A stretch of DNA of 64,000 nucleotides from Micromonospora sp. FIMYZ51 (GTDB lineage Bacteria; Actinomycetota; Actinomycetes; Mycobacteriales; Micromonosporaceae): assembly GCF_038246755.1 (NCBI RefSeq), contig NZ_CP134706.1, positions 5,769,501 to 5,833,500 on the forward strand. Direction: 5' to 3'. The notes under the pieces are model-generated. The model had not been told where the DNA came from and searched no databases. It saw only the letters and a program-made list of their open reading frames with translations. Positions 1 through 64,000 of the stretch are shown piece by piece. Within the stretch, counting starts at the first letter, position 1. The number at the start of each line of letters is the position of its first letter. Made by a program: the position numbers and the translations under genes.

Positions 1-2
1 TC

Positions 3-389
3 GAGGCGTTGCTGGAACAGGCCCGCGCGGGCATGAACCGGTTGACCCCACAGGAGACGGTGCAGGCCGCCACCCGGGGTGCGCTCGTGATCGACACCCG
101 TACCGAATTGCAGCGTCGGGAGCAGGGCGACCTGCCCGGCGTCATCGTGATCGACCGGACGGTGCTGGAGTGGCGGCTCGACCCGGCCAGCGACTGGCGT
201 ATCCCCGAGGCCACCGGGTACGACCTGGAGATCGTGGTGGTGTGCCGCCAGGGCTACAGTTCCAGCCTCGCGGCGGCGAGCCTGCGTGCGCTCGGCCTGC
301 ACCGGGCCACCGACATGATCGGCGGGGTGGACGCCTGGCGGTCGGCGGGCCTGCCCTTCTCCGACCAGCCCGCCGACGTCCGCTACTGA
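3..389 (+). CDS. Rhodanese-like domain protein (5' end probably outside window)
   Basis: A single rhodanese fold of about 120 residues. Visible are an early VIDTRTE segment, where rhodaneses carry the conserved Asp-x-Arg, and an active-site loop with catalytic cysteine in VVVCRQGYSSS, followed by the C-terminal GGVDAWRSAGLP signature. The family moves sulfane sulfur to thiophilic acceptors in the cytoplasm. The reading frame is open to the left edge, and the first residues (EALLEQARAGMN) look helical and coding, so the true start may lie before the window; an internal ATG at 33 is the alternative. In actinobacteria such single-domain rhodaneses often follow a cysteine dioxygenase gene, which cannot be checked here. 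Confidence 0.8.
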   Translation, partial: EALLEQARAGMNRLTPQETVQAATRGALVIDTRTELQRREQGDLPGVIVIDRTVLEWRLDPASDWRIPEATGYDLEIVVVCRQGYSSSLAAASLRALGLHRATDMIGGVDAWRSAGLPFSDQPADVRY

Positions 390-511
390 TTCACCCGGCC
401 AGGCTCTGTTCGGCGGGCCTCCTCCGGCGACGGTCATCGATCACCGCGAGATGGTGACCACCCGGATTCGCGCCCTGGCTGCCCGGCGGTGGAGCAGATC
501 GGCTCACGGAC

Positions 512-2053
512 TCATCGGGGTGGCGCGCCGGGCGGGACGAAAGGTAGGTCGGCGGGGGGTCCGGACTCGATCAGCCGCCACAGCGCCGTCGTGTCCAGGT
601 GTTCCTCGACCAGGTCGCCGAGCAGGTCGAGGGTGCGTTCGCGGGCGGCGGCGAACGAGGTGCCGGGCGCGACCCGGAAGCCGGTACGCCCGGCGAGGCC
701 GGCCACCCGGGTGAGGAACCAGCGACGGAACTCGTCGGACTCGAAGGTGCCGTGCCAGTGGGTGCCGTGCACGACGCCGTGCAACGCACCCTCACCGGCA
801 CCGCCGGTCGCCCGCAGCAGCGGGGACAGGTCCGGGTCGGTGGCCGAGACGTACCCGTGGTGGATCTCGTAGCCGCGCACCGGGAGGCCGTCGACGGCGC
901 TGCCCTGCGCCAACCGGACGGTTTTGCGCGGCTCGAAGGTGATCTCGATGGGGAGCAGGCCGAGGCCGGGCACGCTGCCCTGGCGGCTCTCCACCTCGTC
1001 GTGGATGGCCCGGGCCAGCATCTGGAAGCCGCCGCAGATGCCCAGCACCGGCCGGCCGGCCGCCACGTGCGCGGCGATCGCGTCGGCGAGGCCGGTCGCG
1101 CGCAGCCAGGCCAGGTCGGCCACGGTCGACTTGGAGCCAGGCAGTACGACCAGGTCGGCGGCGGCCAGTTCGGCCGGCTCGACGGTGAGCCGCACCCGTA
1201 CTCCCGGCTCGGTGGCGAGCGCCTCGACGTCGGTGGCGTTGCTGACCCGGGGCAACCGGACCACTGCCACGTCCAGCCACTCGGTGCCGTGCGGGGCGGC
1301 CGGGCGACCGAGCACCCGCCCGTAGGCGAGTGAGTCTTCCGCGTCCAGCCACAGGTCCAGCGCCCAGGGCAGCACGCCGTACGTCGGCCGCCCGGTGAGC
1401 TGGCGCAGCATCTCCAGCCCGGGAGCGAGCAGGCCACGGTCACCCCGGAACTTGTTGACCACGAAGCCGGCGATCAACGCCTGGTCGGCGGGGTCGAGCA
1501 GGGCCAGGGTGCCGAACATGGCGGCGAAGACACCGCCCCGGTCGATGTCGCCCACCACGACGGTGGGCAGCCGGGCGTGCCGCGCCAGGCCCATGTTCAC
1601 GTAGTCGCCGTCGCGCAGGTTGATCTCCGCAGGGCTGCCGGCCCCTTCACAGATCACCACGTCGTACGCCTTCCGCAGCTCCGCCAGCGCGGCGTACGCC
1701 GTCTCCGCAAGCCGGGGACGCAGCGACCGGAACGTGTCGGCGGTGATCGTGTCGACCGCCTCGCCCAGCAGCACCACCTGGCTGGACAGGTCGCTGCCCG
1801 GCTTGAGCAGCACCGGGTTGAACCGCAGGTCCGGGGCGAGCCCGCAGGCTGCCGCCTGCATCGCCTGGGCCCGACCGAGTTCACCGCCCCGACCGTCCGG
1901 CCCGACCACGACGGCGGAGTTGTTGGACATGTTCTGCGCCTTGAACGGCGCCACCTTCACACCCTGGCGGTACAGCCAACGGCAGATCCCGGCGGTGAGC
2001 ACGCTCTTGCCGGCGTCGGAGGTGGTCCCGGCGACAAGCAGCCCCCCGCTCAT
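512..2053 (-). CDS. cobQ: Cobyric acid synthase CobQ
   Basis: Glutamine-dependent amidation of the peripheral carboxylates of adenosylcobyrinic a,c-diamide to give adenosylcobyric acid. The 513-residue product has the family's usual length. The N-terminal dethiobiotin-synthetase-like ATP-binding domain carries GTTSDAGKS at residues 9-17. The C-terminal class I glutamine amidotransferase domain has its nucleophile Cys340 in [10 protein letters not shown] and the catalytic histidine near 434 in [12 protein letters not shown]. The chosen ATG overlaps the stop codon of cobD by four bases, so the pair is translationally coupled. A longer upstream reading in this frame only shadows cobD. Confidence 0.95.
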
Positions 2054-3144
2054 CCCCGCTGCCCGCCCCCGTCGGCACCGATCGCCGACCGGCCGACCGT
2101 ACCGGCCACACCGCCCCGGGACCGGCCGCTCAACCGGCCCACCGCATCGGCGGCGCCGGCCCGTGCGGCTCGGCGGGTCAGGGCACCGGCCAGGCGGCCG
2201 ACGGTAAGTGGGTACGCCGCGGCGAGCCCGAGTGCCGCCAGCCCGACCGCGCCAGAGATCCGGGCCGCCCGGGGTAGGTGCCGCGCCTCGGGCCGGGGAC
2301 CGTCGCCGAGGAACGGGCGCACCTCGGAGCGGCCGAAGTAGACGTTGCGCCCGCCCAGCCGTACGCCAAGCGCCCCGGCCATCGCGGCCTCGCACTGCCC
2401 GGCGTTCGGGCTGGGGTGATCGGCCCGGTCCCGCCGCCACACCCGCCAGGCCCGTCCCCGGTCGCCGCGCCCGAGCGGAGCCACGGCGACGGTCAGCAGG
2501 CCGGTCAGCCGCGCCGGCACCAGATTGAGCAGGTCGTCCAGGCGGGCGGCCGGGGTGCCGAAGCGGGCGTAGCGGGTCGACCGGTGCCCGACCATCGCGT
2601 CGAGGGTGTTCGCCGCGCGGTAGCCGAGCAGACCCGGCAGCCCGGCGACCGCGCCCCAGACCAGCGGGGCCACCACGGCGTCGGAGGTGTTCTCCGCGAC
2701 CGACTCGACCGTCGCCCGGGCCAATTCGGGCTCGTCAAGCGTCGACGGGTCCCGCCCGCAGAGGTTTCCGAGCCGCTGCCGGGCGGCCGGCACGTCGCCG
2801 TCGCGCAGTGCCCGACCCATCGCGTCCGCCTCGTGGCGCAGGCTGCGCCCGCCGAGCGCCGCCCAGGTGCCGGCGGCGACCAGTACCGCCCGAGCCACCG
2901 GCCGACGCCGGGTCCCGAACGCGGCAGCCGCCCCGATCAGCACCGGCCCGCCGACGGCGAGCGCGGTGAAGGCGGCACCGGAGCGCCGGTCGGGCCGGTA
3001 GAGGCGACGTTCCAGGGCGGCGGCGGCCCGACCGAAGCCGGCGACGGGATGACCGCGACGCGGGTCACCGAAGATCGCGTCCAGCGCGTAGCCGGCGACC
3101 AATCCCGCCGCGTCAGCCCCCGCGCCCGCCTGCCACTCCCGCAT
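2050..3144 (-). CDS. cobD: Adenosylcobinamide-phosphate synthase CobD/CbiB
   Basis: Integral membrane enzyme that joins an aminopropanol arm to adenosylcobyric acid, the step after CobQ. The 364-residue protein shows the family segments [16 protein letters not shown] near the N-terminus, [15 protein letters not shown] in the middle and [18 protein letters not shown] in the C-terminal third, with several hydrophobic segments between. The start MREWQ is chosen because the family signature follows closely. It is first in a cobD-cobQ operon with a 4-bp overlap. I found no cobalamin riboswitch in the short space upstream. Confidence 0.93.
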
Positions 3145-3222
3145 CCCGCACCCCCGTCGCCCCCGATCGGCCAACCACCCTAACCCGCCCCGGCACTGAT
3201 CACGTCCCGGTGCGATCCGCCC

Positions 3223-3276
3223 GTAGATCTTGGTCCGAAACCGCCCTTCCGGGGGCACTTTCGGACCAAGATCTAC
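3223..3276. repeat. Palindromic element, family A copy 1 (18-bp perfect arms)
   Basis: Two perfect 18-bp arms (starting GTAGATCTTGG and ending CCAAGATCTAC) flank an 18-nt centre that itself pairs GCCC with GGGC. It lies 32 bp past the ssb stop codon, so it can act as the ssb terminator. A related element with the same arm core, the same spacer length and compensated arm changes occurs at 11381-11426, again just past the stop of a minus-strand gene. Confidence 0.85.
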
Positions 3277-3308
3277 TCGATCCGAGGCAGGCGGAGTGGG
3301 TCACCTGG

Positions 3309-4343
3309 TTAGGCCGGCTGGGGCTGGCGTGCGCGTCCCCGTCGACCGCGACCGGTGACGCCCGCCCCCGATCCCTCCGGGCGTCCCGCCGGTTCGTCGC
3401 CGGTCACGCTGATCTCGCCGGCCGCTGCCAGCTCGTCGGCCGATGTCGCCCGCCCGCCAGCGGATGCCGGCAGCGCGTCGACCGATGTCGCCAGTTCGTC
3501 GGCGGATACCGGCTCGTCGGCCGATGTCGCCAGTTCGTCGGCGGGGGCCGGTCGGAAGTCCAAGCCGGCCGCCGCGTCCGGGCCGTCGGTGTCCACCGCG
3601 GCCAGGTCGTCGGCGGGCCCGGCCGACTGCTCCTCGACGTGCACCGCGGCCAGGTCGTCGGCGATCTCGGCCGGCTGCTCCTCGACGTGCACCGCCAGCT
3701 CGTCGGGGAAGGTCGGCCCGGCGTCGACCCGGGTCAGCTGGTCGGCGCGGTTCTGCCCGCGACCGACGATGTCGTCGTACGGATCGTGCGGCGGGTGACC
3801 GGGGAGGCGCCGGGCCCCGTCGCCCCGCGACGGCAGGAAGCCGCGCAGCTCGAATTCGTCGTCCAACCGACCGTCGTCCAACCGGGCGGGCGCCTCGTCG
3901 TCCGGCACCGGCTCGGTGGCCTCACCGTGCACCCGCTGCTCGGCCTCGGCGTCCGAGACGACGCTGGTGCTGAGACTGGGCCGGTTGCGCAGAAACCGGC
4001 CCCGCCCCCGGGACAGGTCGTGGCCGACCGCGACCGCCTCCAGCTCGTACAGCGTGCGGTGGTTGCCGGCGTCGTCCGTCCAGTCCCGGGTGTAGAGCCG
4101 CCCGCAGACCACCACCGGATCGCCGACCATCACCGAGGCGGCCACCCCCTCGGCGAGCTTGCGCCAGCAGTTCACGCGTACTCGCAGGCTGTTGCCGTCC
4201 ACCCAGCGCCCGCTGTCCCGGTCGAGTCGCCGGGCGGTCGAGGCGACCTTGAAGTTGGCCACCAACGTGTTGCTCTGGGTGGTACGCCGCCACTCGGGCG
4301 CCGTCAGAACATTTCCGACAATTGTTACATGGGTATCGAACAT
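3309..4343 (-). CDS. ssb: Single-stranded DNA-binding protein with long repetitive acidic tail
   Basis: The first 110 residues form the SSB OB fold (MFDTHVTIVGNV, WRRTTQSNTLVANFKVAS, NCWRKLAEGVAASVMVGDPV, VVCGRL), which binds single-stranded DNA. The remaining 230 residues are unusual: an acidic, low-complexity tail with two kinds of degenerate repeats, about 15-residue ADDLAAVHVEEQ units and about 14-residue SADELATS units. The tail ends in a basic GRGRRGRARQPQPA rather than the acidic DDDIPF-type tip that normally recruits repair partners. The total of 344 residues is about twice a normal SSB. Start ATG has a GGAGGG site about 5 nt upstream. It may be the second, non-replicative SSB paralogue; there is no rpsF/rpsR context. 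Confidence 0.85.
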   Translation of the reverse strand: MFDTHVTIVGNVLTAPEWRRTTQSNTLVANFKVASTARRLDRDSGRWVDGNSLRVRVNCWRKLAEGVAASVMVGDPVVVCGRLYTRDWTDDAGNHRTLYELEAVAVGHDLSRGRGRFLRNRPSLSTSVVSDAEAEQRVHGEATEPVPDDEAPARLDDGRLDDEFELRGFLPSRGDGARRLPGHPPHDPYDDIVGRGQNRADQLTRVDAGPTFPDELAVHVEEQPAEIADDLAAVHVEEQSAGPADDLAAVDTDGPDAAAGLDFRPAPADELATSADEPVSADELATSVDALPASAGGRATSADELAAAGEISVTGDEPAGRPEGSGAGVTGRGRRGRARQPQPA

Positions 4344-4690
4344 CGTCCCTCCAGTGGGGGTCCGGGTCTGCCTCGGCGAGCCGACTCGGGACCGAGCCTG
4401 CGTCCCGGTGGCGCGGCGGCGCAGCCCCGGACCCCACGCCTGTGGACAACCAGGCCGCCTGTGGACGAACGCCTGATCAAGGTCCCGGTGTGATAGGGGC
4501 CTACGGCCCTGGGACGCCGCCGGACAACGCTCGATGATCAAAAGGCAACGGAAATACTCACGTTCCGGACGCACCCGACCTGGGTAGAGATCCTTTCAAC
4601 CGCACCTGTGCACACGACGTCGAACGAAAGGTCAACGATCATGAAGATGGCCGCCATCCGTTCCGCCCACGTCCCCGGTCAGGTGCAGCG
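4344..4690. promoter_or_regulatory. Divergent intergenic region between ssb and the hibernation-factor-like gene
   Basis: This 347-bp gap must hold the promoters of the minus-strand ssb and the plus-strand HPF-like gene. Around 4530-4620 it is distinctly less GC-rich than its surroundings (AAAAGGCAACGGAAATACTC). I cannot assign hexamers with confidence. A 17-codon ORF near the right end is listed separately. Confidence 0.4.
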
Positions 4691-4694
4691 ATGA
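4641..4694 (+). CDS. Possible 17-residue leader peptide overlapping the HPF-like gene
   Basis: ATG preceded by AAAGG about 9 nt upstream opens a 17-codon ORF (MKMAAIRSAHVPGQVQR) whose TGA overlaps the ATG of the next gene in the ATGA arrangement. This is the geometry of translational coupling. The peptide has no recognisable domain and could be a chance ORF. Confidence 0.35.
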   Translation: MKMAAIRSAHVPGQVQR

Positions 4695-5116
4695 CCGAGA
4701 ACCCGGCCACCGCCGCGAAGTGCCTCCGGTTCAACGCCGGCTTCTCCCAGGGCGACCGGGAGTGGATCGTCCCGCTGTTCGGCACGCTCGATGCCCGGCT
4801 GGCCACCTTCGACGCCGACGCCACCGACCTCGAACTCTCGGTCAAGGACCGCGAGGCCAAGGGCCAGCGGGTCACGCTGGAATGCCGGGTCGCCGGCCTG
4901 CCGAAGATCGTCACCACGTCGAGCGAGGAGGATCTGCGGGCCGCGCTCAACGACGTCCGCGACGACCTGCGCCGCAAGCTCAACGACGCGAAGACCCGGC
5001 AGGAGCCACGCAACAACAAGCACCTGCGGGTCAGCACCCCGCCCGGCCAGACCGAAGCGCCGACCGAGCCGCCGGTCGACGACCTGGCCGGCGTCGGGAC
5101 GACCGACGAGAGGTGA
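4691..5116 (+). CDS. HPF/RaiA-like ribosome-associated protein
   Basis: A 141-residue protein whose central part resembles the N-terminal beta-alpha-beta-beta-beta-alpha domain of ribosome hibernation factors: strands around DATDLELSVKDR and QRVTLECRVAGLPKIVTTS, then an amphipathic helix DLRAALNDVRDDLRRKLNDAK. It lacks the C-terminal dimerisation domain of long HPF. The last 35 residues are Pro/Glu-rich and probably disordered. By homology it would bind the 30S subunit in stress or stationary phase; that role is inferred. Transcribed away from ssb, and followed 58 bp later by a small conserved-looking ORF. Confidence 0.65.
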   Translation: MTENPATAAKCLRFNAGFSQGDREWIVPLFGTLDARLATFDADATDLELSVKDREAKGQRVTLECRVAGLPKIVTTSSEEDLRAALNDVRDDLRRKLNDAKTRQEPRNNKHLRVSTPPGQTEAPTEPPVDDLAGVGTTDER

Positions 5117-5174
5117 CCACGCCGCCGGCCGGGACCGACCGGCCGGCGCGCCGACCAGGAAAGAGGTGATCGGC

Positions 5175-5381
5175 ATGCCAAACGTGCAGCAACCGGAAAT
5201 GCGCCGCAGCGGCGAGACCCGACTGGTCCAGGACAGTGACGGCCCGATCGAGGGCGGCGGTACCTCGGCCAGCCGGGAGCACCGCTCGGTGCCGGTGGAC
5301 CAGATTTCCCCGTACGGTCCCGACCGGGGCCGGGCCACGACCTCGCACGAGCCGACCGGCCGCGAGACCCAGGGCGACTGA
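5175..5381 (+). CDS. Small hydrophilic protein of unknown function (68 aa)
   Basis: An ATG with a good GAGGTG site 6 nt upstream opens a 68-residue, charged, hydrophilic ORF rich in Gly, Ser and Arg, with no hydrophobic core and no known motif (ends TTSHEPTGRETQGD). It follows the HPF-like gene closely in the same direction and could be co-transcribed. Probably intrinsically disordered. Function unknown. Confidence 0.5.
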   Translation: MPNVQQPEMRRSGETRLVQDSDGPIEGGGTSASREHRSVPVDQISPYGPDRGRATTSHEPTGRETQGD

Positions 5382-5521
5382 GCGCGTACGCCCCCGCCCG
5401 CTGCGACCTGCGGGCGGGGGCCGCCCGGCCGACGGGGGCCGCAGGTCCACCGGGTGACGCCCGCGCCACATGCGAGGAGCCGGCCTACCGTCCGGTAGCT
5501 TGCCGGCGTACCGTCGGCGAG

Positions 5522-6511
5522 GTGGAACCGGATCTGCTGGGACCGCCGTACGAGCGGCACACCATCGACCTGGGCAGCGACGACGAGGGCCCGGTGATCG
5601 CCACCCTGGTCCGCCGCCGAGCCGAGCGCCCCACCCGACGGGCCGTGCTCTACGTGCACGGCTTCGTCGACTACTTCTTCCAGACCCACGTGGCCGACTT
5701 CTTCGCCGCCCGGGGCTGGGACTTCTACGCGCTCGACCTGCGCAAGTACGGTCGCAGCCTGCTGCCGCACCAGACCGCCAACTTCTGCCGCGACCTCGGC
5801 GACTACTTCCCCGAACTGGACGCCGCCGCACAGATCGTCCGCAACGAGGACGGGCACGACACCCTGCTGGCCATGGGCCACTCCACCGGCGGCCTGATCG
5901 TCTCGCTCTGGGCCCACGCCCGCCGGGACGCCAACCTGATCGACGGAATCTTCCTCAACAGCCCCTTCTTCGACCTCAACGCCCCCTGGTTCGTGCGCAG
6001 ACCCATCGCCGCCGCCGTCGCGCGCCTGGGCCGCCGCGCGCCGCACCGCATCCTCCCGCTCGGGCTTGGCACGGTGTACGGCGAGAGCATCCACGCCGAT
6101 CATCGCGGTGAGTGGACGTACGACCTGACCTGGAAGCCGCTCGCCGGCTTCCCCGTCCGGGCCGGCTGGCTGAACGCCGTACGCACCGGCCAGCGCCGGC
6201 TACGTGCCGGCCTGGACATCCCGGTCCCGGTGCTGCTCGCCTGCTCGACCCGCTCCTACCGGAGCACCAAATGGCACGAGTCAGCCACCCTCGCCGACGC
6301 CGTCCTCGACGTCGAGCACATGGTCCGCTGGGCGCCCCGCCTCGGCCGGCACGTCACCCTGGCCCGCTTCGACGGCGGCCTGCACGACCTGACGCTCTCC
6401 GGCCCCGCCGTACGGGAAAAGGTCTTCACCGAGGTCGGACGCTGGGCCGAAGGGTTCCTCTGCGCGGGCCCCACCGCCACCCACCCCGACACCCCCGGCA
6501 TACGAAACTGA
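5522..6511 (+). CDS. Alpha/beta hydrolase (lysophospholipase-like)
   Basis: A 329-residue serine hydrolase of the alpha/beta fold. It has the oxyanion-region strand VLYVHGFVDYF, the nucleophile elbow GHSTGG with Ser121, and a C-terminal catalytic histidine at about residue 288 in FDGGLHDLTLS. The layout resembles monoacylglycerol lipase/lysophospholipase (Hydrolase_4). There is no signal peptide, so it should be cytoplasmic. The start is GTG. A TAGCTT -10-like hexamer lies about 20 nt upstream, but no strong ribosome site is seen. Substrate unknown. Confidence 0.8.
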   Translation: MEPDLLGPPYERHTIDLGSDDEGPVIATLVRRRAERPTRRAVLYVHGFVDYFFQTHVADFFAARGWDFYALDLRKYGRSLLPHQTANFCRDLGDYFPELDAAAQIVRNEDGHDTLLAMGHSTGGLIVSLWAHARRDANLIDGIFLNSPFFDLNAPWFVRRPIAAAVARLGRRAPHRILPLGLGTVYGESIHADHRGEWTYDLTWKPLAGFPVRAGWLNAVRTGQRRLRAGLDIPVPVLLACSTRSYRSTKWHESATLADAVLDVEHMVRWAPRLGRHVTLARFDGGLHDLTLSGPAVREKVFTEVGRWAEGFLCAGPTATHPDTPGIRN

Positions 6512-6572
6512 CCCGGCCACCCGTTTCCGCACGCCGGGCCCGGGCGGCGGTACCCTTCTCGCGCGGTACCAC

Positions 6573-6645
6573 GCGCCCGTAGCTCAGCGGATAGAGCAGG
6601 GGACTTCTAATCCCAAGGCCGCAGGTTCGAATCCTGCCGGGCGCA
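6573..6645 (+). tRNA. tRNA-Arg (anticodon TCT)
   Basis: A complete cloverleaf can be folded by eye: 7-bp acceptor stem GCGCCCG/CGGGCGC, D arm GCTC...GAGC, anticodon stem GGGGA/TCCCA region with loop CTTCTAA giving TCT, variable AGGCC, and T arm GCAGG-TTCGAAT-CCTGC with discriminator A. TCT reads AGA/AGG arginine codons. The CCA end is not fully encoded. Confidence 0.95.
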
Positions 6646-6897
6646 CCCTCACCACAGCACGAGAGGACCGCCCGGTCGCACATCCTGGTCCGTGCGGAAA
6701 CCGCCCACTTCCGAGTCACCCTGCGGGCTCCGGATGCGGGTACGACGTCCGCGCCGAGCGGCCAACTCGCGTCGCGAGGAGGCGGACGCCCCGTAATGGC
6801 TAAGCTGCGCGGGCAAGGATGTCGTCGCCGTGCCTGCCGAAGGATCGCGCCGTTGGTGGCGCTCGTTACGATGCCGGCGAGGCGACAGGGGGATGCT

Positions 6898-7455
6898 GTG
6901 ACAGTTCACGCCACGGGCCGGCCGATCACCCGGCTGGAGGCCGCCAGAGCACAGGCGGAGCGAGCGCTCGGAGCGCGAACGGCCAAGCGGATCGCGATGT
7001 TCGACAACGGTGCCCTGTACGTAGGGGCGGGTTCGGGGCGTCAGTTCCTGGCCTGGCTCATCGACTTCACGGTCTACCTGTTCGGCGTCGGGGCGGGTCT
7101 CGTCGCGGTGGCCTTGGCGGACCGAGCGATGGACCTCTCCGACGACATCGTCACCGTACTGTTTCTCTCGATGTTCGTCCTGATCCCGCTGCTGTACAGC
7201 CTGTGCTTCGGCAACGGCCGGGCGCTCGGCGCGGTCCTCACCGGCACGCAGCTCGTCCGGGTCAAGGACGGCAGCCGAATCGGGCTCAAGGCATGGTGGG
7301 CCATGCTGGTCCGGACGCTCTTCCTGCCGGTAATGATCATCGTGGCGATGTTGAACGCCTTCAACAACGGAGGCGGGCAACTGGCCGGCTCGCTGGTGCG
7401 GATCAGCATCGACCCCACCGCCACCCGGCAGCTCCACACCGCTGGCATCCGTTGA
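6898..7455 (+). CDS. RDD-family membrane protein
   Basis: A 185-residue protein with about three hydrophobic segments. The first follows the RDD-type motif GSGRQFLAWLIDFTVYLFG, with an acidic residue inside the membrane helix, and FGNGRALGAVLTGTQLVRV precedes the last helix, as is usual in RDD proteins. Function in this family is generally unknown (transport or stress roles proposed). The GTG start is chosen for its AGGGGG site 5-6 nt upstream; a longer in-frame ATG lacks one. It stands alone after tRNA-Arg; the roughly 250 bp between them show no gene. Confidence 0.75.
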   Translation: MTVHATGRPITRLEAARAQAERALGARTAKRIAMFDNGALYVGAGSGRQFLAWLIDFTVYLFGVGAGLVAVALADRAMDLSDDIVTVLFLSMFVLIPLLYSLCFGNGRALGAVLTGTQLVRVKDGSRIGLKAWWAMLVRTLFLPVMIIVAMLNAFNNGGGQLAGSLVRISIDPTATRQLHTAGIR

Positions 7456-7548
7456 CCCGCTGCTCTCCACGGAAGATCATGGTCGGGCGGTAGGAGGCAC
7501 CGCCATGGGCGGCAGACGAGTATCGGCACGGCGTGCCAGCATGTTCGG

Positions 7549-8028
7549 GTGAATTCACCGACTGTCACCCTGCGCCCGATGCGTCAAGACGAGTACGAAA
7601 AGTACACGACGCGACGTGACCTGGAATATGTCCAGGCCCTCGCCGAGACGATGCCGGCCGAGGCGGCGCGGGAGAAGGCGCGACAGGATCGAGCCCAGTT
7701 CCTGCCCCGGGGACTGGCGACGGAGCGCCAGCGGATTCTGGTGGCCGAAGACACCGAAGGTCAGGTTGTCGGCTACGCGTGGGTCGGGTTGGAGGAACCC
7801 CGAACCAAGACGACCGACACCGCGTGGCTCTACGACATCAGCGTGGAAGAGCCCTACCGGCGGTCCGGCTACGGGAGAGCGATCCTGGCGGCAGTAGAGG
7901 CGGTGGCCCGGGAAGCGGGTGCAGATCGGCTGGGGCTCAACGTGTTCGGCGACAACACGCCCGCGATCTCGCTGTACCGGGCGTGCGGCTACGAGGTCAC
8001 CGCCCAGCAGATGGCAAAGCGCCTGTAG
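7549..8028 (+). CDS. GNAT-family N-acetyltransferase
   Basis: A 159-residue single GNAT domain. The acetyl-CoA pyrophosphate-binding motif A is seen as EEPYRRSGYGRAIL around residue 105, preceded by beta-4 AWLYDISV and followed by the family-typical LGLNVFGDNTPAISLYRACGYEVTAQQM. The substrate cannot be told. Start is GTG; the gene follows the RDD gene by about 90 bp on the same strand. Confidence 0.88.
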   Translation: MNSPTVTLRPMRQDEYEKYTTRRDLEYVQALAETMPAEAAREKARQDRAQFLPRGLATERQRILVAEDTEGQVVGYAWVGLEEPRTKTTDTAWLYDISVEEPYRRSGYGRAILAAVEAVAREAGADRLGLNVFGDNTPAISLYRACGYEVTAQQMAKRL

Positions 8029-8043
8029 CGAGCGGTCCGAGCT

Positions 8044-8490
8044 TCATTCCCGCGTGTGGTACCGGTCGAGCGTGGCCTTGGACGTCGAGGCATCCTGAAA
8101 GATCAGTTCCCATGGGCCGGTGTTGACCTCCATGTCCTTGCCGAACCCGACCTACTTTCCGGCCATCCGCCGCCCCGTGGGCTCGGCCAGGAGTTGGATT
8201 GCGCCGTGATAGCGAGCGCCCCGGTAGTAGCCGGCCGGCTCGGTCTGCTCCACCCACGTGCCGGTGATGACGGAACCGTCCACAGTGAGATCGAGTGACA
8301 GCGACGATGCCGCTGAGCCGGGCAGGCTGCGCGCGGTCAGCCGGTCGCCGTGCTGAAGCAGAACCACGAAGTGCTGCCCGGCGAAGGACTCCCCCCGACC
8401 GCTGGAGTAGTACTGGTAGCGGCTCAGCCAGACACCCTCGAATGACCTGAGGGCCGTGACTGGCCCGGACGTTGGCGTCGGTGTGGACAT
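8044..8490 (-). pseudogene. Conserved actinobacterial protein interrupted by an amber codon
   Basis: From an ATG with GGAAG 8 nt upstream the frame codes for a protein with FEGVWLSRYQYYSSGRGESF near its start and WVEQTEPAGYYRGARYHGA in the middle, up to ...RRMAGK, where TAG at 8152-8154 stops it. The same frame then stays open for 35 more codons of sensible sequence (VGFGKDMEVNTGPWEL...) to a TGA at 8044. TGG to TAG at a tryptophan position is the simplest explanation. The intact product would be about 148 residues. It sits 75 bp behind the XRE regulator in the same direction and looks like its operon partner. Function unknown; readthrough or sequencing error remain possible. Confidence 0.65.
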
Positions 8491-8565
8491 GGATGTCACT
8501 TCCTGTGTCGTAACGGTCGACGTCATTCAGGCATCGCGAGCCCTTGGGCGGGCCTGTCTGTGAGT

Positions 8566-9645
8566 TCAGCGTGGCCGTCGGGCGGCTCTCTCGACTTCTC
8601 GCAGGACGAGTCCGAGGGTTTGTGAGCGGCGGTCTGCTGGTAGCGCGGTCCAGGCTCGTCGGGCGTAGGCCAGTCCGGCGGTTCGGTCGCCGGCCTTGGT
8701 CATCATGAGTGCGCGGTGAAGTTCGATGTGCGTGGCGAAGCGGGTAAGCGACGGTGGTCGGAGGCGGTCGGCGTCGGTCTGGGCTTGTTCGCCAGCGCGG
8801 GTGATGCCAAGGCGGGCGTAGAGCATGGATCGAAAGGTGGCCATGCGCCAGGCCGGTACGGCGGCGTCGGAGATCTCGTTGTCGGGCGAGGCGGTCTGGT
8901 CGAAGACTCGTTGGGCTTCCTGGTCGGCGGCGATGGCTGCGGTGGTATCGCCTCGCCCGGCGGCGACGTGCGCGCGGGCCATCAGCGCTTGAAGGCGACC
9001 GAGTGACGGGCGGCCGGACAGAGCGAGTGCTTCGTCGGCATAGCGCTGGGCGACGGGAAGTGCGGCACCCTCGTAGGCCAGGGCGATGGCGGCCCGACCG
9101 CGTACCCAAACTCGGACGGCGAGGTCGTCGGAGCGGTCGGCGGCGATGCGGGCGGTGTCGTACCAGCCGACGGCCTCAGTTGGGTCCTTTGTGGTTTTGC
9201 CGTAGGTGGTGAGGGCACGGGCGGCGGTGGCCCACATGGTGGGGTTGTCGAGTTGTTGTTGCATGACCACGAGGTCGTTGGCGAGCCTGGTTTGCAGGCA
9301 GTCCGCGCCGATCTCCATGTAGTCGCGGCCGTACTGGTCGACGCGGTCACGCCACCGATCGGGGCTGTCGCGATGTCCGGCGAGGGCGGCGGTGAAACCG
9401 CTCCGGATCAGCTCGTTGGCCGCGATCGGGCCGATGGTGGCAGCAGCTAGCAGGTCTCTGCGTCTCACGTCGGCTTCTCCCAACGCTCGCGCATAGGCGA
9501 GCACGATGTCCGGCGTCGCGGTCCGGCGTCCCGCTTCGACGTTGCTCAGGTGCGAGGCCGAGTAGCAGGTGCGCGCCGCGATAGCGGCAAGCGTTACGCC
9601 AGCCTCAACGCGAGCGTGCCTCAATTGCGCACCGAGGTCATCCAT
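8566..9645 (-). CDS. XRE-family regulator with TPR-like C-terminal region
   Basis: A helix-turn-helix of the Cro/CI type fills residues 5-60 (LRHARVEAGVTLAAIAART, SASHLSNVEAGRRTATPDIV). The remaining 300 residues are helical, with repeats resembling tetratricopeptide units (TAARALTTYGKT, LSGRPSLGRLQALMARAHVA). Such proteins usually sense a ligand or partner through the repeat domain and bind DNA as dimers. The ATG start has AGGGG five nt upstream. The gene is divergent from a second XRE-TPR regulator across about 110 bp and is followed by an interrupted companion gene. Confidence 0.82.
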   Translation of the reverse strand: MDDLGAQLRHARVEAGVTLAAIAARTCYSASHLSNVEAGRRTATPDIVLAYARALGEADVRRRDLLAAATIGPIAANELIRSGFTAALAGHRDSPDRWRDRVDQYGRDYMEIGADCLQTRLANDLVVMQQQLDNPTMWATAARALTTYGKTTKDPTEAVGWYDTARIAADRSDDLAVRVWVRGRAAIALAYEGAALPVAQRYADEALALSGRPSLGRLQALMARAHVAAGRGDTTAAIAADQEAQRVFDQTASPDNEISDAAVPAWRMATFRSMLYARLGITRAGEQAQTDADRLRPPSLTRFATHIELHRALMMTKAGDRTAGLAYARRAWTALPADRRSQTLGLVLREVERAARRPR

Positions 9646-9756
9646 CCGAGCCCCTGTGAAAGGTCTTGAAAGCATCGAGATACTTCCGAGCGTAGTCGCG
9701 CGATTACCAGAGTAGATCCCGTACGAGGCAGGGCCGGAAGCACTGCGGAGGTAGGG

Positions 9757-9918
9757 ATGAGCGACAGCGGTTCCCGCGACAGCATTGGCGAGCGGGTGCA
9801 AGAAGCGGAACGGGAAGCAGCCAAGCAGCGGCTTCTTGCGCAGGCTGAGGCGGAGCGGGTTCCGGTTGAGGAGACGACTCGGGCGGTGCCGGATCGACGG
9901 TGGCGTCGTGACCGGTGA
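9757..9918 (+). CDS. Small charged protein upstream of and overlapping the XRE gene (53 aa)
   Basis: ATG preceded by a strong GGAGG site opens a 53-codon ORF (starts MSDSGSRDSIGERVQEAERE) that is rich in Glu, Arg and Ala and predicted helical, like a short coiled coil. Its TGA lies 8 nt inside the next coding region, an 11-nt overlap with the GTG start of the XRE regulator. The strong ribosome site here and the poor one at the regulator GTG suggest translational coupling. No known domain. Confidence 0.55.
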   Translation: MSDSGSRDSIGERVQEAEREAAKQRLLAQAEAERVPVEETTRAVPDRRWRRDR

Positions 9919-11089
9919 CCGGGTGCCGATCGGTCGGCGGGTGGCGTATCTGCGGGCGCGGCGGCGGTTGTCGCAGCAGACGCTTGCCGACCGGTTGGGC
10001 AAGTCGAAGAGTTGGGTCGACAAGGTCGAGCGTGGGGTTCGCCGCCTGGAGCGGGTGTCGACGATCCGGGAGATCGCTACCGTGCTGCGGGTCGACGCGG
10101 CGACGCTGCTCGGTCGGGACGCCCAGCCCGCCGACGCGGCCGAGCGGGACGAGGACGTGGCGTCGATCCGGGCGGCGTTGTCGGCGTACGAGGAGGTGCG
10201 TGACCGGCCGGCGCCGGTGCTGCCGGTCGATCGGGTGGCCCGGCACGTCGCGTACGCCTGGACGGCATTTCAGCATGCTCGGTATCCGCAGGTGGTGGAG
10301 CTGCTACCGAGCCTGCTGGGCGGCGTGCAGCGCACCTACGCCCGGGAACCGGCGGCTGGCCGGGCAGCGGTGGTGGAGGCGCATCGGTTGACCGCAGCGC
10401 TGCTGATGAAGCTGGACGAGGCGGATCTGGCCTGGCTGGCTGCCGATCGGGCGATGTCTGCCGCTGCCGGTGATCCGGTGTTGGTGGCATGCGCGGCGGT
10501 GCAGCTTGGGCAGGTGTTGCGGGGCTCGGCGCGGGCGCGGTCGGTGCTGCTGGCTGCCGCGTACCGGATTGCTCCGCCGGATCTTGCGGGTGGCTGCCCG
10601 CCGGAGTTGGCGCTCTGTGGGGCGCTGCTGGTGCAGGCGGCGTTGGTCGCGGCCCGGTCCGGTGCCGAACGCGCGAGCGGCGAGTTGCTGGACGAGGCTG
10701 CGGAGTTGGCGGCCCGGGTGGGTGACGGGCTCGATTTTCATCGGACGGCGTTCGGGCCGACGGCGGTCGAGTTGGCCCGGTGTGCCGCTGCGGTGGAGTT
10801 GGCTGACGGGCCGGCAGCGGTCGCCCGGCACCGACAGGCGATCCGGCGGGACGGGTGGCGGTTGCTGCCGGTCGAACACCGGGCGGCGCACCTGATCGAC
10901 GCCGCCCGCGCCTACCTTCAGGCCGACGATCCGGCCAACGCGGCGCGGGTCCTGCTCGCTGCGCAGCGGCTGGCACCGTACGAGGTACGCCGCCGGCCGT
11001 CCGGGCGGAACGTCCTCGCCCAGGTGGCTCGGGACCCGAAGGCCCCGGCGGCGGTCGCCGAGCTGGCGCTCAGTCTCGGGTTGGTGTGA
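9908..11089 (+). CDS. XRE-family regulator with TPR-like C-terminal region
   Basis: A 393-residue protein. HTH is at about residues 10-65 (VAYLRARRRLSQQTLADRLG, KSKSWVDKVERGVRRLERVS), with a linker rich in Asp/Glu, then a helical repeat domain of about 280 residues. The protein is built like the divergent gene to its left but is not a close copy. GTG is chosen because it overlaps the preceding 53-codon ORF and leaves a normal HTH N-terminus. It overlaps the following minus-strand gene by 20 bp at the 3' end. Target and signal unknown. Confidence 0.8.
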   Translation: MTGDRVPIGRRVAYLRARRRLSQQTLADRLGKSKSWVDKVERGVRRLERVSTIREIATVLRVDAATLLGRDAQPADAAERDEDVASIRAALSAYEEVRDRPAPVLPVDRVARHVAYAWTAFQHARYPQVVELLPSLLGGVQRTYAREPAAGRAAVVEAHRLTAALLMKLDEADLAWLAADRAMSAAAGDPVLVACAAVQLGQVLRGSARARSVLLAAAYRIAPPDLAGGCPPELALCGALLVQAALVAARSGAERASGELLDEAAELAARVGDGLDFHRTAFGPTAVELARCAAAVELADGPAAVARHRQAIRRDGWRLLPVEHRAAHLIDAARAYLQADDPANAARVLLAAQRLAPYEVRRRPSGRNVLAQVARDPKAPAAVAELALSLGLV

Positions 11090-11324
11090 CGGGTGCCCGG
11101 CCCTGGTTGCGCAGGTTGCGGAACAACCACCAGACGCCCTGATGAATCAGTACGCCGACGCCGGTGTTGAGGAGCGCGAACCCGGTCGCGATGAGCAGTC
11201 TCGGCTCCACGCCAAGCGTGCTGGTGGCCACGAGCAGGGCGGGCCAGCCGATGGCGGTCACCGCGAGGGCGGAGCGCCACCAACGACCGAACACCAGGCC
11301 GAACAGGATCAGCGTCGGAATCAT
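11070..11324 (-). CDS. Small two-helix membrane protein (84 aa)
   Basis: ATG with GGGAGG upstream starts an 84-residue protein with hydrophobic stretches IPTLILFGLVFG, ALAVTAIGWPALLVATS and LLIATGFALLNTGVGVLIHQ, and a basic C-terminal tail FRNLRNQGRAPVTPTRD. This is typical of small actinobacterial inner-membrane proteins. Its 3' end overlaps the convergent XRE gene by 20 bp. Function unknown. Confidence 0.65.
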   Translation of the reverse strand: MIPTLILFGLVFGRWWRSALAVTAIGWPALLVATSTLGVEPRLLIATGFALLNTGVGVLIHQGVWWLFRNLRNQGRAPVTPTRD

Positions 11325-11380
11325 CGCAGCCTCCCTCCCGCACCCAACCTTATGCCGGTAGTCGATGGAAGGGTGACCCA

Positions 11381-11426
11381 ATCTTGGTACGAAAACGCCC
11401 CTGGAGGGGCACTTTCGTACCAAGAT
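11381..11426. repeat. Palindromic element, family A copy 2 (14-bp perfect arms)
   Basis: Arms ATCTTGGTACGAAA and TTTCGTACCAAGAT are perfect complements around an 18-nt centre containing GCCCC/GGGGC. The element shares its core and spacing with 3223-3276, and the single arm difference (TAC for TCC) is compensated on the other side. It lies 21 bp past the stop of the sugar dehydrogenase gene, consistent with a terminator role. Confidence 0.85.
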
Positions 11427-11446
11427 CTACCGCGCTTCGGGTCGGG

Positions 11447-12994
11447 TCAGGCCGGTTGGCAGGGGGTGTTGTTGAGGCGGAAGTCGGTCGGGCGGTTGTT
11501 GGTGCCGGAGTAGGTCGCCTGGAAGCCGAAGCTGGCCGTGCCGTTTGTGGGCAGGTTGCCGTTCCAGGCCACGTTGCGGGCGGTCACGTTCTGGCCGGAC
11601 TGGGTGACCTGGGCGTTCCATGCGCCGGTGACCTGCTGGTTGCCGGTGAACGACCAGGTGAGCGTCCAACTGGTCAGGGCGGCTCCCCGGTTGGTGACGC
11701 GGACCTCGGCGGTGAAGCCGTTGTTCCACTGGTTGACCGTCCAGTTGACCGTGCAGGCGCCGGGGCCGGTCGTGGGCGCCGGGGTGGTCGGCGGCGGCGT
11801 CGGGGTCGGGCTGGACGTCGGGGGCGGGGTCGGGGTGGGCGACTGCGTGCTGCCGTCGCGGGGCGGGAAGCGCAGGATGCGGTCGTCGGTGGCCGCCGGG
11901 TTGCCCCGGCCGTCACGGTTGCTTGTGGTCACCCAGAGCCAGCCGTCCGGGCCGTACTCCACTGTGCGCAGCCGTCCGTAGCTGCCGAGCAGTTCGGCGG
12001 TGGGGGTGCCGACGCCACCGGAACCGGTAAGCGGCACGTTCCACAGGCGGTTGCCGCGCAGGCTGGCCACGAAGAGGCGATTGCCGGCGATGGTGGCGCC
12101 GCTTGGCGACGCCTCGGCCGGGGTCCAGACCAGCAGCGGGTCACGGAAGCGAGGGTCACCGGCACGTCCCTCGACCGTGGGCCAGCCGTAGTTGCCGCCC
12201 GCGACGATCAGGTTGATCTCGTCCCAGGTGTTCTGGCCGAACTCGGTGGCGTACAGCCGGCCCTGGGCGTCCCAGGCCAGGCCCTGTACGTGCCGGTGGC
12301 CGAGGCTGTAGACCGGCGAGCCGGCGATCGGGTTGCCCGGCGGGACCGTGCCGTCCGGCCGGATCCGCAGGATCTTGCCGTTGCGGCTCTGCGGGTCCTG
12401 GGCGGTGGCGGTCTGGCCGGCATCGCCGACGCCGACGTAGAGCAGCCCGTCGGGTCCAAAGGCGATTCGTCCGCCGTTGTGGATCGCGGCGCGGGCCAAC
12501 CCGGTGAGGATGGGCTCCTGGTTCTGCGGAGCGGTGAGCCGGAAGCGGGCGATCCGGTTGTCGGTCGCGGTGGTGAAGTAGACGTAGATCCAGCCGTCCT
12601 GCGCGTAGCTCGGTGAGACGGCGAGGCCGAGCAGGCCACCTTCGCTTGTCGCGGTCACGCCGGCGATCTGGGCCACCGGCTCGGGCGACTGCCCGGGGCG
12701 TACCCGCACCACCTGGCCGGTGGGACGCTGGGCGACCAGGGCGCTGCCGTCGGGCAGGAAGTCCATCCCCCACGGCACCTGGAGCCCGGTGGCGACGGTC
12801 TCCGGCCGGGTGAAGTCGAAGTCACCGACGGCGAGTGCGCCGGGTGGCCCGCCGGCTGCGGCACCCGGTGCCGGGTCGCCGACGGCGGGTGGGCCTTCGG
12901 TGCTCGGTGCCGCGCCGGCCAGCCCGCCGACACCGACGCCGCCGGCCAGCAGCCCGGCGGCGAGTGCGGCACCGACCGCGAGTCGGATCTTCAT
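11447..12994 (-). CDS. Secreted glucose/sorbosone dehydrogenase-like protein with CBM2
   Basis: A 515-residue exported protein. Residues 1-28 are a Sec signal peptide ending near LAGAAP. Residues about 60-380 are a six-bladed propeller of the glucose/sorbosone dehydrogenase family ([52 protein letters not shown]), which in characterised members uses PQQ and calcium to oxidise sugars. A Pro/Thr linker (about 385-420) leads to a C-terminal family 2 carbohydrate-binding module ([20 protein letters not shown] to the final NNTPCQPA, with its two cysteines). It should act outside the cell on or near cellulose or chitin. A GGAGGTG site lies 4 nt before the ATG. Confidence 0.88.
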
Positions 12995-13215
12995 GCCACC
13001 TCCTTACATATCGACAATTTTGAATAGAATACGTCGAACCTGCGTCGGGCGCCCGGCGGGCGACATCGAGTGGCGCGAGAGGCTCGGCACGGGCGACGCG
13101 GCCGACCCGATCGTCACCCAGCGCCACCGGGCCACCTGCCCCGTGTTATTCTCCGACGTCGATCTCCGCAGCGCGGACCCGGATCGGGTCGTTTGTCGCA
13201 AAGGACGCCTGCCCG

Positions 13216-14424
13216 ATGCCGGCCTTGCCCAACCTGAGCGTGCCGCCACCGGTCGGACCGGCGCTGCCGGGCTGGTCGACGCCCGAGACAGTCGAGCGTC
13301 CGGCCGCCAGTGCGTTGGCGTTCATCTTCACCCGATTACCGGCGCTGCTGCGGCTCACCTGCGGCCTGGCCAGCGCGGTGGTGTCGCTCGCCGTGCGTAC
13401 GCCGCCGGTGCGGACCGAGTTGCTGGTGCCGGCGGTGGCGGTGCTTACCGCGTGGTCGGTCTGGTACGCGCTACGTGCCTGGCGACACGGCATCGGCGCG
13501 GCACTGATCGCCGGGGACGTGGCGCTGACCACCGCCGCCTGTCTGGCGATCCCGGTCCTGGTCGCGCCCGAGGTGCTGCCCGGCGAGGCCAGCTGGATCG
13601 CGGTACTCGCCAGCACCACCGTGATCAACGCGCAGGCGACCGCACCGGCGCGCTTGTCGATCCCGGCGGGCCTGCTGGTCACCGTCGGGTACGTGATCGG
13701 CGCCCACGCGGCCGGCGACAGCACCGAGGCCAGCGCCCACGCGGCGACCCTGCTCGGACAGATCGGCTGCACGGCACTGCTGAGCACGGTGATGCGGCGG
13801 CGCATCGCCCGGGCCGACACCGCCTTCCTGGCCAACCAGCGAGCCAACCGGGAGGCGCTGATCGCGCGTACCGCCCGCGAGGCGGAACGGCAGCAGAACC
13901 GCGACCTGCACGACACCGTCCTGGCCACGCTCACCATGGTCGGGCAGGGCGCGGTCGCCGGCCCGTCCGTGGCGCTGCGCGAGCGCTGCGCCGCCGATCT
14001 GCGTACCCTCGCCGCGTTGGCCGAGGCCCGGTCGACGCCGGGTACGTCCCGGGTGGACGAACGGCTGCGGGCGGTGCTGAAGCGCCTGCCCGGCCTGCCC
14101 GTCAACGCCGACCTGCCGCCGTGCACGGTGCCACCGCCGGTCGCCGAGGCGATCGCCGAGAGCACCCACGCCGCCCTGGCCAACGTGGCGCTGCACGCGC
14201 CCGGCGCGGCGACCCGGCTACGCCTGCGGCAACTCGCCGGCACCGTCTCGGTCGAGGTGATCGACGACGGTCCCGGCTTCGACCCGGCCACCGTCCCCGC
14301 CCACCGGTACGGCCTACGCGAGGCGGTACGCGGTCGGATGGCGACTGTCGACGGGCGGGCCGACATCGACTCCGCGCCCGGTCGCGGCACCCGGATCCGG
14401 CTGGAGTGGTCCGATGTCGGCTGA
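13216..14424 (+). CDS. Membrane sensor histidine kinase (NarL/DesK type)
   Basis: A 402-residue protein with four to five hydrophobic segments between residues 50 and 190, then a HisKA_3 dimerisation helix with the phospho-accepting histidine in NRDLHDTVLATLTMV (about 235), and an HATPase domain with the N-box region AESTHAALANVALHAPG, G1 box DDGPGFDP and G2 box GRGTRIRLEW. It should autophosphorylate and pass phosphate to the LuxR-type regulator two genes downstream. Its stop overlaps the next gene by 11 bp. The sensed signal is unknown. Confidence 0.85.
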   Translation: MPALPNLSVPPPVGPALPGWSTPETVERPAASALAFIFTRLPALLRLTCGLASAVVSLAVRTPPVRTELLVPAVAVLTAWSVWYALRAWRHGIGAALIAGDVALTTAACLAIPVLVAPEVLPGEASWIAVLASTTVINAQATAPARLSIPAGLLVTVGYVIGAHAAGDSTEASAHAATLLGQIGCTALLSTVMRRRIARADTAFLANQRANREALIARTAREAERQQNRDLHDTVLATLTMVGQGAVAGPSVALRERCAADLRTLAALAEARSTPGTSRVDERLRAVLKRLPGLPVNADLPPCTVPPPVAEAIAESTHAALANVALHAPGAATRLRLRQLAGTVSVEVIDDGPGFDPATVPAHRYGLREAVRGRMATVDGRADIDSAPGRGTRIRLEWSDVG

Positions 14425-15709
14425 CCCGGGCCTCGCCGGCCAGACGCAGAGCCTGCCGGCACCGCGTACCCCCGAACTGGTCCTGGCGACCCGGGCGGGC
14501 CGGGCGGCCGCTGCGGTGGTCCGCATCTCCGACCGGGGCGCCCGGATCGTGGTGGTGACCATCGCGCTGGTCTGGCACCTGGCCATCGGGCTGCCCGCGG
14601 TGCTGGCCAACCGGGCGGAGTTGACCCTGCCGCAGGTCGTGATCGGCGGCTGGCTGCTGGTGGCGGTGCTCGGGGTGATCGCCGGCGGCCGGCTGCTGCG
14701 TGACGCTCCGCTACCCGCACCACCGCTGGCCGCGCTCCTGCTCACCGTGGACGTGGTGGTCTTCGCCGCGGTGGGCCGGTCCCAGCTGTTCGGCCCAGCC
14801 AACTGGGTGTGGGGCGGGCTCGCCTGGTTCTTCGTGGTGGTTATCTGGCGACAGCCGGTGCGCTGGATCTTCGCCCTGCTGGCCGCCCACGCCTGCACCG
14901 GGATCACCGCCGTGGTGTGTTACGGCGCCATCGCGGCTGCCGACCTGGCCCGCGCCACGATGGCGCTGTACGGCACGTCCTCGTTGCCGGCGGCCGTCTT
15001 CGCCGGGGCCGCCACCCTCGCGGCGCTCTCCCGGGACCGGGCCGCCACCGCCGCCACCACGAACACGATGGTGGCCGAACGCGAGGCCGCCGAGCGGGCC
15101 CGGCGGGACCGGCACGAGCGGTTGGCACTGGTCAGCGCAGCCGCCGGAGAGGTACTGACGGAGCTGGCGCAGGGACGGGCCGAGCCGACCGACCCGCAGG
15201 TGCAGCGACGCTGCGCCCATGCCGCCGCCCGGCTACGCCGGCTGATCGCGGAATCCGACGATGTGCCTCATCCTCTGCTGCACGAGTTGCGGGCCGCCGC
15301 CGATCTGGCCGAGCGCAACGGTTTGCGGATCGACCTGGTCACCATCGGCAACCCGCCGCCGTTGCCGGTGCGGATCCGCCGGAAGCTGACCGACCCGCTC
15401 ATCGCCGTGCTCGCCGACGCGCGGGACTGGGCCCGGCTGACCGTCGTCTCCAGCTCGGACGAGGTGGAGGTCGGTCTGGTCACCCCCGACGACGGTCGGG
15501 CCCCCACCGACGGCGGTCCGGCCGCCCCGGACGGCGTTCCGGTAGCCGCCGACGGCGGTCCGGCCACCGTCAGTGGCGGTCTGGTGACCTTCGCTGCGGC
15601 GGGCCACGATGCCAATGGGCCTCCATCGGCGCATGGTGAGGGACAGGTCGAGCACCTCTACGAACGGGACGGGAAGATCACATGGACGCAGACGCGCTGG
15701 CACCGGTGA
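14414..15709 (+). CDS. Membrane protein resembling a histidine kinase without a clear ATPase domain
   Basis: A 431-residue protein with about five membrane segments (VVVTIALVWHLAIGLPAV, VVIGGWLLVAVLGVIAG, AALLLTVDVVVFAAV and others), then a long helix RDRHERLALVSAAAGEVLTE where a kinase would carry its dimerisation helix. A domain of about 150 residues follows in which I cannot find N, G1 or G2 boxes. The tail has DGG-P repeats (about 355-390). It overlaps both neighbours (11 bp upstream, 28 bp downstream), so it is made with the true kinase and the regulator. It may be a pseudokinase co-sensor; that is inference. Confidence 0.7.
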   Translation: MSADPGLAGQTQSLPAPRTPELVLATRAGRAAAAVVRISDRGARIVVVTIALVWHLAIGLPAVLANRAELTLPQVVIGGWLLVAVLGVIAGGRLLRDAPLPAPPLAALLLTVDVVVFAAVGRSQLFGPANWVWGGLAWFFVVVIWRQPVRWIFALLAAHACTGITAVVCYGAIAAADLARATMALYGTSSLPAAVFAGAATLAALSRDRAATAATTNTMVAEREAAERARRDRHERLALVSAAAGEVLTELAQGRAEPTDPQVQRRCAHAAARLRRLIAESDDVPHPLLHELRAAADLAERNGLRIDLVTIGNPPPLPVRIRRKLTDPLIAVLADARDWARLTVVSSSDEVEVGLVTPDDGRAPTDGGPAAPDGVPVAADGGPATVSGGLVTFAAAGHDANGPPSAHGEGQVEHLYERDGKITWTQTRWHR

Positions 15710-16395
15710 CGCCGGAGCGGCCCGTCGGCGTGGCGATCGTGGACGACCACCCGGTGGTCATCGACGGGGTACGCGCCTGGCTGGCCACCGAGCCGCGGCT
15801 GACCGTACTGGCCACCGGTGACGATCCCGACGAGGTGCTGCGAGCCGCCCCCACCGCCGACGTCATCCTGCTCGATCTCCGGCTGCGCGGCCGGCTCGTG
15901 CTGGACAAACTGGCCGAGCTCAGCGCCGCCGGCCGGCGGGTGGTGGTCTACTCGGAACACTCCGACCCGCCGACGATGCTCGCCGCCCTGGATGCCGGGG
16001 CGGTGGCCTTCCTCGCCAAGCACGAGGGACGGGAACACTGCGTGGCGACGGTCCTGGACGCGGCGGCCGACCGCCCGTACGTGGCGCCCGCGTTGGCCGG
16101 CGCGATGGTCGGCGACTCACGGCCGGACCGGCCGGTGCTCTCCGACAAGGAACGCCAGGCCCTGCTGCTGTGGTTCCAGTCGATGTCGAAGGCGTCGGTG
16201 GCCCGCCGGATGCGGATCAGCGAACACACGGTCAAGCAGTACGTCGACCGGGCGAGGATCAAATACAGCCGGGTGGGCAGGCCGGCGGCGACGAAGGCGG
16301 CGTTGCTCGCGCGGGCGATCGAGGACGGGCTCATCCGACCGGAGGAGATCGGCATCTACCGGTCGCACGCGGCGACCGATTGGCCGACCCCCTAA
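15682..16395 (+). CDS. LuxR/NarL-type response regulator
   Basis: A receiver domain spans residues 15-130, with acidic pocket VDDHP, phospho-acceptor aspartate in VILLDLRL, the conserved Ser in VVYSEH and Lys in AFLAKHEG. A C-terminal LuxR-type HTH follows (LSDKERQALLLWFQSMSKASVARRM, then the recognition helix SEHTVKQYVDRARIKYS). It is the output of the three-gene operon and overlaps the preceding coding region by 28 bp. The HTH-flanking GRPAATKAALLARAIEDGLI is typical of actinobacterial regulators of this group. Confidence 0.88.
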   Translation: MDADALAPVTPERPVGVAIVDDHPVVIDGVRAWLATEPRLTVLATGDDPDEVLRAAPTADVILLDLRLRGRLVLDKLAELSAAGRRVVVYSEHSDPPTMLAALDAGAVAFLAKHEGREHCVATVLDAAADRPYVAPALAGAMVGDSRPDRPVLSDKERQALLLWFQSMSKASVARRMRISEHTVKQYVDRARIKYSRVGRPAATKAALLARAIEDGLIRPEEIGIYRSHAATDWPTP

Positions 16396-16464
16396 CAGGC
16401 GTCATGACACCGCCGCCGGACCTGGGCGAGGCTCGTCCACAGCTGCCGTCTGCACCGGAGGTCC

Positions 16465-17172
16465 ATGACGATGCACGATGACGCGTCCCCCTTCTTCATC
16501 ACACCGCATCGGTTCGATGTGGAGGACGACGGCACCGGCCCACTGTTCGACCGGCGGCACGAGTTGGTGCCGGAGAACGGTGAGCAGGTGCTCGGGCGCC
16601 ACCGCCTGGAGGTGGCGGGCTACCTGCTCGGCCCGACCGAGACCTGGCTGCGGTGGACGCTGCCGGCTCCGGTCACCCTCACCGTCACCGACCGTCGGAT
16701 GGTCTACATCGGCACCGGCTCGCAGCTGGCCCTCGTCGATGCCGGACACCGTCGAGGGCGGCGGATGCCGGCGCTGGTGAGCGGGCAGATCCGCTGGCAG
16801 TGGCCGTCCCGGCTGGAGTCGGTGCCGGCCACCGAACAGACGCCCGCACGGCTGCTCGTGGTCTGCGACGCACTGCGTACCATCCAGCAGCCCGCGCTCG
16901 CGCTGATCGGCCCGGGGACCCAGATCACCGAGCTGGGCCAGCGGATCCGCCGGGCGGTGGCCACGTTCCGGCTGACCCGGCCCGAACTGGTGGACCTCTC
17001 CCCGCCCGAGCGGGACGCGCTGTCCCGGCTCGCCCGCGTCGCGCCGCGTCCCGGCCAGGCGCGGGTGGTTCTGCCCGGCTCGCTGCCGGTCGAGTTCCAT
17101 TCCCGGGACGACTACTACCGGCCACGGCACGCCGACCAGATTCCGTACGGCGCGGCGTCGGGGCAGCGGTAG
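16465..17172 (+). CDS. Hypothetical protein (235 aa), possible PH-like fold
   Basis: ATG with GGAGG close upstream. The 235-residue soluble protein has no signal peptide or membrane segment. The segment TLTVTDRRMVYIGTGSQLALVD resembles the turn-and-strand pattern of PH-like domains in bacterial membrane-associated proteins, but this is weak. A second region (ALALIGPGTQITELGQRIRRAVATFRL) looks helical. It follows the response regulator by 69 bp on the same strand and may belong to the operon. Function unknown. Confidence 0.55.
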   Translation: MTMHDDASPFFITPHRFDVEDDGTGPLFDRRHELVPENGEQVLGRHRLEVAGYLLGPTETWLRWTLPAPVTLTVTDRRMVYIGTGSQLALVDAGHRRGRRMPALVSGQIRWQWPSRLESVPATEQTPARLLVVCDALRTIQQPALALIGPGTQITELGQRIRRAVATFRLTRPELVDLSPPERDALSRLARVAPRPGQARVVLPGSLPVEFHSRDDYYRPRHADQIPYGAASGQR

Positions 17173-17179
17173 CCGCCGG

Positions 17180-17929
17180 TCAGGCGGTGCGGGAGTGGCG
17201 CTCCTCGGCGTCGAGCGCGGCGGCCTGCTCCGGCGTCGGGGCGGTGCCGCCGAGGTGTGCCGGCAGCCACCAGCGGTCCGTCGGCCCGGCGGGCTGGTCC
17301 GGGTACTCCCGCTGGGCCCGGTCGACAAGCGCGTGCAGCCGACTGGCCAGCTCCGCGTTCATGGCGGCGGCGTCCGGGAACGCGGCGGGCTCCATCGGCT
17401 CGCCGACCAGCACGGTGATCGGCGTGTGCCGGCGGGTCAGGGTGCGCGGGCGGCCCTTGGTCCAGAGCCGCTGGGTGCCCCAGAGCGCCACCGGCAACAC
17501 CGGTACGGCCGCCTCGCGGGCCATCCGGATGGCCCCGCTCTTGAGTTCCTTCACCACGAAGGAACGGCTGATCGTCGCCTCCGGGAAGACGCCGACCACC
17601 TCGCCGGCCCGCAGCGCGGCCAGCGCGGCGGCGTACGACTCGGCACCCGCGCGCCGATCCACCGGAATGTGCCGCATCCCGCGCATCAGTGGCCCGGACA
17701 CCCGGTGCCGGAACACCGAGTCCTTCGCCATGAACCGGACCAGCCGCTTGGACTCCAGCGCCCCCAGCCCGCAGAAGATGAAGTCCAGGTAGCTGACGTG
17801 GTTGCTGGCCAGCACCGCCCCGCCGGAGCGCGGCACGTGGTCGGAGCCCACGACGGTGAGCTTCAGGTCGAGCACCCGGAACATCGTCTTGGCGGCGGCG
17901 ATCACGGGTGGATACACGAGTTCCGGCAT
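17180..17929 (-). CDS. 1-acyl-sn-glycerol-3-phosphate acyltransferase-like protein
   Basis: A PlsC-type acyltransferase of 249 residues. Motif I with catalytic His and Asp is NHVSYLDF (HX4D, about residues 43-49), motif III is VGVFPEATISRS, and PVLPVALWGTQRLW is motif IV. It should acylate lysophosphatidate or a related acceptor at the inner membrane. A TAAAGT -10-like hexamer ends 7 nt before the ATG, so the mRNA is probably leaderless. The C-terminal 40 residues are Pro/Ala-rich and not part of the domain. Confidence 0.85.
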   Translation of the reverse strand: MPELVYPPVIAAAKTMFRVLDLKLTVVGSDHVPRSGGAVLASNHVSYLDFIFCGLGALESKRLVRFMAKDSVFRHRVSGPLMRGMRHIPVDRRAGAESYAAALAALRAGEVVGVFPEATISRSFVVKELKSGAIRMAREAAVPVLPVALWGTQRLWTKGRPRTLTRRHTPITVLVGEPMEPAAFPDAAAMNAELASRLHALVDRAQREYPDQPAGPTDRWWLPAHLGGTAPTPEQAAALDAEERHSRTA

Positions 17930-17936
17930 GCCGGAG

Positions 17937-17942
17937 ACTTTA
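17937..17942 (-). promoter_or_regulatory. -10-like hexamer for a leaderless acyltransferase mRNA
   Basis: On the minus strand TAAAGT is separated from the ATG by 7 nt (CTCCGGC), placing the transcription start at or next to the A of the start codon. There is no ribosome site. The -35 region is not clearly recognisable. Confidence 0.45.
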
Positions 17943-17959
17943 TCCCGGGTAGGTCCGGC

Positions 17960-20020
17960 TCACTCGGCGAGCTTGTGCAGGTCCATGCGGCCCCGGGCGA
18001 AGGCGTCCACCCGGCCCCATCGGCCCGGGATGTCCAGCACCTCGATCCGGCCCATGCCGATCGGCAGCCGAGGCTCGACCGCCAGGTGCCCCTCGTGCGG
18101 TTCCAGGCCGAGCATCGTACGCAGCAGCAACAGCGGGGCACCCGTCGACCACGCCTGCGGGCTGCACGCCGTCGGATACTCCACCGGGAACTTCGTCTGC
18201 TCGCGCGGATAACCGCCGAACGCCTCCGGCAACCGGCCGTCGAAGTAGCGGGCGGCGTCCAGGATTCCGCTGGCGATGGTGGCCGCCTCCTCGGCGAAGC
18301 CGTAGCGGCGCAGTCCCCAGGCGCACAAGGAGGTGTCGAAGGGCCACACCGTGCCGTTGTGGTAGCCGATCGGGTTGTACCGGACCTCGCCCTCGGCCAG
18401 CGTACGCACGCCCCAACCGGAGAAGAGCCGCTCGCCGACCAGGTGCTGGGCGACCTGCTCGGCCCGATCGGCGTCGACGATCCCGCTCCAGAGCAGGTGG
18501 CCGATGTTGGAGCTGAGCACGTCGCACTGCCGCCCGTCCGGGTCGAGCGCGAGCGCGTAGTAGCCGCCGTCGGCGACCCACCAGTCCCGGTTGAACCGCT
18601 CCTTCAGCGCCGCGGCCTCCCGCTCCAACTGCTCGGCGTACGCCGGGTCGTCCCAGAACTCGCGGGCCATCCGGGCCGCGCGCATCTTCGCGTCGTACGC
18701 GTACCCCTGCACCTCGCAGGTGGCCCGGGGAAACGGCGGCAGCGTGCCGTCGGCGTACGAGATCGAGTCCCAGGAGTCCTTCCAGCACTGGTTCTCCAGG
18801 CCGGTGTCGGTGTTGCGGCGTTCGTACCAGATGTAGCCGTTGCCGACCAGGTCGGCGTAGTCGTCGATCCAACGCAGCGCCCGGCGGCACTCCTGCTCCA
18901 ACTCCTTGACCAGCGCGACGTCGCCGGTCCACCGCTCGTACTCGTCGAGCAGCACCACGAACAGCGGCGTCGCGTCCACCGAGCCGTAGTACGGCGAGTG
19001 CGGTTGTTCCTCGAACGCGGCGCTCTCGCCGTAGCGCATCTCGTGCAGGATCCGGCCCGGATCCTCCTCCCGGAAGTCGTCGAACCGGGTGCCCTGGAGC
19101 GCGGCCAGGATCCGCAGCGTGGTGGTGCTCAGATCGGGCGTGAACGGCAGGGTCTGTAGGCAGGTCAGGATGCTGTCCCGGCCGAACATGGTCATGAACC
19201 AGGGCAGCCCGGCGGCGGGCAGCGTCTGGCCGCCGAGCGACAGCGGCGAGAAGCGCAGCGCGGCCAGGTCGATCATGCATCGCCGGTAGGTGGCGGCGAG
19301 TTGGTCGTGCTCGCTGTTCACCTTCGGCGCGTTGGCGATCCACTCCTCCAGGTCCTGCTCCAGGGCGAGCCGTTCCGCACCGTGCACCCGCAGCCCCATC
19401 CGCAGGTCCCGGCCCCCCGGGCCGAGCGCTCGGGTCTGCACGTCGATGGCGGTGTGCCACTGTTCGTTCGGCTCCAGGTGGATGGAGTACGCGAAACCGT
19501 TGCGGTCGTACCGCGCCGGCACGGAGGAGGAGATGATGGTCTCCCGGTTGAAGTTCCCGCGCCGGTAGCCCAGGCGCAGCCGGTCCGATTCCACCTCGGT
19601 GTAGATCTCGCCCTTCTTGTTCAGGATCTCGTCCTTGACCTCGAACAGGTCGGCGAAGTCGCAGCCGGCGTCGATCCTGATCTCCAGGTCGACCGCCTTC
19701 TCGTCGTGGTTGAGGATGGTGATGCCCTCCCGGAAACTGCCGCCAACGGCCCGCTCCCGGATGATCGACAGCTTCGCGTCGACGTAGTGCGTGGCCAGGC
19801 CGGGCACCAGGAAGAAGCGCGACTCGTAGTACTGGAGGTCGTCGTAGGACAGGGCGTTGAGCCGCTCGCCGTTGACCGTGAGCACCCACTTCGACAGAAA
19901 CCGGGTGTCGAGGGAGAACAGTCCGGTGGGTTCGGTGGGCGTGGCCTCGATGTCGCCGGTGGCCTCGCAGACGACGAAGGTGTTGCCGTCCAGGATCCGG
20001 ACGGTGTGGGAGGGGGCCAT
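17960..20020 (-). CDS. Amylo-alpha-1,6-glucosidase / glycogen-debranching-type protein
   Basis: A 686-residue protein. The N-terminal 200 residues match the GDE_N_bis beta-sandwich (VRILDGNTFVVCEATGDI, GLFSLDTRFLSKWVLTVNG). The rest is an (alpha/alpha)6 barrel of the debranching family (AAGLPWFMTMFGRDSILTCLQTL, PYYGSVDATPLFVVLLDEYERWTGD, NQCWKDSWDSI, YNPIGYHNGTVWPFDTSLCAWGL). In debranching enzymes acidic residues in such segments do the hydrolysis. There is no signal peptide. It is the second gene of a pair: its ATG shares a base with the stop of the SCP2 gene. Related proteins can act on other oligosaccharides, so the substrate is uncertain. Confidence 0.85.
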   Translation of the reverse strand: MAPSHTVRILDGNTFVVCEATGDIEATPTEPTGLFSLDTRFLSKWVLTVNGERLNALSYDDLQYYESRFFLVPGLATHYVDAKLSIIRERAVGGSFREGITILNHDEKAVDLEIRIDAGCDFADLFEVKDEILNKKGEIYTEVESDRLRLGYRRGNFNRETIISSSVPARYDRNGFAYSIHLEPNEQWHTAIDVQTRALGPGGRDLRMGLRVHGAERLALEQDLEEWIANAPKVNSEHDQLAATYRRCMIDLAALRFSPLSLGGQTLPAAGLPWFMTMFGRDSILTCLQTLPFTPDLSTTTLRILAALQGTRFDDFREEDPGRILHEMRYGESAAFEEQPHSPYYGSVDATPLFVVLLDEYERWTGDVALVKELEQECRRALRWIDDYADLVGNGYIWYERRNTDTGLENQCWKDSWDSISYADGTLPPFPRATCEVQGYAYDAKMRAARMAREFWDDPAYAEQLEREAAALKERFNRDWWVADGGYYALALDPDGRQCDVLSSNIGHLLWSGIVDADRAEQVAQHLVGERLFSGWGVRTLAEGEVRYNPIGYHNGTVWPFDTSLCAWGLRRYGFAEEAATIASGILDAARYFDGRLPEAFGGYPREQTKFPVEYPTACSPQAWSTGAPLLLLRTMLGLEPHEGHLAVEPRLPIGMGRIEVLDIPGRWGRVDAFARGRMDLHKLAE

Positions 20021-20388
20021 CAGCGCACCCCCGTCCGGTAGCGGCGCGGCCCGAGGGCGTGCGCAGGTCCGGGGAAGATCCGTTCCAACTGCACGAGTAT
20101 GCGGGCGTCACCGCTCACCGTCATGTCCCCGCGCAGCAGCGCCGCCAGCCCGTTCTCCCGGCCGGTGACCAGATCCTCGAAGATCGCCGGACTGACGCCG
20201 ACCACCGTGTCCGCCTCCAGGTCCTGCCGGTCGACCTGGATCGTCCCCCGATCGATGCGTACCAGCCAGTGCGTGGTTTGTGGCCCTTCGTGCAGGTCGA
20301 AGCGCAGGGTTCCGGAGGACTTCGCCAGCAACGGGTCGTACCCCCGCTGGTCGAGATCCTCGAAGAACCGCATGGTCGCGTCCGCCAT
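20020..20388 (-). CDS. SCP2 sterol-binding domain protein
   Basis: A 122-residue single SCP2-like domain: SGTLRFDLHEGPQTTHWLVR, then IDRGTIQVDRQDLEADTVVGVSPAIFEDLVTGRENGLAALLRGDMTVSGDARILVQLERIF, which has the alternating strand pattern and the R-G-D-(M/V)-x-(V/I)-x-G-D turn typical of the family. Such domains bind hydrophobic ligands. Its stop overlaps the debranching-enzyme start (TGATG), so the two are co-translated. The roughly 230 bp upstream hold only the CBS-gene terminator. Confidence 0.8.
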   Translation of the reverse strand: MADATMRFFEDLDQRGYDPLLAKSSGTLRFDLHEGPQTTHWLVRIDRGTIQVDRQDLEADTVVGVSPAIFEDLVTGRENGLAALLRGDMTVSGDARILVQLERIFPGPAHALGPRRYRTGVR

Positions 20389-20569
20389 CGGATCCTGTCC
20401 TCCCCGTCGGTCCCGGCCGGCTGCGGGCGGGCGTCCTGCTCCCCCCGCCGACCGGCTTCTCGCGTCCGACGAGGGTCCCCGCCCGGTACGCGGTCAATCT
20501 CGCCCGGATCGGGTGAGATCCGTTCGCGGGGACGCCGGCTGGTCGGCACCGGGGGACTCGCAAGCGGGG

Positions 20570-20603
20570 AAAGCCGGCTCCCCGGGTCGGGGTAGCCGGC
20601 TTT
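20570..20603 (-). terminator. Hairpin terminator downstream of the CBS gene
   Basis: Perfect 10-bp arms AAAGCCGGCT/AGCCGGCTTT enclose an inner CCCC-GGGTC-GGGG stem-loop. It lies about 15 bp past the stop of the CBS-domain gene. Confidence 0.7.
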
Positions 20604-20618
20604 CGCCTGCGGTACGGG

Positions 20619-21035
20619 TCAGTTGTTTGGCTCGTCGGCGCTGATGTCGGCGAGCACCGACTGCGGTTCACGCTCGACGGCCAGGTCGCCCATTGACACG
20701 AGGCCGATCAGCCGGCCGTCATCGATCACCGGCAGTCGCCGTACGGCGTACGTCCGCATCAGGTCGGCGGCGGCGACGGCGTCGTCGTACTGGCTCACCG
20801 TCACCACGTCCTTGCTGGTGATCTGGTTGAGCCGGGTGGTGTTCGGGTCCATGTTCTCGGCCACGGCCCGAACCGCGATGTCCCGGTCCGTGACGATGCC
20901 GACCACGTTGTCGCCGTCGGTCACCACCACGTCGCCGATCGCCGAGTCACGCATTTCCTGGGCCGCTGCGGCAAGCGTGTCGTTGCCGTCCATGGTCACC
21001 AACCGGGTCGTCATGAACTCTCCGACCGTTGTCAT
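20619..21035 (-). CDS. CBS-domain pair protein
   Basis: A 138-residue tandem CBS (Bateman) module. CBS1 spans about residues 8-60 (MTTRLVTMDGNDTLAAAAQEM, IGDVVVTDGDNVVGIVTDRDIAVR). CBS2 spans about 72-125 (DVVTVSQYDDAVAAADLMRT, VRRLPVIDDGRLIGLVSMGDLA). Such stand-alone modules bind adenosyl nucleotides; the partner is unknown. The ATG has a GGGAGG site. A strong terminator follows, so it is monocistronic. Confidence 0.9.
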   Translation of the reverse strand: MTTVGEFMTTRLVTMDGNDTLAAAAQEMRDSAIGDVVVTDGDNVVGIVTDRDIAVRAVAENMDPNTTRLNQITSKDVVTVSQYDDAVAAADLMRTYAVRRLPVIDDGRLIGLVSMGDLAVEREPQSVLADISADEPNN

Positions 21036-21095
21036 GGCGCCTCCCTCTCGGTGTAGGGCAACCATGCGTCTACCCGACCGCCGCGACCAGTAACG

Positions 21096-21137
21096 CCGCC
21101 GCCGACCGGCCCGGACGCGGGGCACGGTCGGCGGCGG
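21096..21137 (-). terminator. Hairpin terminator downstream of asd
   Basis: Perfect 13-bp arms CCGCCGCCGACCG/CGGTCGGCGGCGG around a 16-nt loop, about 29 bp past the asd stop codon. GC-only stem with no U tract, as is common in actinobacteria. Confidence 0.6.
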
Positions 21138-21165
21138 ATGCGGCGCTCGACGGGCGGGGCGGTGC

Positions 21166-23079
<1,914 letters not shown>

Positions 23080-24432
23080 TCAGTCCGGCGGAGCGTGGTC
23101 GATCAGATCGCCGAGACCGGTGGCGGCCAACTCGTCCCGGATCACCGCGGCGTCGCCCTCCACCACCAGGGTCAGCGACTCCGGATGCAGGTGGCTGGCG
23201 GCGGCGGCGGAGACCTGCGCGACGTCGGCGGCGAGCAGGGACTCGCGCAGCCGGGCGTGATAGTCGTCCGGCAGATCGTGCACCACAAGCGTGGTGAGCG
23301 CCCCGGCGATCGCCCGCGGGCTCTGCAACTCGACGGAGAGCTGCCCCGCCCGCCAGGACCGGGCCACCGCAAGCTCGTCCTCGGTCACCCCACCGGCCTG
23401 GGTACGGGCGATCTCCCCGACCGACTCCACGAGCGCCGGCGCGGTGACGGCGGTCTGCACGCCGGAACTGACCGCGAACCGGCCGAACCGGCGGGACGAG
23501 GCGAAGTCGCCCCGGATGCCGTACGTGTAGCCGCGTACCTCCCGAATCAGGTGGTTCAGCCGCGAGGTGAACGCGCCGCCGAGCACCGTGCCGGCCAGCG
23601 CGATCGGCACGTGGTCCGGGTGGGCGCGATGCGGCGCGGGATGGCCCAGGCGCAGCGTGGACTGCACCGAGCCGGGCCGGTCGACCAGGATGATCCGGCG
23701 GGTGGTGTGCAGCGGCACCTCGATCGGCGCGCCCCGGTCCACCGGCCCGCCGACGGTGCCGGCGAACGCCGTCGCGGCCAGCCCGTCCAGGTCGATCCGA
23801 TCCAGGTCACCGGCGACCACAAGGGTCCCGGGCCGGATGAACCACTCGGAATGGAAGACGGTGACGCCCTCCACGTCCAGCGCGGCCACCGAGTCCGGGG
23901 AGCCGTACAGCGGACGGCCCCACCGGTTGTCGGCACCGAACAGGTCGGCGCGCAGCACCGCGTCGGCGCGCGGCCCGGGATTGGCCCAGTCCATCCGCAG
24001 CGCGGTCGCCTCGTCGTCGCGGACCCGCCGGACGTCCTCCGGGTCCAGTTTCGGGGTGCGGACCGCCTCGGCGAGCAGTTCCACTGCGGCGCCCAACCGG
24101 TCCACCGGCACCTGCACACTGGCCTGGAAGGTGTCCCAGTCCAGCCCGGTCACCAGTTCCGTGCCGAGTGCCTCGATGGCCAGCGCGTACGCGGTGGCGT
24201 TGCGCTGGACGGTGCCCTCCTCCAGCGCCTTGGCCAGCACCCCACCGAGCCCCTCGGAGCCCACCGGCTCCCGGCCGGCCCCCGCGTCCAGCAGCAGCAA
24301 CGCCACGGCGAGGTTCTGCCCCGGCAGGTGCGCGGCGACGACCTGGCCGCCCGCCACGCTGCGCCGGAGCACCTGGGGAAAGCGGTACGGGCGGGCCGCG
24401 CCCGGACCGGGACGATCGGCGATCAGAGTCAC
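23080..24432 (-). CDS. M16-family peptidase-like subunit without the zinc motif
   Basis: A 450-residue homologue of the second half of M16 proteases, in which HXXEH is missing (the corresponding early region reads AVALLLLDAGAGREPVGSEGLGGVLAKALEEGT). The C-terminal domain retains the substrate-binding Arg/Tyr region LNHLIREVRGYTYGIRGDF. It is the non-catalytic partner of the upstream M16 gene: the GTG start overlaps that gene's stop as GTGA. The pair should form a heterodimeric clam-shell peptidase degrading peptides in or near the cytoplasm. Confidence 0.9.
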   Translation of the reverse strand: MTLIADRPGPGAARPYRFPQVLRRSVAGGQVVAAHLPGQNLAVALLLLDAGAGREPVGSEGLGGVLAKALEEGTVQRNATAYALAIEALGTELVTGLDWDTFQASVQVPVDRLGAAVELLAEAVRTPKLDPEDVRRVRDDEATALRMDWANPGPRADAVLRADLFGADNRWGRPLYGSPDSVAALDVEGVTVFHSEWFIRPGTLVVAGDLDRIDLDGLAATAFAGTVGGPVDRGAPIEVPLHTTRRIILVDRPGSVQSTLRLGHPAPHRAHPDHVPIALAGTVLGGAFTSRLNHLIREVRGYTYGIRGDFASSRRFGRFAVSSGVQTAVTAPALVESVGEIARTQAGGVTEDELAVARSWRAGQLSVELQSPRAIAGALTTLVVHDLPDDYHARLRESLLAADVAQVSAAAASHLHPESLTLVVEGDAAVIRDELAATGLGDLIDHAPPD

Positions 24433-25721
24433 GGCTGCTCCTCGGGCTGGTAGGTCAGGGTCACCCGGTCGTCGGCGCCGAGCAACTCGGCCGCCGCCTC
24501 GGTGATCTGGTCGGCGGTCACCGCCAGCCAGGCCGGCAGGCGCTCGGCCACGGTGGCCGGGTCGCCGAACTGCGTGGCGTACCGGCCCAGCGCGTCCGCC
24601 CGACCGTCCACCGTGGACATCTGCCGCCACCAGGCGGTGGTCAGCAGCGCCTTCGCGCGGTCCAGCTCGGCGGCGGTCACCGGCACCGTGGCCAGTTCGT
24701 CGACCACCTCGGCCAGCCCGGCGGCCAGCCGCTGCCCACTCACCCCGGGCCGAGCGGTGGCGGTGGCGATAAGCGGCGCCGGCCCGTGCGCCAGGTCCAC
24801 CCCGTACGCGCCGACCAGATCCGGCTGGGCGATCCGCTCACCGTCGGCGAGCCGCTGGTAGAGCCGGCTGCCCCGGCCACTGCCGAGCACGGTGGCGAGC
24901 ACGGTCACCACGTCGTACCCCGGGCTGCCGTACGGGTGGGTGCGGTGCGCGACGTACACCCGGGGCGCCGGCACGTCGGTGATCACCGTCTCCTGGACCG
25001 GCACACCGCTTGCCGGCACGACCCGGCCGTCGGGTGCGGACGGGATCTCCGAGCGGGCCGGGATGGCCCCGAAGTACTTCTCGGCCAGCGCCACGACCTC
25101 GTCGGTGTCGGTGTCGCCGACGACGGTCAGCACCGCATTGTTCGGCGCGTAGTAGGTCTGGTGGAACGCCTGGAAGGTGGCCAGGTCGGCGGCGTTCAGG
25201 TCGGCCATGGAGCCGATCGTGGGGTGATGGTACGGGTGCCCCGGCGGATAGAGCAGCGGCAGCAACCGCAACCAGGCATCGCCGTACGGCACGTTCTCGT
25301 AGCGCTGCCGACGTTCGTTCTTGACCACGTCACGCTGGTTGTCAAGCGTCTCCTGGGTCAGCGCCGGCACCAGCCCGCCCATCCGGTCGGCCTCCAGCCA
25401 GAGCGCCAGTTCGAGGTGCTCGGCCGGAACCGTCTCGAAGTAGTTGGTGCGGTCCGGGTTGGTGGTCGCGTTCAGCGATCCGCCCGCACCCTGCACCAGC
25501 TTCATGTGCTCGGTCTTCGCGACATGCTTCGAGCCCTCGAACATCAGGTGCTCGAAGAGGTGCGCGAAGCCACTCTGTCCGGTCGGCTCGTGCCGCGAGC
25601 CGACGTCGTACCAGAGGTTGACCGCGACCGCCGGGGCGGTGCGGTCCTCGCTGACCACCACGCGCAGGCCATTGTCCAGTCGAGTCGTCGAGATGGGCCA
25701 GGGGTAACCGCTGTCGGGCAT
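24429..25721 (-). CDS. M16-family zinc metallopeptidase, catalytic subunit
   Basis: A 430-residue pitrilysin/processing-peptidase family member. The inverted zinc motif HLFEH is at about residues 55-59 (SGFAHLFEHLMFEGSKHV), with the distal glutamate expected in the following helix region ETLDNQRDVVKNERRQRYEN. No signal peptide is seen. ATG is chosen by its distance from the conserved RLDNGLRVVVSEDRTAPAVAV; no strong ribosome site is evident. First gene of a coupled two-gene M16 operon. Confidence 0.92.
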   Translation of the reverse strand: MPDSGYPWPISTTRLDNGLRVVVSEDRTAPAVAVNLWYDVGSRHEPTGQSGFAHLFEHLMFEGSKHVAKTEHMKLVQGAGGSLNATTNPDRTNYFETVPAEHLELALWLEADRMGGLVPALTQETLDNQRDVVKNERRQRYENVPYGDAWLRLLPLLYPPGHPYHHPTIGSMADLNAADLATFQAFHQTYYAPNNAVLTVVGDTDTDEVVALAEKYFGAIPARSEIPSAPDGRVVPASGVPVQETVITDVPAPRVYVAHRTHPYGSPGYDVVTVLATVLGSGRGSRLYQRLADGERIAQPDLVGAYGVDLAHGPAPLIATATARPGVSGQRLAAGLAEVVDELATVPVTAAELDRAKALLTTAWWRQMSTVDGRADALGRYATQFGDPATVAERLPAWLAVTADQITEAAAELLGADDRVTLTYQPEEQP

Positions 25722-25863
25722 GGCTCCGACGCTATCCGATCGCCCGCCCAGGCACGTTCCGAGACGTCCACCGGCGAGCCGGGTGCGCCCCGAGACACCG
25801 CCCTGCGGCCGAACCCGCGGGCGGGCAGGCATCGACGGATGCGGGCCGGGTACTCCGCACGTC

Positions 25864-26592
25864 ATGCCGCCGACCATCACCCCGCCGCGCCCCGCCGACC
25901 TCGTCGAACGCACGGCTCGGGCGCTGGCCCGACTGCGCCGGGGACGCCTGCTGCATCCGGCCGGTCGCTCCTTCGCCGGTGAGGTGGTCGTCTGGGATAC
26001 GCCGGGCCCGCCGACCGGCGTCCGGTTGCTGGACCTGCCGGATCGCTACCCGGCCACGATCCGCCTCTCCAAGGGCACGCCCACCCCGGGCAGTTGGCCT
26101 GACGTGCTGGGGCTGGCCGTGCGGGTGCACCGCCCGACGGGGCGACCGTTCGACCTGCTGGTCAGCTCCAGCGCCGCCGCGCCGGTGTTGCGACAGCTGC
26201 CCCTGCCCCGGCGGCGCTTCGCCGGGACGTACAGCTCGATCATGTCCTACCGGGCCGGCCGGCGGCGGCTCTGGCTCGCCGCCCTGGCCGACCCGGACGC
26301 GCCCGACCTGGGCCGCGACCTGGCCTCGGTGGCGCGGGCGGACGCGCCCCGGCTGGTCCTCGCGGTCGCCTCCGCCACCGGGTCGTGGCGACCGTTCGGG
26401 CAGGTCATCCTCGGCGACCAACTCGACGCCCGCGAGGACGCCGCGCTGGCCTTCGATCCGGTGGGCAACCTGCCCGAGGAACTGCGCCTGGTCGGACCGC
26501 TGCGCTGGCTGCGCCAGCACTCCTACCGGGGCTCCCGCCGGGGACGCGGTGCCGGCGCTCAGTCCGGCGGTTCGATGGGGGTCACGGTCTGA
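25864..26592 (+). CDS. Uncharacterised protein with distant catalase-like sequence pattern
   Basis: A 242-residue soluble protein. The stretch ATIRLSKGTPTPGSWPDVLGLAVRVHRPTG followed by FDLLVSS resembles the heme-catalase segment around (R/L)-(F/L)-S-(K)-G-x-x-P-G-S-x-x-D-x-x-G-(F/L)-A-V. The catalytic His and the proximal Tyr segment of catalases are not evident. It may be a catalase-fold derivative that has lost or changed its activity. Start ATG with no clear ribosome site. The 3' end overlaps a convergent small gene by 34 bp. Confidence 0.55.
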   Translation: MPPTITPPRPADLVERTARALARLRRGRLLHPAGRSFAGEVVVWDTPGPPTGVRLLDLPDRYPATIRLSKGTPTPGSWPDVLGLAVRVHRPTGRPFDLLVSSSAAAPVLRQLPLPRRRFAGTYSSIMSYRAGRRRLWLAALADPDAPDLGRDLASVARADAPRLVLAVASATGSWRPFGQVILGDQLDAREDAALAFDPVGNLPEELRLVGPLRWLRQHSYRGSRRGRGAGAQSGGSMGVTV

Positions 26593-26774
26593 TCCGAGGT
26601 ACGCCGCTCCAACACGGTGTCCGGGGCGGCGTTCCGGTCGGCCTCCCGCATGTCGGACTCGGTGAGGATCGCCTCGGCCTGTGCCTGCGCGTCGTCGCTG
26701 CCGGCAGCGGCCTCCTCGGGCAGCAGGTGGGCACGGGACTGCACCCGCTCCTGGTCGCTCAGTTCATCACTCAT
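26559..26774 (-). CDS. Small acidic hypothetical protein (71 aa)
   Basis: ATG with GAGGAG upstream starts a 71-residue hydrophilic protein rich in Glu, Asp and Ala (RVQSRAHLLPEEAAAGSDDA) with no hydrophobic core. Function unknown; probably disordered. Overlaps the convergent catalase-like gene at the 3' end. Confidence 0.5.
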   Translation of the reverse strand: MSDELSDQERVQSRAHLLPEEAAAGSDDAQAQAEAILTESDMREADRNAAPDTVLERRTSDQTVTPIEPPD

Positions 26775-26814
26775 GCCGCTCCTCATACCCCACCCCACCC
26801 GCCCGCACGCGAGA

Positions 26815-26868
26815 AAGGAAGGGCCCCTTGTTAACGCCTGGCGTAGTAAACGGGCCCCCTCTTAACAC
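26815..26868. repeat. GGGCCC-centred repeat, family B, two direct units
   Basis: Unit one, AAGGAAGGGCCCCTTGTTAA followed by CGCCT, and unit two, GTAAACGGGCCCCCTCTTAA followed by CAC, lie in the same orientation and are variants of the units at 46761-46895. The element follows the stop of the PhoX-type gene by about 40 bp, so it may serve as its terminator. Confidence 0.8.
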
Positions 26869-26909
26869 TTTCGACGGCACCGGCCGTCCATCCCAGCGGA
26901 CCGCGTACC

Positions 26910-28061
26910 TCAGCGGAAGGGGCCGCGTACCTCGTAGGTGATCCCGCCGGACGACGAGCCGGAGGTGCCGCGCTGTGAGGAGAAGTAGAAGCGGGTGCCG
27001 TCCGGGGAGAAGGCCGGCCCGCAGATCTCCGAGGCGGACTGGCCGGTGATACGCAGGAAGGGTGCCACCACCTCGTCGGGCGTGATGACACAGATCTCCA
27101 TGTCGCCGCCGTCCTCGGCGACGTACAGGTCGCCCGACCGGGCACCGGTGATGTTGTCCACTCCGGTCAGCGGCGCGGTGCCGGAGACGAGTGAGTCGTC
27201 GTACGCCAGGGCGATGCGCTGGTTGACCGCGTCGTACGCCCAGACCCGGTTGTCGCCCTTCGTGGTGAACCAGCAGGTGCCGTCGGCGTACCAGCAGCCC
27301 TCCCCACCGTTGAAGCGCTTGGCGCCGGAGACCTGGCTGCGGGTCTGCGTGCTCGCCGCCGCGGGGTCGGGCACCCGTGCCCAGGTCACCGGGCCGCTGG
27401 TGGCGGTACCGGCGACCAGCACCTCAAGCGTGCCGCTGGCGAGGTTGCCCCAACTCGTCGGGCGGAACCGGTAGAAGCAGCCGTTGCTCTCGTCCTCGGT
27501 CAGGTAGATCACCCGGCGGTCCGAGTCGCAGGCGGCGGCCTCGTGCTTGAACCGGCCCATCGCGTCCCGGCGCACCGCCGACGTGCCGCCCTGCGGGTAC
27601 GTCTCGTAGACGTACCCGCGACTGACCTCCTCGCAGGAGAGCCAGGTCGCCCACGGGGTGGCGCCGCCGGCGCAGTTCTGGTTGGTGCCGGAGAGGATCC
27701 GGTACGCCGAGGCGATGCTGCCGTCGGCGTTGAACCGGATCGCCGACGCCCCGCCGCCCGGGGTGATCTCAGAGTTCGAGACGTAGATCCAACCCGTGCC
27801 GGCGGCGAAGCAGGCACCGCCGTCGGGCGCGTCATGCCAGGTGTACGACGTGCCGGCGACTGCCTGGCGGGACCGGGCCACGACCCGGCTGGTGAAGCCG
27901 GCGGGCAGCCGGATGCCGTTGGCGTCGGCGGCACCGAGCGGCCCGTACGGGCCGGGACCGGGCTGGGCGGGAGCGGCCAGGGCGGCACCGGCCCACAGGC
28001 TGCCGGAGAAGGCGGCGGCGCCACCGGCGACGGTGGCACGCAGCAGAGTACGACGATCCAT
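26910..28061 (-). CDS. Tat-exported PhoX-type (DUF839) protein
   Basis: A 383-residue protein starting MDRRTLLRATVAGGAAAFSG, a twin-arginine signal with RR at residues 3-4 and hydrophobic core to about residue 30. The mature part is a beta-propeller of the DUF839/PhoX family (GTGWIYVSNSEITPGGGASAI, WLSCEEVSRGYVYE, GEGCWYADGTCWFTTKGD, DNITGARSGDLYVAEDGGD). Characterised PhoX proteins are calcium/iron phosphatases folded before Tat export. Whether this member is a phosphatase cannot be told. GGAGGT lies 4 nt before the ATG. Confidence 0.85.
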   Translation of the reverse strand: MDRRTLLRATVAGGAAAFSGSLWAGAALAAPAQPGPGPYGPLGAADANGIRLPAGFTSRVVARSRQAVAGTSYTWHDAPDGGACFAAGTGWIYVSNSEITPGGGASAIRFNADGSIASAYRILSGTNQNCAGGATPWATWLSCEEVSRGYVYETYPQGGTSAVRRDAMGRFKHEAAACDSDRRVIYLTEDESNGCFYRFRPTSWGNLASGTLEVLVAGTATSGPVTWARVPDPAAASTQTRSQVSGAKRFNGGEGCWYADGTCWFTTKGDNRVWAYDAVNQRIALAYDDSLVSGTAPLTGVDNITGARSGDLYVAEDGGDMEICVITPDEVVAPFLRITGQSASEICGPAFSPDGTRFYFSSQRGTSGSSSGGITYEVRGPFR

Positions 28062-28176
28062 CGGGACCTCCGGTCGATGACGTTCGCGAGCGGACCTATC
28101 CGCGACCCTCATCGACGGGGGTGAACACTGAACGAGGCGCTGCCGACCAGGGGGTGATGGCTCGGCCACGGTCGGG

Positions 28177-28182
28177 TACGCT
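28177..28182 (+). promoter_or_regulatory. -10-like hexamer of the DAHP synthase leader
   Basis: TACGCT ends 7 nt before the GTG of the leader peptide, so transcription would start at the GTG and the peptide would be translated from a leaderless end. There is no ribosome site and the -35 element is weak. Confidence 0.45.
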
Positions 28183-28189
28183 TACCGCC

Positions 28190-28249
28190 GTGACACGGTC
28201 GTATCGATGGTTTAGGCAGCCGGCTCGCAGGCCGGTGACCTCACCATGA
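28190..28249 (+). CDS. Leader peptide with Tyr, Trp and Phe codons (attenuation of DAHP synthase)
   Basis: A 19-codon ORF from GTG to TGA reads MTRSYRWFRQPARRPVTSP. All three aromatic residues occur within four codons (Tyr-Arg-Trp-Phe). It is followed by complementary segments and a terminator and then by the first enzyme of aromatic amino acid synthesis. Ribosome stalling at these codons when aromatic tRNAs are uncharged would favour an antiterminator. The mechanism is known for trp leaders in actinobacteria; here it is inferred from the layout. Confidence 0.7.
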   Translation: MTRSYRWFRQPARRPVTSP

Positions 28250-28324
28250 TCTGACGTCACCGTTTTCGAGCCGGCCGGGCAGGAGCTTTCGTTCCTGCCC
28301 TTTCGCGTACGAGCAGCCGGCTCG
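28220..28324 (+). promoter_or_regulatory. Predicted attenuator: competing pairings around a terminator
   Basis: CGAGCCGG (28267-28274) can pair with either of two identical CCGGCTCG copies: one inside the leader coding region (28220-28227) and one beyond the terminator (28317-28324). The 8-bp terminator stem GGGCAGGA/TCCTGCCC (28277-28300) followed by TTT lies between. A further GGTGAC/GTCACC hairpin (28234-28261) covers the leader stop codon. Pairing with the upstream or downstream copy could switch the structure next to the terminator. Confidence 0.6.
28277..28303 (+). terminator. Intrinsic terminator in the DAHP synthase leader
   Basis: Perfect 8-bp stem GGGCAGGA/TCCTGCCC with an 8-nt loop and a short T run, 58 bp before the coding region rather than after a gene, which fits an attenuator. 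Confidence 0.75.
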
Positions 28325-28360
28325 ACCCGGGCACCGGCCCCGGGAACGGTCGGCGAAAGG

Positions 28361-29473
28361 ATGCCCACCGTGACGACCCCGGACAATCACCGGGTCATCG
28401 ACCAGCGGATCGACCGTGTCGTGCCGCTGACCACCCCGGCGCTGCTGCACCACGAGCTTCCTCTGGACGACCACCTGACCTCGGCCGTGTTGGCCGGCCG
28501 ACGGGCCGTCGGCCGGGTACTCGACCGACAGGACGACCGGCTGCTGGTGGTGGTCGGACCCTGTTCGGTCCACGACCCGGCCGCGGCCCTGGACTACGCC
28601 CACCGGCTCCGCGAGGCGGCCGAGCGGGTCGCCGACGACCTGCTTGTGGTGATGCGGGTCTACTTCGAGAAGCCGCGCTCCACGGTGGGTTGGAAGGGCC
28701 TGATCAACGATCCCGCGCTGGACGGCTCCGGTGACGTCAACACCGGGCTACGCAAGGCCCGCGCGCTGCTGCTCGACGTGCTGCGCCTCGGCCTGCCGGT
28801 GGGCTGCGAGTTCCTCGACCCGATCACTCCGCAGTACATCGCCGACACCGTGGCATGGGGTGCGATCGGGGCGCGTACGGTCGAGAGCCAGGTGCACCGC
28901 CAGCTCGCCTCCGGCCTGTCCATGCCGATCGGCATGAAGAACCGCCCCGACGGCAGCATCGCCACGGCGGTGGACGCGATCCGCGCGGCCGGCGTACCGC
29001 ATGTCTTCCCCGGCATCGACGTCTCCGGCACGCCAGCGATCATGCACACCCGGGGCAACGCCGACGGTCACCTGGTGTTGCGCGGTGGTGGCGGCCGGCC
29101 GAACTACGACGCGGCCTCGGTGGCGGGCGCGCTGGACCTGCTGCGCGCGGCGGGCCTGCCGGAACGGCTGGTGGTGGACGCCAGCCACGCCAACAGCGGC
29201 AAGGACCACCGCAACCAGCCCGCGGTGGCCGCCGACGTGGCGGGGCAGATCGCTGCCGGGCAGCGGGGCATCGTCGGCATCATGCTGGAGAGCTTCCTCG
29301 AAGCTGGCCGCCAGGACCTCGACCCCACCCGCGAGCTGACCTACGGCCAGTCCATCACCGACGCCTGCATCGGCTGGGACACCACCGACGAGGTGCTCAC
29401 CCACCTCGCCACCGCCGTCCGTGCCCGCCGAACCACCTCCACCCACCCCACCCCCACCCCCGCCCCGGCCTGA
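28361..29473 (+). CDS. 3-deoxy-7-phosphoheptulonate (DAHP) synthase, class I
   Basis: First step of the shikimate pathway: phosphoenolpyruvate plus erythrose 4-phosphate to DAHP. The 370-residue protein is of the AroF/G/H type, shown by VVGPCSVHDPAAALDYAHRL, MRVYFEKPRSTVGWKGLIND, GARTVESQVHRQLASG, MPIGMKNRPDGS and VVDASHANSGKDH. Metal-ligand Cys (in GPCS) and His (in DASHAN) are present. The ATG has GAAAGG 5 nt upstream. Most actinobacteria use class II DAHP synthases, so this may be a second, feedback- or attenuation-controlled isozyme. The C-terminal Thr/Pro tail is extra. Confidence 0.93.
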   Translation: MPTVTTPDNHRVIDQRIDRVVPLTTPALLHHELPLDDHLTSAVLAGRRAVGRVLDRQDDRLLVVVGPCSVHDPAAALDYAHRLREAAERVADDLLVVMRVYFEKPRSTVGWKGLINDPALDGSGDVNTGLRKARALLLDVLRLGLPVGCEFLDPITPQYIADTVAWGAIGARTVESQVHRQLASGLSMPIGMKNRPDGSIATAVDAIRAAGVPHVFPGIDVSGTPAIMHTRGNADGHLVLRGGGGRPNYDAASVAGALDLLRAAGLPERLVVDASHANSGKDHRNQPAVAADVAGQIAAGQRGIVGIMLESFLEAGRQDLDPTRELTYGQSITDACIGWDTTDEVLTHLATAVRARRTTSTHPTPTPAPA

Positions 29474-29499
29474 TCACCGCCGCCCTGCCGCCGCGCCGG

Positions 29500-29550
29500 T
29501 CATGAAGTTACTGCTACGGAAAGCGCCTTCCGGTGGCCATAACTTCATGA
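29500..29550. repeat. Palindromic element, family C (TCATGAAGTTA arms)
   Basis: Perfect 11-bp outer arms TCATGAAGTTA/TAACTTCATGA with a partly paired interior containing GGAA/TTCC. It lies 26 bp past the DAHP synthase stop. Its AT-rich arms stand out from the surroundings and its size resembles family A, but the sequence is unrelated. Confidence 0.75.
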
Positions 29551-29652
29551 TCGACGGGGGCGGAGACGGGGAGACGCGGAAGGGAGTGGGCGGGCAGGGA
29601 GCCGGGGAGGGGGTGGGAGTTTGGTGGGTGGGGGTGCGGGTAGCTGACGGGG

Positions 29653-30030
29653 GTGACCGACGACGTACCCGTGACCAGGGCGCCTACGGCACCCACGGCA
29701 CCCACGACCGAGGCGCGGCTGCCGGACGCCATTCTGGCCGACGTGCCGGTGGTCGACACCGCCGCGATCGATCCACCCAGCACCGACCTGCCGGGTACGG
29801 CCGCCGCCGTGCCCGACGAGGTGCAGACCGAGGAGGTGGACACTCGACCGCTTGACGAACTGCTCGACGATCTCTACCACGGTCAGGAGCGGATCAGCCA
29901 GGTCGACATCTACCGCCGGGCGGTCGCCGCGGAACTGCCGGCACAGCTGCTCTCCCGGCTGAACGCGCTGCCACAGGGCGAGTACGCGGTGGACGAGCTG
30001 ACCGATCTGCTGGGTGGCTCGATGAGCTGA
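29653..30030 (+). CDS. Hypothetical protein (125 aa) with a C-terminal helical module
   Basis: GTG start. The first 60 residues are Ala/Pro/Thr-rich and probably disordered; the last 55 (LDELLDDLYHGQERISQVDIYRRAVAAELPAQLLSRLNALPQGEYAVDELTDLLGGS) look like a compact helical domain resembling DUF2795-type modules, with the LPQGEYAVDEL turn. Function unknown. The G-rich stretch just upstream is described in the findings. Confidence 0.55.
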   Translation: MTDDVPVTRAPTAPTAPTTEARLPDAILADVPVVDTAAIDPPSTDLPGTAAAVPDEVQTEEVDTRPLDELLDDLYHGQERISQVDIYRRAVAAELPAQLLSRLNALPQGEYAVDELTDLLGGSMS

Positions 30031-30097
30031 GTCAGCGCATGAGCCGATCCGCCACCGCCGTGCGGAAGGTCCGCCCGCCAGCGACGAGAGGAGCGCA

Positions 30098-30295
30098 ATG
30101 TCGCAGCCTGAGGAACAGCACCACGAGCCGGTCCCCGCGCTCGGCCAGCCCCCGGAGGGTACGGACACCCTGCCCGAGGCGGACTTCGCCAACGAACACG
30201 ACCGTACCGCCGTCGACCGGGACATCATCACCGGCGCCGACGAGGACGAACGTGAGCCCGAGTCGCCGCGCGGCTGGTCCGGCATGCAGCGCTGA
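30098..30295 (+). CDS. Small acidic hypothetical protein (65 aa)
   Basis: ATG preceded by GAGAGGAG. The 65-residue protein is strongly acidic (ADFANEHDRTAVDRDIITGADEDE region) and hydrophilic, with no domain recognised. It follows the previous gene by 67 bp. Its last codons and stop lie inside a 25-bp tandem duplication. Confidence 0.5.
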   Translation: MSQPEEQHHEPVPALGQPPEGTDTLPEADFANEHDRTAVDRDIITGADEDEREPESPRGWSGMQR

Positions 30296-30337
30296 CCGCG
30301 GCTCGGGCAGGCAGCGCTGACCGCGGCTCGGGCAGGC
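30288..30337 (+). repeat. 25-bp tandem duplication spanning a stop codon
   Basis: AGCGCTGACCGCGGCTCGGG plus CAGGC occurs twice in immediate succession without change. The first copy holds the last codons and TGA of the acidic small protein. Confidence 0.9.
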
Positions 30338-30353
30338 AGCTTGCGGAAACGAC

Positions 30354-30390
30354 GATGCCGCCGGCCGGAACAACCCGGGCCGGCGGCATC
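30354..30390. terminator. Bidirectional hairpin terminator
   Basis: Perfect 13-bp arms GATGCCGCCGGCC/GGCCGGCGGCATC with an 11-nt loop, centred between the convergent small acidic gene and the DUF1360 gene. Confidence 0.8.
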
Positions 30391-30400
30391 GCACTGCTGA

Positions 30401-30928
30401 TCAGTCCTTGTCACCCTCCGCGCTCTGCTGGGCCGTCGCGTACGCCATCTGGAGGAAGTCCGACGCGGCGACCGCGGTGAGCGCGGTGGCCACCAGGCGG
30501 GTCAGTCTCGGAGCCAGCACCAGGCCGCCGGTGAAGCCGGTGGCCACCCAGACCGCCAGGCAGAACGGGCAGCTGAGCAGCTCGCCGATGGCGTGTCGGG
30601 TGGCGCTGCCCGAGTCCCGGACCTGCTCCATCACCTCGCCGCTGCCGATCGGCCGGTCGTAGCGGGTGAACGGCGCACGCAGCGGGCTGGTCACCGCGTC
30701 CTTGGACAGCAGTCGGCTGAGCTTGTGGGTGGCGATGGAGAGCAGCACCACGTCGGACGTGGCGGGCCGCTCCGGCACGCTCCGGCCGGTCGCCTTGACC
30801 AGGGCGGCGATGGCACCGGCCACCCCGGCGTAGGTGCCCATCGCCACCAGGTAACCGCCGAGCGGGCGGTGCTCGTGCGGGGCGTACGCCTGGCGTAGTC
30901 GTGTCACCTTCTGCTTGAGTTCGCTCAC
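30401..30928 (-). CDS. DUF1360 membrane protein
   Basis: A 175-residue protein with two to three membrane segments and the DUF1360 signatures: ATHKLSRLLSKDAVTSPLRAPF (helix with conserved His-Lys and Arg), then GELLSCPFCLAVWVATGF with the CxxC-like pair CPFC. The family is widespread in actinobacteria and Bacillus spore proteins; its function is unknown. The last 20 residues are soluble and acidic. Confidence 0.85.
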   Translation of the reverse strand: MSELKQKVTRLRQAYAPHEHRPLGGYLVAMGTYAGVAGAIAALVKATGRSVPERPATSDVVLLSIATHKLSRLLSKDAVTSPLRAPFTRYDRPIGSGEVMEQVRDSGSATRHAIGELLSCPFCLAVWVATGFTGGLVLAPRLTRLVATALTAVAASDFLQMAYATAQQSAEGDKD

Positions 30929-30993
30929 CCGGCCTCCTTCGGGTCACATGAACTTCTCAACCGCCCCGGGGAACAGGGGCGGGCTGGGCCGGG

Positions 30994-31311
30994 TCAGCCG
31001 GCCTGGAGGTTGTCGGCCACCTCGCGGGCGAGGTTGGTCAGGGCCTCCTCGGCCAGCCGGTCGGTCCCCTGGTCGTCGCCGACCAGGTCGAGCCGGAGCC
31101 GGGCGCCGCCGGCATCGACCGGTTCCACGGTCAGCTCGGCCGACCAGGCTGTGCTCGACGCTTCCCAGCGGGCCCACAACTGCTCGGCGTTTCCGTCGCG
31201 GGACGCCGACAGCAACGGCTCGGGCAGCCAGGCCGGGCTCCGCTGCGGGTCGGTCGCCGTGTTGAAGACGACCTCGGGTGGGGCGGAGACGCCCCGTTCC
31301 GCGTACGCCAT
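30994..31311 (-). CDS. SRPBCC/START-like small protein
   Basis: A 105-residue START-like fold of the polyketide cyclase/SRPBCC group: the N-terminal strand [32 protein letters not shown] carries the family's AP-x-x-V-F-x-x-xTDP pattern, and the last helix is [20 protein letters not shown]. Such proteins bind hydrophobic ligands. The ATG overlaps the previous stop (TGATG), so it is coupled to the upstream gene. Confidence 0.75.
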
Positions 31312-31634
31312 CAGGCGTCCCGCAGCCGGCTCGGGTCGACCTCCCGGCCGGGGTGCCGGGCCAGGTACTCGGTCTCCAGATCGGCGGTGCGCCGCAGGTG
31401 GGTGGCGAGCGCCGAGTCGGTTGCGTGCCGCAGCGTGTCCAGCCGGGTGCGGTGCAGGCTCTGCATCTCCCGGATGAGGTCCTCCTCGGGCAACTCGGCC
31501 GGGTCGATGCCGGGCAGGTCCGCGTCGAGGGCCGGCGTCGCGACCCGGTCGTCGCTCCACTCGGGGATCCGCTGCTCGGGGCTCACTTCCGTGCCACCGG
31601 CGGGGAATCCGTCCTGCTGTCCCGATGCGGTCAT
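31311..31634 (-). CDS. Conserved actinobacterial helical protein (107 aa)
   Basis: The N-terminal half is acidic and flexible; the C-terminal half is a predicted helical pair, [20 protein letters not shown] then [20 protein letters not shown], ending [19 protein letters not shown] believe it belongs to a small actinobacterial DUF family (DUF6158-like), but this is from memory. First gene of a two-gene operon with the START-like protein. Confidence 0.6.
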
Positions 31635-31758
31635 CTCGCGCCCCCTCGTGCGTCATGGGCTGGCGTCTGTACGGTTGCCCACGCCGGCTGCGGCCAAACC
31701 ACCGCCGCCACTACGACACCGCGTCGGAGAGCGGTGCCGGTCCCGGTACCCTCGTGGC

Positions 31759-32244
31759 ATGAAGCGGCTCTGGACCCCGGCGTGGATAGCCCGCCACGTG
31801 GCCATGGTCGTGCTTGTGACGTGCTTCCTCGGGCTGGGCTGGTGGCAGGTCAGCCGGGCCGCTGCGGGCAACGCCATCAGTTGGGGCTACGCCGTGGAGT
31901 GGCCGATCTTCGCGGGGTTCGTGGTGTTCGTCTGGTGGCGTGAGGTCCGACACGCGCTGCGTGGGGCGTCGGGGACCGGGGAATCCGGCCCGGCCGGTGC
32001 TCGGCAGCCGGAGGACGCCGGTGCGACGGCCACCGCGAGCACGCCGGGCACCGCCGGGCCGGCCGCTCGCACCGCGGATTCCGACCGTACGGTCCGGACC
32101 CGACCCGCGATCCGCCGGCCGGTACGGGTCACCCGCGCCGTCGTCGACGACGGCGGGGAGGACGCCGACCTGGCTGCCTACAACCGCTACCTGTCATGGT
32201 TGAACGCCAATCCGGGCGCGAAGCCCGGTGACTATCCCGGCTGA
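31759..32244 (+). CDS. Two-helix membrane protein with soluble tail
   Basis: A 161-residue protein: membrane segments at about 10-32 ([18 protein letters not shown]) and 43-60 ([13 protein letters not shown]), then a flexible Ala/Thr-rich linker and a conserved-looking end, [25 protein letters not shown]. The pattern is typical of actinobacterial proteins found next to DUF3817 genes. Its 3' end overlaps the next gene by 17 bp if that gene starts at the first GTG. Confidence 0.7.
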
Positions 32245-32605
32245 GCCGGCCCGGAAGGACGGACGAGAAGTGCGTGCTGCCCTCACCCGCTACCGAGTGA
32301 TCGCCTGGATCGTCGGTGTGGTGCTGATCCTGCTGGTCGTGATCGGCATGCCGCTGAAGTACGGCTTCGACGAGCCGATCGTGGTGGAGACCGTGGGCCA
32401 GGCACACGGCTTCCTCTACATGGTCTACCTGGTCGCCGCCTTCGATCTGTCCCGGCGGGCCAACTGGCCGCTCAAGCGCATGATCCTGGTGATGCTTGCC
32501 GGCACCGTGCCGTTCCTCTCGTTCTGGGCCGAGCGCCGGGTGAGTTCCCTGGTCATGGCCGAGCAGCGGGAAGGCGAGCAGGCCCCGGAGCCGGTGGCCG
32601 GCTGA
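32228..32605 (+). CDS. DUF3817 integral membrane protein
   Basis: A 125-residue protein with three to four membrane helices ([65 protein letters not shown]). The [13 protein letters not shown] and [11 protein letters not shown] motifs are characteristic of DUF3817. A start at the GTG about 42 bp downstream (MRAALTRY) is equally possible; it has GGACGAGAA upstream. Function unknown. Confidence 0.8.
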
Positions 32606-32635
32606 TCACCGCGCCGACCGACCGGACCGGCTCGG

Positions 32636-33187
32636 TCAACGCTGCGGTCGCCACGGGCGCGTGCTGCGCAGCGGATCGTCCCAGCCGCCGTAGCTGTGCA
32701 TTTCCCGCGCCCGCCGCACCGCCCGGCTGACCTGGCCGAACTGCTGCTCGTTGTCGCTGCTGAACAGCAGCTCCTCCGCGTCTGCGCGCCGGCCCCACAG
32801 CTCGTACGGGGGCGGACGCCACCGGTTGCCGGCTGCGGCGAGCAGCACCGGCACCAGGAACACGGCACCGAGCAGCAGGTACGCCTCGGCGGTGAGCCGT
32901 TGCAGTCCGCCGGTGAAGCCGAGCACCAGGCCGGCACCGGTGATCACCGCTGCGGAGATCAGTGCGGCCCGGGTCGCCAGTCGGTCGTGCGGTCCCCGGG
33001 TGGTGTGCAGGTGGGTCAGCTCGGCGATCCGCCAACTGGTGCTGCCGACGGTGAACCGGTCGGCCGTGACGATGATCCCGGGTCGGGCGTAGAGCAGCGT
33101 CGGCTCCGGGCCAGCGGCGCGTCGGGGTGCGCCGGTGGTGGCGTGCGGAGAGCGCAGCGGTCGGGTGGTCGTGCGGTCAGGATTCAC
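32636..33187 (-). CDS. DUF6232-like membrane protein
   Basis: 183 residues. The N-terminal domain has the pattern LLYARPGIIVTADRFTVGSTSWRIAELTHL, a beta-rich PH-like segment. Two hydrophobic helices follow (AALISAAVITGAGLVLGFTGG and AYLLLGAVFLVPVLLAAAG), then a charged tail with ELLFSSDNEQQFGQVSRAVRRA. This arrangement matches actinobacterial DUF6232 proteins as I recall them. GTG is chosen for its GGGAGGGA site; an ATG five codons earlier has none. Confidence 0.65.
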   Translation of the reverse strand: MNPDRTTTRPLRSPHATTGAPRRAAGPEPTLLYARPGIIVTADRFTVGSTSWRIAELTHLHTTRGPHDRLATRAALISAAVITGAGLVLGFTGGLQRLTAEAYLLLGAVFLVPVLLAAAGNRWRPPPYELWGRRADAEELLFSSDNEQQFGQVSRAVRRAREMHSYGGWDDPLRSTRPWRPQR

Positions 33188-33644
33188 GGTCCCTCCCTTC
33201 ACGGCTGGTGTAGCCGGGCCGGTCCCCGCCGCCGGCCATTGACAGCAGGCTCGCGGGAATTGCGACCGTGCGATTCATTGTGTGCCGCGTTCGCCACCTG
33301 CGCCGTACCGTTTCCGGTGGTCAACGCGTTGGTCCGGGACCAGGTCGGCGGGATCGCGGGCAGCAAGTCCGGGTTGTCGGTTATGGGCAGCACGTTTGCC
33401 GACGTCATGCGTCGAGACCGACCATCCGGACAATCCTCCCAGAACGGCCCCATCCCGTCGTAAGTGAATGAGCTTCGTCTCAGGCTCACCATTGGTCCCG
33501 TCTTTCCCTGCGCATCACACCTGCCCCGTACTACCTTGGGCGGGTCGGCCCGGTCGGCCGCCGTCCATCCGGACGGCACCGGGTCGGTGCCGTCCGCAGC
33601 GCCTCAGCAACCCCGCGACGGCCTGGGAGAGGAGCAACCCGCTC
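33188..33644. promoter_or_regulatory. 457-bp intergenic region with competing hairpins before the NlpC/P60 gene
   Basis: No convincing gene. At 33561-33595 CCGTCC-ATCC-GGACGG and GGACGGCACC-GGGTC-GGTGCCGTCC share the GGACGG segment and are mutually exclusive hairpins, 50 bp before the chosen TTG start. NlpC/P60 genes in actinobacteria are often controlled by cyclic-di-AMP riboswitches, but I do not see the conserved GGGGAACC/GGGTGAATC blocks of that class here. Confidence 0.45.
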
Positions 33645-34616
33645 TTGTCGCCCCTGATCCACACGCTGCGCGCCCTGACGGTCGCCGCCTGCACGCTGGC
33701 GCTGGTGGCGCCCGCGACGGTGGCCCGGGCCGAGCCTTCGCCCGCCGAGCTGACCCGGCGGATCGAGAAGTCCTCCGCCGAGTTGGAACGGGTGGTGGAG
33801 GCCCACAACGAGCTACGCGAAAAGATCAAGGACAACCGGGCTGCCGTCAGCCGGCTGCGCAAGCAGATCGGCCCGCTGGAGCAGCAGGCCGCGCAGAGCC
33901 GCGCGGATGTGGGCGAGATGGCCGCCACCGCGTACAAGACCGGCAACCTCGGCGCCGTGGACGCACTCATGCACGCCGACGACCCGGCGTCGGTGCTCGA
34001 CCGGCTCGGCACGCTTGACCACCTGACCCGACAGCGCCAGGCGAGCATCGCCAGCTACACCGCTGACCAGCAGCAACTGCTCGACCAGAAGACCCGGCTC
34101 GACGTGACGCTCAGCCAGCAGGCGGCGCGGTCCAAGGAACTGAGCACCACGAAGCAACGGATCGAGCGCGACCTGGCCAAGCTCTATGAAATGCGGCGGC
34201 AGGCGTACGGCCGGGCCACCGAACGTCCGGCCAGCCGCGCGAACAGCGCCGATGACGCACCCGCGGTCTCCGGCCAGGCAGGTGCCGCCGTGCGGTACGC
34301 CTACGGGGCGCTGGGCAAGCCGTACGCCTGGGGTCAGGACGGGCCGAACGGCTACGACTGTTCCGGGCTGACCTCGGCGGCCTGGCGGGCGGCGGGCAAG
34401 CAACTGCCGCACAACACCAAGATGCAGTGGGGCGTGGTGTCGCACATCAGCCGCAGCCAGCTACGCCCCGGTGACCTCGTCTTCTATCGCAGTCTCGGGC
34501 ACGTGGCGATCTACGTCGGCGACGGGCAGGTGATCCACGCGCCGACCTTCGGTCGCAACGTGGAGAAGCGGAGCGTGGACCTGATGCCGCCGTACGGCTA
34601 CGGCCGGGTCCGCTGA
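33645..34616 (+). CDS. Secreted NlpC/P60 (C40) cell-wall peptidase
   Basis: A 323-residue exported hydrolase. The signal peptide covers about residues 1-30 (HTLRALTVAACTLALVAPAT, cleavage near ARA). A long coiled coil follows (about 33-195, SSAELERVVEAHNELREKIK) and then an NlpC/P60 domain with Cys239 in YDCSGLTS, His286 in GHVAIYVG and His298 in VIHAP. It should cut peptidoglycan stem peptides, like RipA-type enzymes. The TTG start with GGAGAGGAG upstream is chosen to give a normal signal peptide; an in-frame ATG at 33468 would add 59 residues of poor sequence. Confidence 0.88.
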   Translation: MSPLIHTLRALTVAACTLALVAPATVARAEPSPAELTRRIEKSSAELERVVEAHNELREKIKDNRAAVSRLRKQIGPLEQQAAQSRADVGEMAATAYKTGNLGAVDALMHADDPASVLDRLGTLDHLTRQRQASIASYTADQQQLLDQKTRLDVTLSQQAARSKELSTTKQRIERDLAKLYEMRRQAYGRATERPASRANSADDAPAVSGQAGAAVRYAYGALGKPYAWGQDGPNGYDCSGLTSAAWRAAGKQLPHNTKMQWGVVSHISRSQLRPGDLVFYRSLGHVAIYVGDGQVIHAPTFGRNVEKRSVDLMPPYGYGRVR

Positions 34617-34628
34617 GCTAGGTGACGC

Positions 34629-34665
34629 GAACGGCCGGCGTCCCCCTATCGGACGCCGGCCGTTC
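34629..34665. terminator. Bidirectional hairpin terminator
   Basis: Perfect 15-bp arms GAACGGCCGGCGTCC/GGACGCCGGCCGTTC with a 7-nt loop, between the convergent NlpC/P60 and sigma factor genes. Confidence 0.85.
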
Positions 34666-34714
34666 GTCGTCATTCCTACCAGGCCAGGCCGTTTACCGGC
34701 CCTGCACTGCCAGG

Positions 34715-35716
34715 TCAGGCCGCCTGTAGGCCCTCCGCGCGAGCCAACTCCCGGAGCCGGCCGAGCGCCTGGATCTCCAACTGCCGGATCCGCTCGCGGG
34801 ACAGCGAGAACCGCGACGCCACCTCGGTCAGCGAGTGCTCCCGACCGTCCTCAAGGCCGTAGCGGGCCCGCATGATGCCGGCGGAGCGGTCGTCCAGGTG
34901 GTTGAGCAGACCCTCGATCCGCTGCCGCTCCAGGCCGGTGAGCACGATCTCCTCCGGCGACGGCGCGTCGCTGTCGGCGACCAGGTCACCGAGGTTGGTG
35001 TCGCCGTCGTCGCCGACGGGTGTGTCCAGCGACACGGTGTCCTGCGACCAGCGGACCAGTTCGTTGACCCGCTCGACGGTCACCCCGAGCGCCGCCGCGA
35101 TCTGCTCCGGCTCCGGGTCGCTGCCCAACTCGCGGGTGAGCTGACGGGCCACGTTCCGCATCCGGTTGACGTCCTCCACCAGGTGCACCGGCAGCCGCAC
35201 GGTGCGCTCCTGCTGGGCGATGGCCCGGCTGATCGCCTGCCGGATCCACCAGGTCGCGTAGGTGGAGAACTTGTAGCCGCGCTCGTAGTCGAACTTCTCG
35301 ACCGCCCGCACCAGACCGGTGTTGCCCTCCTGGATCAGGTCCAGCATGGGCATGCCGGAGCGGACGTAGCGCCGCGCGATCGACACGACCAGCCGCAGGT
35401 TGGCCCGGATGAACAGGTCCTTGGCCCGCTCACCCTCGGCCACCAGCCGGCCCAGTTCCTCCCGGGTGGCGCCGGCGGGCACGCGGTCCTCGCTGAGCAG
35501 GTGCTCGGCGTAGAGGCCCGCCTCGATGGCCTTGGAAAGATCGACCTCCTTGGCGGCGTCCAGCAGTGGCGTCCGGGAGATCTCGTGCAGGTAGACTCCG
35601 ACCAGGTCGCGCTCCTCGGCGACCTCATCAGTTCGCATACCGATGTTCTTGTCCACGTTGCCCACGGTCCCCTCGCTCGCGCCGGTTGCCCGGTTCCTTG
35701 CCGTCTCCACGCTCAT
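34715..35716 (-). CDS. Group 2 RNA polymerase sigma factor (HrdB-like)
   Basis: A 333-residue sigma-70 protein with regions 1.2 (DLVGVYLHEISRTPLLDAAKEV), 2 (LVVSIARRYVRSGMPMLDLIQEGNTGLVRAVEKFDYERGYKFSTYATWWIRQAISRAI region), 3 (VHLVEDVNRMRNVARQLTREL) and 4.2 (HSLTEVASRFSLSRERIRQLE). It lacks the long N-terminal extension of the primary sigma factor, so it is a non-essential paralogue of the HrdA/HrdD type, probably for stationary phase or stress. ATG lies close behind a GGGAGGG site. Monocistronic. Confidence 0.92.
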   Translation of the reverse strand: MSVETARNRATGASEGTVGNVDKNIGMRTDEVAEERDLVGVYLHEISRTPLLDAAKEVDLSKAIEAGLYAEHLLSEDRVPAGATREELGRLVAEGERAKDLFIRANLRLVVSIARRYVRSGMPMLDLIQEGNTGLVRAVEKFDYERGYKFSTYATWWIRQAISRAIAQQERTVRLPVHLVEDVNRMRNVARQLTRELGSDPEPEQIAAALGVTVERVNELVRWSQDTVSLDTPVGDDGDTNLGDLVADSDAPSPEEIVLTGLERQRIEGLLNHLDDRSAGIMRARYGLEDGREHSLTEVASRFSLSRERIRQLEIQALGRLRELARAEGLQAA

Positions 35717-36180
35717 CAGCCCTCCCCCGTAACCTCCGCTGTGCCCACCGGTGCTGACACCTACACAACAGATGAGACGTGTCGGGGATTCCATGTGATG
35801 GGTCGAAAGTGTCACGAATGCCTGATAATCAGCTGAGAGCACGGTCCATATTTGCTGTCAGCACCCTGCCCGCCGCTGGCTGACAGGTGCCCCGTGAGGC
35901 GGACGGATCGACGGATCGCCGATCCTCCCGGTCCATGGCAACACTGCCTGGCCACCGGCACAGCGACCCGGGTCACCGCCGTGCTGCGATCCTGGTCACT
36001 GCCAGATACGCGCAGGCGGACCGGTTGGTTCATCCACGCTGGTGGTATTACCCCACGCCCTGATGAACAATCGGCGACCCGGTCCTATGCCCGCTTTCGA
36101 CCAGCCGGTCCCGCACCCCGGCAGAACCGATGGGCGGGGCGGGTCAGCAGCCGACCGGCTGTGCGGACTAGCGTGGGCCC
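35717..36180. promoter_or_regulatory. 464-bp divergent region upstream of the sigma factor
   Basis: No gene is supported. The region is relatively AT-rich around 35755-35860 and carries an inverted repeat CTGTCAGC/GCTGACAG (35855-35862 and 35879-35886) with a 16-nt loop. At its right end TAGCGT (36169-36174) ends 6 nt before the ATG of the dehydrogenase gene, consistent with a leaderless mRNA. Confidence 0.45.
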
Positions 36181-36876
36181 ATGGCGGATCGCAGTGTGCT
36201 GATCACGGGAGGCACGGGCGGGCTCGGCACGGCGGTCACCGCCGTGTTCGCGGCAGCGGGCTGGCGGGTGATCGCACCGCAGCGCCGATCGCCCGCCCCG
36301 ATCCCGGACCCGGGTGCCAACGCACCGGTCCGGCTGGTCGCGGATCTCACCGACGCCGCCGATGTGGCGCGGGTGGCCGAGGTGGCCGCCGGTGATCCCG
36401 AGGCACCACTGCGCGCCGTGGTCAACCTGGTCGGCGGGTACGCCAACACCGGGCGGGTGCACGAGACCCCGGTCGAGGAGTTCGACCGGATGCTCACCCT
36501 CAACCTGCGTCCCACCCATCTGGTCACCCGGGCCACGCTGCCGCACCTGGTCGCCGCCGGCGGCGGTGCGGTGGTCTGCGTGGCGGCCCGCGCCGCGCTG
36601 AGCCCCTTCCCGGGCGTCGCCGGCTACGTGACCGCGAAGGCCGCGGTGCTCGCCTTCGCCGCCGCCGTGGCGGTGGAGTACAAGGCGTCCCGGGTGCGCT
36701 GCAACACCGTGCTGCCGAGCGTCATCGACACCCCGGGCAACCGCGCCGCGATGCCCGACGCCGACCACTCGCGTTGGGTGGACCCGGCCGAGATCGCGGC
36801 GGTGATCCGTTTCCTGGCCTCGGACGAGTCCGCGCCGACAAGCGGTGCCGCCGTGCCGGTCTACGGCCGGGCCTGA
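36181..36876 (+). CDS. Short-chain dehydrogenase/reductase
   Basis: A classical 231-residue SDR: cofactor motif TGGTGGLG at residues 9-16, NLVGGYA (NAG-like) near residue 85, the catalytic YxxxK as YVTAK (about 159-163) with the preceding serine region AALSPFPG, and the C-terminal FLASDESAPTSGAAVPVYG. It should oxidise or reduce an alcohol/ketone with NAD(P); substrate unknown. Likely leaderless (TAGCGT 6 nt before ATG). Its 3' end overlaps the convergent kinase gene by 16 bp. Confidence 0.88.
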   Translation: MADRSVLITGGTGGLGTAVTAVFAAAGWRVIAPQRRSPAPIPDPGANAPVRLVADLTDAADVARVAEVAAGDPEAPLRAVVNLVGGYANTGRVHETPVEEFDRMLTLNLRPTHLVTRATLPHLVAAGGGAVVCVAARAALSPFPGVAGYVTAKAAVLAFAAAVAVEYKASRVRCNTVLPSVIDTPGNRAAMPDADHSRWVDPAEIAAVIRFLASDESAPTSGAAVPVYGRA

Positions 36877-37613
36877 GCCGGGATCAGACCGGGCGCCGGG
36901 GCGGCGACCCGCGACCTCTTCCGCCCGGAATGACGGCCGGTCGGCCCGTCGCCGGCCGTCAGCCAGCCGGCCAGATGCCCCTCGATCTCCCGGGCCACGT
37001 CGGCCGCCGGCCGACCCGCGTCGACCACCACGAAGGTGGGGTACTCCGGCAGGGTGCGGTAGGCGAGGTCGGCCGCCGTGAGGTAACCCAGGCTCTCGTG
37101 GTCGGTGCCGCGCCGCTCGATCCGCCGGTACGCCTCCGTCGGGTCCACCGCGAGCAGGAAGGTCACCTGGGGTCGCGGAAAGAGCCGGTACCCGGCGCGG
37201 ACCAGTCGTTCCCAGCTCCGGCCACCGCCGTGCGCCCGCAGGCTGGCGTACTGGCAGACGGCGTACCGGTCCATCACCGCCACCCGGCCGGTCAGCAGGC
37301 CGCCGAGCAGCGCGATCGCGATGGCCAGCCAGCGCAGCACGGACTCCAGCACCAGCAGGCCGTCCCGGCCGAGCAGCGCCTGGGCGTCCGGCCGGCCCAG
37401 CCGGTGTGCCGCGCGCCCCAGCCAGCGCCGTCCCCCGGCGTTGCGGTGATAGGTGGCGGCCCGGCCGGCCGCGGTGAGTGTCCCCGCGAGTTGCTGGGCC
37501 TGAGTGGTCTTGCCCGAGCCGTCGATGCCGATCAGAGCCACTGTGCGCAGTCGGGGGCGGCGGCCTTCCGTGGCTGGTGGGACCGGTTGCCTGACTCGCG
37601 TTGATCTGGCCAC
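36861..37613 (-). CDS. Thymidylate kinase-like nucleoside-phosphate kinase
   Basis: P-loop kinase with VALIGIDGSGKTTQAQQLAG (Walker A GIDGSGKTT). MDRYAVCQYASLRA sits where thymidylate kinases have the D-R-(Y/F) segment, and a lid with YRRIERRGTDHESLGY follows. The 250-residue length is longer than usual, with a basic Pro-rich C-terminal tail. GTG is preferred as start because TAGTCT lies 7 nt before it, which would give a leaderless mRNA; an ATG nine codons upstream is the alternative. Substrate may be dTMP or a related compound. Confidence 0.78.
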   Translation of the reverse strand: MARSTRVRQPVPPATEGRRPRLRTVALIGIDGSGKTTQAQQLAGTLTAAGRAATYHRNAGGRRWLGRAAHRLGRPDAQALLGRDGLLVLESVLRWLAIAIALLGGLLTGRVAVMDRYAVCQYASLRAHGGGRSWERLVRAGYRLFPRPQVTFLLAVDPTEAYRRIERRGTDHESLGYLTAADLAYRTLPEYPTFVVVDAGRPAADVAREIEGHLAGWLTAGDGPTGRHSGRKRSRVAAPAPGLIPAQARP

Positions 37614-37768
37614 TCTCGACAGACTATCCGACCCGTGCATGCTCGCTGCGTAGTTGATCCCGGTTCCACACCGTTCGCGCCCTTCCGCAAGCTACCCAGG
37701 TGTGGACGACCGGAATGCCGGGTACCGATCCGCCATCCACCCGGTGCCGATTCGACGGGAGAGGCGAG

Positions 37769-38353
37769 ATGGCCGAGCGCGACGACGAGACTCTCCTACA
37801 CACCCTGAAGAAGGTCGCCGCCGTGCTCAAGCAGGCCGACATCCCGTTCGCGCTCGGCGGCAGCTTCGCCGTCTACGCCCACGGCGGCCACTCCAGCGAG
37901 CACGACGTCGACTTCCTGATCCGGGAGCCGGACGTGGAAGCCGCGCTGGAAGCGCTGGTGGCGGCCGGTTTCACCGCCGAGCGACCGCCGGAGGACTGGC
38001 TGGTCAAGGTCTACGACGGCGGGCGGATGGTCGACCTGATCCACCGGCCGATCGAGACGCCGGTGACCGAGGAGACCTTCACCGACACGGTGGTCCGCCC
38101 GGTCGACGCCATCCACATGCCGGTGCTGTCGGCCACCCAACTGATGGTGCACAAGTTGCTCAGCTTCTCCCAGCACTACTGCGACTTCGCCCGCGGGCTT
38201 CCGTTGGCCCGGTCGCTGCGGGAGCAGATCGACTGGGAACGGGTACGCAAGGAGACGCAGCACTCGCCGTACGCCGAGGCATTCCTGGTGCTGCTGGACA
38301 GGCTGGACGTCGTGCCGCAACCGGGCACGGCCGACGGGAGGGAACTACCGTGA
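37769..38353 (+). CDS. Nucleotidyltransferase-fold protein
   Basis: 194 residues. The nucleotidyltransferase signature is present as FALGGSFAVYAHGG followed by HDVDFLI (Gly-Gly-Ser then Asp-x-Asp), with a third acidic residue in MVDLIHRP. The arrangement resembles AbiEii/MNT-type nucleotidyltransferases. ATG follows GGGAGAGGCGAG. It is coupled to the BON-domain gene by a GTGA overlap. Substrate unknown; antitoxin-free, so a toxin role is not supported. Confidence 0.75.
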   Translation: MAERDDETLLHTLKKVAAVLKQADIPFALGGSFAVYAHGGHSSEHDVDFLIREPDVEAALEALVAAGFTAERPPEDWLVKVYDGGRMVDLIHRPIETPVTEETFTDTVVRPVDAIHMPVLSATQLMVHKLLSFSQHYCDFARGLPLARSLREQIDWERVRKETQHSPYAEAFLVLLDRLDVVPQPGTADGRELP

Positions 38354-38625
38354 CCACCGACCGCGACCTCGGCCCCGGGCCACCTGACGAGTACGTCGAG
38401 GCGGAAATCCATCGGCTGCTCACCGAGGATCCGGCCGTCGCCGAACAGGGCATCACCGTGGTCCGCACGGAGCGTGCCCTCGTGTTGTACGGCGAGGTGG
38501 AGAGCGCACACCGGCGGGACGAGATCCTGCGTCGGGTGTCCGAACGCTTTCCCGACGTGCCGATCACCAGTGACATCGGGGTGATCCGCAAGCAGGCGCC
38601 CACGGAGATCGAGCAACTGCCCTGA
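38350..38625 (+). CDS. BON-domain-like small protein
   Basis: 91 residues with the alpha-beta BON pattern: YVEAEIHRLLTEDPAVAEQGITVVRTERALVLYGEVESAHRRDEILRRVSERFPDVPIT, including the conserved (V/L)-x-L-x-G-x-V strand-turn. There is no signal peptide, unlike most BON proteins, so it is cytoplasmic. The GTG start overlaps the preceding stop by four bases. BON domains may bind phospholipid or other hydrophobic ligands; role here unknown. Confidence 0.7.
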   Translation: MTTDRDLGPGPPDEYVEAEIHRLLTEDPAVAEQGITVVRTERALVLYGEVESAHRRDEILRRVSERFPDVPITSDIGVIRKQAPTEIEQLP

Positions 38626-38635
38626 GGGAGGTTCG

Positions 38636-39412
38636 ATGGTTATCCGGATCGCCGCCGTGGGCGACGTGCATCTGGACCAGGACGTGGTCGGCCGGTTCCG
38701 GCCGGCCCTGGAGGAACTGCCCGGCAACGCCGACGTGTTGCTGCTCGCCGGTGACCTGACCCGGCACGGCACCGAGGCCGAGGCGCGGTGCGTGGCGCAG
38801 GAGTTCGGCGGGCTGGGCGTACCGGTGATTGCCGTGTTGGGCAACCACGATCACCAGTGTGACCAGGTGCCGCAGGTGATCGGCGCGCTGGAGGAGGCCG
38901 GCATCATTGTGCTGGAGGGCAGCGGTGTGGTGCTGGACTGTCCCGGCGGCCGGCTCGGAGTGGCCGGCGTCAAGGGCTTCGGTGGCGGTTTCGCCGGGCG
39001 CTGTGCCAGCGACTTCGGTGAGCCGGAGATGAAGGCGTTCGTGCGGACCACGACCGACAGCGCCGACCGACTGGGCGAGGCGCTGCGCTCGCTGGACTGC
39101 GACGTGCTGGTGGCGCTGACCCACTACTCGCCGGTGCCGGACACGCTCGCCGGTGAGCCGCTGGAGATCTACCCGTTCCTCGGTTGCTACCAGTTGGGCC
39201 AGGCGATCGACGCCGCGCCGACCGCGCTGGCCCTGCACGGCCACGCACACCACGGCTCGGAGCGGGGCACCACGCCCGGTGGCGTCCGGGTACGCAACGT
39301 GGCGCACCCGGTGATCAAGCAGGCGTACAGCATCTTCCACCTGGGTGATCACCTCGATCAGCCGCAGGTTTCCGGGATCGGGGCAGGGGGTACTCAGCAA
39401 CCATGGAGCTGA
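38636..39412 (+). CDS. Calcineurin-like metallophosphoesterase
   Basis: A 258-residue metallophosphoesterase with the five family motifs: GDVHLDQ (GDxH), LAGDLTRHG (GDxx), LGNHDH (GNHD), LTHYSP, and HGHAHHG (GHxH). These bind two metal ions in the active site. Substrate cannot be told. It follows the nucleotidyltransferase-BON pair by 10 bp, and its stop overlaps the next small gene by 10 bp, forming a four-gene operon. Confidence 0.88.
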   Translation: MVIRIAAVGDVHLDQDVVGRFRPALEELPGNADVLLLAGDLTRHGTEAEARCVAQEFGGLGVPVIAVLGNHDHQCDQVPQVIGALEEAGIIVLEGSGVVLDCPGGRLGVAGVKGFGGGFAGRCASDFGEPEMKAFVRTTTDSADRLGEALRSLDCDVLVALTHYSPVPDTLAGEPLEIYPFLGCYQLGQAIDAAPTALALHGHAHHGSERGTTPGGVRVRNVAHPVIKQAYSIFHLGDHLDQPQVSGIGAGGTQQPWS

Positions 39413-39546
39413 TTCTCTGGATTCTCGCAGTCGTACTGGTGGTTGCCGGCATTCTCGCGCTGTTCCGCCGGCAGATTCTCTGGGGCATCGTCCTCATCGT
39501 GGTCGGGCTGTTGGTCGGCCCGGGTGGTGTCAGCATCTTCAGTTGA
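39403..39546 (+). CDS. GPGG-motif small membrane protein (47 aa)
   Basis: ATG opens a 47-codon ORF with two hydrophobic helices, MELILWILAVVLVVAGILAL and ILWGIVLIVVGLLVGPGGVS, separated by FRRQ, and the GPGGVSIF ending that defines this widespread actinobacterial family. Overlaps the end of the phosphoesterase gene by 10 bp. Function unknown. Confidence 0.8.
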   Translation: MELILWILAVVLVVAGILALFRRQILWGIVLIVVGLLVGPGGVSIFS

Positions 39547-39737
39547 CGCGGCGGCGCAGGGCGCCGCGGCACACCGGACCCGCCGGGGTCGTCGCGACCG
39601 GAACTCCGTCCTCCCGACTGGAGCCACCGGACGCGGCGACCTCGGCGTGTTTGTCGTCGGTTTGTCGCACGCCGACGGCGGGTGAGACGCGGCCGGATGG
39701 CAGGTTTGCCGGCCCGGCCGGTGGAGAAACCAGAGCC

Positions 39738-40238
39738 ATGTCGACGACTGCGGAACACACCCGGCGCCCCACCCAGGGAGCCCGCCGGTGGTGGGCACTT
39801 GCCGGATTCGCTGCGGCGGTGCTCGTCGCCGCCCTCGTCGGCAACCTGGCCGCCTCGAACTCCTCGGCCGAGTACGCCCGCATCGAACTGCCCGCCTGGG
39901 CGCCGCCGTCCTGGCTCTTCGGGCCGGTCTGGACCATCCTCTACGTGGCGATCGCGGTGGCCGGCTGGCTGGCCTGGCGACGGGTCGGCTTCGGCCCGGC
40001 GCTTGTCGCCTGGGTGGTCCAACTCGTCCTCAACGCCGCCTGGACCCCGCTCTTCTTCGCGGCCAACCGCTACGGGCTGGCCTTTGCCGAGATCGTCCTG
40101 CTCTGGCTGGCGATCGGCGCGACCGTGCTGTTGTTCTGGCGGGCCAGCCGTCCGGCGGCGCTCCTGATGCTGCCCTACTGGGCCTGGGTCACCTTCGCCG
40201 CCGCGCTCAATTTCGCCGTCTGGCAGCTGAACAGCTGA
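39738..40238 (+). CDS. TspO/MBR-family membrane protein
   Basis: 166 residues with five membrane helices and TspO motifs: ARIELPAWAPPSWLFGPVWTILY (first loop, with the W-A/P-P motif), LVAWVVQLVLNAAWTPLFFAANRYGLAFAEI and the final PYWAWVTFAAALNFAVWQLN. The family binds tetrapyrroles and sterols and is linked to porphyrin homeostasis. The 190 bp between it and the GPGG gene show no gene. Confidence 0.9.
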   Translation: MSTTAEHTRRPTQGARRWWALAGFAAAVLVAALVGNLAASNSSAEYARIELPAWAPPSWLFGPVWTILYVAIAVAGWLAWRRVGFGPALVAWVVQLVLNAAWTPLFFAANRYGLAFAEIVLLWLAIGATVLLFWRASRPAALLMLPYWAWVTFAAALNFAVWQLNS

Positions 40239-40295
40239 GCCCTCGGCTCTCGCCCACTTCCCTTCCGGTCACCGGATCCTGCCTGAGTTGATACA

Positions 40296-40333
40296 TCGAT
40301 GCCCCTGGCCGGCGCGCTGGCCAGGGGCATCGA
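40296..40333 (+). terminator. Hairpin terminator after tspO
   Basis: Perfect 15-bp arms TCGATGCCCCTGGCC/GGCCAGGGGCATCGA around an 8-nt loop, 58 bp past the TspO stop and before the alpha-glucoside transport operon. No T run. Confidence 0.75.
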
Positions 40334-40433
40334 CGAAACCATTTCGGCCTGCTGGGAGCGCGCCCAGCCGCTCCTGGGCAGGTTTCTGGATTGTTACTCG
40401 GTCGTGTCCCGCCAAGGTCTGGACCCCACCCGA

Positions 40434-40447
40434 TGCAAGCGCTTACA
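40434..40447. promoter_or_regulatory. LacI-type operator of the alpha-glucoside operon
   Basis: TGCAAGCGCTTACA is an almost perfect palindrome matching the TGxAAxCGxTTxCA consensus of LacI-family operators. It lies 77 bp before the binding-protein ATG. The LacI-type regulator three genes downstream is the obvious candidate to bind it; inducer is probably a maltose- or trehalose-like sugar (inference). Confidence 0.75.
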
Positions 40448-40523
40448 TGTGGAAACGCCCATCGGACCGGCGCCAGGTCACTGGAGCGACCCTCGGCCAG
40501 CGCCGGATAGGAAGGAGGACGGC

Positions 40524-41876
40524 ATGGCGTTTCACGCCAGGCCCCGCCAGGCCCTCGCGATCGCCGGCGCGATCGGGCTGGCGCTCAGCGCTGCCGCCTG
40601 CGGCACCGGGAGCAGCGACAACAGCAGCGGCAACAACAACGCCGGTTCCGCAGAGTGCGCGCCATACGAGAAGTACCAGGGCCACGACGGCAAGAAGGTC
40701 GGCATCTACTCGTCGATCCGGGACATCGAGGCCGATCGGCTCGACCAGTCCTGGAAGCAGTTCGAGGAGTGCACCGGGATCGACATCACCCACGAAGGCA
40801 GTGGTGAGTTCGAGGCCCAGCTGCCCGTACGCGCCGACGGCGGCAACGCCCCCGACATCGCCTTCATCCCGCAGCCCGGTCTGCTCCAGCGGTTCGCCGA
40901 GCGCGGCCAGCTGAAGCCGGCCAGCGCCGAGACCAAGGCGATGGCCGAGGAGAACTACCCGGCCGACTGGCTGAAGTACAGCACCGTCGACGGCACCTTC
41001 TACGGCGCGCCGCTCGGGTCGAACGTGAAGTCGTTCGTCTGGTACTCGCCGAAGATGTTCCAGGAGAAGGGCTGGACCGTCCCGGAGACCTGGGACGACC
41101 TGATCAAGCTCAGCGACACGATCGCCGACAGCGGCATCAAGCCGTGGTGCGCCGGCATCGAGTCCGGTGACGCCACCGGTTGGCCGGCCACCGACTGGAT
41201 CGAGGACGTGCTGCTGCGGACGCAGACCCCCGAGGTCTACGACCAGTGGACCACGCACGAGATCCCGTTCAACGACCCCCGGATCGCTGACGCGCTGGAC
41301 CGCGCCGGCACCATCCTGAAGAACGAGAAGTACGTAAACGGTGGCTTCGGCGGGGTCCGCAGCATCGCCACCACCGCCTTCCAGGAGGCCGGCGTGCCGA
41401 TCACGCAGGGCAAGTGCGCGCTGCACCGGCAGGCCTCGTTCTACGCCAACCAGTGGCCGGAGAACACCAAGGTGGCCGAGGACGGCGACGTCTTCGCCTT
41501 CTACTTCCCGGCCATCGACCCGGCCCGGGGCAAGCCGGTGCTCGGCGGCGGCGAGTTCGTCGCGGTCTTCAACGACCGTCCCGAGGTGCAGGCGGTGCAG
41601 ACGTACCTCGCCTCCGGTGAGTACGCCAACAGCCGCGCGAAGATCGGCGACTGGGTGTCGGCGAACAACAAGCTCGACCTGGCCAACGTCGCCAACCCGA
41701 TCGACAAGCTCTCCGTGGAGATCCTTCAGGACGAGAACTCGGTCTTCCGGTTCGACGGTTCCGACCTGATGCCCGCCGCCGTCGGCGCCGGGACCTTCTG
41801 GAAGGGCATGGTCGACTGGATCAACGGCAAGGACACCGCCGCCGTGCTCCAGGGCATCGAGGGCAGCTGGAAGTGA
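40524..41876 (+). CDS. Alpha-glucoside-type ABC transporter, solute-binding lipoprotein
   Basis: 450 residues. A lipoprotein signal peptide ends in LSAAAC with the lipidated cysteine at about residue 28. The mature part is a family 1 solute-binding protein (YSSIRDIEADRLDQSWKQFEECTGIDI, then GNAPDIAFIPQPGLLQRFAERG, DWLKYSTVDGTFYGAPLGSN). In Streptomyces the AglE protein of the alpha-glucoside system has this layout. The ATG has GGAGGA 5 nt upstream. First gene of an operon with two permeases; the ATPase is absent and is probably the shared MsiK-type protein elsewhere. Confidence 0.88.
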   Translation: MAFHARPRQALAIAGAIGLALSAAACGTGSSDNSSGNNNAGSAECAPYEKYQGHDGKKVGIYSSIRDIEADRLDQSWKQFEECTGIDITHEGSGEFEAQLPVRADGGNAPDIAFIPQPGLLQRFAERGQLKPASAETKAMAEENYPADWLKYSTVDGTFYGAPLGSNVKSFVWYSPKMFQEKGWTVPETWDDLIKLSDTIADSGIKPWCAGIESGDATGWPATDWIEDVLLRTQTPEVYDQWTTHEIPFNDPRIADALDRAGTILKNEKYVNGGFGGVRSIATTAFQEAGVPITQGKCALHRQASFYANQWPENTKVAEDGDVFAFYFPAIDPARGKPVLGGGEFVAVFNDRPEVQAVQTYLASGEYANSRAKIGDWVSANNKLDLANVANPIDKLSVEILQDENSVFRFDGSDLMPAAVGAGTFWKGMVDWINGKDTAAVLQGIEGSWK

Positions 41877-41940
41877 GTCCAGTGGGGGGCCGGTCCGCGC
41901 ACGCGGGCCGGCCCACCGGCTCCGTCCCCTGGGAGGGTTG

Positions 41941-42993
41941 ATGAACTTCGACTTCGCCGCTCAGTCGCCGAAATTCATGATGCTGCTGTGGGGGCTGGTC
42001 GCCTTCGCGGTGGTCATCGGCGGCCTGCTCGTCCTACTCGACGCGGTACCGGCGTTCTTCGCCCGGCGCCGCGAGGCGCAACTCGTCGCCGCGTCCGCCA
42101 GCGGAGCCCCGCTGCCCGCCCGGACCAAGCCCAGGGAAGGACTGTTCGCGCTCTTCTTCCTGCTGCCGACGGTGTTGCTGCTGCTGATCGGCCTGGTCGT
42201 CCCGGCGATCCGGACCACCCTGCTGTCATTCATGGACGGCAGCAGCCAGAACTGGGTCGGCCTGGACAACTACCGCTGGATGTTCGCCGAGGACGCGATC
42301 GAGCGGGTGCTGCTCAACACGCTGATCTGGGTGGTCCTGGTCCCGCTGGTGGCCACCACCATGGGCCTGCTCTACTCCGTACTGGTCGACAAGGCCCGGT
42401 TGGAGGTGGTGGCGAAGTCCCTGATCTTCATGCCGATGGCGATCTCGTTCGTCGGCGCCAGCATCATCTGGCGATTCGTGTACGCCTACCGCGGCGAAGA
42501 CCAGGAGCAGATCGGCCTGCTCAACCAGATCGTGGTGAGCCTCGGCGGCGAACCCCGGCAGTGGTTGCTCGACTCGCCGCTGAACACGCTGCTGCTCATC
42601 GTGATCATGGTGTGGATCCAGGCCGGTTTCGCAATGGTGGTGCTCTCCGCGGCGATCAAGGCCATCCCGGCCGACATCGTCGAGGCGGCCCGCCTCGACG
42701 GGGTCAGCCCGTGGCAGATGTTCTGGCAGATCACCCTGCCCAGCATCCGGCCCGCGCTGATCGTGGTGGTGGTGACCATCTCGATCGCCACGCTGAAGGT
42801 CTTCGACATCGTCCGCACCACGACCAACGGCAACTACGACACCAGCGTGATCGCCAACGAGATGTACAACCAGGCGTTCCGGTACGGCCAGAACGGGCAG
42901 GGCTCGGCACTTGCGGTCTTCCTGTTCGTACTGGTGATTCCGATCGTGATCTTCCAGATTCGCAACCTGCGTCGGCAGCGCCGGGAGGGCTGA
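41941..42993 (+). CDS. ABC transporter permease (MalF-like)
   Basis: 350 residues with an N-terminal helix (MMLLWGLVAFAVVIGGLLVLL), a second near 65-90 and the membrane permease domain. The EAA loop EAARLDGVSPWQMFWQITLP carries the conserved EAA---G spacing that contacts the ATPase. The ATG is chosen over the TTG just before it because it follows GGGAGGG properly. Second gene of the alpha-glucoside operon. Confidence 0.88.
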   Translation: MNFDFAAQSPKFMMLLWGLVAFAVVIGGLLVLLDAVPAFFARRREAQLVAASASGAPLPARTKPREGLFALFFLLPTVLLLLIGLVVPAIRTTLLSFMDGSSQNWVGLDNYRWMFAEDAIERVLLNTLIWVVLVPLVATTMGLLYSVLVDKARLEVVAKSLIFMPMAISFVGASIIWRFVYAYRGEDQEQIGLLNQIVVSLGGEPRQWLLDSPLNTLLLIVIMVWIQAGFAMVVLSAAIKAIPADIVEAARLDGVSPWQMFWQITLPSIRPALIVVVVTISIATLKVFDIVRTTTNGNYDTSVIANEMYNQAFRYGQNGQGSALAVFLFVLVIPIVIFQIRNLRRQRREG

Positions 42994-42994
42994 G

Positions 42995-43960
42995 ATGACC
43001 ACCACCACTCCCCCCGCCACCGTCGGGACGCAGGCCACCGAGAAGCGGCCCACCCGGGCCGCACGGGTCGGCAAGCGACTGAACAGTCGCATCGCCACCC
43101 TGGCCGCGATCGTGATCGCGGTCGTCTGGACCATCCCGACCTTCGGTCTCTTCGTCTCCTCGTTCCGCCCGGAGGAGCAGATCAAGACCACGGGCTGGTG
43201 GAACTTCTTCACCGACCCCCAGTTCACCCTGGCCAACTACCAGGACGTGCTGTTCGGGCAGTCCGCCTCGTCCGGTCAGCTCGCCAACTACTTCATCAAC
43301 TCGCTGGTGATCACCGTGCCGTCGGTGCTCTTCCCGATCGCCTTCGCGTCCCTGGCCGCGTACGCGCTGGCCTGGATGAACTTCCGGGGCCGGGACTGGG
43401 TGTACATCAGCATCTTCGCGCTCCAGATCGTGCCGTTGCAGATGGCCCTGGTGCCGCTGCTGAGCTTCTTCTCGCGCGGGGTCAGCCTGGGCGGCATCAC
43501 CCTGCTACCCGCCTGGAACCTCGACGGCGCGCAGAACTTCGCCCAGGTGTGGTTCGCGCACACCTGCTTCGCCCTGCCGTTCGCCGTGTTCCTGCTGCAC
43601 AACTTCATGTCGCAACTACCCAGGGACCTGATGGAGGCGGCCCGGGTCGACGGGGCCACCCACCCCAAGATCTTCCGCACCATCGTCCTGCCCCTGGTCG
43701 CCCCGGCGCTGGCCGCGCTCGGCATCTTCCAGTTCCTCTGGGTCTGGAACGACCTGCTGGTCGCGCTCATCTTCGCCGGTGGCAGCGACGTCACCGCACC
43801 ACTCACCGTCCGCCTGGCCGAACTCGCCGGCACCCGGGGCAACGAGTGGCAACGGTTGACCGCCGGAGCGTTCGTCTCGATCGTCGTACCGCTGATCGTG
43901 TTCCTGTCGTTGCAGCGCTACTTCGTTCGTGGACTGCTCGCCGGCAGCGTCAAGGGCTGA
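42995..43960 (+). CDS. ABC transporter permease (MalG-like)
   Basis: 321 residues with about six membrane helices; the EAA loop is MEAARVDGATHPKIFRTIVL. The N-terminal tail (TTPPATVGTQATEKRPTRAAR) is soluble. It starts just after the MalF-like stop with GGGAGGG upstream and pairs with it to form the transmembrane channel. Last gene before a strong hairpin terminator. Confidence 0.9.
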   Translation: MTTTTPPATVGTQATEKRPTRAARVGKRLNSRIATLAAIVIAVVWTIPTFGLFVSSFRPEEQIKTTGWWNFFTDPQFTLANYQDVLFGQSASSGQLANYFINSLVITVPSVLFPIAFASLAAYALAWMNFRGRDWVYISIFALQIVPLQMALVPLLSFFSRGVSLGGITLLPAWNLDGAQNFAQVWFAHTCFALPFAVFLLHNFMSQLPRDLMEAARVDGATHPKIFRTIVLPLVAPALAALGIFQFLWVWNDLLVALIFAGGSDVTAPLTVRLAELAGTRGNEWQRLTAGAFVSIVVPLIVFLSLQRYFVRGLLAGSVKG

Positions 43961-43962
43961 TC

Positions 43963-44000
43963 CGTCGTGGTGCCGCCGCCGAGGCGGCGGCACCACGACG
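43963..44000. terminator. 18-bp perfect hairpin between permease and lacI-type gene
   Basis: CGTCGTGGTGCCGCCGCC and its exact complement GGCGGCGGCACCACGACG are separated by only GA. It starts 2 nt after the permease stop codon and ends 17 nt before the GTG of the regulator. It can end transport transcription; transcripts that pass through it still reach the regulator. Confidence 0.85.
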
Positions 44001-44017
44001 ACATGAGCGGGGTTAGC

Positions 44018-45052
44018 GTGACGAGGATCGACGACGTCGCCCGGCTGGCCGGAGTCTCCACGGCCACCGTCTCCCGGGCGCTACGCGGACTGCCGACGGT
44101 CTCGGCGGCCACCCGCCGTCGAGTGCTGGCAGCCGCCGAGCAGTTGCAGTACGCCGTGTCGCCCAGCGCGTCCCGGCTGGCTGGCGGCCGGACCGGTAGC
44201 GTCGCCGTGGTGGTCCCCCGGATCACCCGATGGTTCTTCGGTGTCGTCGTCGAGTCGGTCGAGGACTTCCTGCACGAGTCCGGCTACGACCTGCTGCTGC
44301 ACAACCTCGGTGGGCGGGAGCAGAACCGACAGCGGGTGCTGCGCACCACCGCCCTGCACAAGCGGGTGGACGCGATCATCCTGGTCGCCACCCCGCTGCG
44401 CGATGCCGAGGTGGACGCCCTGACCGCGCTCGACCTGCCCGGCGTCACCATCAGCTCCGGCACCCAGATGCCCGGCTGGCCCTGCGTACGCATCGATGAT
44501 GTGGCCGCGGCGCGGACCGCCACCCGGCACCTGCTGGATCTCGGCCACCGGCGGATCGCGCACATCTCCGGCGACCCCGACGACGAACTCGCCTTCACCG
44601 CGCACCTGGACCGGCGTCGGGGCTACCAGGAGGCGTTACGCGAGGCCGGGCTGCATCCGGACCCGGGCCTCGACGTGGAATCCACATTCGACATCCCCGG
44701 CGGCACCCGGGCCACCGAGGAACTGCTGCGCCGCGGCGACCCGCCGACGGCCATCTTCGCCGCCTGCGACGAGATGGCGATGGGCGCGCTTACCGCGCTG
44801 CGCGATGCCGGCCTGCGGGTGCCGGAGGACGTCAGCGTGATCGGGATCGACGATCATGCCCTCTCCGGCGTACTCGGCCTGAGCACCATCGCGCAGCCGG
44901 CGGCGGAGCAGGGTCGGCTGGCCGCGAAGATGCTGCTGGACCCGCTCGCCGGCCCGACCGGCGGAACCGGCATGATCACTACAGATACGCCGGTGATCCT
45001 GCCCACTCGGCTTGTCGTGCGTGAATCGACCGGACCTGCGCGGGCACACTGA
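44018..45052 (+). CDS. LacI-family transcriptional regulator
   Basis: 344 residues. The N-terminal HTH is VTRIDDVARLAGVSTATVSRALRG (LacI signature, with hinge RLAGGRTGSVAVVVP), followed by a periplasmic-binding-protein-like sugar domain (IFAACDEMAMGALTALRDAG, VPEDVSVIGIDDHALSG). GTG is preferred because it has a GGGG site and lies clear of the hairpin; an ATG five codons upstream sits right at the hairpin. It is expected to repress the alpha-glucoside genes through the 40434 operator. Confidence 0.85.
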   Translation: MTRIDDVARLAGVSTATVSRALRGLPTVSAATRRRVLAAAEQLQYAVSPSASRLAGGRTGSVAVVVPRITRWFFGVVVESVEDFLHESGYDLLLHNLGGREQNRQRVLRTTALHKRVDAIILVATPLRDAEVDALTALDLPGVTISSGTQMPGWPCVRIDDVAAARTATRHLLDLGHRRIAHISGDPDDELAFTAHLDRRRGYQEALREAGLHPDPGLDVESTFDIPGGTRATEELLRRGDPPTAIFAACDEMAMGALTALRDAGLRVPEDVSVIGIDDHALSGVLGLSTIAQPAAEQGRLAAKMLLDPLAGPTGGTGMITTDTPVILPTRLVVRESTGPARAH

Positions 45053-45108
45053 ACGACAGTCACCACCGTCGCCCGGAGGACCCACCGGCTCGACCACGGG
45101 AGTACGCC

Positions 45109-46764
45109 CTGAACGACATCGCGACCCGCCAGGAACAGCACGCCGACCGCACCACCCGCTGGTGGACCGAGGCGGTGATCTACCAGATCTACCCGCGCTC
45201 GTTCGCCGACTCCGGCGGCGACGGCATCGGTGACCTGCCGGGCATCACCGCCCGTCTCGACCACCTGGCGGAGCTGGGGGTCGACGCGATCTGGCTTTCC
45301 CCGTTCTACCCGTCACCACAGGCCGACGCCGGCTACGACGTGGCCGACTACCGGGACGTCGAGCCGCTGTTCGGCACCCTCGCCGACGCCGACGAGCTGA
45401 TCGCCCAGGCCCGAGCCCGTGGCCTGCGGGTCATCGTCGACCTGGTGCCCAACCACACCTCCAGCGCCCACCGGTGGTTCCAGGCCGCGCTGACCGCCGA
45501 ACCGGGCAGCGCCGAACGGCAGCGCTACATCTTCCGCGACGGCCGGGGGCCGGACGGTGCCGAGCCGCCGAACGACTGGCAGAGCGTCTTCGGCGGGCCC
45601 GCCTGGACCCGGGTCGCCGACGGGCAGTGGTACCTGCACCTGTTCGACCCCGCACAGCCCGACCTGAACTGGGACAACCTCGAGGTGCGGGCGGAATTCC
45701 TGGACGTACTGCGATTCTGGCTGGACCGGGGCGTGGACGGCTTCCGGGTCGACGTGGCACACGGCCTGATCAAGCAGGCCGACCTGGCCGACTGGCGGGA
45801 GCCGCAGGAGATCCTCTCCGGGCAGGAGGTGGACAAGCCGCGCCCGCCGATGTGGGACCAGGACGGCGTACACGAGATCTACCGAGAGTGGCGGCGGCTG
45901 CTGGACGGCTACCCCGGCGGCCGGATCCTGGTGGCCGAGGCCTGGGTGGAACCGGCCGAGCGGCTGGCCCGGTACGTCCGCCCCGACGAGATGCACCAGG
46001 CGTTCAACTTCGAGTACCTGCTCGCCTCGTGGACGGCCCCGGCCCAGTACGCGGTGATCACCCGGTCGTTGGCGGCCACCGACGCGGTCGGCGCCCCGAC
46101 CACCTGGGTACTGTCCAACCATGACGTGGTGCGGCACGCCTCCCGGCTGGGACTGCCGATCGGCACCACCCGCCCCAACGGCATCGGCGTCGGCGACGAA
46201 CAGCCGGACCCGGCGATCGGCCTGCGCCGCGCCCGCGCGGCCACCCTGCTGATGCTCGCCCTGCCCGGTTCGGCCTACCTCTACCAGGGCGAGGAACTCG
46301 GACTGCCGGAGCACACCACCCTGCCCGACGAGGCCCGCCAGGACCCCACCTGGGAGCGCAGCGGTCACACCCAGCGGGGCCGGGACGGCTGCCGGGTACC
46401 GATCCCGTGGGAGGCCGACGCCCCGTCGTACGGCTTCGGGCCGACCGACGCGAGCTGGTTGCCGCAGCCCCCCATCTGGGCCGAGTACGCCCTGGACCGC
46501 CAGCGCGCAGTGCCCGGTTCGACGTACGAGATGTACCGGACCGCACTGCGCCTGCGACGCGAGCACGGGCTGGGTCGGGGCACCCTGGAGTGGCTCTCCT
46601 CCGGCGACGAGGTGCTGTCGTTCCGCAACGGCAACCTGGTCGTACTGACCAACTTCGGCACCGCCGCCGTACCGGCGCCGGCCGGCAAGCTGCTGCACAG
46701 CAGCGGCCCACTCGACGAGTCCGGCCACGTCCCCACCGACACCACCATCTGGGTCCAGGTGTAA
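45109..46764 (+). CDS. GH13 alpha-glucosidase, apparently starting at CTG
   Basis: A GH13 family enzyme (oligo-1,6-glucosidase/AglA type) cutting alpha-glucosides taken up by the adjacent transporter. Motifs: AVIYQIYPRSFADSGGDGIGDL, DLVPNHTSS, GFRVDVAHG (nucleophile Asp215), VAEAWVE (acid/base Glu277) and SNHDVV (Asp339). The frame is open only from 45025 and has no ATG, GTG or TTG before GTG 45175, which would cut off the conserved first strand. CTG at 45109 has GGGAG 6 nt upstream and restores the N-terminus. Its stop TAA is formed by the first bases of a family B repeat. Confidence 0.85.
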   Translation: MNDIATRQEQHADRTTRWWTEAVIYQIYPRSFADSGGDGIGDLPGITARLDHLAELGVDAIWLSPFYPSPQADAGYDVADYRDVEPLFGTLADADELIAQARARGLRVIVDLVPNHTSSAHRWFQAALTAEPGSAERQRYIFRDGRGPDGAEPPNDWQSVFGGPAWTRVADGQWYLHLFDPAQPDLNWDNLEVRAEFLDVLRFWLDRGVDGFRVDVAHGLIKQADLADWREPQEILSGQEVDKPRPPMWDQDGVHEIYREWRRLLDGYPGGRILVAEAWVEPAERLARYVRPDEMHQAFNFEYLLASWTAPAQYAVITRSLAATDAVGAPTTWVLSNHDVVRHASRLGLPIGTTRPNGIGVGDEQPDPAIGLRRARAATLLMLALPGSAYLYQGEELGLPEHTTLPDEARQDPTWERSGHTQRGRDGCRVPIPWEADAPSYGFGPTDASWLPQPPIWAEYALDRQRAVPGSTYEMYRTALRLRREHGLGRGTLEWLSSGDEVLSFRNGNLVVLTNFGTAAVPAPAGKLLHSSGPLDESGHVPTDTTIWVQV

Positions 46765-46895
46765 GGAAGGGCCCCTTATTAACGCCTCCGGTAGAGGAAG
46801 GGTCCCTTATTAACAACGCGCCGGGTTGGACGTGGTGGTGTGTTAATAGGGGGCCCTTCCTCTACACCAGGCGTTAAAAGGGGGCCCTTCCTTAC
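46761..46895. repeat. Nested GGGCCC repeat cluster, family B (four units, cruciform)
   Basis: Four related units: 46761-46787 and 46791-46817 on plus, 46840-46865 and 46869-46895 on minus. The outer pair matches in 25 of 27 positions, and the inner pair nearly so, so the whole can fold into one long nested hairpin with a 22-nt centre. It separates the convergent alpha-glucosidase and MFS genes, and its first TAA is the alpha-glucosidase stop. A related pair of units lies at 26815-26868. Confidence 0.85.
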
Positions 46896-46901
46896 ATCCG
46901 G

Positions 46902-48326
46902 CTAGAGCTTTTGGGCGCGGGTGTGCAGGAGGTCGCGTACGTCGGCGATGTCCTTGGGTGAGCTGCGGGCGGCCAGCCAGTACATGATGCCGGTGGGGAT
47001 GAAGAAGAGCTGGAACGCGGCCAACCCGACCGCGTAGTTCAGCGGCGGCGGGAACGCCGCCCGGAGCGCGTGGAAGGCCACCCCGACCAGGCCGTTGCCG
47101 GCGGCCCGGCCGACCCCGTTTACCAGGTTGCCCAGGCTGTAGACCGTGCCCCGGTGCTCGGGCGGGTTCGCGTCGGCGATCAACGCGAACCAGTTCGGCG
47201 AGTTGGCCGAGGTCAGCGCCAGTGCGAGCAGCGCGGTGAGCAGGCTCAGCCCGACCGTGGGCTCGGTGAAGACGCTGCCGAGTACGGCTGCCACCACCGC
47301 GCCGGTGCCGGCCCCGTCGGGCACGTCGATGCGGATCGGCACGAAGAAGAGCACCAGGTAGAACGGCAACGCGGCGAGCACACCGACCGCCGCGACCAGC
47401 GCCCGGCCCGAGGGCGTACGCCGTTGCAGGGCGTCGCCGACCAGTCCACCGACGATGGAGAGCACCCCGCCGAGCTGGAACAGGGTGGCGAAGACGCTGC
47501 CCACCACGATCGCCGTCGCCGAGGAGTATCCCTGGTCGCGGGCCCGCTCGGCGAAGAGCACCGGCAGCCAGACAAGCGATCCGAAGGCGGCCTGCGCGGT
47601 GAGGCCCTGGAGGATCAGCCAGCGGTTGGTCCGGCGGCGCAGGATGGCGGGCAGGTCGGCGCGGCTGATCCGGTAGTCGTACTCGGCGCCGGTGGCCATC
47701 GCGCCGGCCAGTTCCGGTTCGCTCTGGCCCCGCCGGATGTCGTACGTGAACAGGTACGCCGCCGTGGCGGCCAGGCCGACGACGGTGAGCAGCAGGAACG
47801 GCCGCCGCCAGTCGGTCGCGCCGAGCAGCCCGCCGACCAGGGTGCCGGCCAGCGTGCCGGCGCCCTGGGACAGCCCCCAGAAGCTCATCACCAGCCCTCG
47901 CCGCCGGGGCGAGATCAGGTCGGTGACGACGGAGAAGCCGACCGAGCCGACCGCACCCAGTCCGATCGCCGCCAGCAGCTGCGCGGCCAGGAAGGTCGGA
48001 TAGTTGCCGGCGAGGCCACTGCCGCCGGTGCCGGCCGCCCAGAGCAGGGTGCCGATCATGAGCAGCGGCTTGCGGTTGGTGCGGTCGCCGAAGTACGCCC
48101 AGCCGACCGCCGCCACCGCGCTGACCAGGAAGCTGACCGCCGTGACCAGGCCGAGCAGGCGCTGCGGCACCGCGAAGGACTCGGCGATCGCGCCGTACAA
48201 CGGCGGGACCAGGCCGATCGCCACGTTGTCCAGCGAGGCGAGCAGCACGAACACCACGACGCTGTAGAGCCGGTGCGCGGCACCCCCGCCCCACGCCCGC
48301 GCGGGTCTGCCCCTGCTCAAGGTCAT
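46902..48326 (-). CDS. MFS transporter
   Basis: A 474-residue major facilitator protein with twelve hydrophobic segments. Motif A is in the loop YFGDRTNRKPLLMIGTLL (D-R-x-x-R-K) and its C-terminal-half counterpart DALQRRTPSGRAL. The LLASLDNVAIGLVPPLYGAI first helix and the ISPRRRGLVMSFWGLSQGAG loop resemble the sugar/metabolite-H+ symporter branch. The ATG is chosen over an upstream TTG. Substrate unknown. Confidence 0.85.
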   Translation of the reverse strand: MTLSRGRPARAWGGGAAHRLYSVVVFVLLASLDNVAIGLVPPLYGAIAESFAVPQRLLGLVTAVSFLVSAVAAVGWAYFGDRTNRKPLLMIGTLLWAAGTGGSGLAGNYPTFLAAQLLAAIGLGAVGSVGFSVVTDLISPRRRGLVMSFWGLSQGAGTLAGTLVGGLLGATDWRRPFLLLTVVGLAATAAYLFTYDIRRGQSEPELAGAMATGAEYDYRISRADLPAILRRRTNRWLILQGLTAQAAFGSLVWLPVLFAERARDQGYSSATAIVVGSVFATLFQLGGVLSIVGGLVGDALQRRTPSGRALVAAVGVLAALPFYLVLFFVPIRIDVPDGAGTGAVVAAVLGSVFTEPTVGLSLLTALLALALTSANSPNWFALIADANPPEHRGTVYSLGNLVNGVGRAAGNGLVGVAFHALRAAFPPPLNYAVGLAAFQLFFIPTGIMYWLAARSSPKDIADVRDLLHTRAQKL

Positions 48327-48368
48327 GCGGGCAGCCAACCAGGGCCGGATAACGAGCCGATCACCGGG

Positions 48369-48400
48369 TCGACACCGCGCCCGGTCGGACGCGGTGTCGA
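48369..48400 (-). terminator. Hairpin terminator after xylB
   Basis: Perfect 11-bp arms TCGACACCGCG/CGCGGTGTCGA with a 10-nt loop, about 14 bp past the xylB stop codon. Confidence 0.75.
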
Positions 48401-48413
48401 AGCCCGGGTGAAC

Positions 48414-49856
48414 TCACCCCTTGGTCGGCCGGTCCAGGTGGTGTTCCCGGGCCTGCGCGTAGCGCTCCCGGATGGCGCCCACCGGTGCGGCGGCGTACTC
48501 CTCGGTGCCGGCCGGTGTCCAGGACGGCGGCTCGGATCCGCCGAGGGCGAGCCAGGCGGCCTGGCGGGCGGCACCGTCGGCGACGTACTCGCCGGGCGGT
48601 GGGACGACCACCGGGCAGCCGAAGACCTGCGCGGCGATCCGGCGGACCGCAGCGGAGCGGGCCCCGCCGCCGACCAGGATCACCCGGCGGGCGGCGGCCC
48701 CCTGCGCGACGAGGGCGTCCAGACCGTCCGCGAGGGCGCAGAGCATCCCCTCGACCGCCGCGCGGGCCAGGTGCGCCGGGGTCGAGGTGCGCAGGGTCAG
48801 TCCGTGCACCGACCCGGTCGCGTCCGGCCGGTTCGGGGTGCGTTCACCCTCCAGGTACGGGACCATGACCAGCCCGTCGGCGCCGGGCGGCGCGGTGAGC
48901 GCCAGCTCCGCCAGCTCGTCCAGCCCGACCCGCAGCATTGCTGCGGCGGCGTCCAGCACCCGCGCCGCGTTCAGCGTGCAGACCAGCGGCAGGAACCGGC
49001 CGGTCACGTCGGCGAAGCCGGCGACGATGCCGCTCGGGTCGGCCGCCGGGGCGTCCGCGACGCTGAACACGGTGCCGGAGGTGCCGATCGAGACCACCAC
49101 GTCGCCGGGGCGGGCACCGACGCCGAAGCCGGCGGCGGCGTTGTCACCGGCACCCGGCCCGAGCAGCACCCCGCCGGAGCCGGCCGCCGCCCCGCCGCCC
49201 AGCACCGCCGGATCGAGGTGGCCGGCGGCCTCGGCCGGGCCGAGCACCGTGGGCACCCGCAGCTGCCGGCCGAATGCCTGCTCCAGCAGGTCGAAGCGGT
49301 ACTCGCCGGTGGCCGGTGACCAGTAACCGGTGCCGCTGGCGTCGCTGCGGTCGGTACGCAGCGCGGCGAGCCCGGGTGCACCGGCCAGCCGCCAGGTGAG
49401 CCAGTCGTGCGGCAGGCAGACGGCAGCGACCCGGTCGGCGTTCGCCGGCTCGTGCCGGGCCAGCCAGCGCAGCTTGGTCACGGTGAAGCTGGCCACCGGC
49501 ACGCTGCCTACCGCGTCGGCCCAGTACCCTCCACCGCCGGCCTCGGTCACCAGGTCGGCGGCGGCGTCGGCGGACCGGGTGTCGTTCCACAGCAGGGCCG
49601 GGCGGACCACCTCGCCCGTCTCGTCCAGGCAGACCATGCCGTGCTGCTGGCCGGCGACGGAGACCGCGGCGACGTCGGCCAGCCCGCCGGCGGCGTCGAC
49701 CGCCGCCGCCAGGGCGGACCACCAGGCCGCGGGGTCGACCTCGGTGCCGTCCGGGTGCGGGGCCCGGCCCTGCCGGACCAGGGCACCGGTCTCCGCGTCC
49801 CGGACGACCACCTTGCAGGACTGGGTGGAGGAGTCCACCCCGGCGACGAGCGGCAT
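48414..49856 (-). CDS. xylB: Xylulokinase
   Basis: Phosphorylates D-xylulose to xylulose 5-phosphate for the pentose phosphate pathway. A 480-residue FGGY kinase: the phosphate-1 motif is [15 protein letters not shown] at the N-terminus, the xylulokinase segments are [20 protein letters not shown] and LLWNDTRS, catalytic Asp is in [11 protein letters not shown], and adenosine-binding [21 protein letters not shown] is in the C-terminal half. The ATG lies 10 bp past the xylA stop, so xylA-xylB is an operon. Confidence 0.95.
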
Positions 49857-49866
49857 GCCGACCGCC

Positions 49867-51054
49867 TCAGCGTGCGCCGAGCACGTGCTCGACGGCGAGT
49901 TGGTTGAGCCGGACGAAGCCGAAGCCCTTGGCGGCGGTCGCCTCGACGTCGAAGTTCTCGAACGCGGCGGTGTCGGCGAGCAACTCGGAGTAGCCCTCGC
50001 CGTCACCCAGGGTCGGCACGCCCAGCTCGGCGACCTTGCTCGCGGCCAGCGCCTCGGCCACCTCAGGGTCGGCCCGGAACGCCGCCGCCCGCTCCTTGAG
50101 CAGCAGGTAGGTACGCATGTTCGCCGCCGCCGAGACCCAGACCCCGTCGACGTCCTCGGTACGGGACGGCTTGTAGTCGAAGTGCCGGGGCCCGTCGTAC
50201 GCCGGGCCGCCACCCGGTGCGCCGTGCTCCAACAGGTCGACCAGGGCGAAGGCGTTGAGCAGGTCACCGTGACCGAAGACCAGGTCCTGGTCGTACTTGA
50301 TGCCACGCTGACCGTTGAGGTCGATGTGGAACAGCTTGCCCTGCCAGAGCGCCTGGGCGATGCCGTGGGCGAAGTTCAAGCCGGCCATCTGCTCGTGGCC
50401 GACCTCCGGGTTGACGCCTACCCGCTCGGGGTGGGCGAGGGTGGAGATGAAGGCCAGCGCGTGTCCGACGGTGGGCAGCAGGATGTCGCCACGCGGCTCG
50501 TTGGGCTTCGGCTCCAGCGCGAAGCGCAGGTCGTAGCCGCGGTCGATGACGTACTGGCACAGCAGGTCCACCGCCTCGCGGTAGCGCTCCAGCGCGGCCT
50601 GCACGTCCTTGGCCAGGTCGTACTCGGCGCCCTCCCGGCCGCCCCACATCACGAAGGTCTTGGCACCCAGTTCCGCGGCGAGGTCGATGTTGCGCAGCAC
50701 CTTGCGCAGCGCGTACCGCCGCACGTCGCGGTCGTTGCTGGTGAAGCCGCCGTCCTTGAAGACAGGCTGCTGGAACAGGTCGGTGGTGACCATCGGCACC
50801 ACCAGGCCGGTTTCGTCGAGCGCCTTGCGGAACCGGGCGATCTGGGCGTCGCGGGTGGCCGCGTCGGCACCGAACGGCACCAGGTCGTCGTCGTGGAACG
50901 TGACGCCGTACGCGCCCAGTTCGGCGAGCCGGTGCACCGACTCCACCGGGTCCAACGCCGGGCGGGTGGCGTGACCGAACGGGTCTCGGCCCTGCCAGCC
51001 GACCGTCCAGAGCCCGAAGGAGAACTTGTCGGCAGGGGTGGGACGGGGTGCCAT
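49867..51054 (-). CDS. xylA: Xylose isomerase
   Basis: D-xylose to D-xylulose, and also glucose to fructose in vitro, in a two-metal TIM-barrel enzyme of the 395-residue class. Signatures [12 protein letters not shown] (His/Asp pair), [47 protein letters not shown] and [23 protein letters not shown] are all present, with Glu and His metal ligands. The ATG is 11 bp past a GGAGGT site. The gene is divergent from the ROK regulator across an operator-like palindrome. Confidence 0.97.
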
Positions 51055-51081
51055 GGCAGACCTCCGGTGGTGTCGTCCGCT

Positions 51082-51104
51082 ATTTGTTCAGTGGTTGAAT
51101 TAAA
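51082..51104. promoter_or_regulatory. Operator-like palindrome between xylA and the ROK regulator
   Basis: ATTTGTTCAGTGGTTGAATTAAAT forms an imperfect palindrome with arms TTTGTTCA and TGAATTAAA and is the only AT-rich segment in the roughly 75-bp space. XylR-type ROK repressors bind such sites in xyl operons; it should release in xylose. Bases at the 3' end touch an alternative ATG of the regulator. Confidence 0.65.
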
Positions 51105-51130
51105 TGGCCGCGATGTGGCAGTGTCAAGGG

Positions 51131-52366
51131 GTGAACGCAACCGCTGCCCCGGCCGGCGGAGTGCGCCAGGGCAGCCTGCGCGAGCTGAATCTCGCCCTCG
51201 TCCTCGGCCGGATCGCCGCCGCGTCGCGCCCGCCGTCGCGGGCCGCGCTGGCCACCGAGACCGGCCTGACCCGGGCGACCGTCTCGGCCGTGGTGGAGGA
51301 TCTCGTCGCCGGCCGGTTGGTCACCGAGGCGGAGCCGACACCCCGCGCCGGTGCCGGCCGGCCGGCCCGTGGGCTGGTGCTCGCCGGTGACGGCCCGGCC
51401 GGGCTCGGCTTGGAGATCAATGTCGACTACCTGGCCGCCTGCGTCGTCGACCTGGCCGGCACGGTACGCCACCACGTGGTGCACCGTGCCGATCTGCGGC
51501 CCGTCAGCCCGGCCGACGCACTCGGCCGGTTGGCCCGGCTCGCCGCCGAGGCCCGCGCCGCCGCCGACGCGCAGGGCCTCACCCTGGCCGGTGCCGCCCT
51601 CGGGGTACCCGGGCTGGTCGACGCGGCCGGCCAGGTCCGGCTCGCGCCGAACCTGGGCTGGCGCGACGTACCCGTGCCGGAGCTGCTCGCCGACCATCCA
51701 CCGCTCACCGAGTCCGTGCCCGGCGTGCCGGCGCTGGTGGTGGAGAACGAGGCCAACCTCGCCGCCCTGGCCGAGTTGCACGCCGGTGCCGGTCCGGGCA
51801 GTTTCCTGCACATCTCCGGTGAGGTCGGCATCGGCGCCGGGATCGTGCTCGACGGGGCGCTCTACCGGGGCAGCCGCGGTTGGAGCGGCGAGATCGGCCA
51901 CATCCCGGTCCGCCCGGACGGCCCGCCCTGCCGCTGCGGCGGGCGGGGTTGTCTCGAACGCTACGCCGGGCAGGAGGCGATCCTCTCGGCCGCCGGCCTG
52001 GTCGGCGCCGACCTCCCGGCCGACACCGCGCCCACCCGGCTGGTCGAGCTCGCCGAGGCCGGCACGGTCGCCGTGCTTGACGCACTGCACGAGGCGGGTA
52101 CGGCGCTCGGCGTCACCGCGGCAAGCGTGGTCAACCTGCTGGACCTGGACACCGTGGTACTCGGCGGCGGATACGCCCCGCTCACCCCCTGGCTACGCCC
52201 GCCGATGCTCGCCGAGATCGACCGCCGGGTGCTCACGGCGGCCTGGTCACCGGTCACCGTCCGGCCGGCCACCCTCGGTGCCACCGCCGCCGCGGTGGGC
52301 GCGGCCGGATCGGTGGTACGCCGGATCATCGCGCGTCCCGCCGGCTGGCTGACCCGGGCCGGCTGA
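51131..52366 (+). CDS. ROK-family repressor, probably XylR
   Basis: 411 residues: N-terminal winged helix (VRQGSLRELNLALVLGRIAA, SRAALATETGLTRATVSAVVEDLV), then a ROK kinase-like sugar-sensing domain with SGEVGIGAGIVLDGALYRGSRGWSGEIGHIPV and the zinc motif CRCGGRGCLE (Cys-x-Cys-x4-Cys). ROK repressors of this type sense xylose. GTG is preferred because it gives a usual N-terminus 6 residues before VRQG; ATGs at 51104 and 51113 sit at or just past the operator and have no ribosome site. Divergent from xylA. Confidence 0.85.
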   Translation: MNATAAPAGGVRQGSLRELNLALVLGRIAAASRPPSRAALATETGLTRATVSAVVEDLVAGRLVTEAEPTPRAGAGRPARGLVLAGDGPAGLGLEINVDYLAACVVDLAGTVRHHVVHRADLRPVSPADALGRLARLAAEARAAADAQGLTLAGAALGVPGLVDAAGQVRLAPNLGWRDVPVPELLADHPPLTESVPGVPALVVENEANLAALAELHAGAGPGSFLHISGEVGIGAGIVLDGALYRGSRGWSGEIGHIPVRPDGPPCRCGGRGCLERYAGQEAILSAAGLVGADLPADTAPTRLVELAEAGTVAVLDALHEAGTALGVTAASVVNLLDLDTVVLGGGYAPLTPWLRPPMLAEIDRRVLTAAWSPVTVRPATLGATAAAVGAAGSVVRRIIARPAGWLTRAG

Positions 52367-52469
52367 CCGCCTTCGGACCCCGCGCCCGTACGCAGGTCCG
52401 GCTCGGCGGGCATACCCTGAGGCGCCTCGGTACTCTTGCCCGGGAGCAACCAACCGTCGAATTCGAGGA

Positions 52470-54182
52470 GTGCGGTACCGGCATGCGCAGAGGCCGACAG
52501 CGCAGGGCGTACGGCGACCGCCGGTGACCGGCACCCGGGAGGGCACAGTCGCCGGGCCCACCGGCAGCGGGCGGACGGGCACCCGGTCGTCCCGTACGAC
52601 GGAGCCCGTTGACGCGGACCTGGCGCGGGAACTTCTCGACGGGCTCGCCGACGCGGTGCTGACCACCGACGAGGCCGGGTTGGTGGTGCTGCGCAACGCG
52701 TCGGCCGCGGCGTTGCTCCCCGAACTCAACGCCGGCACCGACCTGGCCGGCTGCTCGGTACCTGCCCTGGCGGCGGCGGTCGTCGACGGAGTCGGCGTCT
52801 TCGAGGCAGAGCACCGTCAGCGGCGGCTGCGCGGCTTCCGCCGTCCCCTCTCCGGCGGCGGCTCGGCCTGGTACGTGCGCGACGTGACCGACGAACACGG
52901 CCGCGTCGAGGCGCTGCTGGCCGAGCGACGGCGCACCGCCTTCCTGGCCCGTGCGGGTCACCGGCTCGGGTTGACGCTGCACCGGGCCCAGGCCCTCCGG
53001 GCCGCCGTGACGCTGCCCGTGCCGTTCCTGGCCGACCTCGCCCTGATCGTGCACCTGCCGGTACTCCCCGGGGATCACCGGCCGCACTGGATCCGGCACA
53101 CCGACAAGCAGCCGGAGCCGGTGGAGGAGGTCGCCGACTGGGCGCTGACCACCGCCGTACCCGGGCTCGCCGAGGCGCTCGACGGGCAGGCCACGCCGCC
53201 GATGTCCTGGCTGCCCGCGGCGGGAGACGGCCTGACGATCATTCCGGCGGGCTTCGATCCGGCCGCGACGCTGCTGGTCAGCCCGATGCCCGGCGCCGGG
53301 CAGGTGGCCGGCGCCCTGGTGCTGCTGCGACGCGCCGGGCGGGCCGGGTTCGAGCCGCGCGACGTCGAGCTGGCCCGGGAGTTCGCCGCCCGGGCCGGTG
53401 CCGCGCTGGCCCTCGCCGAACTGTACGACGAGCAGGCCCAGCTGACCCGGGTGTTGCAGACCAGCCTGCTACCGCCGCGACTGCCCCGACTCACCGGCAT
53501 GGATTTCGCCGGCGGCTACCGCGCGGCCGGTGACAGCCTGCGCATCGGCGGCGACTTCTACGACGTCCTACCGACCACCGGCGGCGCGCTGTTCGCCCTC
53601 GGCGACGTCGCCGGCAAGGGGGTGGCCGCAGCCGTGCTCACCGGGCGGGTCCGCCAGTCATTGCAGACCCTGCGGCTGGTCGAGCAACGCCCACGGAAAC
53701 TGCTGGAGTTGCTCGACCGGGCGCTGCTGGGCATGCCGGACGCCGCCCGGCGCAGCCAGTTCACCACCCTGCTCCTCGGCACGCTGCATCCGGAACCGGA
53801 CGGCGGGTTGCAGGTCCGGATCGCCGGTGGCGGGCACCCGGACCCCGTCGTGCTCGGCAGCGACGGCACGGTGACCGCGGTGCGGGTCGGCGGCATGCCG
53901 GTCGGCGCGCTGCCCGCGGCCCGGTTCACCGAGGCCACGCTGCGACTGTCCGGGGATGACGTGCTGTTCGCCCACACCGACGGCGTCATCGGGGCCTGGG
54001 GCGGCCCGCAGGGCACGGAGATGTTCGGTGAGCGGCGCCTGCACCAGGCGCTCACCTCGGCCGCCGGGCTGGCCCCGGCCGCCCTTGTCGACCGGATCCT
54101 CCACCTGCTCGACGAGTGGTGCGGCGGGCATCGGCACGACGACGTCGCAATGCTGGCGGTGGGCCCGGCCGCACGCGCCTGA
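52470..54182 (+). CDS. PP2C/SpoIIE-type serine phosphatase with sensory N-terminus
   Basis: 570 residues from the first GTG. Residues about 55-140 resemble a PAS-like sensory domain (ADAVLTTDEAGLVVLRNASAAALL), 160-320 a GAF-like domain, and 340-565 a SpoIIE/RsbU phosphatase with intact metal sites: IGGDFYDVL, LGDVAGKG, AHTDGVIGA and HDDVAMLAV. It should dephosphorylate an anti-sigma-factor antagonist in a partner-switch pathway. The start is uncertain; GTG 18 codons later is also possible. Its 3' end lies in a 32-bp tandem repeat. Confidence 0.85.
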   Translation: MRYRHAQRPTAQGVRRPPVTGTREGTVAGPTGSGRTGTRSSRTTEPVDADLARELLDGLADAVLTTDEAGLVVLRNASAAALLPELNAGTDLAGCSVPALAAAVVDGVGVFEAEHRQRRLRGFRRPLSGGGSAWYVRDVTDEHGRVEALLAERRRTAFLARAGHRLGLTLHRAQALRAAVTLPVPFLADLALIVHLPVLPGDHRPHWIRHTDKQPEPVEEVADWALTTAVPGLAEALDGQATPPMSWLPAAGDGLTIIPAGFDPAATLLVSPMPGAGQVAGALVLLRRAGRAGFEPRDVELAREFAARAGAALALAELYDEQAQLTRVLQTSLLPPRLPRLTGMDFAGGYRAAGDSLRIGGDFYDVLPTTGGALFALGDVAGKGVAAAVLTGRVRQSLQTLRLVEQRPRKLLELLDRALLGMPDAARRSQFTTLLLGTLHPEPDGGLQVRIAGGGHPDPVVLGSDGTVTAVRVGGMPVGALPAARFTEATLRLSGDDVLFAHTDGVIGAWGGPQGTEMFGERRLHQALTSAAGLAPAALVDRILHLLDEWCGGHRHDDVAMLAVGPAARA

Positions 54183-54252
54183 GGCCGGCGGTCGGTCAGG
54201 CCGCACGCGCCTGAGCCCGGCGGTCGGTCAGGCCGCACGCGCCTGAGCCCGG
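54168..54252 (+). repeat. 32-bp tandem duplication spanning a stop codon
   Basis: The unit GCCGCACGCGCCTGAGCCCG followed by GCGGTCGGTCAG occurs 2.7 times with one base change (unit one reads GAGG for GAGC). Each unit repeats the last codons and TGA of the phosphatase gene. Confidence 0.9.
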
Positions 54253-54305
54253 CCACACGTCGCAATGCCGGGCCGGTCGTGGGCCGGCTACCGGCGGGTG
54301 GTCGG

Positions 54306-54899
54306 TCAGGCCGTCCGGGACACCGCGGTCTCCCCTGCCGACCAGCTCCGCAGCGGCTGGTCGGTGCCGCTGCGGGCCTCCGGCAGCGGCGTCGGGTGGT
54401 CCGGTTGCTCGTCGGGCTGTGGCACCAACGGTGACACCGGGCGGACGACCCGGGCGCGAGCCGCCTCGTCGAACTCGCGGAGCCCGCGCAGCAGCGCCTG
54501 ACGCCCCTCGGGCGTCATGTCACCGAGGATCTTCGCCAGATGCTGCCGGCGATCGTCGCGCAACTCGGCGAGGAGTCGACGGGCCTCGGCGGTCAGGTGC
54601 AGCGAGATCTCCCGCCGGTCGGCCCGGCCGGGCTCGCGCTCCAGCATCCCGGCAGCGACCAACCGGTCACAGAGCCGGCTGGCCGAGGAGAGCAGCATGT
54701 CCAACCCGGCGGCCAATCGGCGCAGGTTGATCCCGTCCTGCCGTTCGACGAGCATGACGGCACGAAGCTGGGCGGTGGAGATCCGGTTCGCCGTCCGCTC
54801 CCGGGCACCGTCCCAGACGGTCAGCAGGGCGCCTGCCGCAGTGTCCAGCTCGGCAGCCATACTCATCTCGGGTCCTGGTGGACCTTGCAGTTCCGCCAT
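54306..54899 (-). CDS. MarR-family regulator
   Basis: 197 residues with a winged helix-turn-helix: ISTAQLRAVMLVERQDGINL (helix 1-2), RRLAAGLDMLLSSASRLCDRLVAAG (recognition helix) and EREPGRADRREISLHLTAEARRLL (wing, with the typical D-R-R). The C-terminal 40 residues are an extra Pro/Gly-rich tail. It is divergent from a PP2C-like gene across 60 bp, so it likely regulates that gene and itself. Ligand unknown. Confidence 0.88.
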   Translation of the reverse strand: MAELQGPPGPEMSMAAELDTAAGALLTVWDGARERTANRISTAQLRAVMLVERQDGINLRRLAAGLDMLLSSASRLCDRLVAAGMLEREPGRADRREISLHLTAEARRLLAELRDDRRQHLAKILGDMTPEGRQALLRGLREFDEAARARVVRPVSPLVPQPDEQPDHPTPLPEARSGTDQPLRSWSAGETAVSRTA

Positions 54900-54958
54900 G
54901 GTGGGCCTGAGCGTACTCCGATTCTGTCGGTCAATGGGCTTGTGATCAAGGAGAGACC

Positions 54959-56107
54959 ATGAGCGAGTCGGTCGACCGGGCCCGGTCCGCCCTGCTCACC
55001 GCCCCGGTGGACCTCCTGACCAAACGGGTCGCGACGCTGTTGGAGCGGGAACACGGCATCACCGAGACCGAACTCCTCCAGGTCGACTACCGGCTGGCGG
55101 CGTTGCTTCCGCTCGGCGGCGGCGAGGAGTTGCGCGCCCCCGGACATCCCGCCTGGCGCTGCTTCGACCATCAGCAACCGGTGTACGCCGACGGCACCGG
55201 CTACCTGCCGGTCAGCATGCGCGGGGAACGGCGTGGGGTACTCCGGGTGGCCCCGGTCGCCGACGAGGGCCGGCTGACCGGCCTGGTGGGGATTGCCACC
55301 GCGTTGGCGCACGAAATCACCGCTGTCGACCCCGGCACCGACGTGTACCGGGTCGCCCGGCGCAGCCGGCGGCTCACGCTCGCCGCCGAGATGCAGTGGG
55401 AGTTGCTACCCGGGCGCAGCCGGACCCGGCCCTCGTTCAGCCTGGCCGGGCAGCTGGAACCGGCGTACGCGGTGCGCGGCGACAGTTTCGACTGGTCCGA
55501 CGACGGCACGCAGGTCTGGACCGCGACGATCAACGGCATGGGCGAAGGGGTCGTCGCGTCGATGCTCACCACCCTCGCCACCTGCGCGCTGCGCAACGCC
55601 CGCCGGGCCGGCATCTCGCTGGCCGACCAGGCTGCGCTGGCCGATCAGGCGATCTACGACCTGCATCGGGGCGAGCAGTACGTCGCCACGCTGCTGCTCC
55701 GACTCGACCTGCACAGCGGACTGCTCACCGCCATCGACGCCGGCTCGCCCCGACTCGTCCTGCTCCGCGACGGCGAGGTGAGCGTGCAGGCGCTGGAGGC
55801 GCAGTTCCCGCTCGGCATGTTCGAGGGGACGCACTACCGTGAGCAGTACATCCAGCTTGAGCCCGCCGACCGACTCTTCATGATCAGCGACGGCGTGCTC
55901 GAGGCGACCGGCAGGAACGTGCGGTACGGCGAGACCGCGCTGGACCGGATGTTGCGGCGTACCGCACCGATGAGCCCGCTGGACGCGGTGCGCTCCGTCC
56001 TCGGCGATCTGCGGGCGTTCGTCTCCGGCGATCTGACCGACGACGCCGTGGTGGTCTGCCTGGACTGGTTCGGACCGCAGGCCGGCCCGAAGCACGGGTC
56101 GGCCTGA
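54959..56107 (+). CDS. PP2C/SpoIIE-like protein with altered metal-binding residues
   Basis: 382 residues. The N-terminal half (about 1-150) is an unknown sensory region (LLTKRVATLLEREHGITETEL; GVLRVAPVADEGRLTGLVGI). The C-terminal half aligns to the RsbU/SpoIIE phosphatase fold, but the motifs are changed: RGDSFDW for GGDFYD, INGMGEG for DGxGHG, SDGVLEA for TDGVxEA, DDAVVVC intact. The Asp in the first motif is kept but the second is Asn, so activity may be reduced or lost. ATG with GAGAGACC upstream; divergent from marR. Confidence 0.75.
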   Translation: MSESVDRARSALLTAPVDLLTKRVATLLEREHGITETELLQVDYRLAALLPLGGGEELRAPGHPAWRCFDHQQPVYADGTGYLPVSMRGERRGVLRVAPVADEGRLTGLVGIATALAHEITAVDPGTDVYRVARRSRRLTLAAEMQWELLPGRSRTRPSFSLAGQLEPAYAVRGDSFDWSDDGTQVWTATINGMGEGVVASMLTTLATCALRNARRAGISLADQAALADQAIYDLHRGEQYVATLLLRLDLHSGLLTAIDAGSPRLVLLRDGEVSVQALEAQFPLGMFEGTHYREQYIQLEPADRLFMISDGVLEATGRNVRYGETALDRMLRRTAPMSPLDAVRSVLGDLRAFVSGDLTDDAVVVCLDWFGPQAGPKHGSA

Positions 56108-56132
56108 CCGTCGACGGCCCCGCCGAGCGTGC

Positions 56133-57611
56133 TCAGTACGCGCCCCGTCCGTTGACCACCGCGCCGACGGTCTTCCAGAGGATGCTCAGGTCAGCCGCCA
56201 GCGACCAGTTCTCCACGTAGTAGAGGTCCAGCCGGATGCCGTCCTCCCAGCTGAGGTCGGACCGGCCACTGACCTGCCAGAGCCCGGTCATGCCGGGCTT
56301 GACCAGCAGCCGGCGGGCCACGTCGCCGTCGTAACGGGCGACCTCGGAAGGCAGTGGCGGCCGGGGGCCGACCAGGCTCATCTGGCCCCGCACCACGTTG
56401 AGCAACTGCGGAAGCTCGTCAAGTGACCACTTGCGCAGCAGCCGGCCGACCCGGGTGACTCGCGGATCGTCGCGCATCTTGAACATCAGACCGTCGGTCT
56501 CGTTGCGGGAGACCAGTTCCGCCAGGAGCGCGTCGGCGTTCGTCACCATGGTCCGGAACTTGAAGACCGCGAACTCCCGGCCGCCCTGCCCGACCCGGAC
56601 CTGCCGGAACAGCACCGGCCCTCGGCTGTCCAGCCGGACCGCGAGCGCGATGACCAGCAGCAACGGCAGCAGCAGGGCGAGCGCCAGCAGCGAGCCCAGC
56701 CGGTCCACGAAGCCCTTGACCAGCTGACGCGGCCCGCGGAACTCCGGCGCCTCCACGTGGATCAGCGGCAGACCGGCGACCGGGCGGGTGTGGATGCGGG
56801 GACCCGCGACGTCGGTCAGCGCCGGGGCCAGCACCAGGTCGATGCCGGTGCCCTCCAGTTGCCAGCCGAGACGGCGCAGTCGGGTGGCGGTGAGTTCACC
56901 GGAGGCGGTGACGGCCACCGTGTCCGCGCCGATCGTGTCCGCCGCCTCCGGGATGCCCCGGAACGAGCCGACCACCGGTACGTCGCCGAGCCGCTGGGCC
57001 ACCGGAGCCAGCAGGCCGTCCGGGATGCACGCGCCCACCACGTGATAGCCCGCGTACGGCTCGCGCCGCAGGGTGTGCACCAGATCCAGCACATGCGTGG
57101 CGTCGCCGACCACCAGCACCCGCCGGGACCAGCCGCTGCCCCGGGACCGGGCCCGGTGCAGGCGCTTGCGGGCGACGAACCGGGCCGCTTCGAGACCGAT
57201 GATGCCGACGGCGAACGAGATCGCCAGGAAGCCCCGGGAGACACCGAGGTCGGCCACGTAACCGGCGATGGCGACTGCGCCGGCCAGCCGGAGACTGGCC
57301 ATGCTGACCCGGCGGTACTCGTCCGCGCCGTAGCCGATCACCCGGTTGTCGTAGCAGCGCATGACCTTGAGGCTGACCAGCCAGGCCAGGACGAGCCCGG
57401 GGGCGAACAGGACGTACGGCACGCCGCTCGGGGTGGAGTCACCGAACCGGGCCGCGTAGCCGATCAGCACCGCGACGGTAAGCACGCTGGTGTCCAGCAC
57501 GACCAGGCTGCGGACGTAGCTGCGCAGATCGCCGCGCACGGACGCGAAGGACGAGACGCCCTCCGGCCGCGATGACGATCTGGCGGGGGTCAATAGCGTC
57601 GTCGAGGTCAC
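56133..57611 (-). CDS. Polyprenyl glycosylphosphotransferase (exopolysaccharide initiation)
   Basis: 492 residues with an N-terminal membrane domain of about four helices, then a central Rossmann-like CoA-binding domain (RVLVVGDATHVLDLVHTLRR, GDVPVVGSFRGIPE), a fifth helix (LGSLLALALLLPLLLVIALAVRL) and the C-terminal catalytic domain: GREFAVFKFRTMVTNAD, TRVGRLLRKWSLDELPQLLNVVRGQMSLVGPRP, KPGMTGLWQVSGRSDLSWED. It should transfer sugar-1-phosphate to undecaprenyl phosphate at the inner membrane to start a surface polysaccharide. GTG with GGGAGG four bases upstream is chosen. No glycosyltransferase neighbours are in the window. Confidence 0.9.
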   Translation of the reverse strand: MTSTTLLTPARSSSRPEGVSSFASVRGDLRSYVRSLVVLDTSVLTVAVLIGYAARFGDSTPSGVPYVLFAPGLVLAWLVSLKVMRCYDNRVIGYGADEYRRVSMASLRLAGAVAIAGYVADLGVSRGFLAISFAVGIIGLEAARFVARKRLHRARSRGSGWSRRVLVVGDATHVLDLVHTLRREPYAGYHVVGACIPDGLLAPVAQRLGDVPVVGSFRGIPEAADTIGADTVAVTASGELTATRLRRLGWQLEGTGIDLVLAPALTDVAGPRIHTRPVAGLPLIHVEAPEFRGPRQLVKGFVDRLGSLLALALLLPLLLVIALAVRLDSRGPVLFRQVRVGQGGREFAVFKFRTMVTNADALLAELVSRNETDGLMFKMRDDPRVTRVGRLLRKWSLDELPQLLNVVRGQMSLVGPRPPLPSEVARYDGDVARRLLVKPGMTGLWQVSGRSDLSWEDGIRLDLYYVENWSLAADLSILWKTVGAVVNGRGAY

Positions 57612-57767
57612 CAGGCCTCCCACATCGCTCGCCGACGGCAGGAACCCGCCCCGAACCCGGGGCGGATCCACCGGTGCACGACGACATCCTGCCCTGACAA
57701 CTATGGCCACCGATTGCGTCCGACTTATTGCCGTCACTTTCCGAGGCGGCGGACAACCCAAAAAGGA

Positions 57768-57797
57768 CCGGTGGTACCGGATTTCCGGTACCACCGG
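57768..57797 (-). terminator. Intrinsic terminator of the VWA gene
   Basis: On the minus strand 14-bp perfect arms CCGGTGGTACCGGA/TCCGGTACCACCGG flank AA and are followed by TCCTTTTT, a genuine stem plus T tract, rare in this GC-rich genome. It lies 22 bp past the stop codon. Confidence 0.9.
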
Positions 57798-57818
57798 CCC
57801 ATTGCCGGCACGATCAGC

Positions 57819-59591
57819 TCAGGCAGGCGCCTTCCGCAGCGCGATGGCCCGGAGGAAGATGTCGCTGATCTTGGTGGGGTCGGCGGCGATGAAGGCACCA
57901 CCACCGGCGCTCTCCGCGATGGTGTCCAGCTCCGCCTTGCTGACCTCGGTGCCGATGCCGATGATGATCACCTGGATCGGCTGGTCCGGATCCTTGAGTT
58001 GCTCCAGCTCGGCGAGCAGTTGCCGCTGCGAGATGCCGTCGTCGTCCTCGTTCTTGCCGTCGGTGAAGAGCACGATCGAGTTGACCTTGCCTGGCTCCCA
58101 GCTCTGCTGCACGTCCTTGTACGCAGCCAGCAGCGTGTCGTACAGGCCGGTGTCGCCGCTTGAGGAGACGACCGTGTCCAGTGAGCGTTCCAGGGTGCCG
58201 CGCTGGCGCGACAGCGGCCCGATGGGCACCAACTCGCGGTAGTCACGGGAGCCTTCGAGCTTGGTGGAGAAGGTCCAGAGACCGATCGACCAGGAGTCGT
58301 CGAAGAGGTTCAGACCGCGCCGGGCCGCCTCCGTGGTGACCTGCTGACGGGTCGCGCCGTTGGCGGTCGGCACCGGCTTCTTCATCGAACCGGAGACGTC
58401 GATGATGCAGAGCATCCGGCCGGAGAGGGTGGCGATGGACCAACTGGAGACAGCACGCTCCACCGCGTCCGGTGCCAGTCCGCCGGCGGCGACCCCGCCC
58501 TGCGGCGGCGGCGCGGCGGAGGCGTCCCCGCCCGCCGGGCTCGGTGCGCCCTGCGGCGGGCTGAAGCCGTCGCCCCAGTTGCCGTCCGGCGCCCGCAACG
58601 ACTGCGCAGCCAGCCGGTTCTTGAACGAGGGCGTGGTGAGCGCCTCGAACAGCACCCGCGCCGCCGAGGCCTTGGCCGGCTCGATGCCGGGCAGCACCGC
58701 GTACGGGTAGTCCAACGGCAACGGGGCCGGCTTCAGGTAGAGCGCCGCCAACGGCACGGGCGGCTTCTTGGCGTTGTACTCGATGACGTCTTCCTCGGAC
58801 AGGGCAGCCGCGCCGAGCGCGCTGGCCAGCGTGGTGCCGTCCGTGGCGGTGGGGAACTTGGCGAGCAGGTCCTGCCGCAGCGCCGAGGCCCCCGAGGCCA
58901 GGGCGCGCAGCGCACCGATGCGGTCCTGTTCGGCGGTGGCACCGCCGGTGGACGCGGCGGCCGTCATCAGCGAGAGCAGGCCGGACAGGCCGGCGGCGTC
59001 CCGGGTCGGCTCGACGATGCCGGTCTTGAGCGGCCGGTCGCTGTTGACCCGGGTCAACAGGTCGGTCCAGCCCAGTTCCTTCTGCGGCCAGCCGAGCCGG
59101 GCGGCGATCGGCTCCGGCATGGCGACGACCACCGGGCTGCTCGCGATGGACGCGCCGTTGCCCGGTTCGAAGGCCGCGGCACCACCGGTCTTGAGCCGCA
59201 GCAACCAGGTCGACGAGTCCGGAATCCAGACGTCGGGGCTCACCGCCGTGCCGCTGGCCTGGCCCACCCCGGCCAGGGTCGCACCGTGCTTGGCCGCCAC
59301 CACCGCGGCCACCTCGACCGGGTCGGAGGCTGCCACGGTCACGTCGATGCAGGTGCCGTCGACGAACGCGCCCTTTTCCTCCCAGTCGGAAGCGGCCTCG
59401 TCGACCGCCGGCGCGAGTTCGCTCGCCACCGCCACCGACAGTTCGATCTTGCCAGAGCAGTCGGGTCCAGCTAGTTGACGGTAGCCCACCCACCCTCCGG
59501 CGGTGACGACGAGCACGCCGACCGCGGCTGCGGCGGCGGCACCGTGAATACCTGAACGCATGCGATGGCGGCCTGCTGACACGCTGACCAT
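57819..59591 (-). CDS. Membrane-anchored binding-protein-like/VWA fusion protein
   Basis: 590 residues. One membrane anchor at about 15-33 (IHGAAAAAAVGVLVVTAGGW). Residues 45-340 resemble an extracellular solute-binding fold (VAVASELAPAVDEAASDWEE; TAVSPDVWIPDSSTWLLRL; PYAVLPGIEPAKASAARVLF). A Pro/Gly/Ala linker (about 343-372) leads to a von Willebrand A domain whose MIDAS motif DVSGSM (Asp398, Ser400, Ser402) and distal TDGKNEDD are intact. Such proteins bind metal-dependent protein ligands outside the membrane. Start is ATG; no operon partner is evident. Function unknown. Confidence 0.8.
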   Translation of the reverse strand: MVSVSAGRHRMRSGIHGAAAAAAVGVLVVTAGGWVGYRQLAGPDCSGKIELSVAVASELAPAVDEAASDWEEKGAFVDGTCIDVTVAASDPVEVAAVVAAKHGATLAGVGQASGTAVSPDVWIPDSSTWLLRLKTGGAAAFEPGNGASIASSPVVVAMPEPIAARLGWPQKELGWTDLLTRVNSDRPLKTGIVEPTRDAAGLSGLLSLMTAAASTGGATAEQDRIGALRALASGASALRQDLLAKFPTATDGTTLASALGAAALSEEDVIEYNAKKPPVPLAALYLKPAPLPLDYPYAVLPGIEPAKASAARVLFEALTTPSFKNRLAAQSLRAPDGNWGDGFSPPQGAPSPAGGDASAAPPPQGGVAAGGLAPDAVERAVSSWSIATLSGRMLCIIDVSGSMKKPVPTANGATRQQVTTEAARRGLNLFDDSWSIGLWTFSTKLEGSRDYRELVPIGPLSRQRGTLERSLDTVVSSSGDTGLYDTLLAAYKDVQQSWEPGKVNSIVLFTDGKNEDDDGISQRQLLAELEQLKDPDQPIQVIIIGIGTEVSKAELDTIAESAGGGAFIAADPTKISDIFLRAIALRKAPA

Positions 59592-59727
59592 CTTGCGTAC
59601 CTGATTGAGCGACTGCCATGGCCGTTCGGTCGAAAGTTACAGAGGAGAAACAGTTCACCCCGATTTAGTAACTCTGAGTAATGTGCCAGCGCCACAATGT
59701 AGGCGCATCAATGTCCAACGCCCACGA

Positions 59728-60801
59728 TCAGGGCAGAACGCAAGTAGGGCTCGGAATCTCCAACGGCTCGCCGACCGGAGCCGGCACGCCGGTGGTCCGG
59801 TCGACCCGGAAGGTACGCACCATGTCCGCCCGCTCGTCGGCTACGTAGAGGTGCTCGCCGATCAAGGCGAAGTGCCGGGGCCACTCACCGCCGGTCGCCA
59901 CCTCGTCGACAAGTTCCGGCAGACCGGACCCCAGCGCGAAGACGGCCAACGTGCCCACTCCCCGGTTCGCCACGTAGAGGAAACGACCGTCGGCACCCAC
60001 GGCGATCTCCGACGGCTGCACATGCCCGGCCCGCTGGCTGGCGTCGACACGACCCCGCTGGTGCAGGGCACCGTCGTCGGTCAGGTCGTAGGCCAGCACC
60101 GAACCGTCCAACTCACCGGAGACGTAGCAGCGCCGCCCGTCCGGATGCCGGGCCAGATGCCGTGGCCCGACACCCGACGCCGTACGCACCCGGGGCGCGC
60201 GGGGCACCAACCGGCCGGTGGCGGCGTCCAGGTCGTACCGGTAGATCGAGTCGGTGCCCAGGTCGACCGCGAGCAACGGCTGGTGCCCGGTCCCCGGCGA
60301 GACCATGTGCGCGTGCGCCCGCTCCTGACGCTCGGGGTCGGCGCCGTGCCCCTGGTGCTCCACCAGGTCGGTGCGTTCGCCGGGTACGCCGTCGGCAGCC
60401 AACGGGAGGACCGCCACGCTGCCGCCGCCGTAGTTGGCCACGAACAGGTACCCGCCGTCCGCGGCGACCGCCAGGTGACACGGCTCCGCGCCGCCGGTGG
60501 GCCACGAGCCGAGCGCCGTCAGCCCGCCGTCGTCCGCCATCCGCCACGCGCTGATCTCGCCGCCGGGCAGCTCGTTTACCGCGTACAGGACGGGTCGGCT
60601 CGGATGGCGGGCGAGGAAGGACGGCGACGCGGTGGCCGCGACCGTGCCCAGCGAGGTCAGTTCGCCGCTTCCCGGGTCGCGCCGGGCTGCCACGATGCCG
60701 GTGGCCCGCCCTCCGCTCTGCGCGGTGTACCCGCCGATGTACACGACCTCGCCTCGACCTGCCACTGCTTCCGCCTTTCCCCGATCCTGCGTCGATCCCA
60801 C
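59728..60801 (-). CDS. Lactonase-family beta-propeller (6-phosphogluconolactonase-like)
   Basis: 357 residues with seven propeller blades of the lactonase family: VVYIGGYTAQ at the start, FLARHPSRPVLYAVNE, CHLAVAADGGYLFVANYGGGSVAVLPL, GPRHLARHPDGRRCYVSGELDGSVLAYDL and PSEIAVGADGRFLYVANRG. In characterised members the family opens 6-phosphogluconolactone or muconolactone; the substrate here is unproven. No signal peptide is seen. About 136 bp separate it from the VWA gene and contain nothing I can name. Confidence 0.85.
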   Translation of the reverse strand: MGSTQDRGKAEAVAGRGEVVYIGGYTAQSGGRATGIVAARRDPGSGELTSLGTVAATASPSFLARHPSRPVLYAVNELPGGEISAWRMADDGGLTALGSWPTGGAEPCHLAVAADGGYLFVANYGGGSVAVLPLAADGVPGERTDLVEHQGHGADPERQERAHAHMVSPGTGHQPLLAVDLGTDSIYRYDLDAATGRLVPRAPRVRTASGVGPRHLARHPDGRRCYVSGELDGSVLAYDLTDDGALHQRGRVDASQRAGHVQPSEIAVGADGRFLYVANRGVGTLAVFALGSGLPELVDEVATGGEWPRHFALIGEHLYVADERADMVRTFRVDRTTGVPAPVGEPLEIPSPTCVLP

Positions 60802-60868
60802 CAGATCCCTTCCCCCGACACCTGTGGGTTAGACCTGGTATCCCGCCGGTGCCGCCACGGACCGCCGG

Positions 60869-61471
60869 TCAGGCCGCCGGAACCGGCTCACCGCGCTGCC
60901 GGGCCACGTGCTCCACCAGGGAGATCAGCACGGTCTTTCCGGACTGCCGGTCGCGGGCGTCGCAGAGCACCATCGGCACCTCGGGGTCGAGATCCAGGGC
61001 CCGGCGCACCGCCTCCAGGCTGAACCGGCGCGAATCGTCGAAACAGTTCACACCGACCACGAACGGGATACCCCGCTGCTCGAAGTAGTCGATCGAGGGG
61101 AAGCAGTCGGCGAGCCGGCGGGTGTCGGCAAGCACCACCGCGCCGAGAGCACCGAAGGCCAGTTCGTCCCAGAGGAACCAGAACCGGTCCTGTCCCGGCG
61201 TACCGAAGAGGTACAGCTGTAGATCATCGTTGATGGTGATCCGCCCGAAGTCCATCGCCACCGTGGTGGTCGACTTGGTCTCCACCCCGGAGAGATCGTC
61301 GGTGTCGATGCCGGCACCGGTCAGGATCTCCTCGGTCTGCAACGGCCGGACCTCGCTCAACGCGCTCACCAGCGTCGTCTTGCCGGCGCCGAAGCCACCG
61401 GCGATGAGTATCTTCAGCGCGATCGGGACGTGGTGGCCCCGCCGCTCGGCGTCATAACGCACGGAGTCCAT
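60869..61471 (-). CDS. Conservon GTPase (CvnD-like)
   Basis: 200 residues. Small-GTPase-like motifs: P-loop GGFGAGKTTLVSAL (about 27), switch/G3 region LYLFGTPGQDRFWF and G4-like VVGVNCFD. In Streptomyces, CvnD is the GTP-binding fourth member of the conservon and works with CvnA-C at the membrane in G-protein-like signalling. Start MDSVRYDA overlaps the DUF742 gene by 20 bp, so it is part of the operon. No cytochrome P450 (cvnE) follows; a lactonase does. Confidence 0.9.
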   Translation of the reverse strand: MDSVRYDAERRGHHVPIALKILIAGGFGAGKTTLVSALSEVRPLQTEEILTGAGIDTDDLSGVETKSTTTVAMDFGRITINDDLQLYLFGTPGQDRFWFLWDELAFGALGAVVLADTRRLADCFPSIDYFEQRGIPFVVGVNCFDDSRRFSLEAVRRALDLDPEVPMVLCDARDRQSGKTVLISLVEHVARQRGEPVPAA

Positions 61472-61841
61472 CGACCACCGCCTTGAGGATGTCGTTGTCG
61501 GGCAGGTACGTGGCACGCGGCGGCTGGTGCACGGACACCAGCCCCCGGGACAGCAGATCACCGAGTAACACCCGGACCACACCGACGGCAAGATCCAGAT
61601 CGGCGGCGAGTTCCACCAATGGCGTTCCCCGACCGGCCAGCTCCACCAGCAGCCGGTGCTCCGGGTGCAGCTCCGGGTACGCGGCGAGATCCGGCTCCGG
61701 CCGGGCCAGCACATAGGCCACCAGGTCGAAGCCGTCCGCGTCGGGCCACACCCGGCCGCCGGTCAGGGTGTACGGCCGCACCACCGGGCCGGCGTCGTCG
61801 TCGAGCCACTCGTGCTGGTGCCCGGGTAAGTCAGTCCGCAT
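61452..61841 (-). CDS. DUF742 protein (CvnC-like)
   Basis: 129 residues with the DUF742 signature: VVRPYTLTGGRVWP near the N-terminus, FDLVAYVLARPEPD, LHPEHRLLVELAGRGTPLVELAADLDLAVGVVRVLLGDLLSRGLVSVH (a winged-helix-like segment) and ending YLPDNDILKAVVDGLRAL. In conservons this protein binds between the roadblock protein and the GTPase. Overlaps both neighbours; the start MRTDLPG is chosen because the N-terminus then matches family length. Confidence 0.9.
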   Translation of the reverse strand: MRTDLPGHQHEWLDDDAGPVVRPYTLTGGRVWPDADGFDLVAYVLARPEPDLAAYPELHPEHRLLVELAGRGTPLVELAADLDLAVGVVRVLLGDLLSRGLVSVHQPPRATYLPDNDILKAVVDGLRAL

Positions 61842-62250
61842 CGGCGACACCCACCGACGCACGGGCCGGCGCTTGCAGGTTCTCACCCACCCGGGTCACA
61901 AGCATTGCCATCTCGTACGCCACCAGGCCGATGTCCGCGTCGGTGTCGCTGGCCACCGCCAGGCAGGTGCCCTGGCCGGCCGCGGTGACGAAGAGGTACG
62001 CGGACTCCATCTCCACCACCGTCTGCCGAACCGGCCCACCGGCGAGCTGCCGGCTGGCACCCCGGGCCAGGCTGGCCAGGCCGGAGGCCAGGGCGCACAG
62101 GTGTTCGGCGTCGGCCCGGTCCAGCTCCGCGGAGCAGCCGAGCAGCAGGCCGTCCGCCGAGAGCACCACCGCCTGCCGCGCGGCCGGCACCCGCTCCAGC
62201 AGGTCGTCGAGCAACCAGTCGAGATCGGCACTCTGCCTCGTCGATCGCAT
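61831..62250 (-). CDS. Roadblock/LC7-domain protein (CvnB-like)
   Basis: 139 residues of a single roadblock/LC7 domain: LDWLLDDLLERVPAARQAVVLSADGLLLGCSAELDRADAEHLCALASGLASLARGASR and a final helix LVAYEMAMLVTRVGENL. In prokaryotic conservons these are partners or regulators of the small GTPase. It shares its first base pair with the stop of the kinase gene and overlaps the DUF742 gene by 11 bp. Confidence 0.92.
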   Translation of the reverse strand: MRSTRQSADLDWLLDDLLERVPAARQAVVLSADGLLLGCSAELDRADAEHLCALASGLASLARGASRQLAGGPVRQTVVEMESAYLFVTAAGQGTCLAVASDTDADIGLVAYEMAMLVTRVGENLQAPARASVGVADAD

Positions 62251-64000
62251 CAGGCGTCCCTCTCAGTCGTGGTCGGCGATTGCGCGGTCACCGGGCCGCC
62301 AGCCGGCCGGCGGGTCTGCTCGGTGCCCCGGTCCGCTCTGCCCCGGTCATCATCGGTGCCCCGGTCCGCTGGGCTCGGGGCATCATCGGCACCCCGGTCC
62401 GCTGGGTCCGGGTCGTCGGTCCGCTGCTTCTGCTGCCCGGCAGCGGTCGCCTCCCGGCCAGCGGCGGTCGCCTCCCGGCCAGCAGCGGTCGCCTCCCGGC
62501 CAGCAGCGGTCGCCTCGCGGTCGGCGGCGGCCAGTCTGCCGCGCGCAGTGCCGGCCTGTAGGGCCGACATGACCCGGCGCGCCTCCTCCGGGCTGCGCGG
62601 TGCCGGGTCGCGGACCGGCATCGTCCGGGGCGCCACCACGGGCTGCCGCACGGTCGGTTCGTCAAACGTCGTCCGCCGTGCCGTTCGTGCGGTCAGTGCC
62701 GGCAACCGGACCGTCGGCGCGTCCACCGAACCGTAAGCGTCGTCGGTGCCGGGCGGCACCGCTCGCCGGTTCGCCCCGCCGGTCGAACCTGCCGTGCGCG
62801 CCGACCCCGCCGGGGCGGGGTCCGGCCCGGCTGCCGATTCCAGCACGCCGTCCGGGTCCGACCCGGCAACCGGCGTGGAATCGGCAGCCGGCGTGGGATC
62901 TGTGGTCCGCGTGGGATCGGTGGTCCCCGTGGGATCGATGGTCCGCATGGGATCGGTGGTCCGCGTGGGATCGGTGGTCGGCTCCGCGACGGCAGTCGGC
63001 TCCGATTCGGCTGCCGGCTCCGCAGCGCCGGCCGGACCCGACACGGCGGACGACGGATCGGCGGCCCCGGTCCGGCGGTGCCGCCGGATCCGGCGGGGCA
63101 GCCCGTCGACCTCCGCCGCCTCGACCGTCGAGTTCTGGTCCGGGCCACCCCACTGCGCTGCGGATTGGCCGGGCGAGCGTTGCGGATCAGCGGACGCACG
63201 TTGCGGCCGGCTCCCCGAGCGGGACCGCTGCCGGGGCACCGTGGTCAGCCGCGTCGCCCGGGCCAGCCGTCGCTGCTGGAGGGTGCCGCCGGCCTCCTCC
63301 GCCGGTGGTACCTCCGGCTCGGGCAGCGGCGAGGGCTCGGCGGTGATCAGCTCGGTGGGGATCAGCACGACCGCGGTCAGGCCGGCCCCGTCCGAGGCGC
63401 GCAGCCGCACCCGTACGTTGTGTCGCGCGGCCAACCTCGCCACCACGAACAGTCCCAGCCGGGCGGTCTCGGCGGGGTCGAACTCCGGCGACCGGGCGAG
63501 CTTGCGGTTGGCCTCCTCGATGGCGGCCGGACTCATGCCGAGCCCCTGATCGGAGACGGAGAGCGCGTACCCGTGCGCGACGTGTTCGCCGGAGACCTCC
63601 ACCCGGGAGTCGGGCGGCGAGAACGCGGTGGCGTTCTCGATCAACTCGGCGAGCAGGTGGATGATGTCGCCCACCACCCGGCCGAGCGCGCCGGCGGCCT
63701 GCACGGTGGTGATGTCCACCCGGTCGTACGACTCGACCTCGGAGATCGCTCCCCGGATGAGATCCACAATCGCGACCGGGTTGCGCCAACCGCGCCCCGG
63801 TGCGGCTCCGGCGAGGATGACCAGGTCCTCCGCGTGCCGTCGTTGTCGGGTGGCCAGGTGGTCGACCCGGAACAACTCGGCCAGGTGGTCCGGGTCCTCC
63901 GCGTCGCGTTCAAGCCGGTCGAGCAGGGCGAGCTGACGATGCACCAGCCCCTGGCTACGGCGGGCGATGTTCAGGAAGACCTCGTTGAGCCCTCGGCGCA
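62250..64000 (-). CDS. Conservon sensor histidine kinase (CvnA-like), N-terminus outside window
   Basis: The visible part (about 580 residues) begins inside the dimerisation region (NEVFLNIARRSQGLVHRQLALLDRLERD) and continues into an HATPase domain with ELIENATAFSPPDS (N-box) and SDQGLGMSPAAIEEANRKLA (G1). A long low-complexity tail of about 330 residues follows, with hexapeptide repeats of the D-P-T-R-T-T type and four heptad REATAAG units. Such kinases usually carry an N-terminal nitrate/nitrite-sensing domain in the part beyond the right end. It is the first gene of the operon. The tail is probably disordered and repeats may vary in length. Confidence 0.88.
   Translation of the reverse strand, partial: RRGLNEVFLNIARRSQGLVHRQLALLDRLERDAEDPDHLAELFRVDHLATRQRRHAEDLVILAGAAPGRGWRNPVAIVDLIRGAISEVESYDRVDITTVQAAGALGRVVGDIIHLLAELIENATAFSPPDSRVEVSGEHVAHGYALSVSDQGLGMSPAAIEEANRKLARSPEFDPAETARLGLFVVARLAARHNVRVRLRASDGAGLTAVVLIPTELITAEPSPLPEPEVPPAEEAGGTLQQRRLARATRLTTVPRQRSRSGSRPQRASADPQRSPGQSAAQWGGPDQNSTVEAAEVDGLPRRIRRHRRTGAADPSSAVSGPAGAAEPAAESEPTAVAEPTTDPTRTTDPMRTIDPTGTTDPTRTTDPTPAADSTPVAGSDPDGVLESAAGPDPAPAGSARTAGSTGGANRRAVPPGTDDAYGSVDAPTVRLPALTARTARRTTFDEPTVRQPVVAPRTMPVRDPAPRSPEEARRVMSALQAGTARGRLAAADREATAAGREATAAGREATAAGREATAAGQQKQRTDDPDPADRGADDAPSPADRGTDDDRGRADRGTEQTRRPAGGPVTAQSPTTTERDA
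62440..62530 (-). repeat. 21-bp in-frame repeats in the conservon kinase tail
   Basis: Four near-identical 21-bp units encode REATAAG in tandem; one base change lies in the last. They lie close to the C-terminal end of the kinase. Confidence 0.85.

What the first reader, a model, noticed from the sequence alone, without database searches (positions are those of the whole stretch)
28177..28361. Aromatic amino acid attenuator before a DAHP synthase
A 19-codon leader peptide reads MTRSYRWFRQPARRPVTSP with Tyr, Trp and Phe in four consecutive-to-near codons. It is followed by a perfect-stem terminator (GGGCAGGA/TCCTGCCC plus T run) and by the first enzyme of aromatic synthesis. Two copies of CCGGCTCG flank one CGAGCCGG, giving competing structures. 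A TACGCT hexamer sits 7 nt before the leader GTG, so the leader may be leaderless, in which case the ribosome would load at the mRNA 5' end. Leaders using all three aromatic amino acids are less familiar than Trp-only ones.
Basis: partly seen in the sequence, partly recalled or inferred. Interest (0 to 1): 0.72.

Follow-up and report, generated by a model that had tools for sequence, protein, structure and literature searches.

The report
Aromatic-sensing leader before DAHP synthase
A 19-codon mini-gene carrying tyrosine, tryptophan and phenylalanine codons sits before the first gene of aromatic amino acid synthesis and is kept across many actinobacteria, so it is very probably a starvation switch; a relative is already known in Corynebacterium, but this version reads all three amino acids and its switch seems to be built differently.

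Summary
The leader (28190-28249) is real by comparison: present before the class I DAHP synthase in 39 of 40 sampled Micromonosporaceae regions, 17 of 17 further loci of that family (looser filter), and 20 of 20 regions of another family. A TAnnnT box ends 6-8 nt before the nearest start in 95 of 105 leaders, so it is probably leaderless. Tyr and Phe control codons are mostly UAU and UUU, nearly absent from the enzyme genes. It corresponds to the Corynebacterium glutamicum aroR-aroF attenuator (Phe-Tyr-Phe), but 96 of 105 leaders carry Phe, Tyr and Trp. Segment b can pair with a (upstream) or a' (downstream); both helices and the hairpin between are conserved. In Micromonosporaceae a ribosome stalled on the last control codon is predicted to flip b from a to a'. 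Whether the output is termination or translation is unresolved.

The parts
28177..28182 (+). -10-like box TACGCT, 7 nt before the leader start (leaderless start predicted)
   Evidence: TAnnnT ends 6-8 nt before the nearest in-frame start in 95 of 105 leaders
28190..28249 (+). leader peptide ORF, GTG to TGA, MTRSYRWFRQPARRPVTSP
   Evidence: conserved in relatives
28202..28213 (+). control codons TAT CGA TGG TTT (Tyr, Arg, Trp, Phe); U-ending Tyr and Phe codons
28219..28227 (+). segment a, GCCGGCTCG, 5 nt after the Phe codon; pairs with b
   Evidence: pair counts; 5-nt gap in 80 of 105 leaders
28234..28239 (+). 5' arm of inner stem h2 (GGTGAC), whose loop holds the stop codon
   Evidence: 93.8% of cells paired
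28256..28261 (+). 3' arm of inner stem h2 (GTCACC)
28267..28275 (+). segment b, CGAGCCGGC; pairs with a or with a'
28277..28300 (+). hairpin T (10-bp stem, UUUC loop), terminator-like
   Evidence: covariation
28301..28303 (+). short U tract after T (UUU)
28316..28324 (+). segment a', GCCGGCTCG, second copy of a; pairs with b around T
28349..28354 (+). segment 4, GTCGGC, possible partner of a' beside the Shine-Dalgarno (weak support)
   Evidence: (not above shuffles here)
28356..28361 (+). Shine-Dalgarno AAAGGA of the DAHP synthase
28370..29473 (+). class I DAHP synthase (aroFGH type), true start GTG 28370

Best explanation
This is a ribosome-stalling attenuator of the aroR-aroF kind controlling a class I DAHP synthase in Micromonospora. 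Transcription probably starts at or next to the leader GTG, and a ribosome loads at the 5' end. When charged Tyr-, Trp- or Phe-tRNA is short, the ribosome halts on UAU-CGA-UGG-UUU. Halted with UUU in the A site it covers the start of segment a, so b cannot pair with a and pairs with a' instead, around hairpin T. When the leader is read through, a is free, a:b can form and a' is left to other partners near the ribosome-binding site. DAHP synthase is then made more under starvation than under plenty. Shown by sequence and comparison: leader, promoter spacing, control codons and their codon bias, conserved helices. Predicted by folding, in Micromonosporaceae: the a:b to b:a' switch. Inferred: the stalling, the direction of control, and the output (transcription past T, translation, or both).
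For: Leader present in 39 of 40 Micromonosporaceae regions, in 17 of 17 further family loci at E <= 2.6e-129 (filter of 3 aromatic residues in 5, or 2 plus a -10 box) and in 20 of 20 f2 regions. All three aromatics in 96 of 105 leaders; TAnnnT at 6-8 nt in 95 of 105, and in 92 of the 101 that pass the 3-in-5 filter alone; Shine-Dalgarno-like sequence upstream in 1 of 105. In 18 named loci the leaders use TAT 18/TAC 1 and TTT 19/TTC 7, the enzyme genes (first 1,020 nt of the match) TAT 1/TAC 100 and TTT 0/TTC 103. Among the 49 tRNA places found in this genome there is one tRNA-Phe, one tRNA-Tyr and one tRNA-Trp. Gap from last aromatic codon to a is 5 nt in 80 of 105. a:b beats shuffles (p <= 0.05) in 36 of 43, b:a' in 27 of 43. 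On 43 distinct rows a:b pairs in 91.0%, b:a' in 89.7%, T in 86.9% of cells, with changes on both sides in 3, 2 and 6 pairs. Masked folding of 44: stall gives a:b 0.01 and b:a' 0.85. A relative in a 2.3-Mb genome has leader MSVQRFYFGG, matching the Phe-Tyr-Phe reported for the C. glutamicum aroF leader.
Against: T forms in all states (about 0.96). The Shine-Dalgarno is about equally open in all, and alone it costs slightly more to open when stalled (3.8) than at stop (3.2 kcal/mol). a':4 is no better than shuffles in 40 of 43. Opening the region from segment 4 to the start costs 1.9 kcal/mol less when stalled on average, but 9 of 44 go the other way. By folding only the last codon (Phe) masks a well; stalls at Trp and Tyr do so less or not, although Tyr and Trp are conserved. 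With other segment bounds and a 12-nt upstream mask the stop state gives a:b only 0.26. In 20 Rhodococcus/Nocardia-type sequences b:a' prevails in every state (0.67-0.85) and a:b stays at 0.13 or less, so the switch is not predicted there. The number of pairs changed on both sides is reached by 21 of 500 and 142 of 500 shuffles, and further pair types by 306 and 500 of 500; only cells paired, cells changed on both sides and the covariation score exceed all shuffles. No RNA or expression data for this organism.
Confidence: 0.72

Rival explanations
1. Opposite logic: a:b is the ON structure. A ribosome halted upstream on the aromatic codons leaves a free, so a:b forms. A fast ribosome reaching the stop codon sits between a and b, blocks a:b, and b then pairs with a' (OFF). 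This is the published logic of the mycobacterial ilvB1 attenuator, where the ribosome at the stop codon blocks the antiterminator.
For: PMC13236596 passages. The stop codon lies in the loop between a and b, with short spacers to the ribosome footprint (footprint size recalled). Stalls on Tyr leave a free. In L224 the b:a' hairpin is followed by GGTTTTTTT, a terminator-like run.
Against: In Micromonosporaceae a:b does not overlap T, so a:b would not prevent T. T5 has no upstream partner beyond shuffles. A long U run after a direct b:a' hairpin was noticed in one locus only (L224), read by eye. A review reports that Phe but not Tyr limitation acts in C. glutamicum, which fits masking of a by the last codon better.
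Confidence: 0.2
2. T is a plain, unregulated or Rho-assisted partial terminator; the leader peptide is translated but the aromatic codons do not regulate, being kept for RNA-structure reasons.
For: T is state-independent. The region is constrained at the RNA level.
Against: Different aromatic orders (SYRWF, WYSWF, FYWF, AYFWF, YWRF) keep aromatic identity while nucleotides change. Aromatic-rich ORFs occur before the enzyme in distant bacteria far above control (29 of 57 loci vs 88 of 1980 segments).
Confidence: 0.07
3. A riboswitch or T-box-like RNA that binds a ligand or tRNA directly, without translation of the leader.
For: A strongly folded conserved 5' region.
Against: No Rfam match at gathering score in the window stretch (4 hits, all below it) or in eight related loci. 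Conservation tracks codons.
Confidence: 0.02

Closest known systems
aroR leader / aroF attenuator of Corynebacterium glutamicum (Neshat et al. 2014; paper not held, known here through passages of PMC11802643, PMC4046766 and PMC11525245)
   Same: Short leader ORF with aromatic codons before a DAHP synthase gene, attenuation by ribosome stalling. A likely Corynebacterium relative (L234, class I enzyme) shares leader position, a:b complement and a T hairpin with U run (by eye).
   Different: Reported codons are Phe-Tyr-Phe and Phe is the reported effector. Here Tyr, Trp and Phe are all present, and a second exact copy of a (a') lies beyond T.
ilvBNC attenuator of C. glutamicum and ilvB1 attenuator of Mycobacterium tuberculosis (PMC11857589, PMC13236596, passages)
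   Same: Actinobacterial leader peptide with control codons and alternative hairpins; the C. glutamicum transcript starts one nucleotide from the leader start codon.
   Different: In ilvBNC the antiterminator and terminator share nucleotides; here no segment was found that competes with T.
trp attenuators of Streptomyces and Corynebacterium (PMC1262725, first of three parts read; PMC8079986, passages)
   Same: Leader with control codons and a GC-rich hairpin; S. lividans TrpL1 is reported leaderless.
   Different: Trp codons; conserved complementary triples between antiterminator and terminator, not found here.
uORFC-13-1 motif before aroF in Acholeplasma (PMC8632094, passages)
   Same: Proposed leader with at least one Phe codon and a terminator before DAHP synthase.
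   Different: A distant host lineage; a possible RBS; only Phe named.

Membership tests
aroR-aroF ribosome-mediated attenuator | short ORF with aromatic codons directly upstream of a class I DAHP synthase | tested here: met
aroR-aroF ribosome-mediated attenuator | link by intermediates to the Corynebacterium leader | tested here: met
aroR-aroF ribosome-mediated attenuator | expression responds to Phe (or other aromatic) limitation | not testable with these tools
   no expression data
aroR-aroF ribosome-mediated attenuator | leaderless leader transcript (common in actinobacterial leaders) | tested here: inconclusive
   -10 box spacing in 95 of 105; no mapped 5' end
classical (trp-type) transcription attenuator | control codons in a leader ORF | tested here: met
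classical (trp-type) transcription attenuator | intrinsic terminator between leader and gene | tested here: inconclusive
   10-bp stem, -20.2 kcal/mol, but only UUU after it in this window; relatives have up to UUUUUGUUU
classical (trp-type) transcription attenuator | antiterminator that competes for terminator nucleotides | tested here: not met
   T5 against three upstream segments: p <= 0.05 in 1, 4 and 0 of 43; T3 in 0, 0 and 0 of 43; T about 0.96 in all states
translation attenuator (SD-sequestering leader) | Shine-Dalgarno opens when the ribosome stalls | tested here: inconclusive
   SD unpaired 0.59 (stall) vs 0.57 (stop); SD alone not cheaper to open when stalled, the wider region is
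T-box / known Rfam leader | match to the family model | tested here: not met

The most novel reading that the evidence does not exclude
A widespread class of DAHP-synthase attenuators, in Actinobacteria and also in Proteobacteria, senses all three aromatic amino acids at once. Its Phe and Tyr control codons are held as the wobble-read UUU and UAU although a single tRNA reads both synonyms, so the codon choice is not the isoacceptor choice of selective-charging theory but a way to make stalling more sensitive. In Micromonosporaceae it works by moving segment b from a to a' without any antiterminator.
Probability: 0.35. Interest if true: 0.65.

Novelty: new variant of a known kind. Interest (0 to 1): 0.47.

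Why it matters
DAHP synthase is the entry to all three aromatic amino acids and to many natural products of Micromonospora and its relatives, so a single RNA switch that reads all three would be a natural flux valve and an engineering target. The codon result makes an old question testable: why attenuator control codons avoid the common synonym even where one tRNA reads both.

Tried and rejected
Classical antiterminator: sought by folding nascent transcripts of 9 sequences with ribosome masks and by shuffle tests of both T arms against three upstream segments in 43 sequences; rejected for Micromonosporaceae. A weak GCC(b):GGC(T5) pairing seen is not strictly conserved (L123, L140) and was dropped. 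Shine-Dalgarno sequestration: SD accessibility does not change; only the wider region is cheaper to open when stalled, 32 of 44 higher at stop and 9 lower. Segment 4 as partner of a': 3 of 43 in Micromonosporaceae, 5 of 11 in the Rhodococcus/Nocardia/Amycolatopsis type at p <= 0.05. Leader for the class II enzyme of this genome: none seen in the 330 nt printed upstream; its own start looks leaderless. A second copy of the control-codon/segment-a motif in this genome: no other match below two mismatches; the 15 two-mismatch hits equal the reversed-pattern control (15).

Own errors: read genome-search loci as if oriented and so missed minus-strand hits; one search corrects them. The second control line (genus flanks) was spoiled by the same error and is not used. 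In a notebook entry the SD was one base off; the coordinates here are right. The choice of starts favoured the -10 box; repeat the count with the nearest start. Confidence in the best explanation was lowered from 0.75 to 0.72 on checking, because the folds show no switch in the Rhodococcus/Nocardia type.

Rows left out: A1 holds 44 of the 105 leaders. One search failed to find T in 1 of 44 (L125, stem with a mismatch), so searches have 43; the second set has 20, with L037, L184 and L221 dropped for want of a segment 4 and others left out because the b:a' pattern did not match. Of 22 actinobacterial loci among L001-L080, 18 passed the leader filter; L006, L017 and L036 had none and L007 has a leader-like start whose ORF exceeds the 45-residue limit. 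Of the 28 loci that were read, 10 have leader plus -10 box, 4 an aromatic ORF without it, L178 could not be scored, the other 13 none. Of the 27 loci, the 17 best have it; of the 10 weakest (50-56% identity) 3 could not be scored, 6 have none and L205 has only a TTG ORF without a -10 box. Leaders were selected for at least 3 aromatic residues in 5, or 2 plus a -10 box, so 'all three in 96 of 105' is partly selected. Sequences are related, so p-values overstate independence; over 65 distinct core codon strings the counts are still TAT 65/TAC 6 and TTT 64/TTC 17. One search used 27 of the 29 non-actinobacterial leaders.

Papers: from PMC1262725 I read the first of three parts; from the other papers used, search listings and find-passages only. 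Neshat 2014 and PMC8764745 are not held. That wobble reading is slower, and the ribosome footprint used for the masks, are recalled, not taken from a call.

Full report
What is there. A 19-codon ORF (GTG 28190 to TGA 28249) carries TAT CGA TGG TTT at codons 5-8. A -10-like TACGCT ends 7 nt before the GTG. Downstream lie segment b (28267-28275), a 10-bp hairpin T (28277-28300, -20.2 kcal/mol), and two copies of the complement of b: a (28219-28227) upstream and a' (28316-28324) downstream. The T run is weak, UUU followed by CGCG. The gene is a class I DAHP synthase (TIGR00034 476 bits, PF00793 281 bits), the only match to it in this 7.05-Mb genome; there is also one class II enzyme elsewhere. 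Relatives keep a start at 28370 (GTG, in some ATG) but many lack the ATG at 28361, so the true start is GTG 28370, eight bases after AAAGGA.

Is it real? Yes, by comparison. Regions upstream of the enzyme were read in 40 Micromonosporaceae genomes picked from those listed among 219 with a match of 250 searched; 39 of 40 have the leader (the miss is L143). Among 27 further loci from 23 family genomes, the 17 closest have it by a looser filter; of the 10 most distant copies 3 could not be scored, 6 have none and one has only a TTG ORF without a -10 box. In a second family of the same order, 212 of 251 genomes have the enzyme, and all 20 regions taken, from 18 genera, have the leader. In a phylum-wide draw, 39 of 296 genomes have a match; of 28 new loci read, 10 have a leader with its -10 box. 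In 628 control segments of this window none combines the three aromatics with the -10 box.

Design features. Of 105 leaders, 95 have TAnnnT ending 6, 7 or 8 nt before the nearest in-frame start, 74 of them at 7; other distances occur at most 4 times each; only one has a Shine-Dalgarno-like sequence upstream. In the 101 leaders that pass the 3-in-5 filter without help from the box it is 92. This is the promoter spacing expected of leaderless translation, which is reported for other actinobacterial leader peptides (PMC8079986 passages; PMC11857589 passages). Phe, Tyr and Trp are all present in 96 of 105, in several orders: SYRWF, WYSWF, FYWF, AYFWF, YWRF. The last aromatic codon lies 5 nt before segment a in 80 of 105.

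Codon choice. The leaders use TAT 107/TAC 7 and TTT 114/TTC 30. In 18 named loci the enzyme genes (first 1,020 nt of the match) use TAT 1/TAC 100 and TTT 0/TTC 103, against TAT 18/TAC 1 and TTT 19/TTC 7 in their leaders (Fisher p 3e-19 and 3e-17; related sequences, so overstated). Other leader codons keep G or C in the third position in 72% or more outside the core and 61% within it, against 41 of 262 for Phe and Tyr codons. Among the 49 tRNA places found in this genome there are single genes for Phe (GAA), Tyr (GTA) and Trp (CCA), so the choice is not between isoacceptors, which is how selective-charging theory explains codon choice in E. coli leaders (PMC1183508 passages). Slower wobble reading, or a need for an unpaired A/U-rich stall site, remain possible causes; I cannot tell them apart.

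Structure. On 43 distinct Micromonosporaceae rows, a:b pairs in 91.0% of cells, the inner stem around the stop codon in 93.8%, T in 86.9%. Six T pairs change on both sides, for example G-C to C-G in 14 rows and to A-U in 12. b:a' pairs in 89.7% with two such pairs. Partners slid by 1-3 columns pair in only 30-50%. Cells paired, cells changed on both sides and the covariation score exceed all 500 shuffles in both counts; the number of pairs with such a change is reached by 21 and 142 of 500, and further pair types by 306 and 500 of 500, so the support for b:a' comes from few pairs. By duplex energy a:b exceeds shuffles in 36 of 43 and b:a' in 27 of 43, but a':4 in only 3 of 43. In L118 a, b and a' all carry the matching change. 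In the Rhodococcus/Nocardia/Amycolatopsis type T is missing and b forms a hairpin with a' directly; there a':4 reaches p <= 0.05 in 5 of 11.

Switching. Folding 44 sequences with a ribosome masking the leader up to 10 nt beyond the Phe codon gives a:b 0.01 and b:a' 0.85; with a ribosome at the stop codon a:b 0.50 and b:a' 0.38; without a ribosome 0.41 and 0.46. With other segment bounds and a 12-nt upstream mask at the stop codon a:b is 0.26. The effect depends on which codon stalls: a:b is 0.00 with Phe, 0.15 with Trp and 0.59 with Tyr in the A site (43 sequences). This grading agrees with a review's statement that Phe but not Tyr availability affects aroF transcription in C. glutamicum (PMC11802643), but leaves open why Tyr and Trp are conserved here. 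In 20 Rhodococcus/Nocardia-type sequences b:a' prevails in every state (0.67-0.85) and no such switch is predicted; there the mechanism must differ or the fold is misjudged.

What is not shown. T is predicted at about 0.96 in every state, and no upstream segment competes with it beyond shuffles. So the classical terminator/antiterminator scheme, including the shared trinucleotide of the C. glutamicum ilvBNC attenuator, is not seen here. The Shine-Dalgarno is not freed by stalling either; opening the wider region costs 17.0 kcal/mol when stalled against 18.8 at stop (32 of 44 higher, 9 lower), while the SD alone costs 3.8 against 3.2. The published logic of the mycobacterial ilvB1 attenuator, in which the terminating ribosome blocks the antiterminator, would reverse the roles of a:b and b:a' and is kept as the main rival.

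What it is. It corresponds to the aroR leader of C. glutamicum aroF, reported with Phe-Tyr-Phe (PMC4046766; PMC11802643). L234, from an unnamed 2.3-Mb genome of the second family, has MSVQRFYFGG with the same layout, linking the two. No Rfam family matches at gathering score in the stretches searched. The paper searches made here, as far as listings and passages show, brought up no description of a DAHP-synthase leader peptide outside Corynebacterium, Acholeplasma and a hypothesis for E. coli mentioned in PMC8632094; most subscription papers, including the original aroR paper, are not in the library.

Wider pattern. Among 57 non-actinobacterial loci with enough upstream sequence, mostly Proteobacteria, 29 have an ORF with at least 4 aromatic residues in 7, and 20 have one with all three, against 88 and 37 of 1980 control segments. 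Their Phe codons are also U-ending (TTT 77/TTC 17 in 27 of these leaders, TTT 30/TTC 137 in their enzyme genes; Tyr less so, TAT 37/TAC 32 against 45/127). Aromatic leaders before class I DAHP synthase are therefore common well beyond actinobacteria.

Verdict. The finding is real and biologically sensible: a three-amino-acid version of a known attenuator, with a conserved a/b/a' arrangement of unresolved output.

Noticed in passing
L019, L021, L024, L029, L034, L039-L042, L044, L046, L047, L049-L052, L054, L059, L060, L066-L070, L073-L075, L077, L078 upstream of the match: Aromatic-rich short ORFs (for example MSAKFYFYFFWHLRPLADREG in Caballeronia, MNANRSFYFWYYGFPMPLAEEGVRSP in Xanthomonas) precede class I DAHP synthase in 29 of 57 non-actinobacterial loci, with U-ending Phe codons.
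   Followed up: partly
   Followed up: no
window 29504-29551: Long imperfect palindrome (TCATGAAGTTA..TAACTTCATGA) just after the DAHP synthase stop; one further similar copy (76% identity) in the genome at 6142536-6142593. It probably caused the sub-threshold MIR839 hits.
   Followed up: partly
G000:C1:5313413-5314696 (minus), L206: The class II DAHP synthase shows no aromatic leader, but its likely ATG lies 8 nt after a TACGCT box, so it too may be leaderless.
   Followed up: no
L163, L165, L167 (family f18, unnamed): A different leader type, VKTNFHERFYYRFAP.., with Phe and Tyr only near the core and a TACGCT box 6-7 nt before the start.
   Followed up: no
window 26910-28076, minus strand: PhoX-type alkaline phosphatase gene (PF05787) divergently transcribed from the DAHP synthase.
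   Followed up: no
L185, L190, L191 (Micromonosporaceae): Some leaders lack Trp in the core (RYQRF, GYRRF, DYQRF), so the set of sensed amino acids may shift between genera.
   Followed up: no
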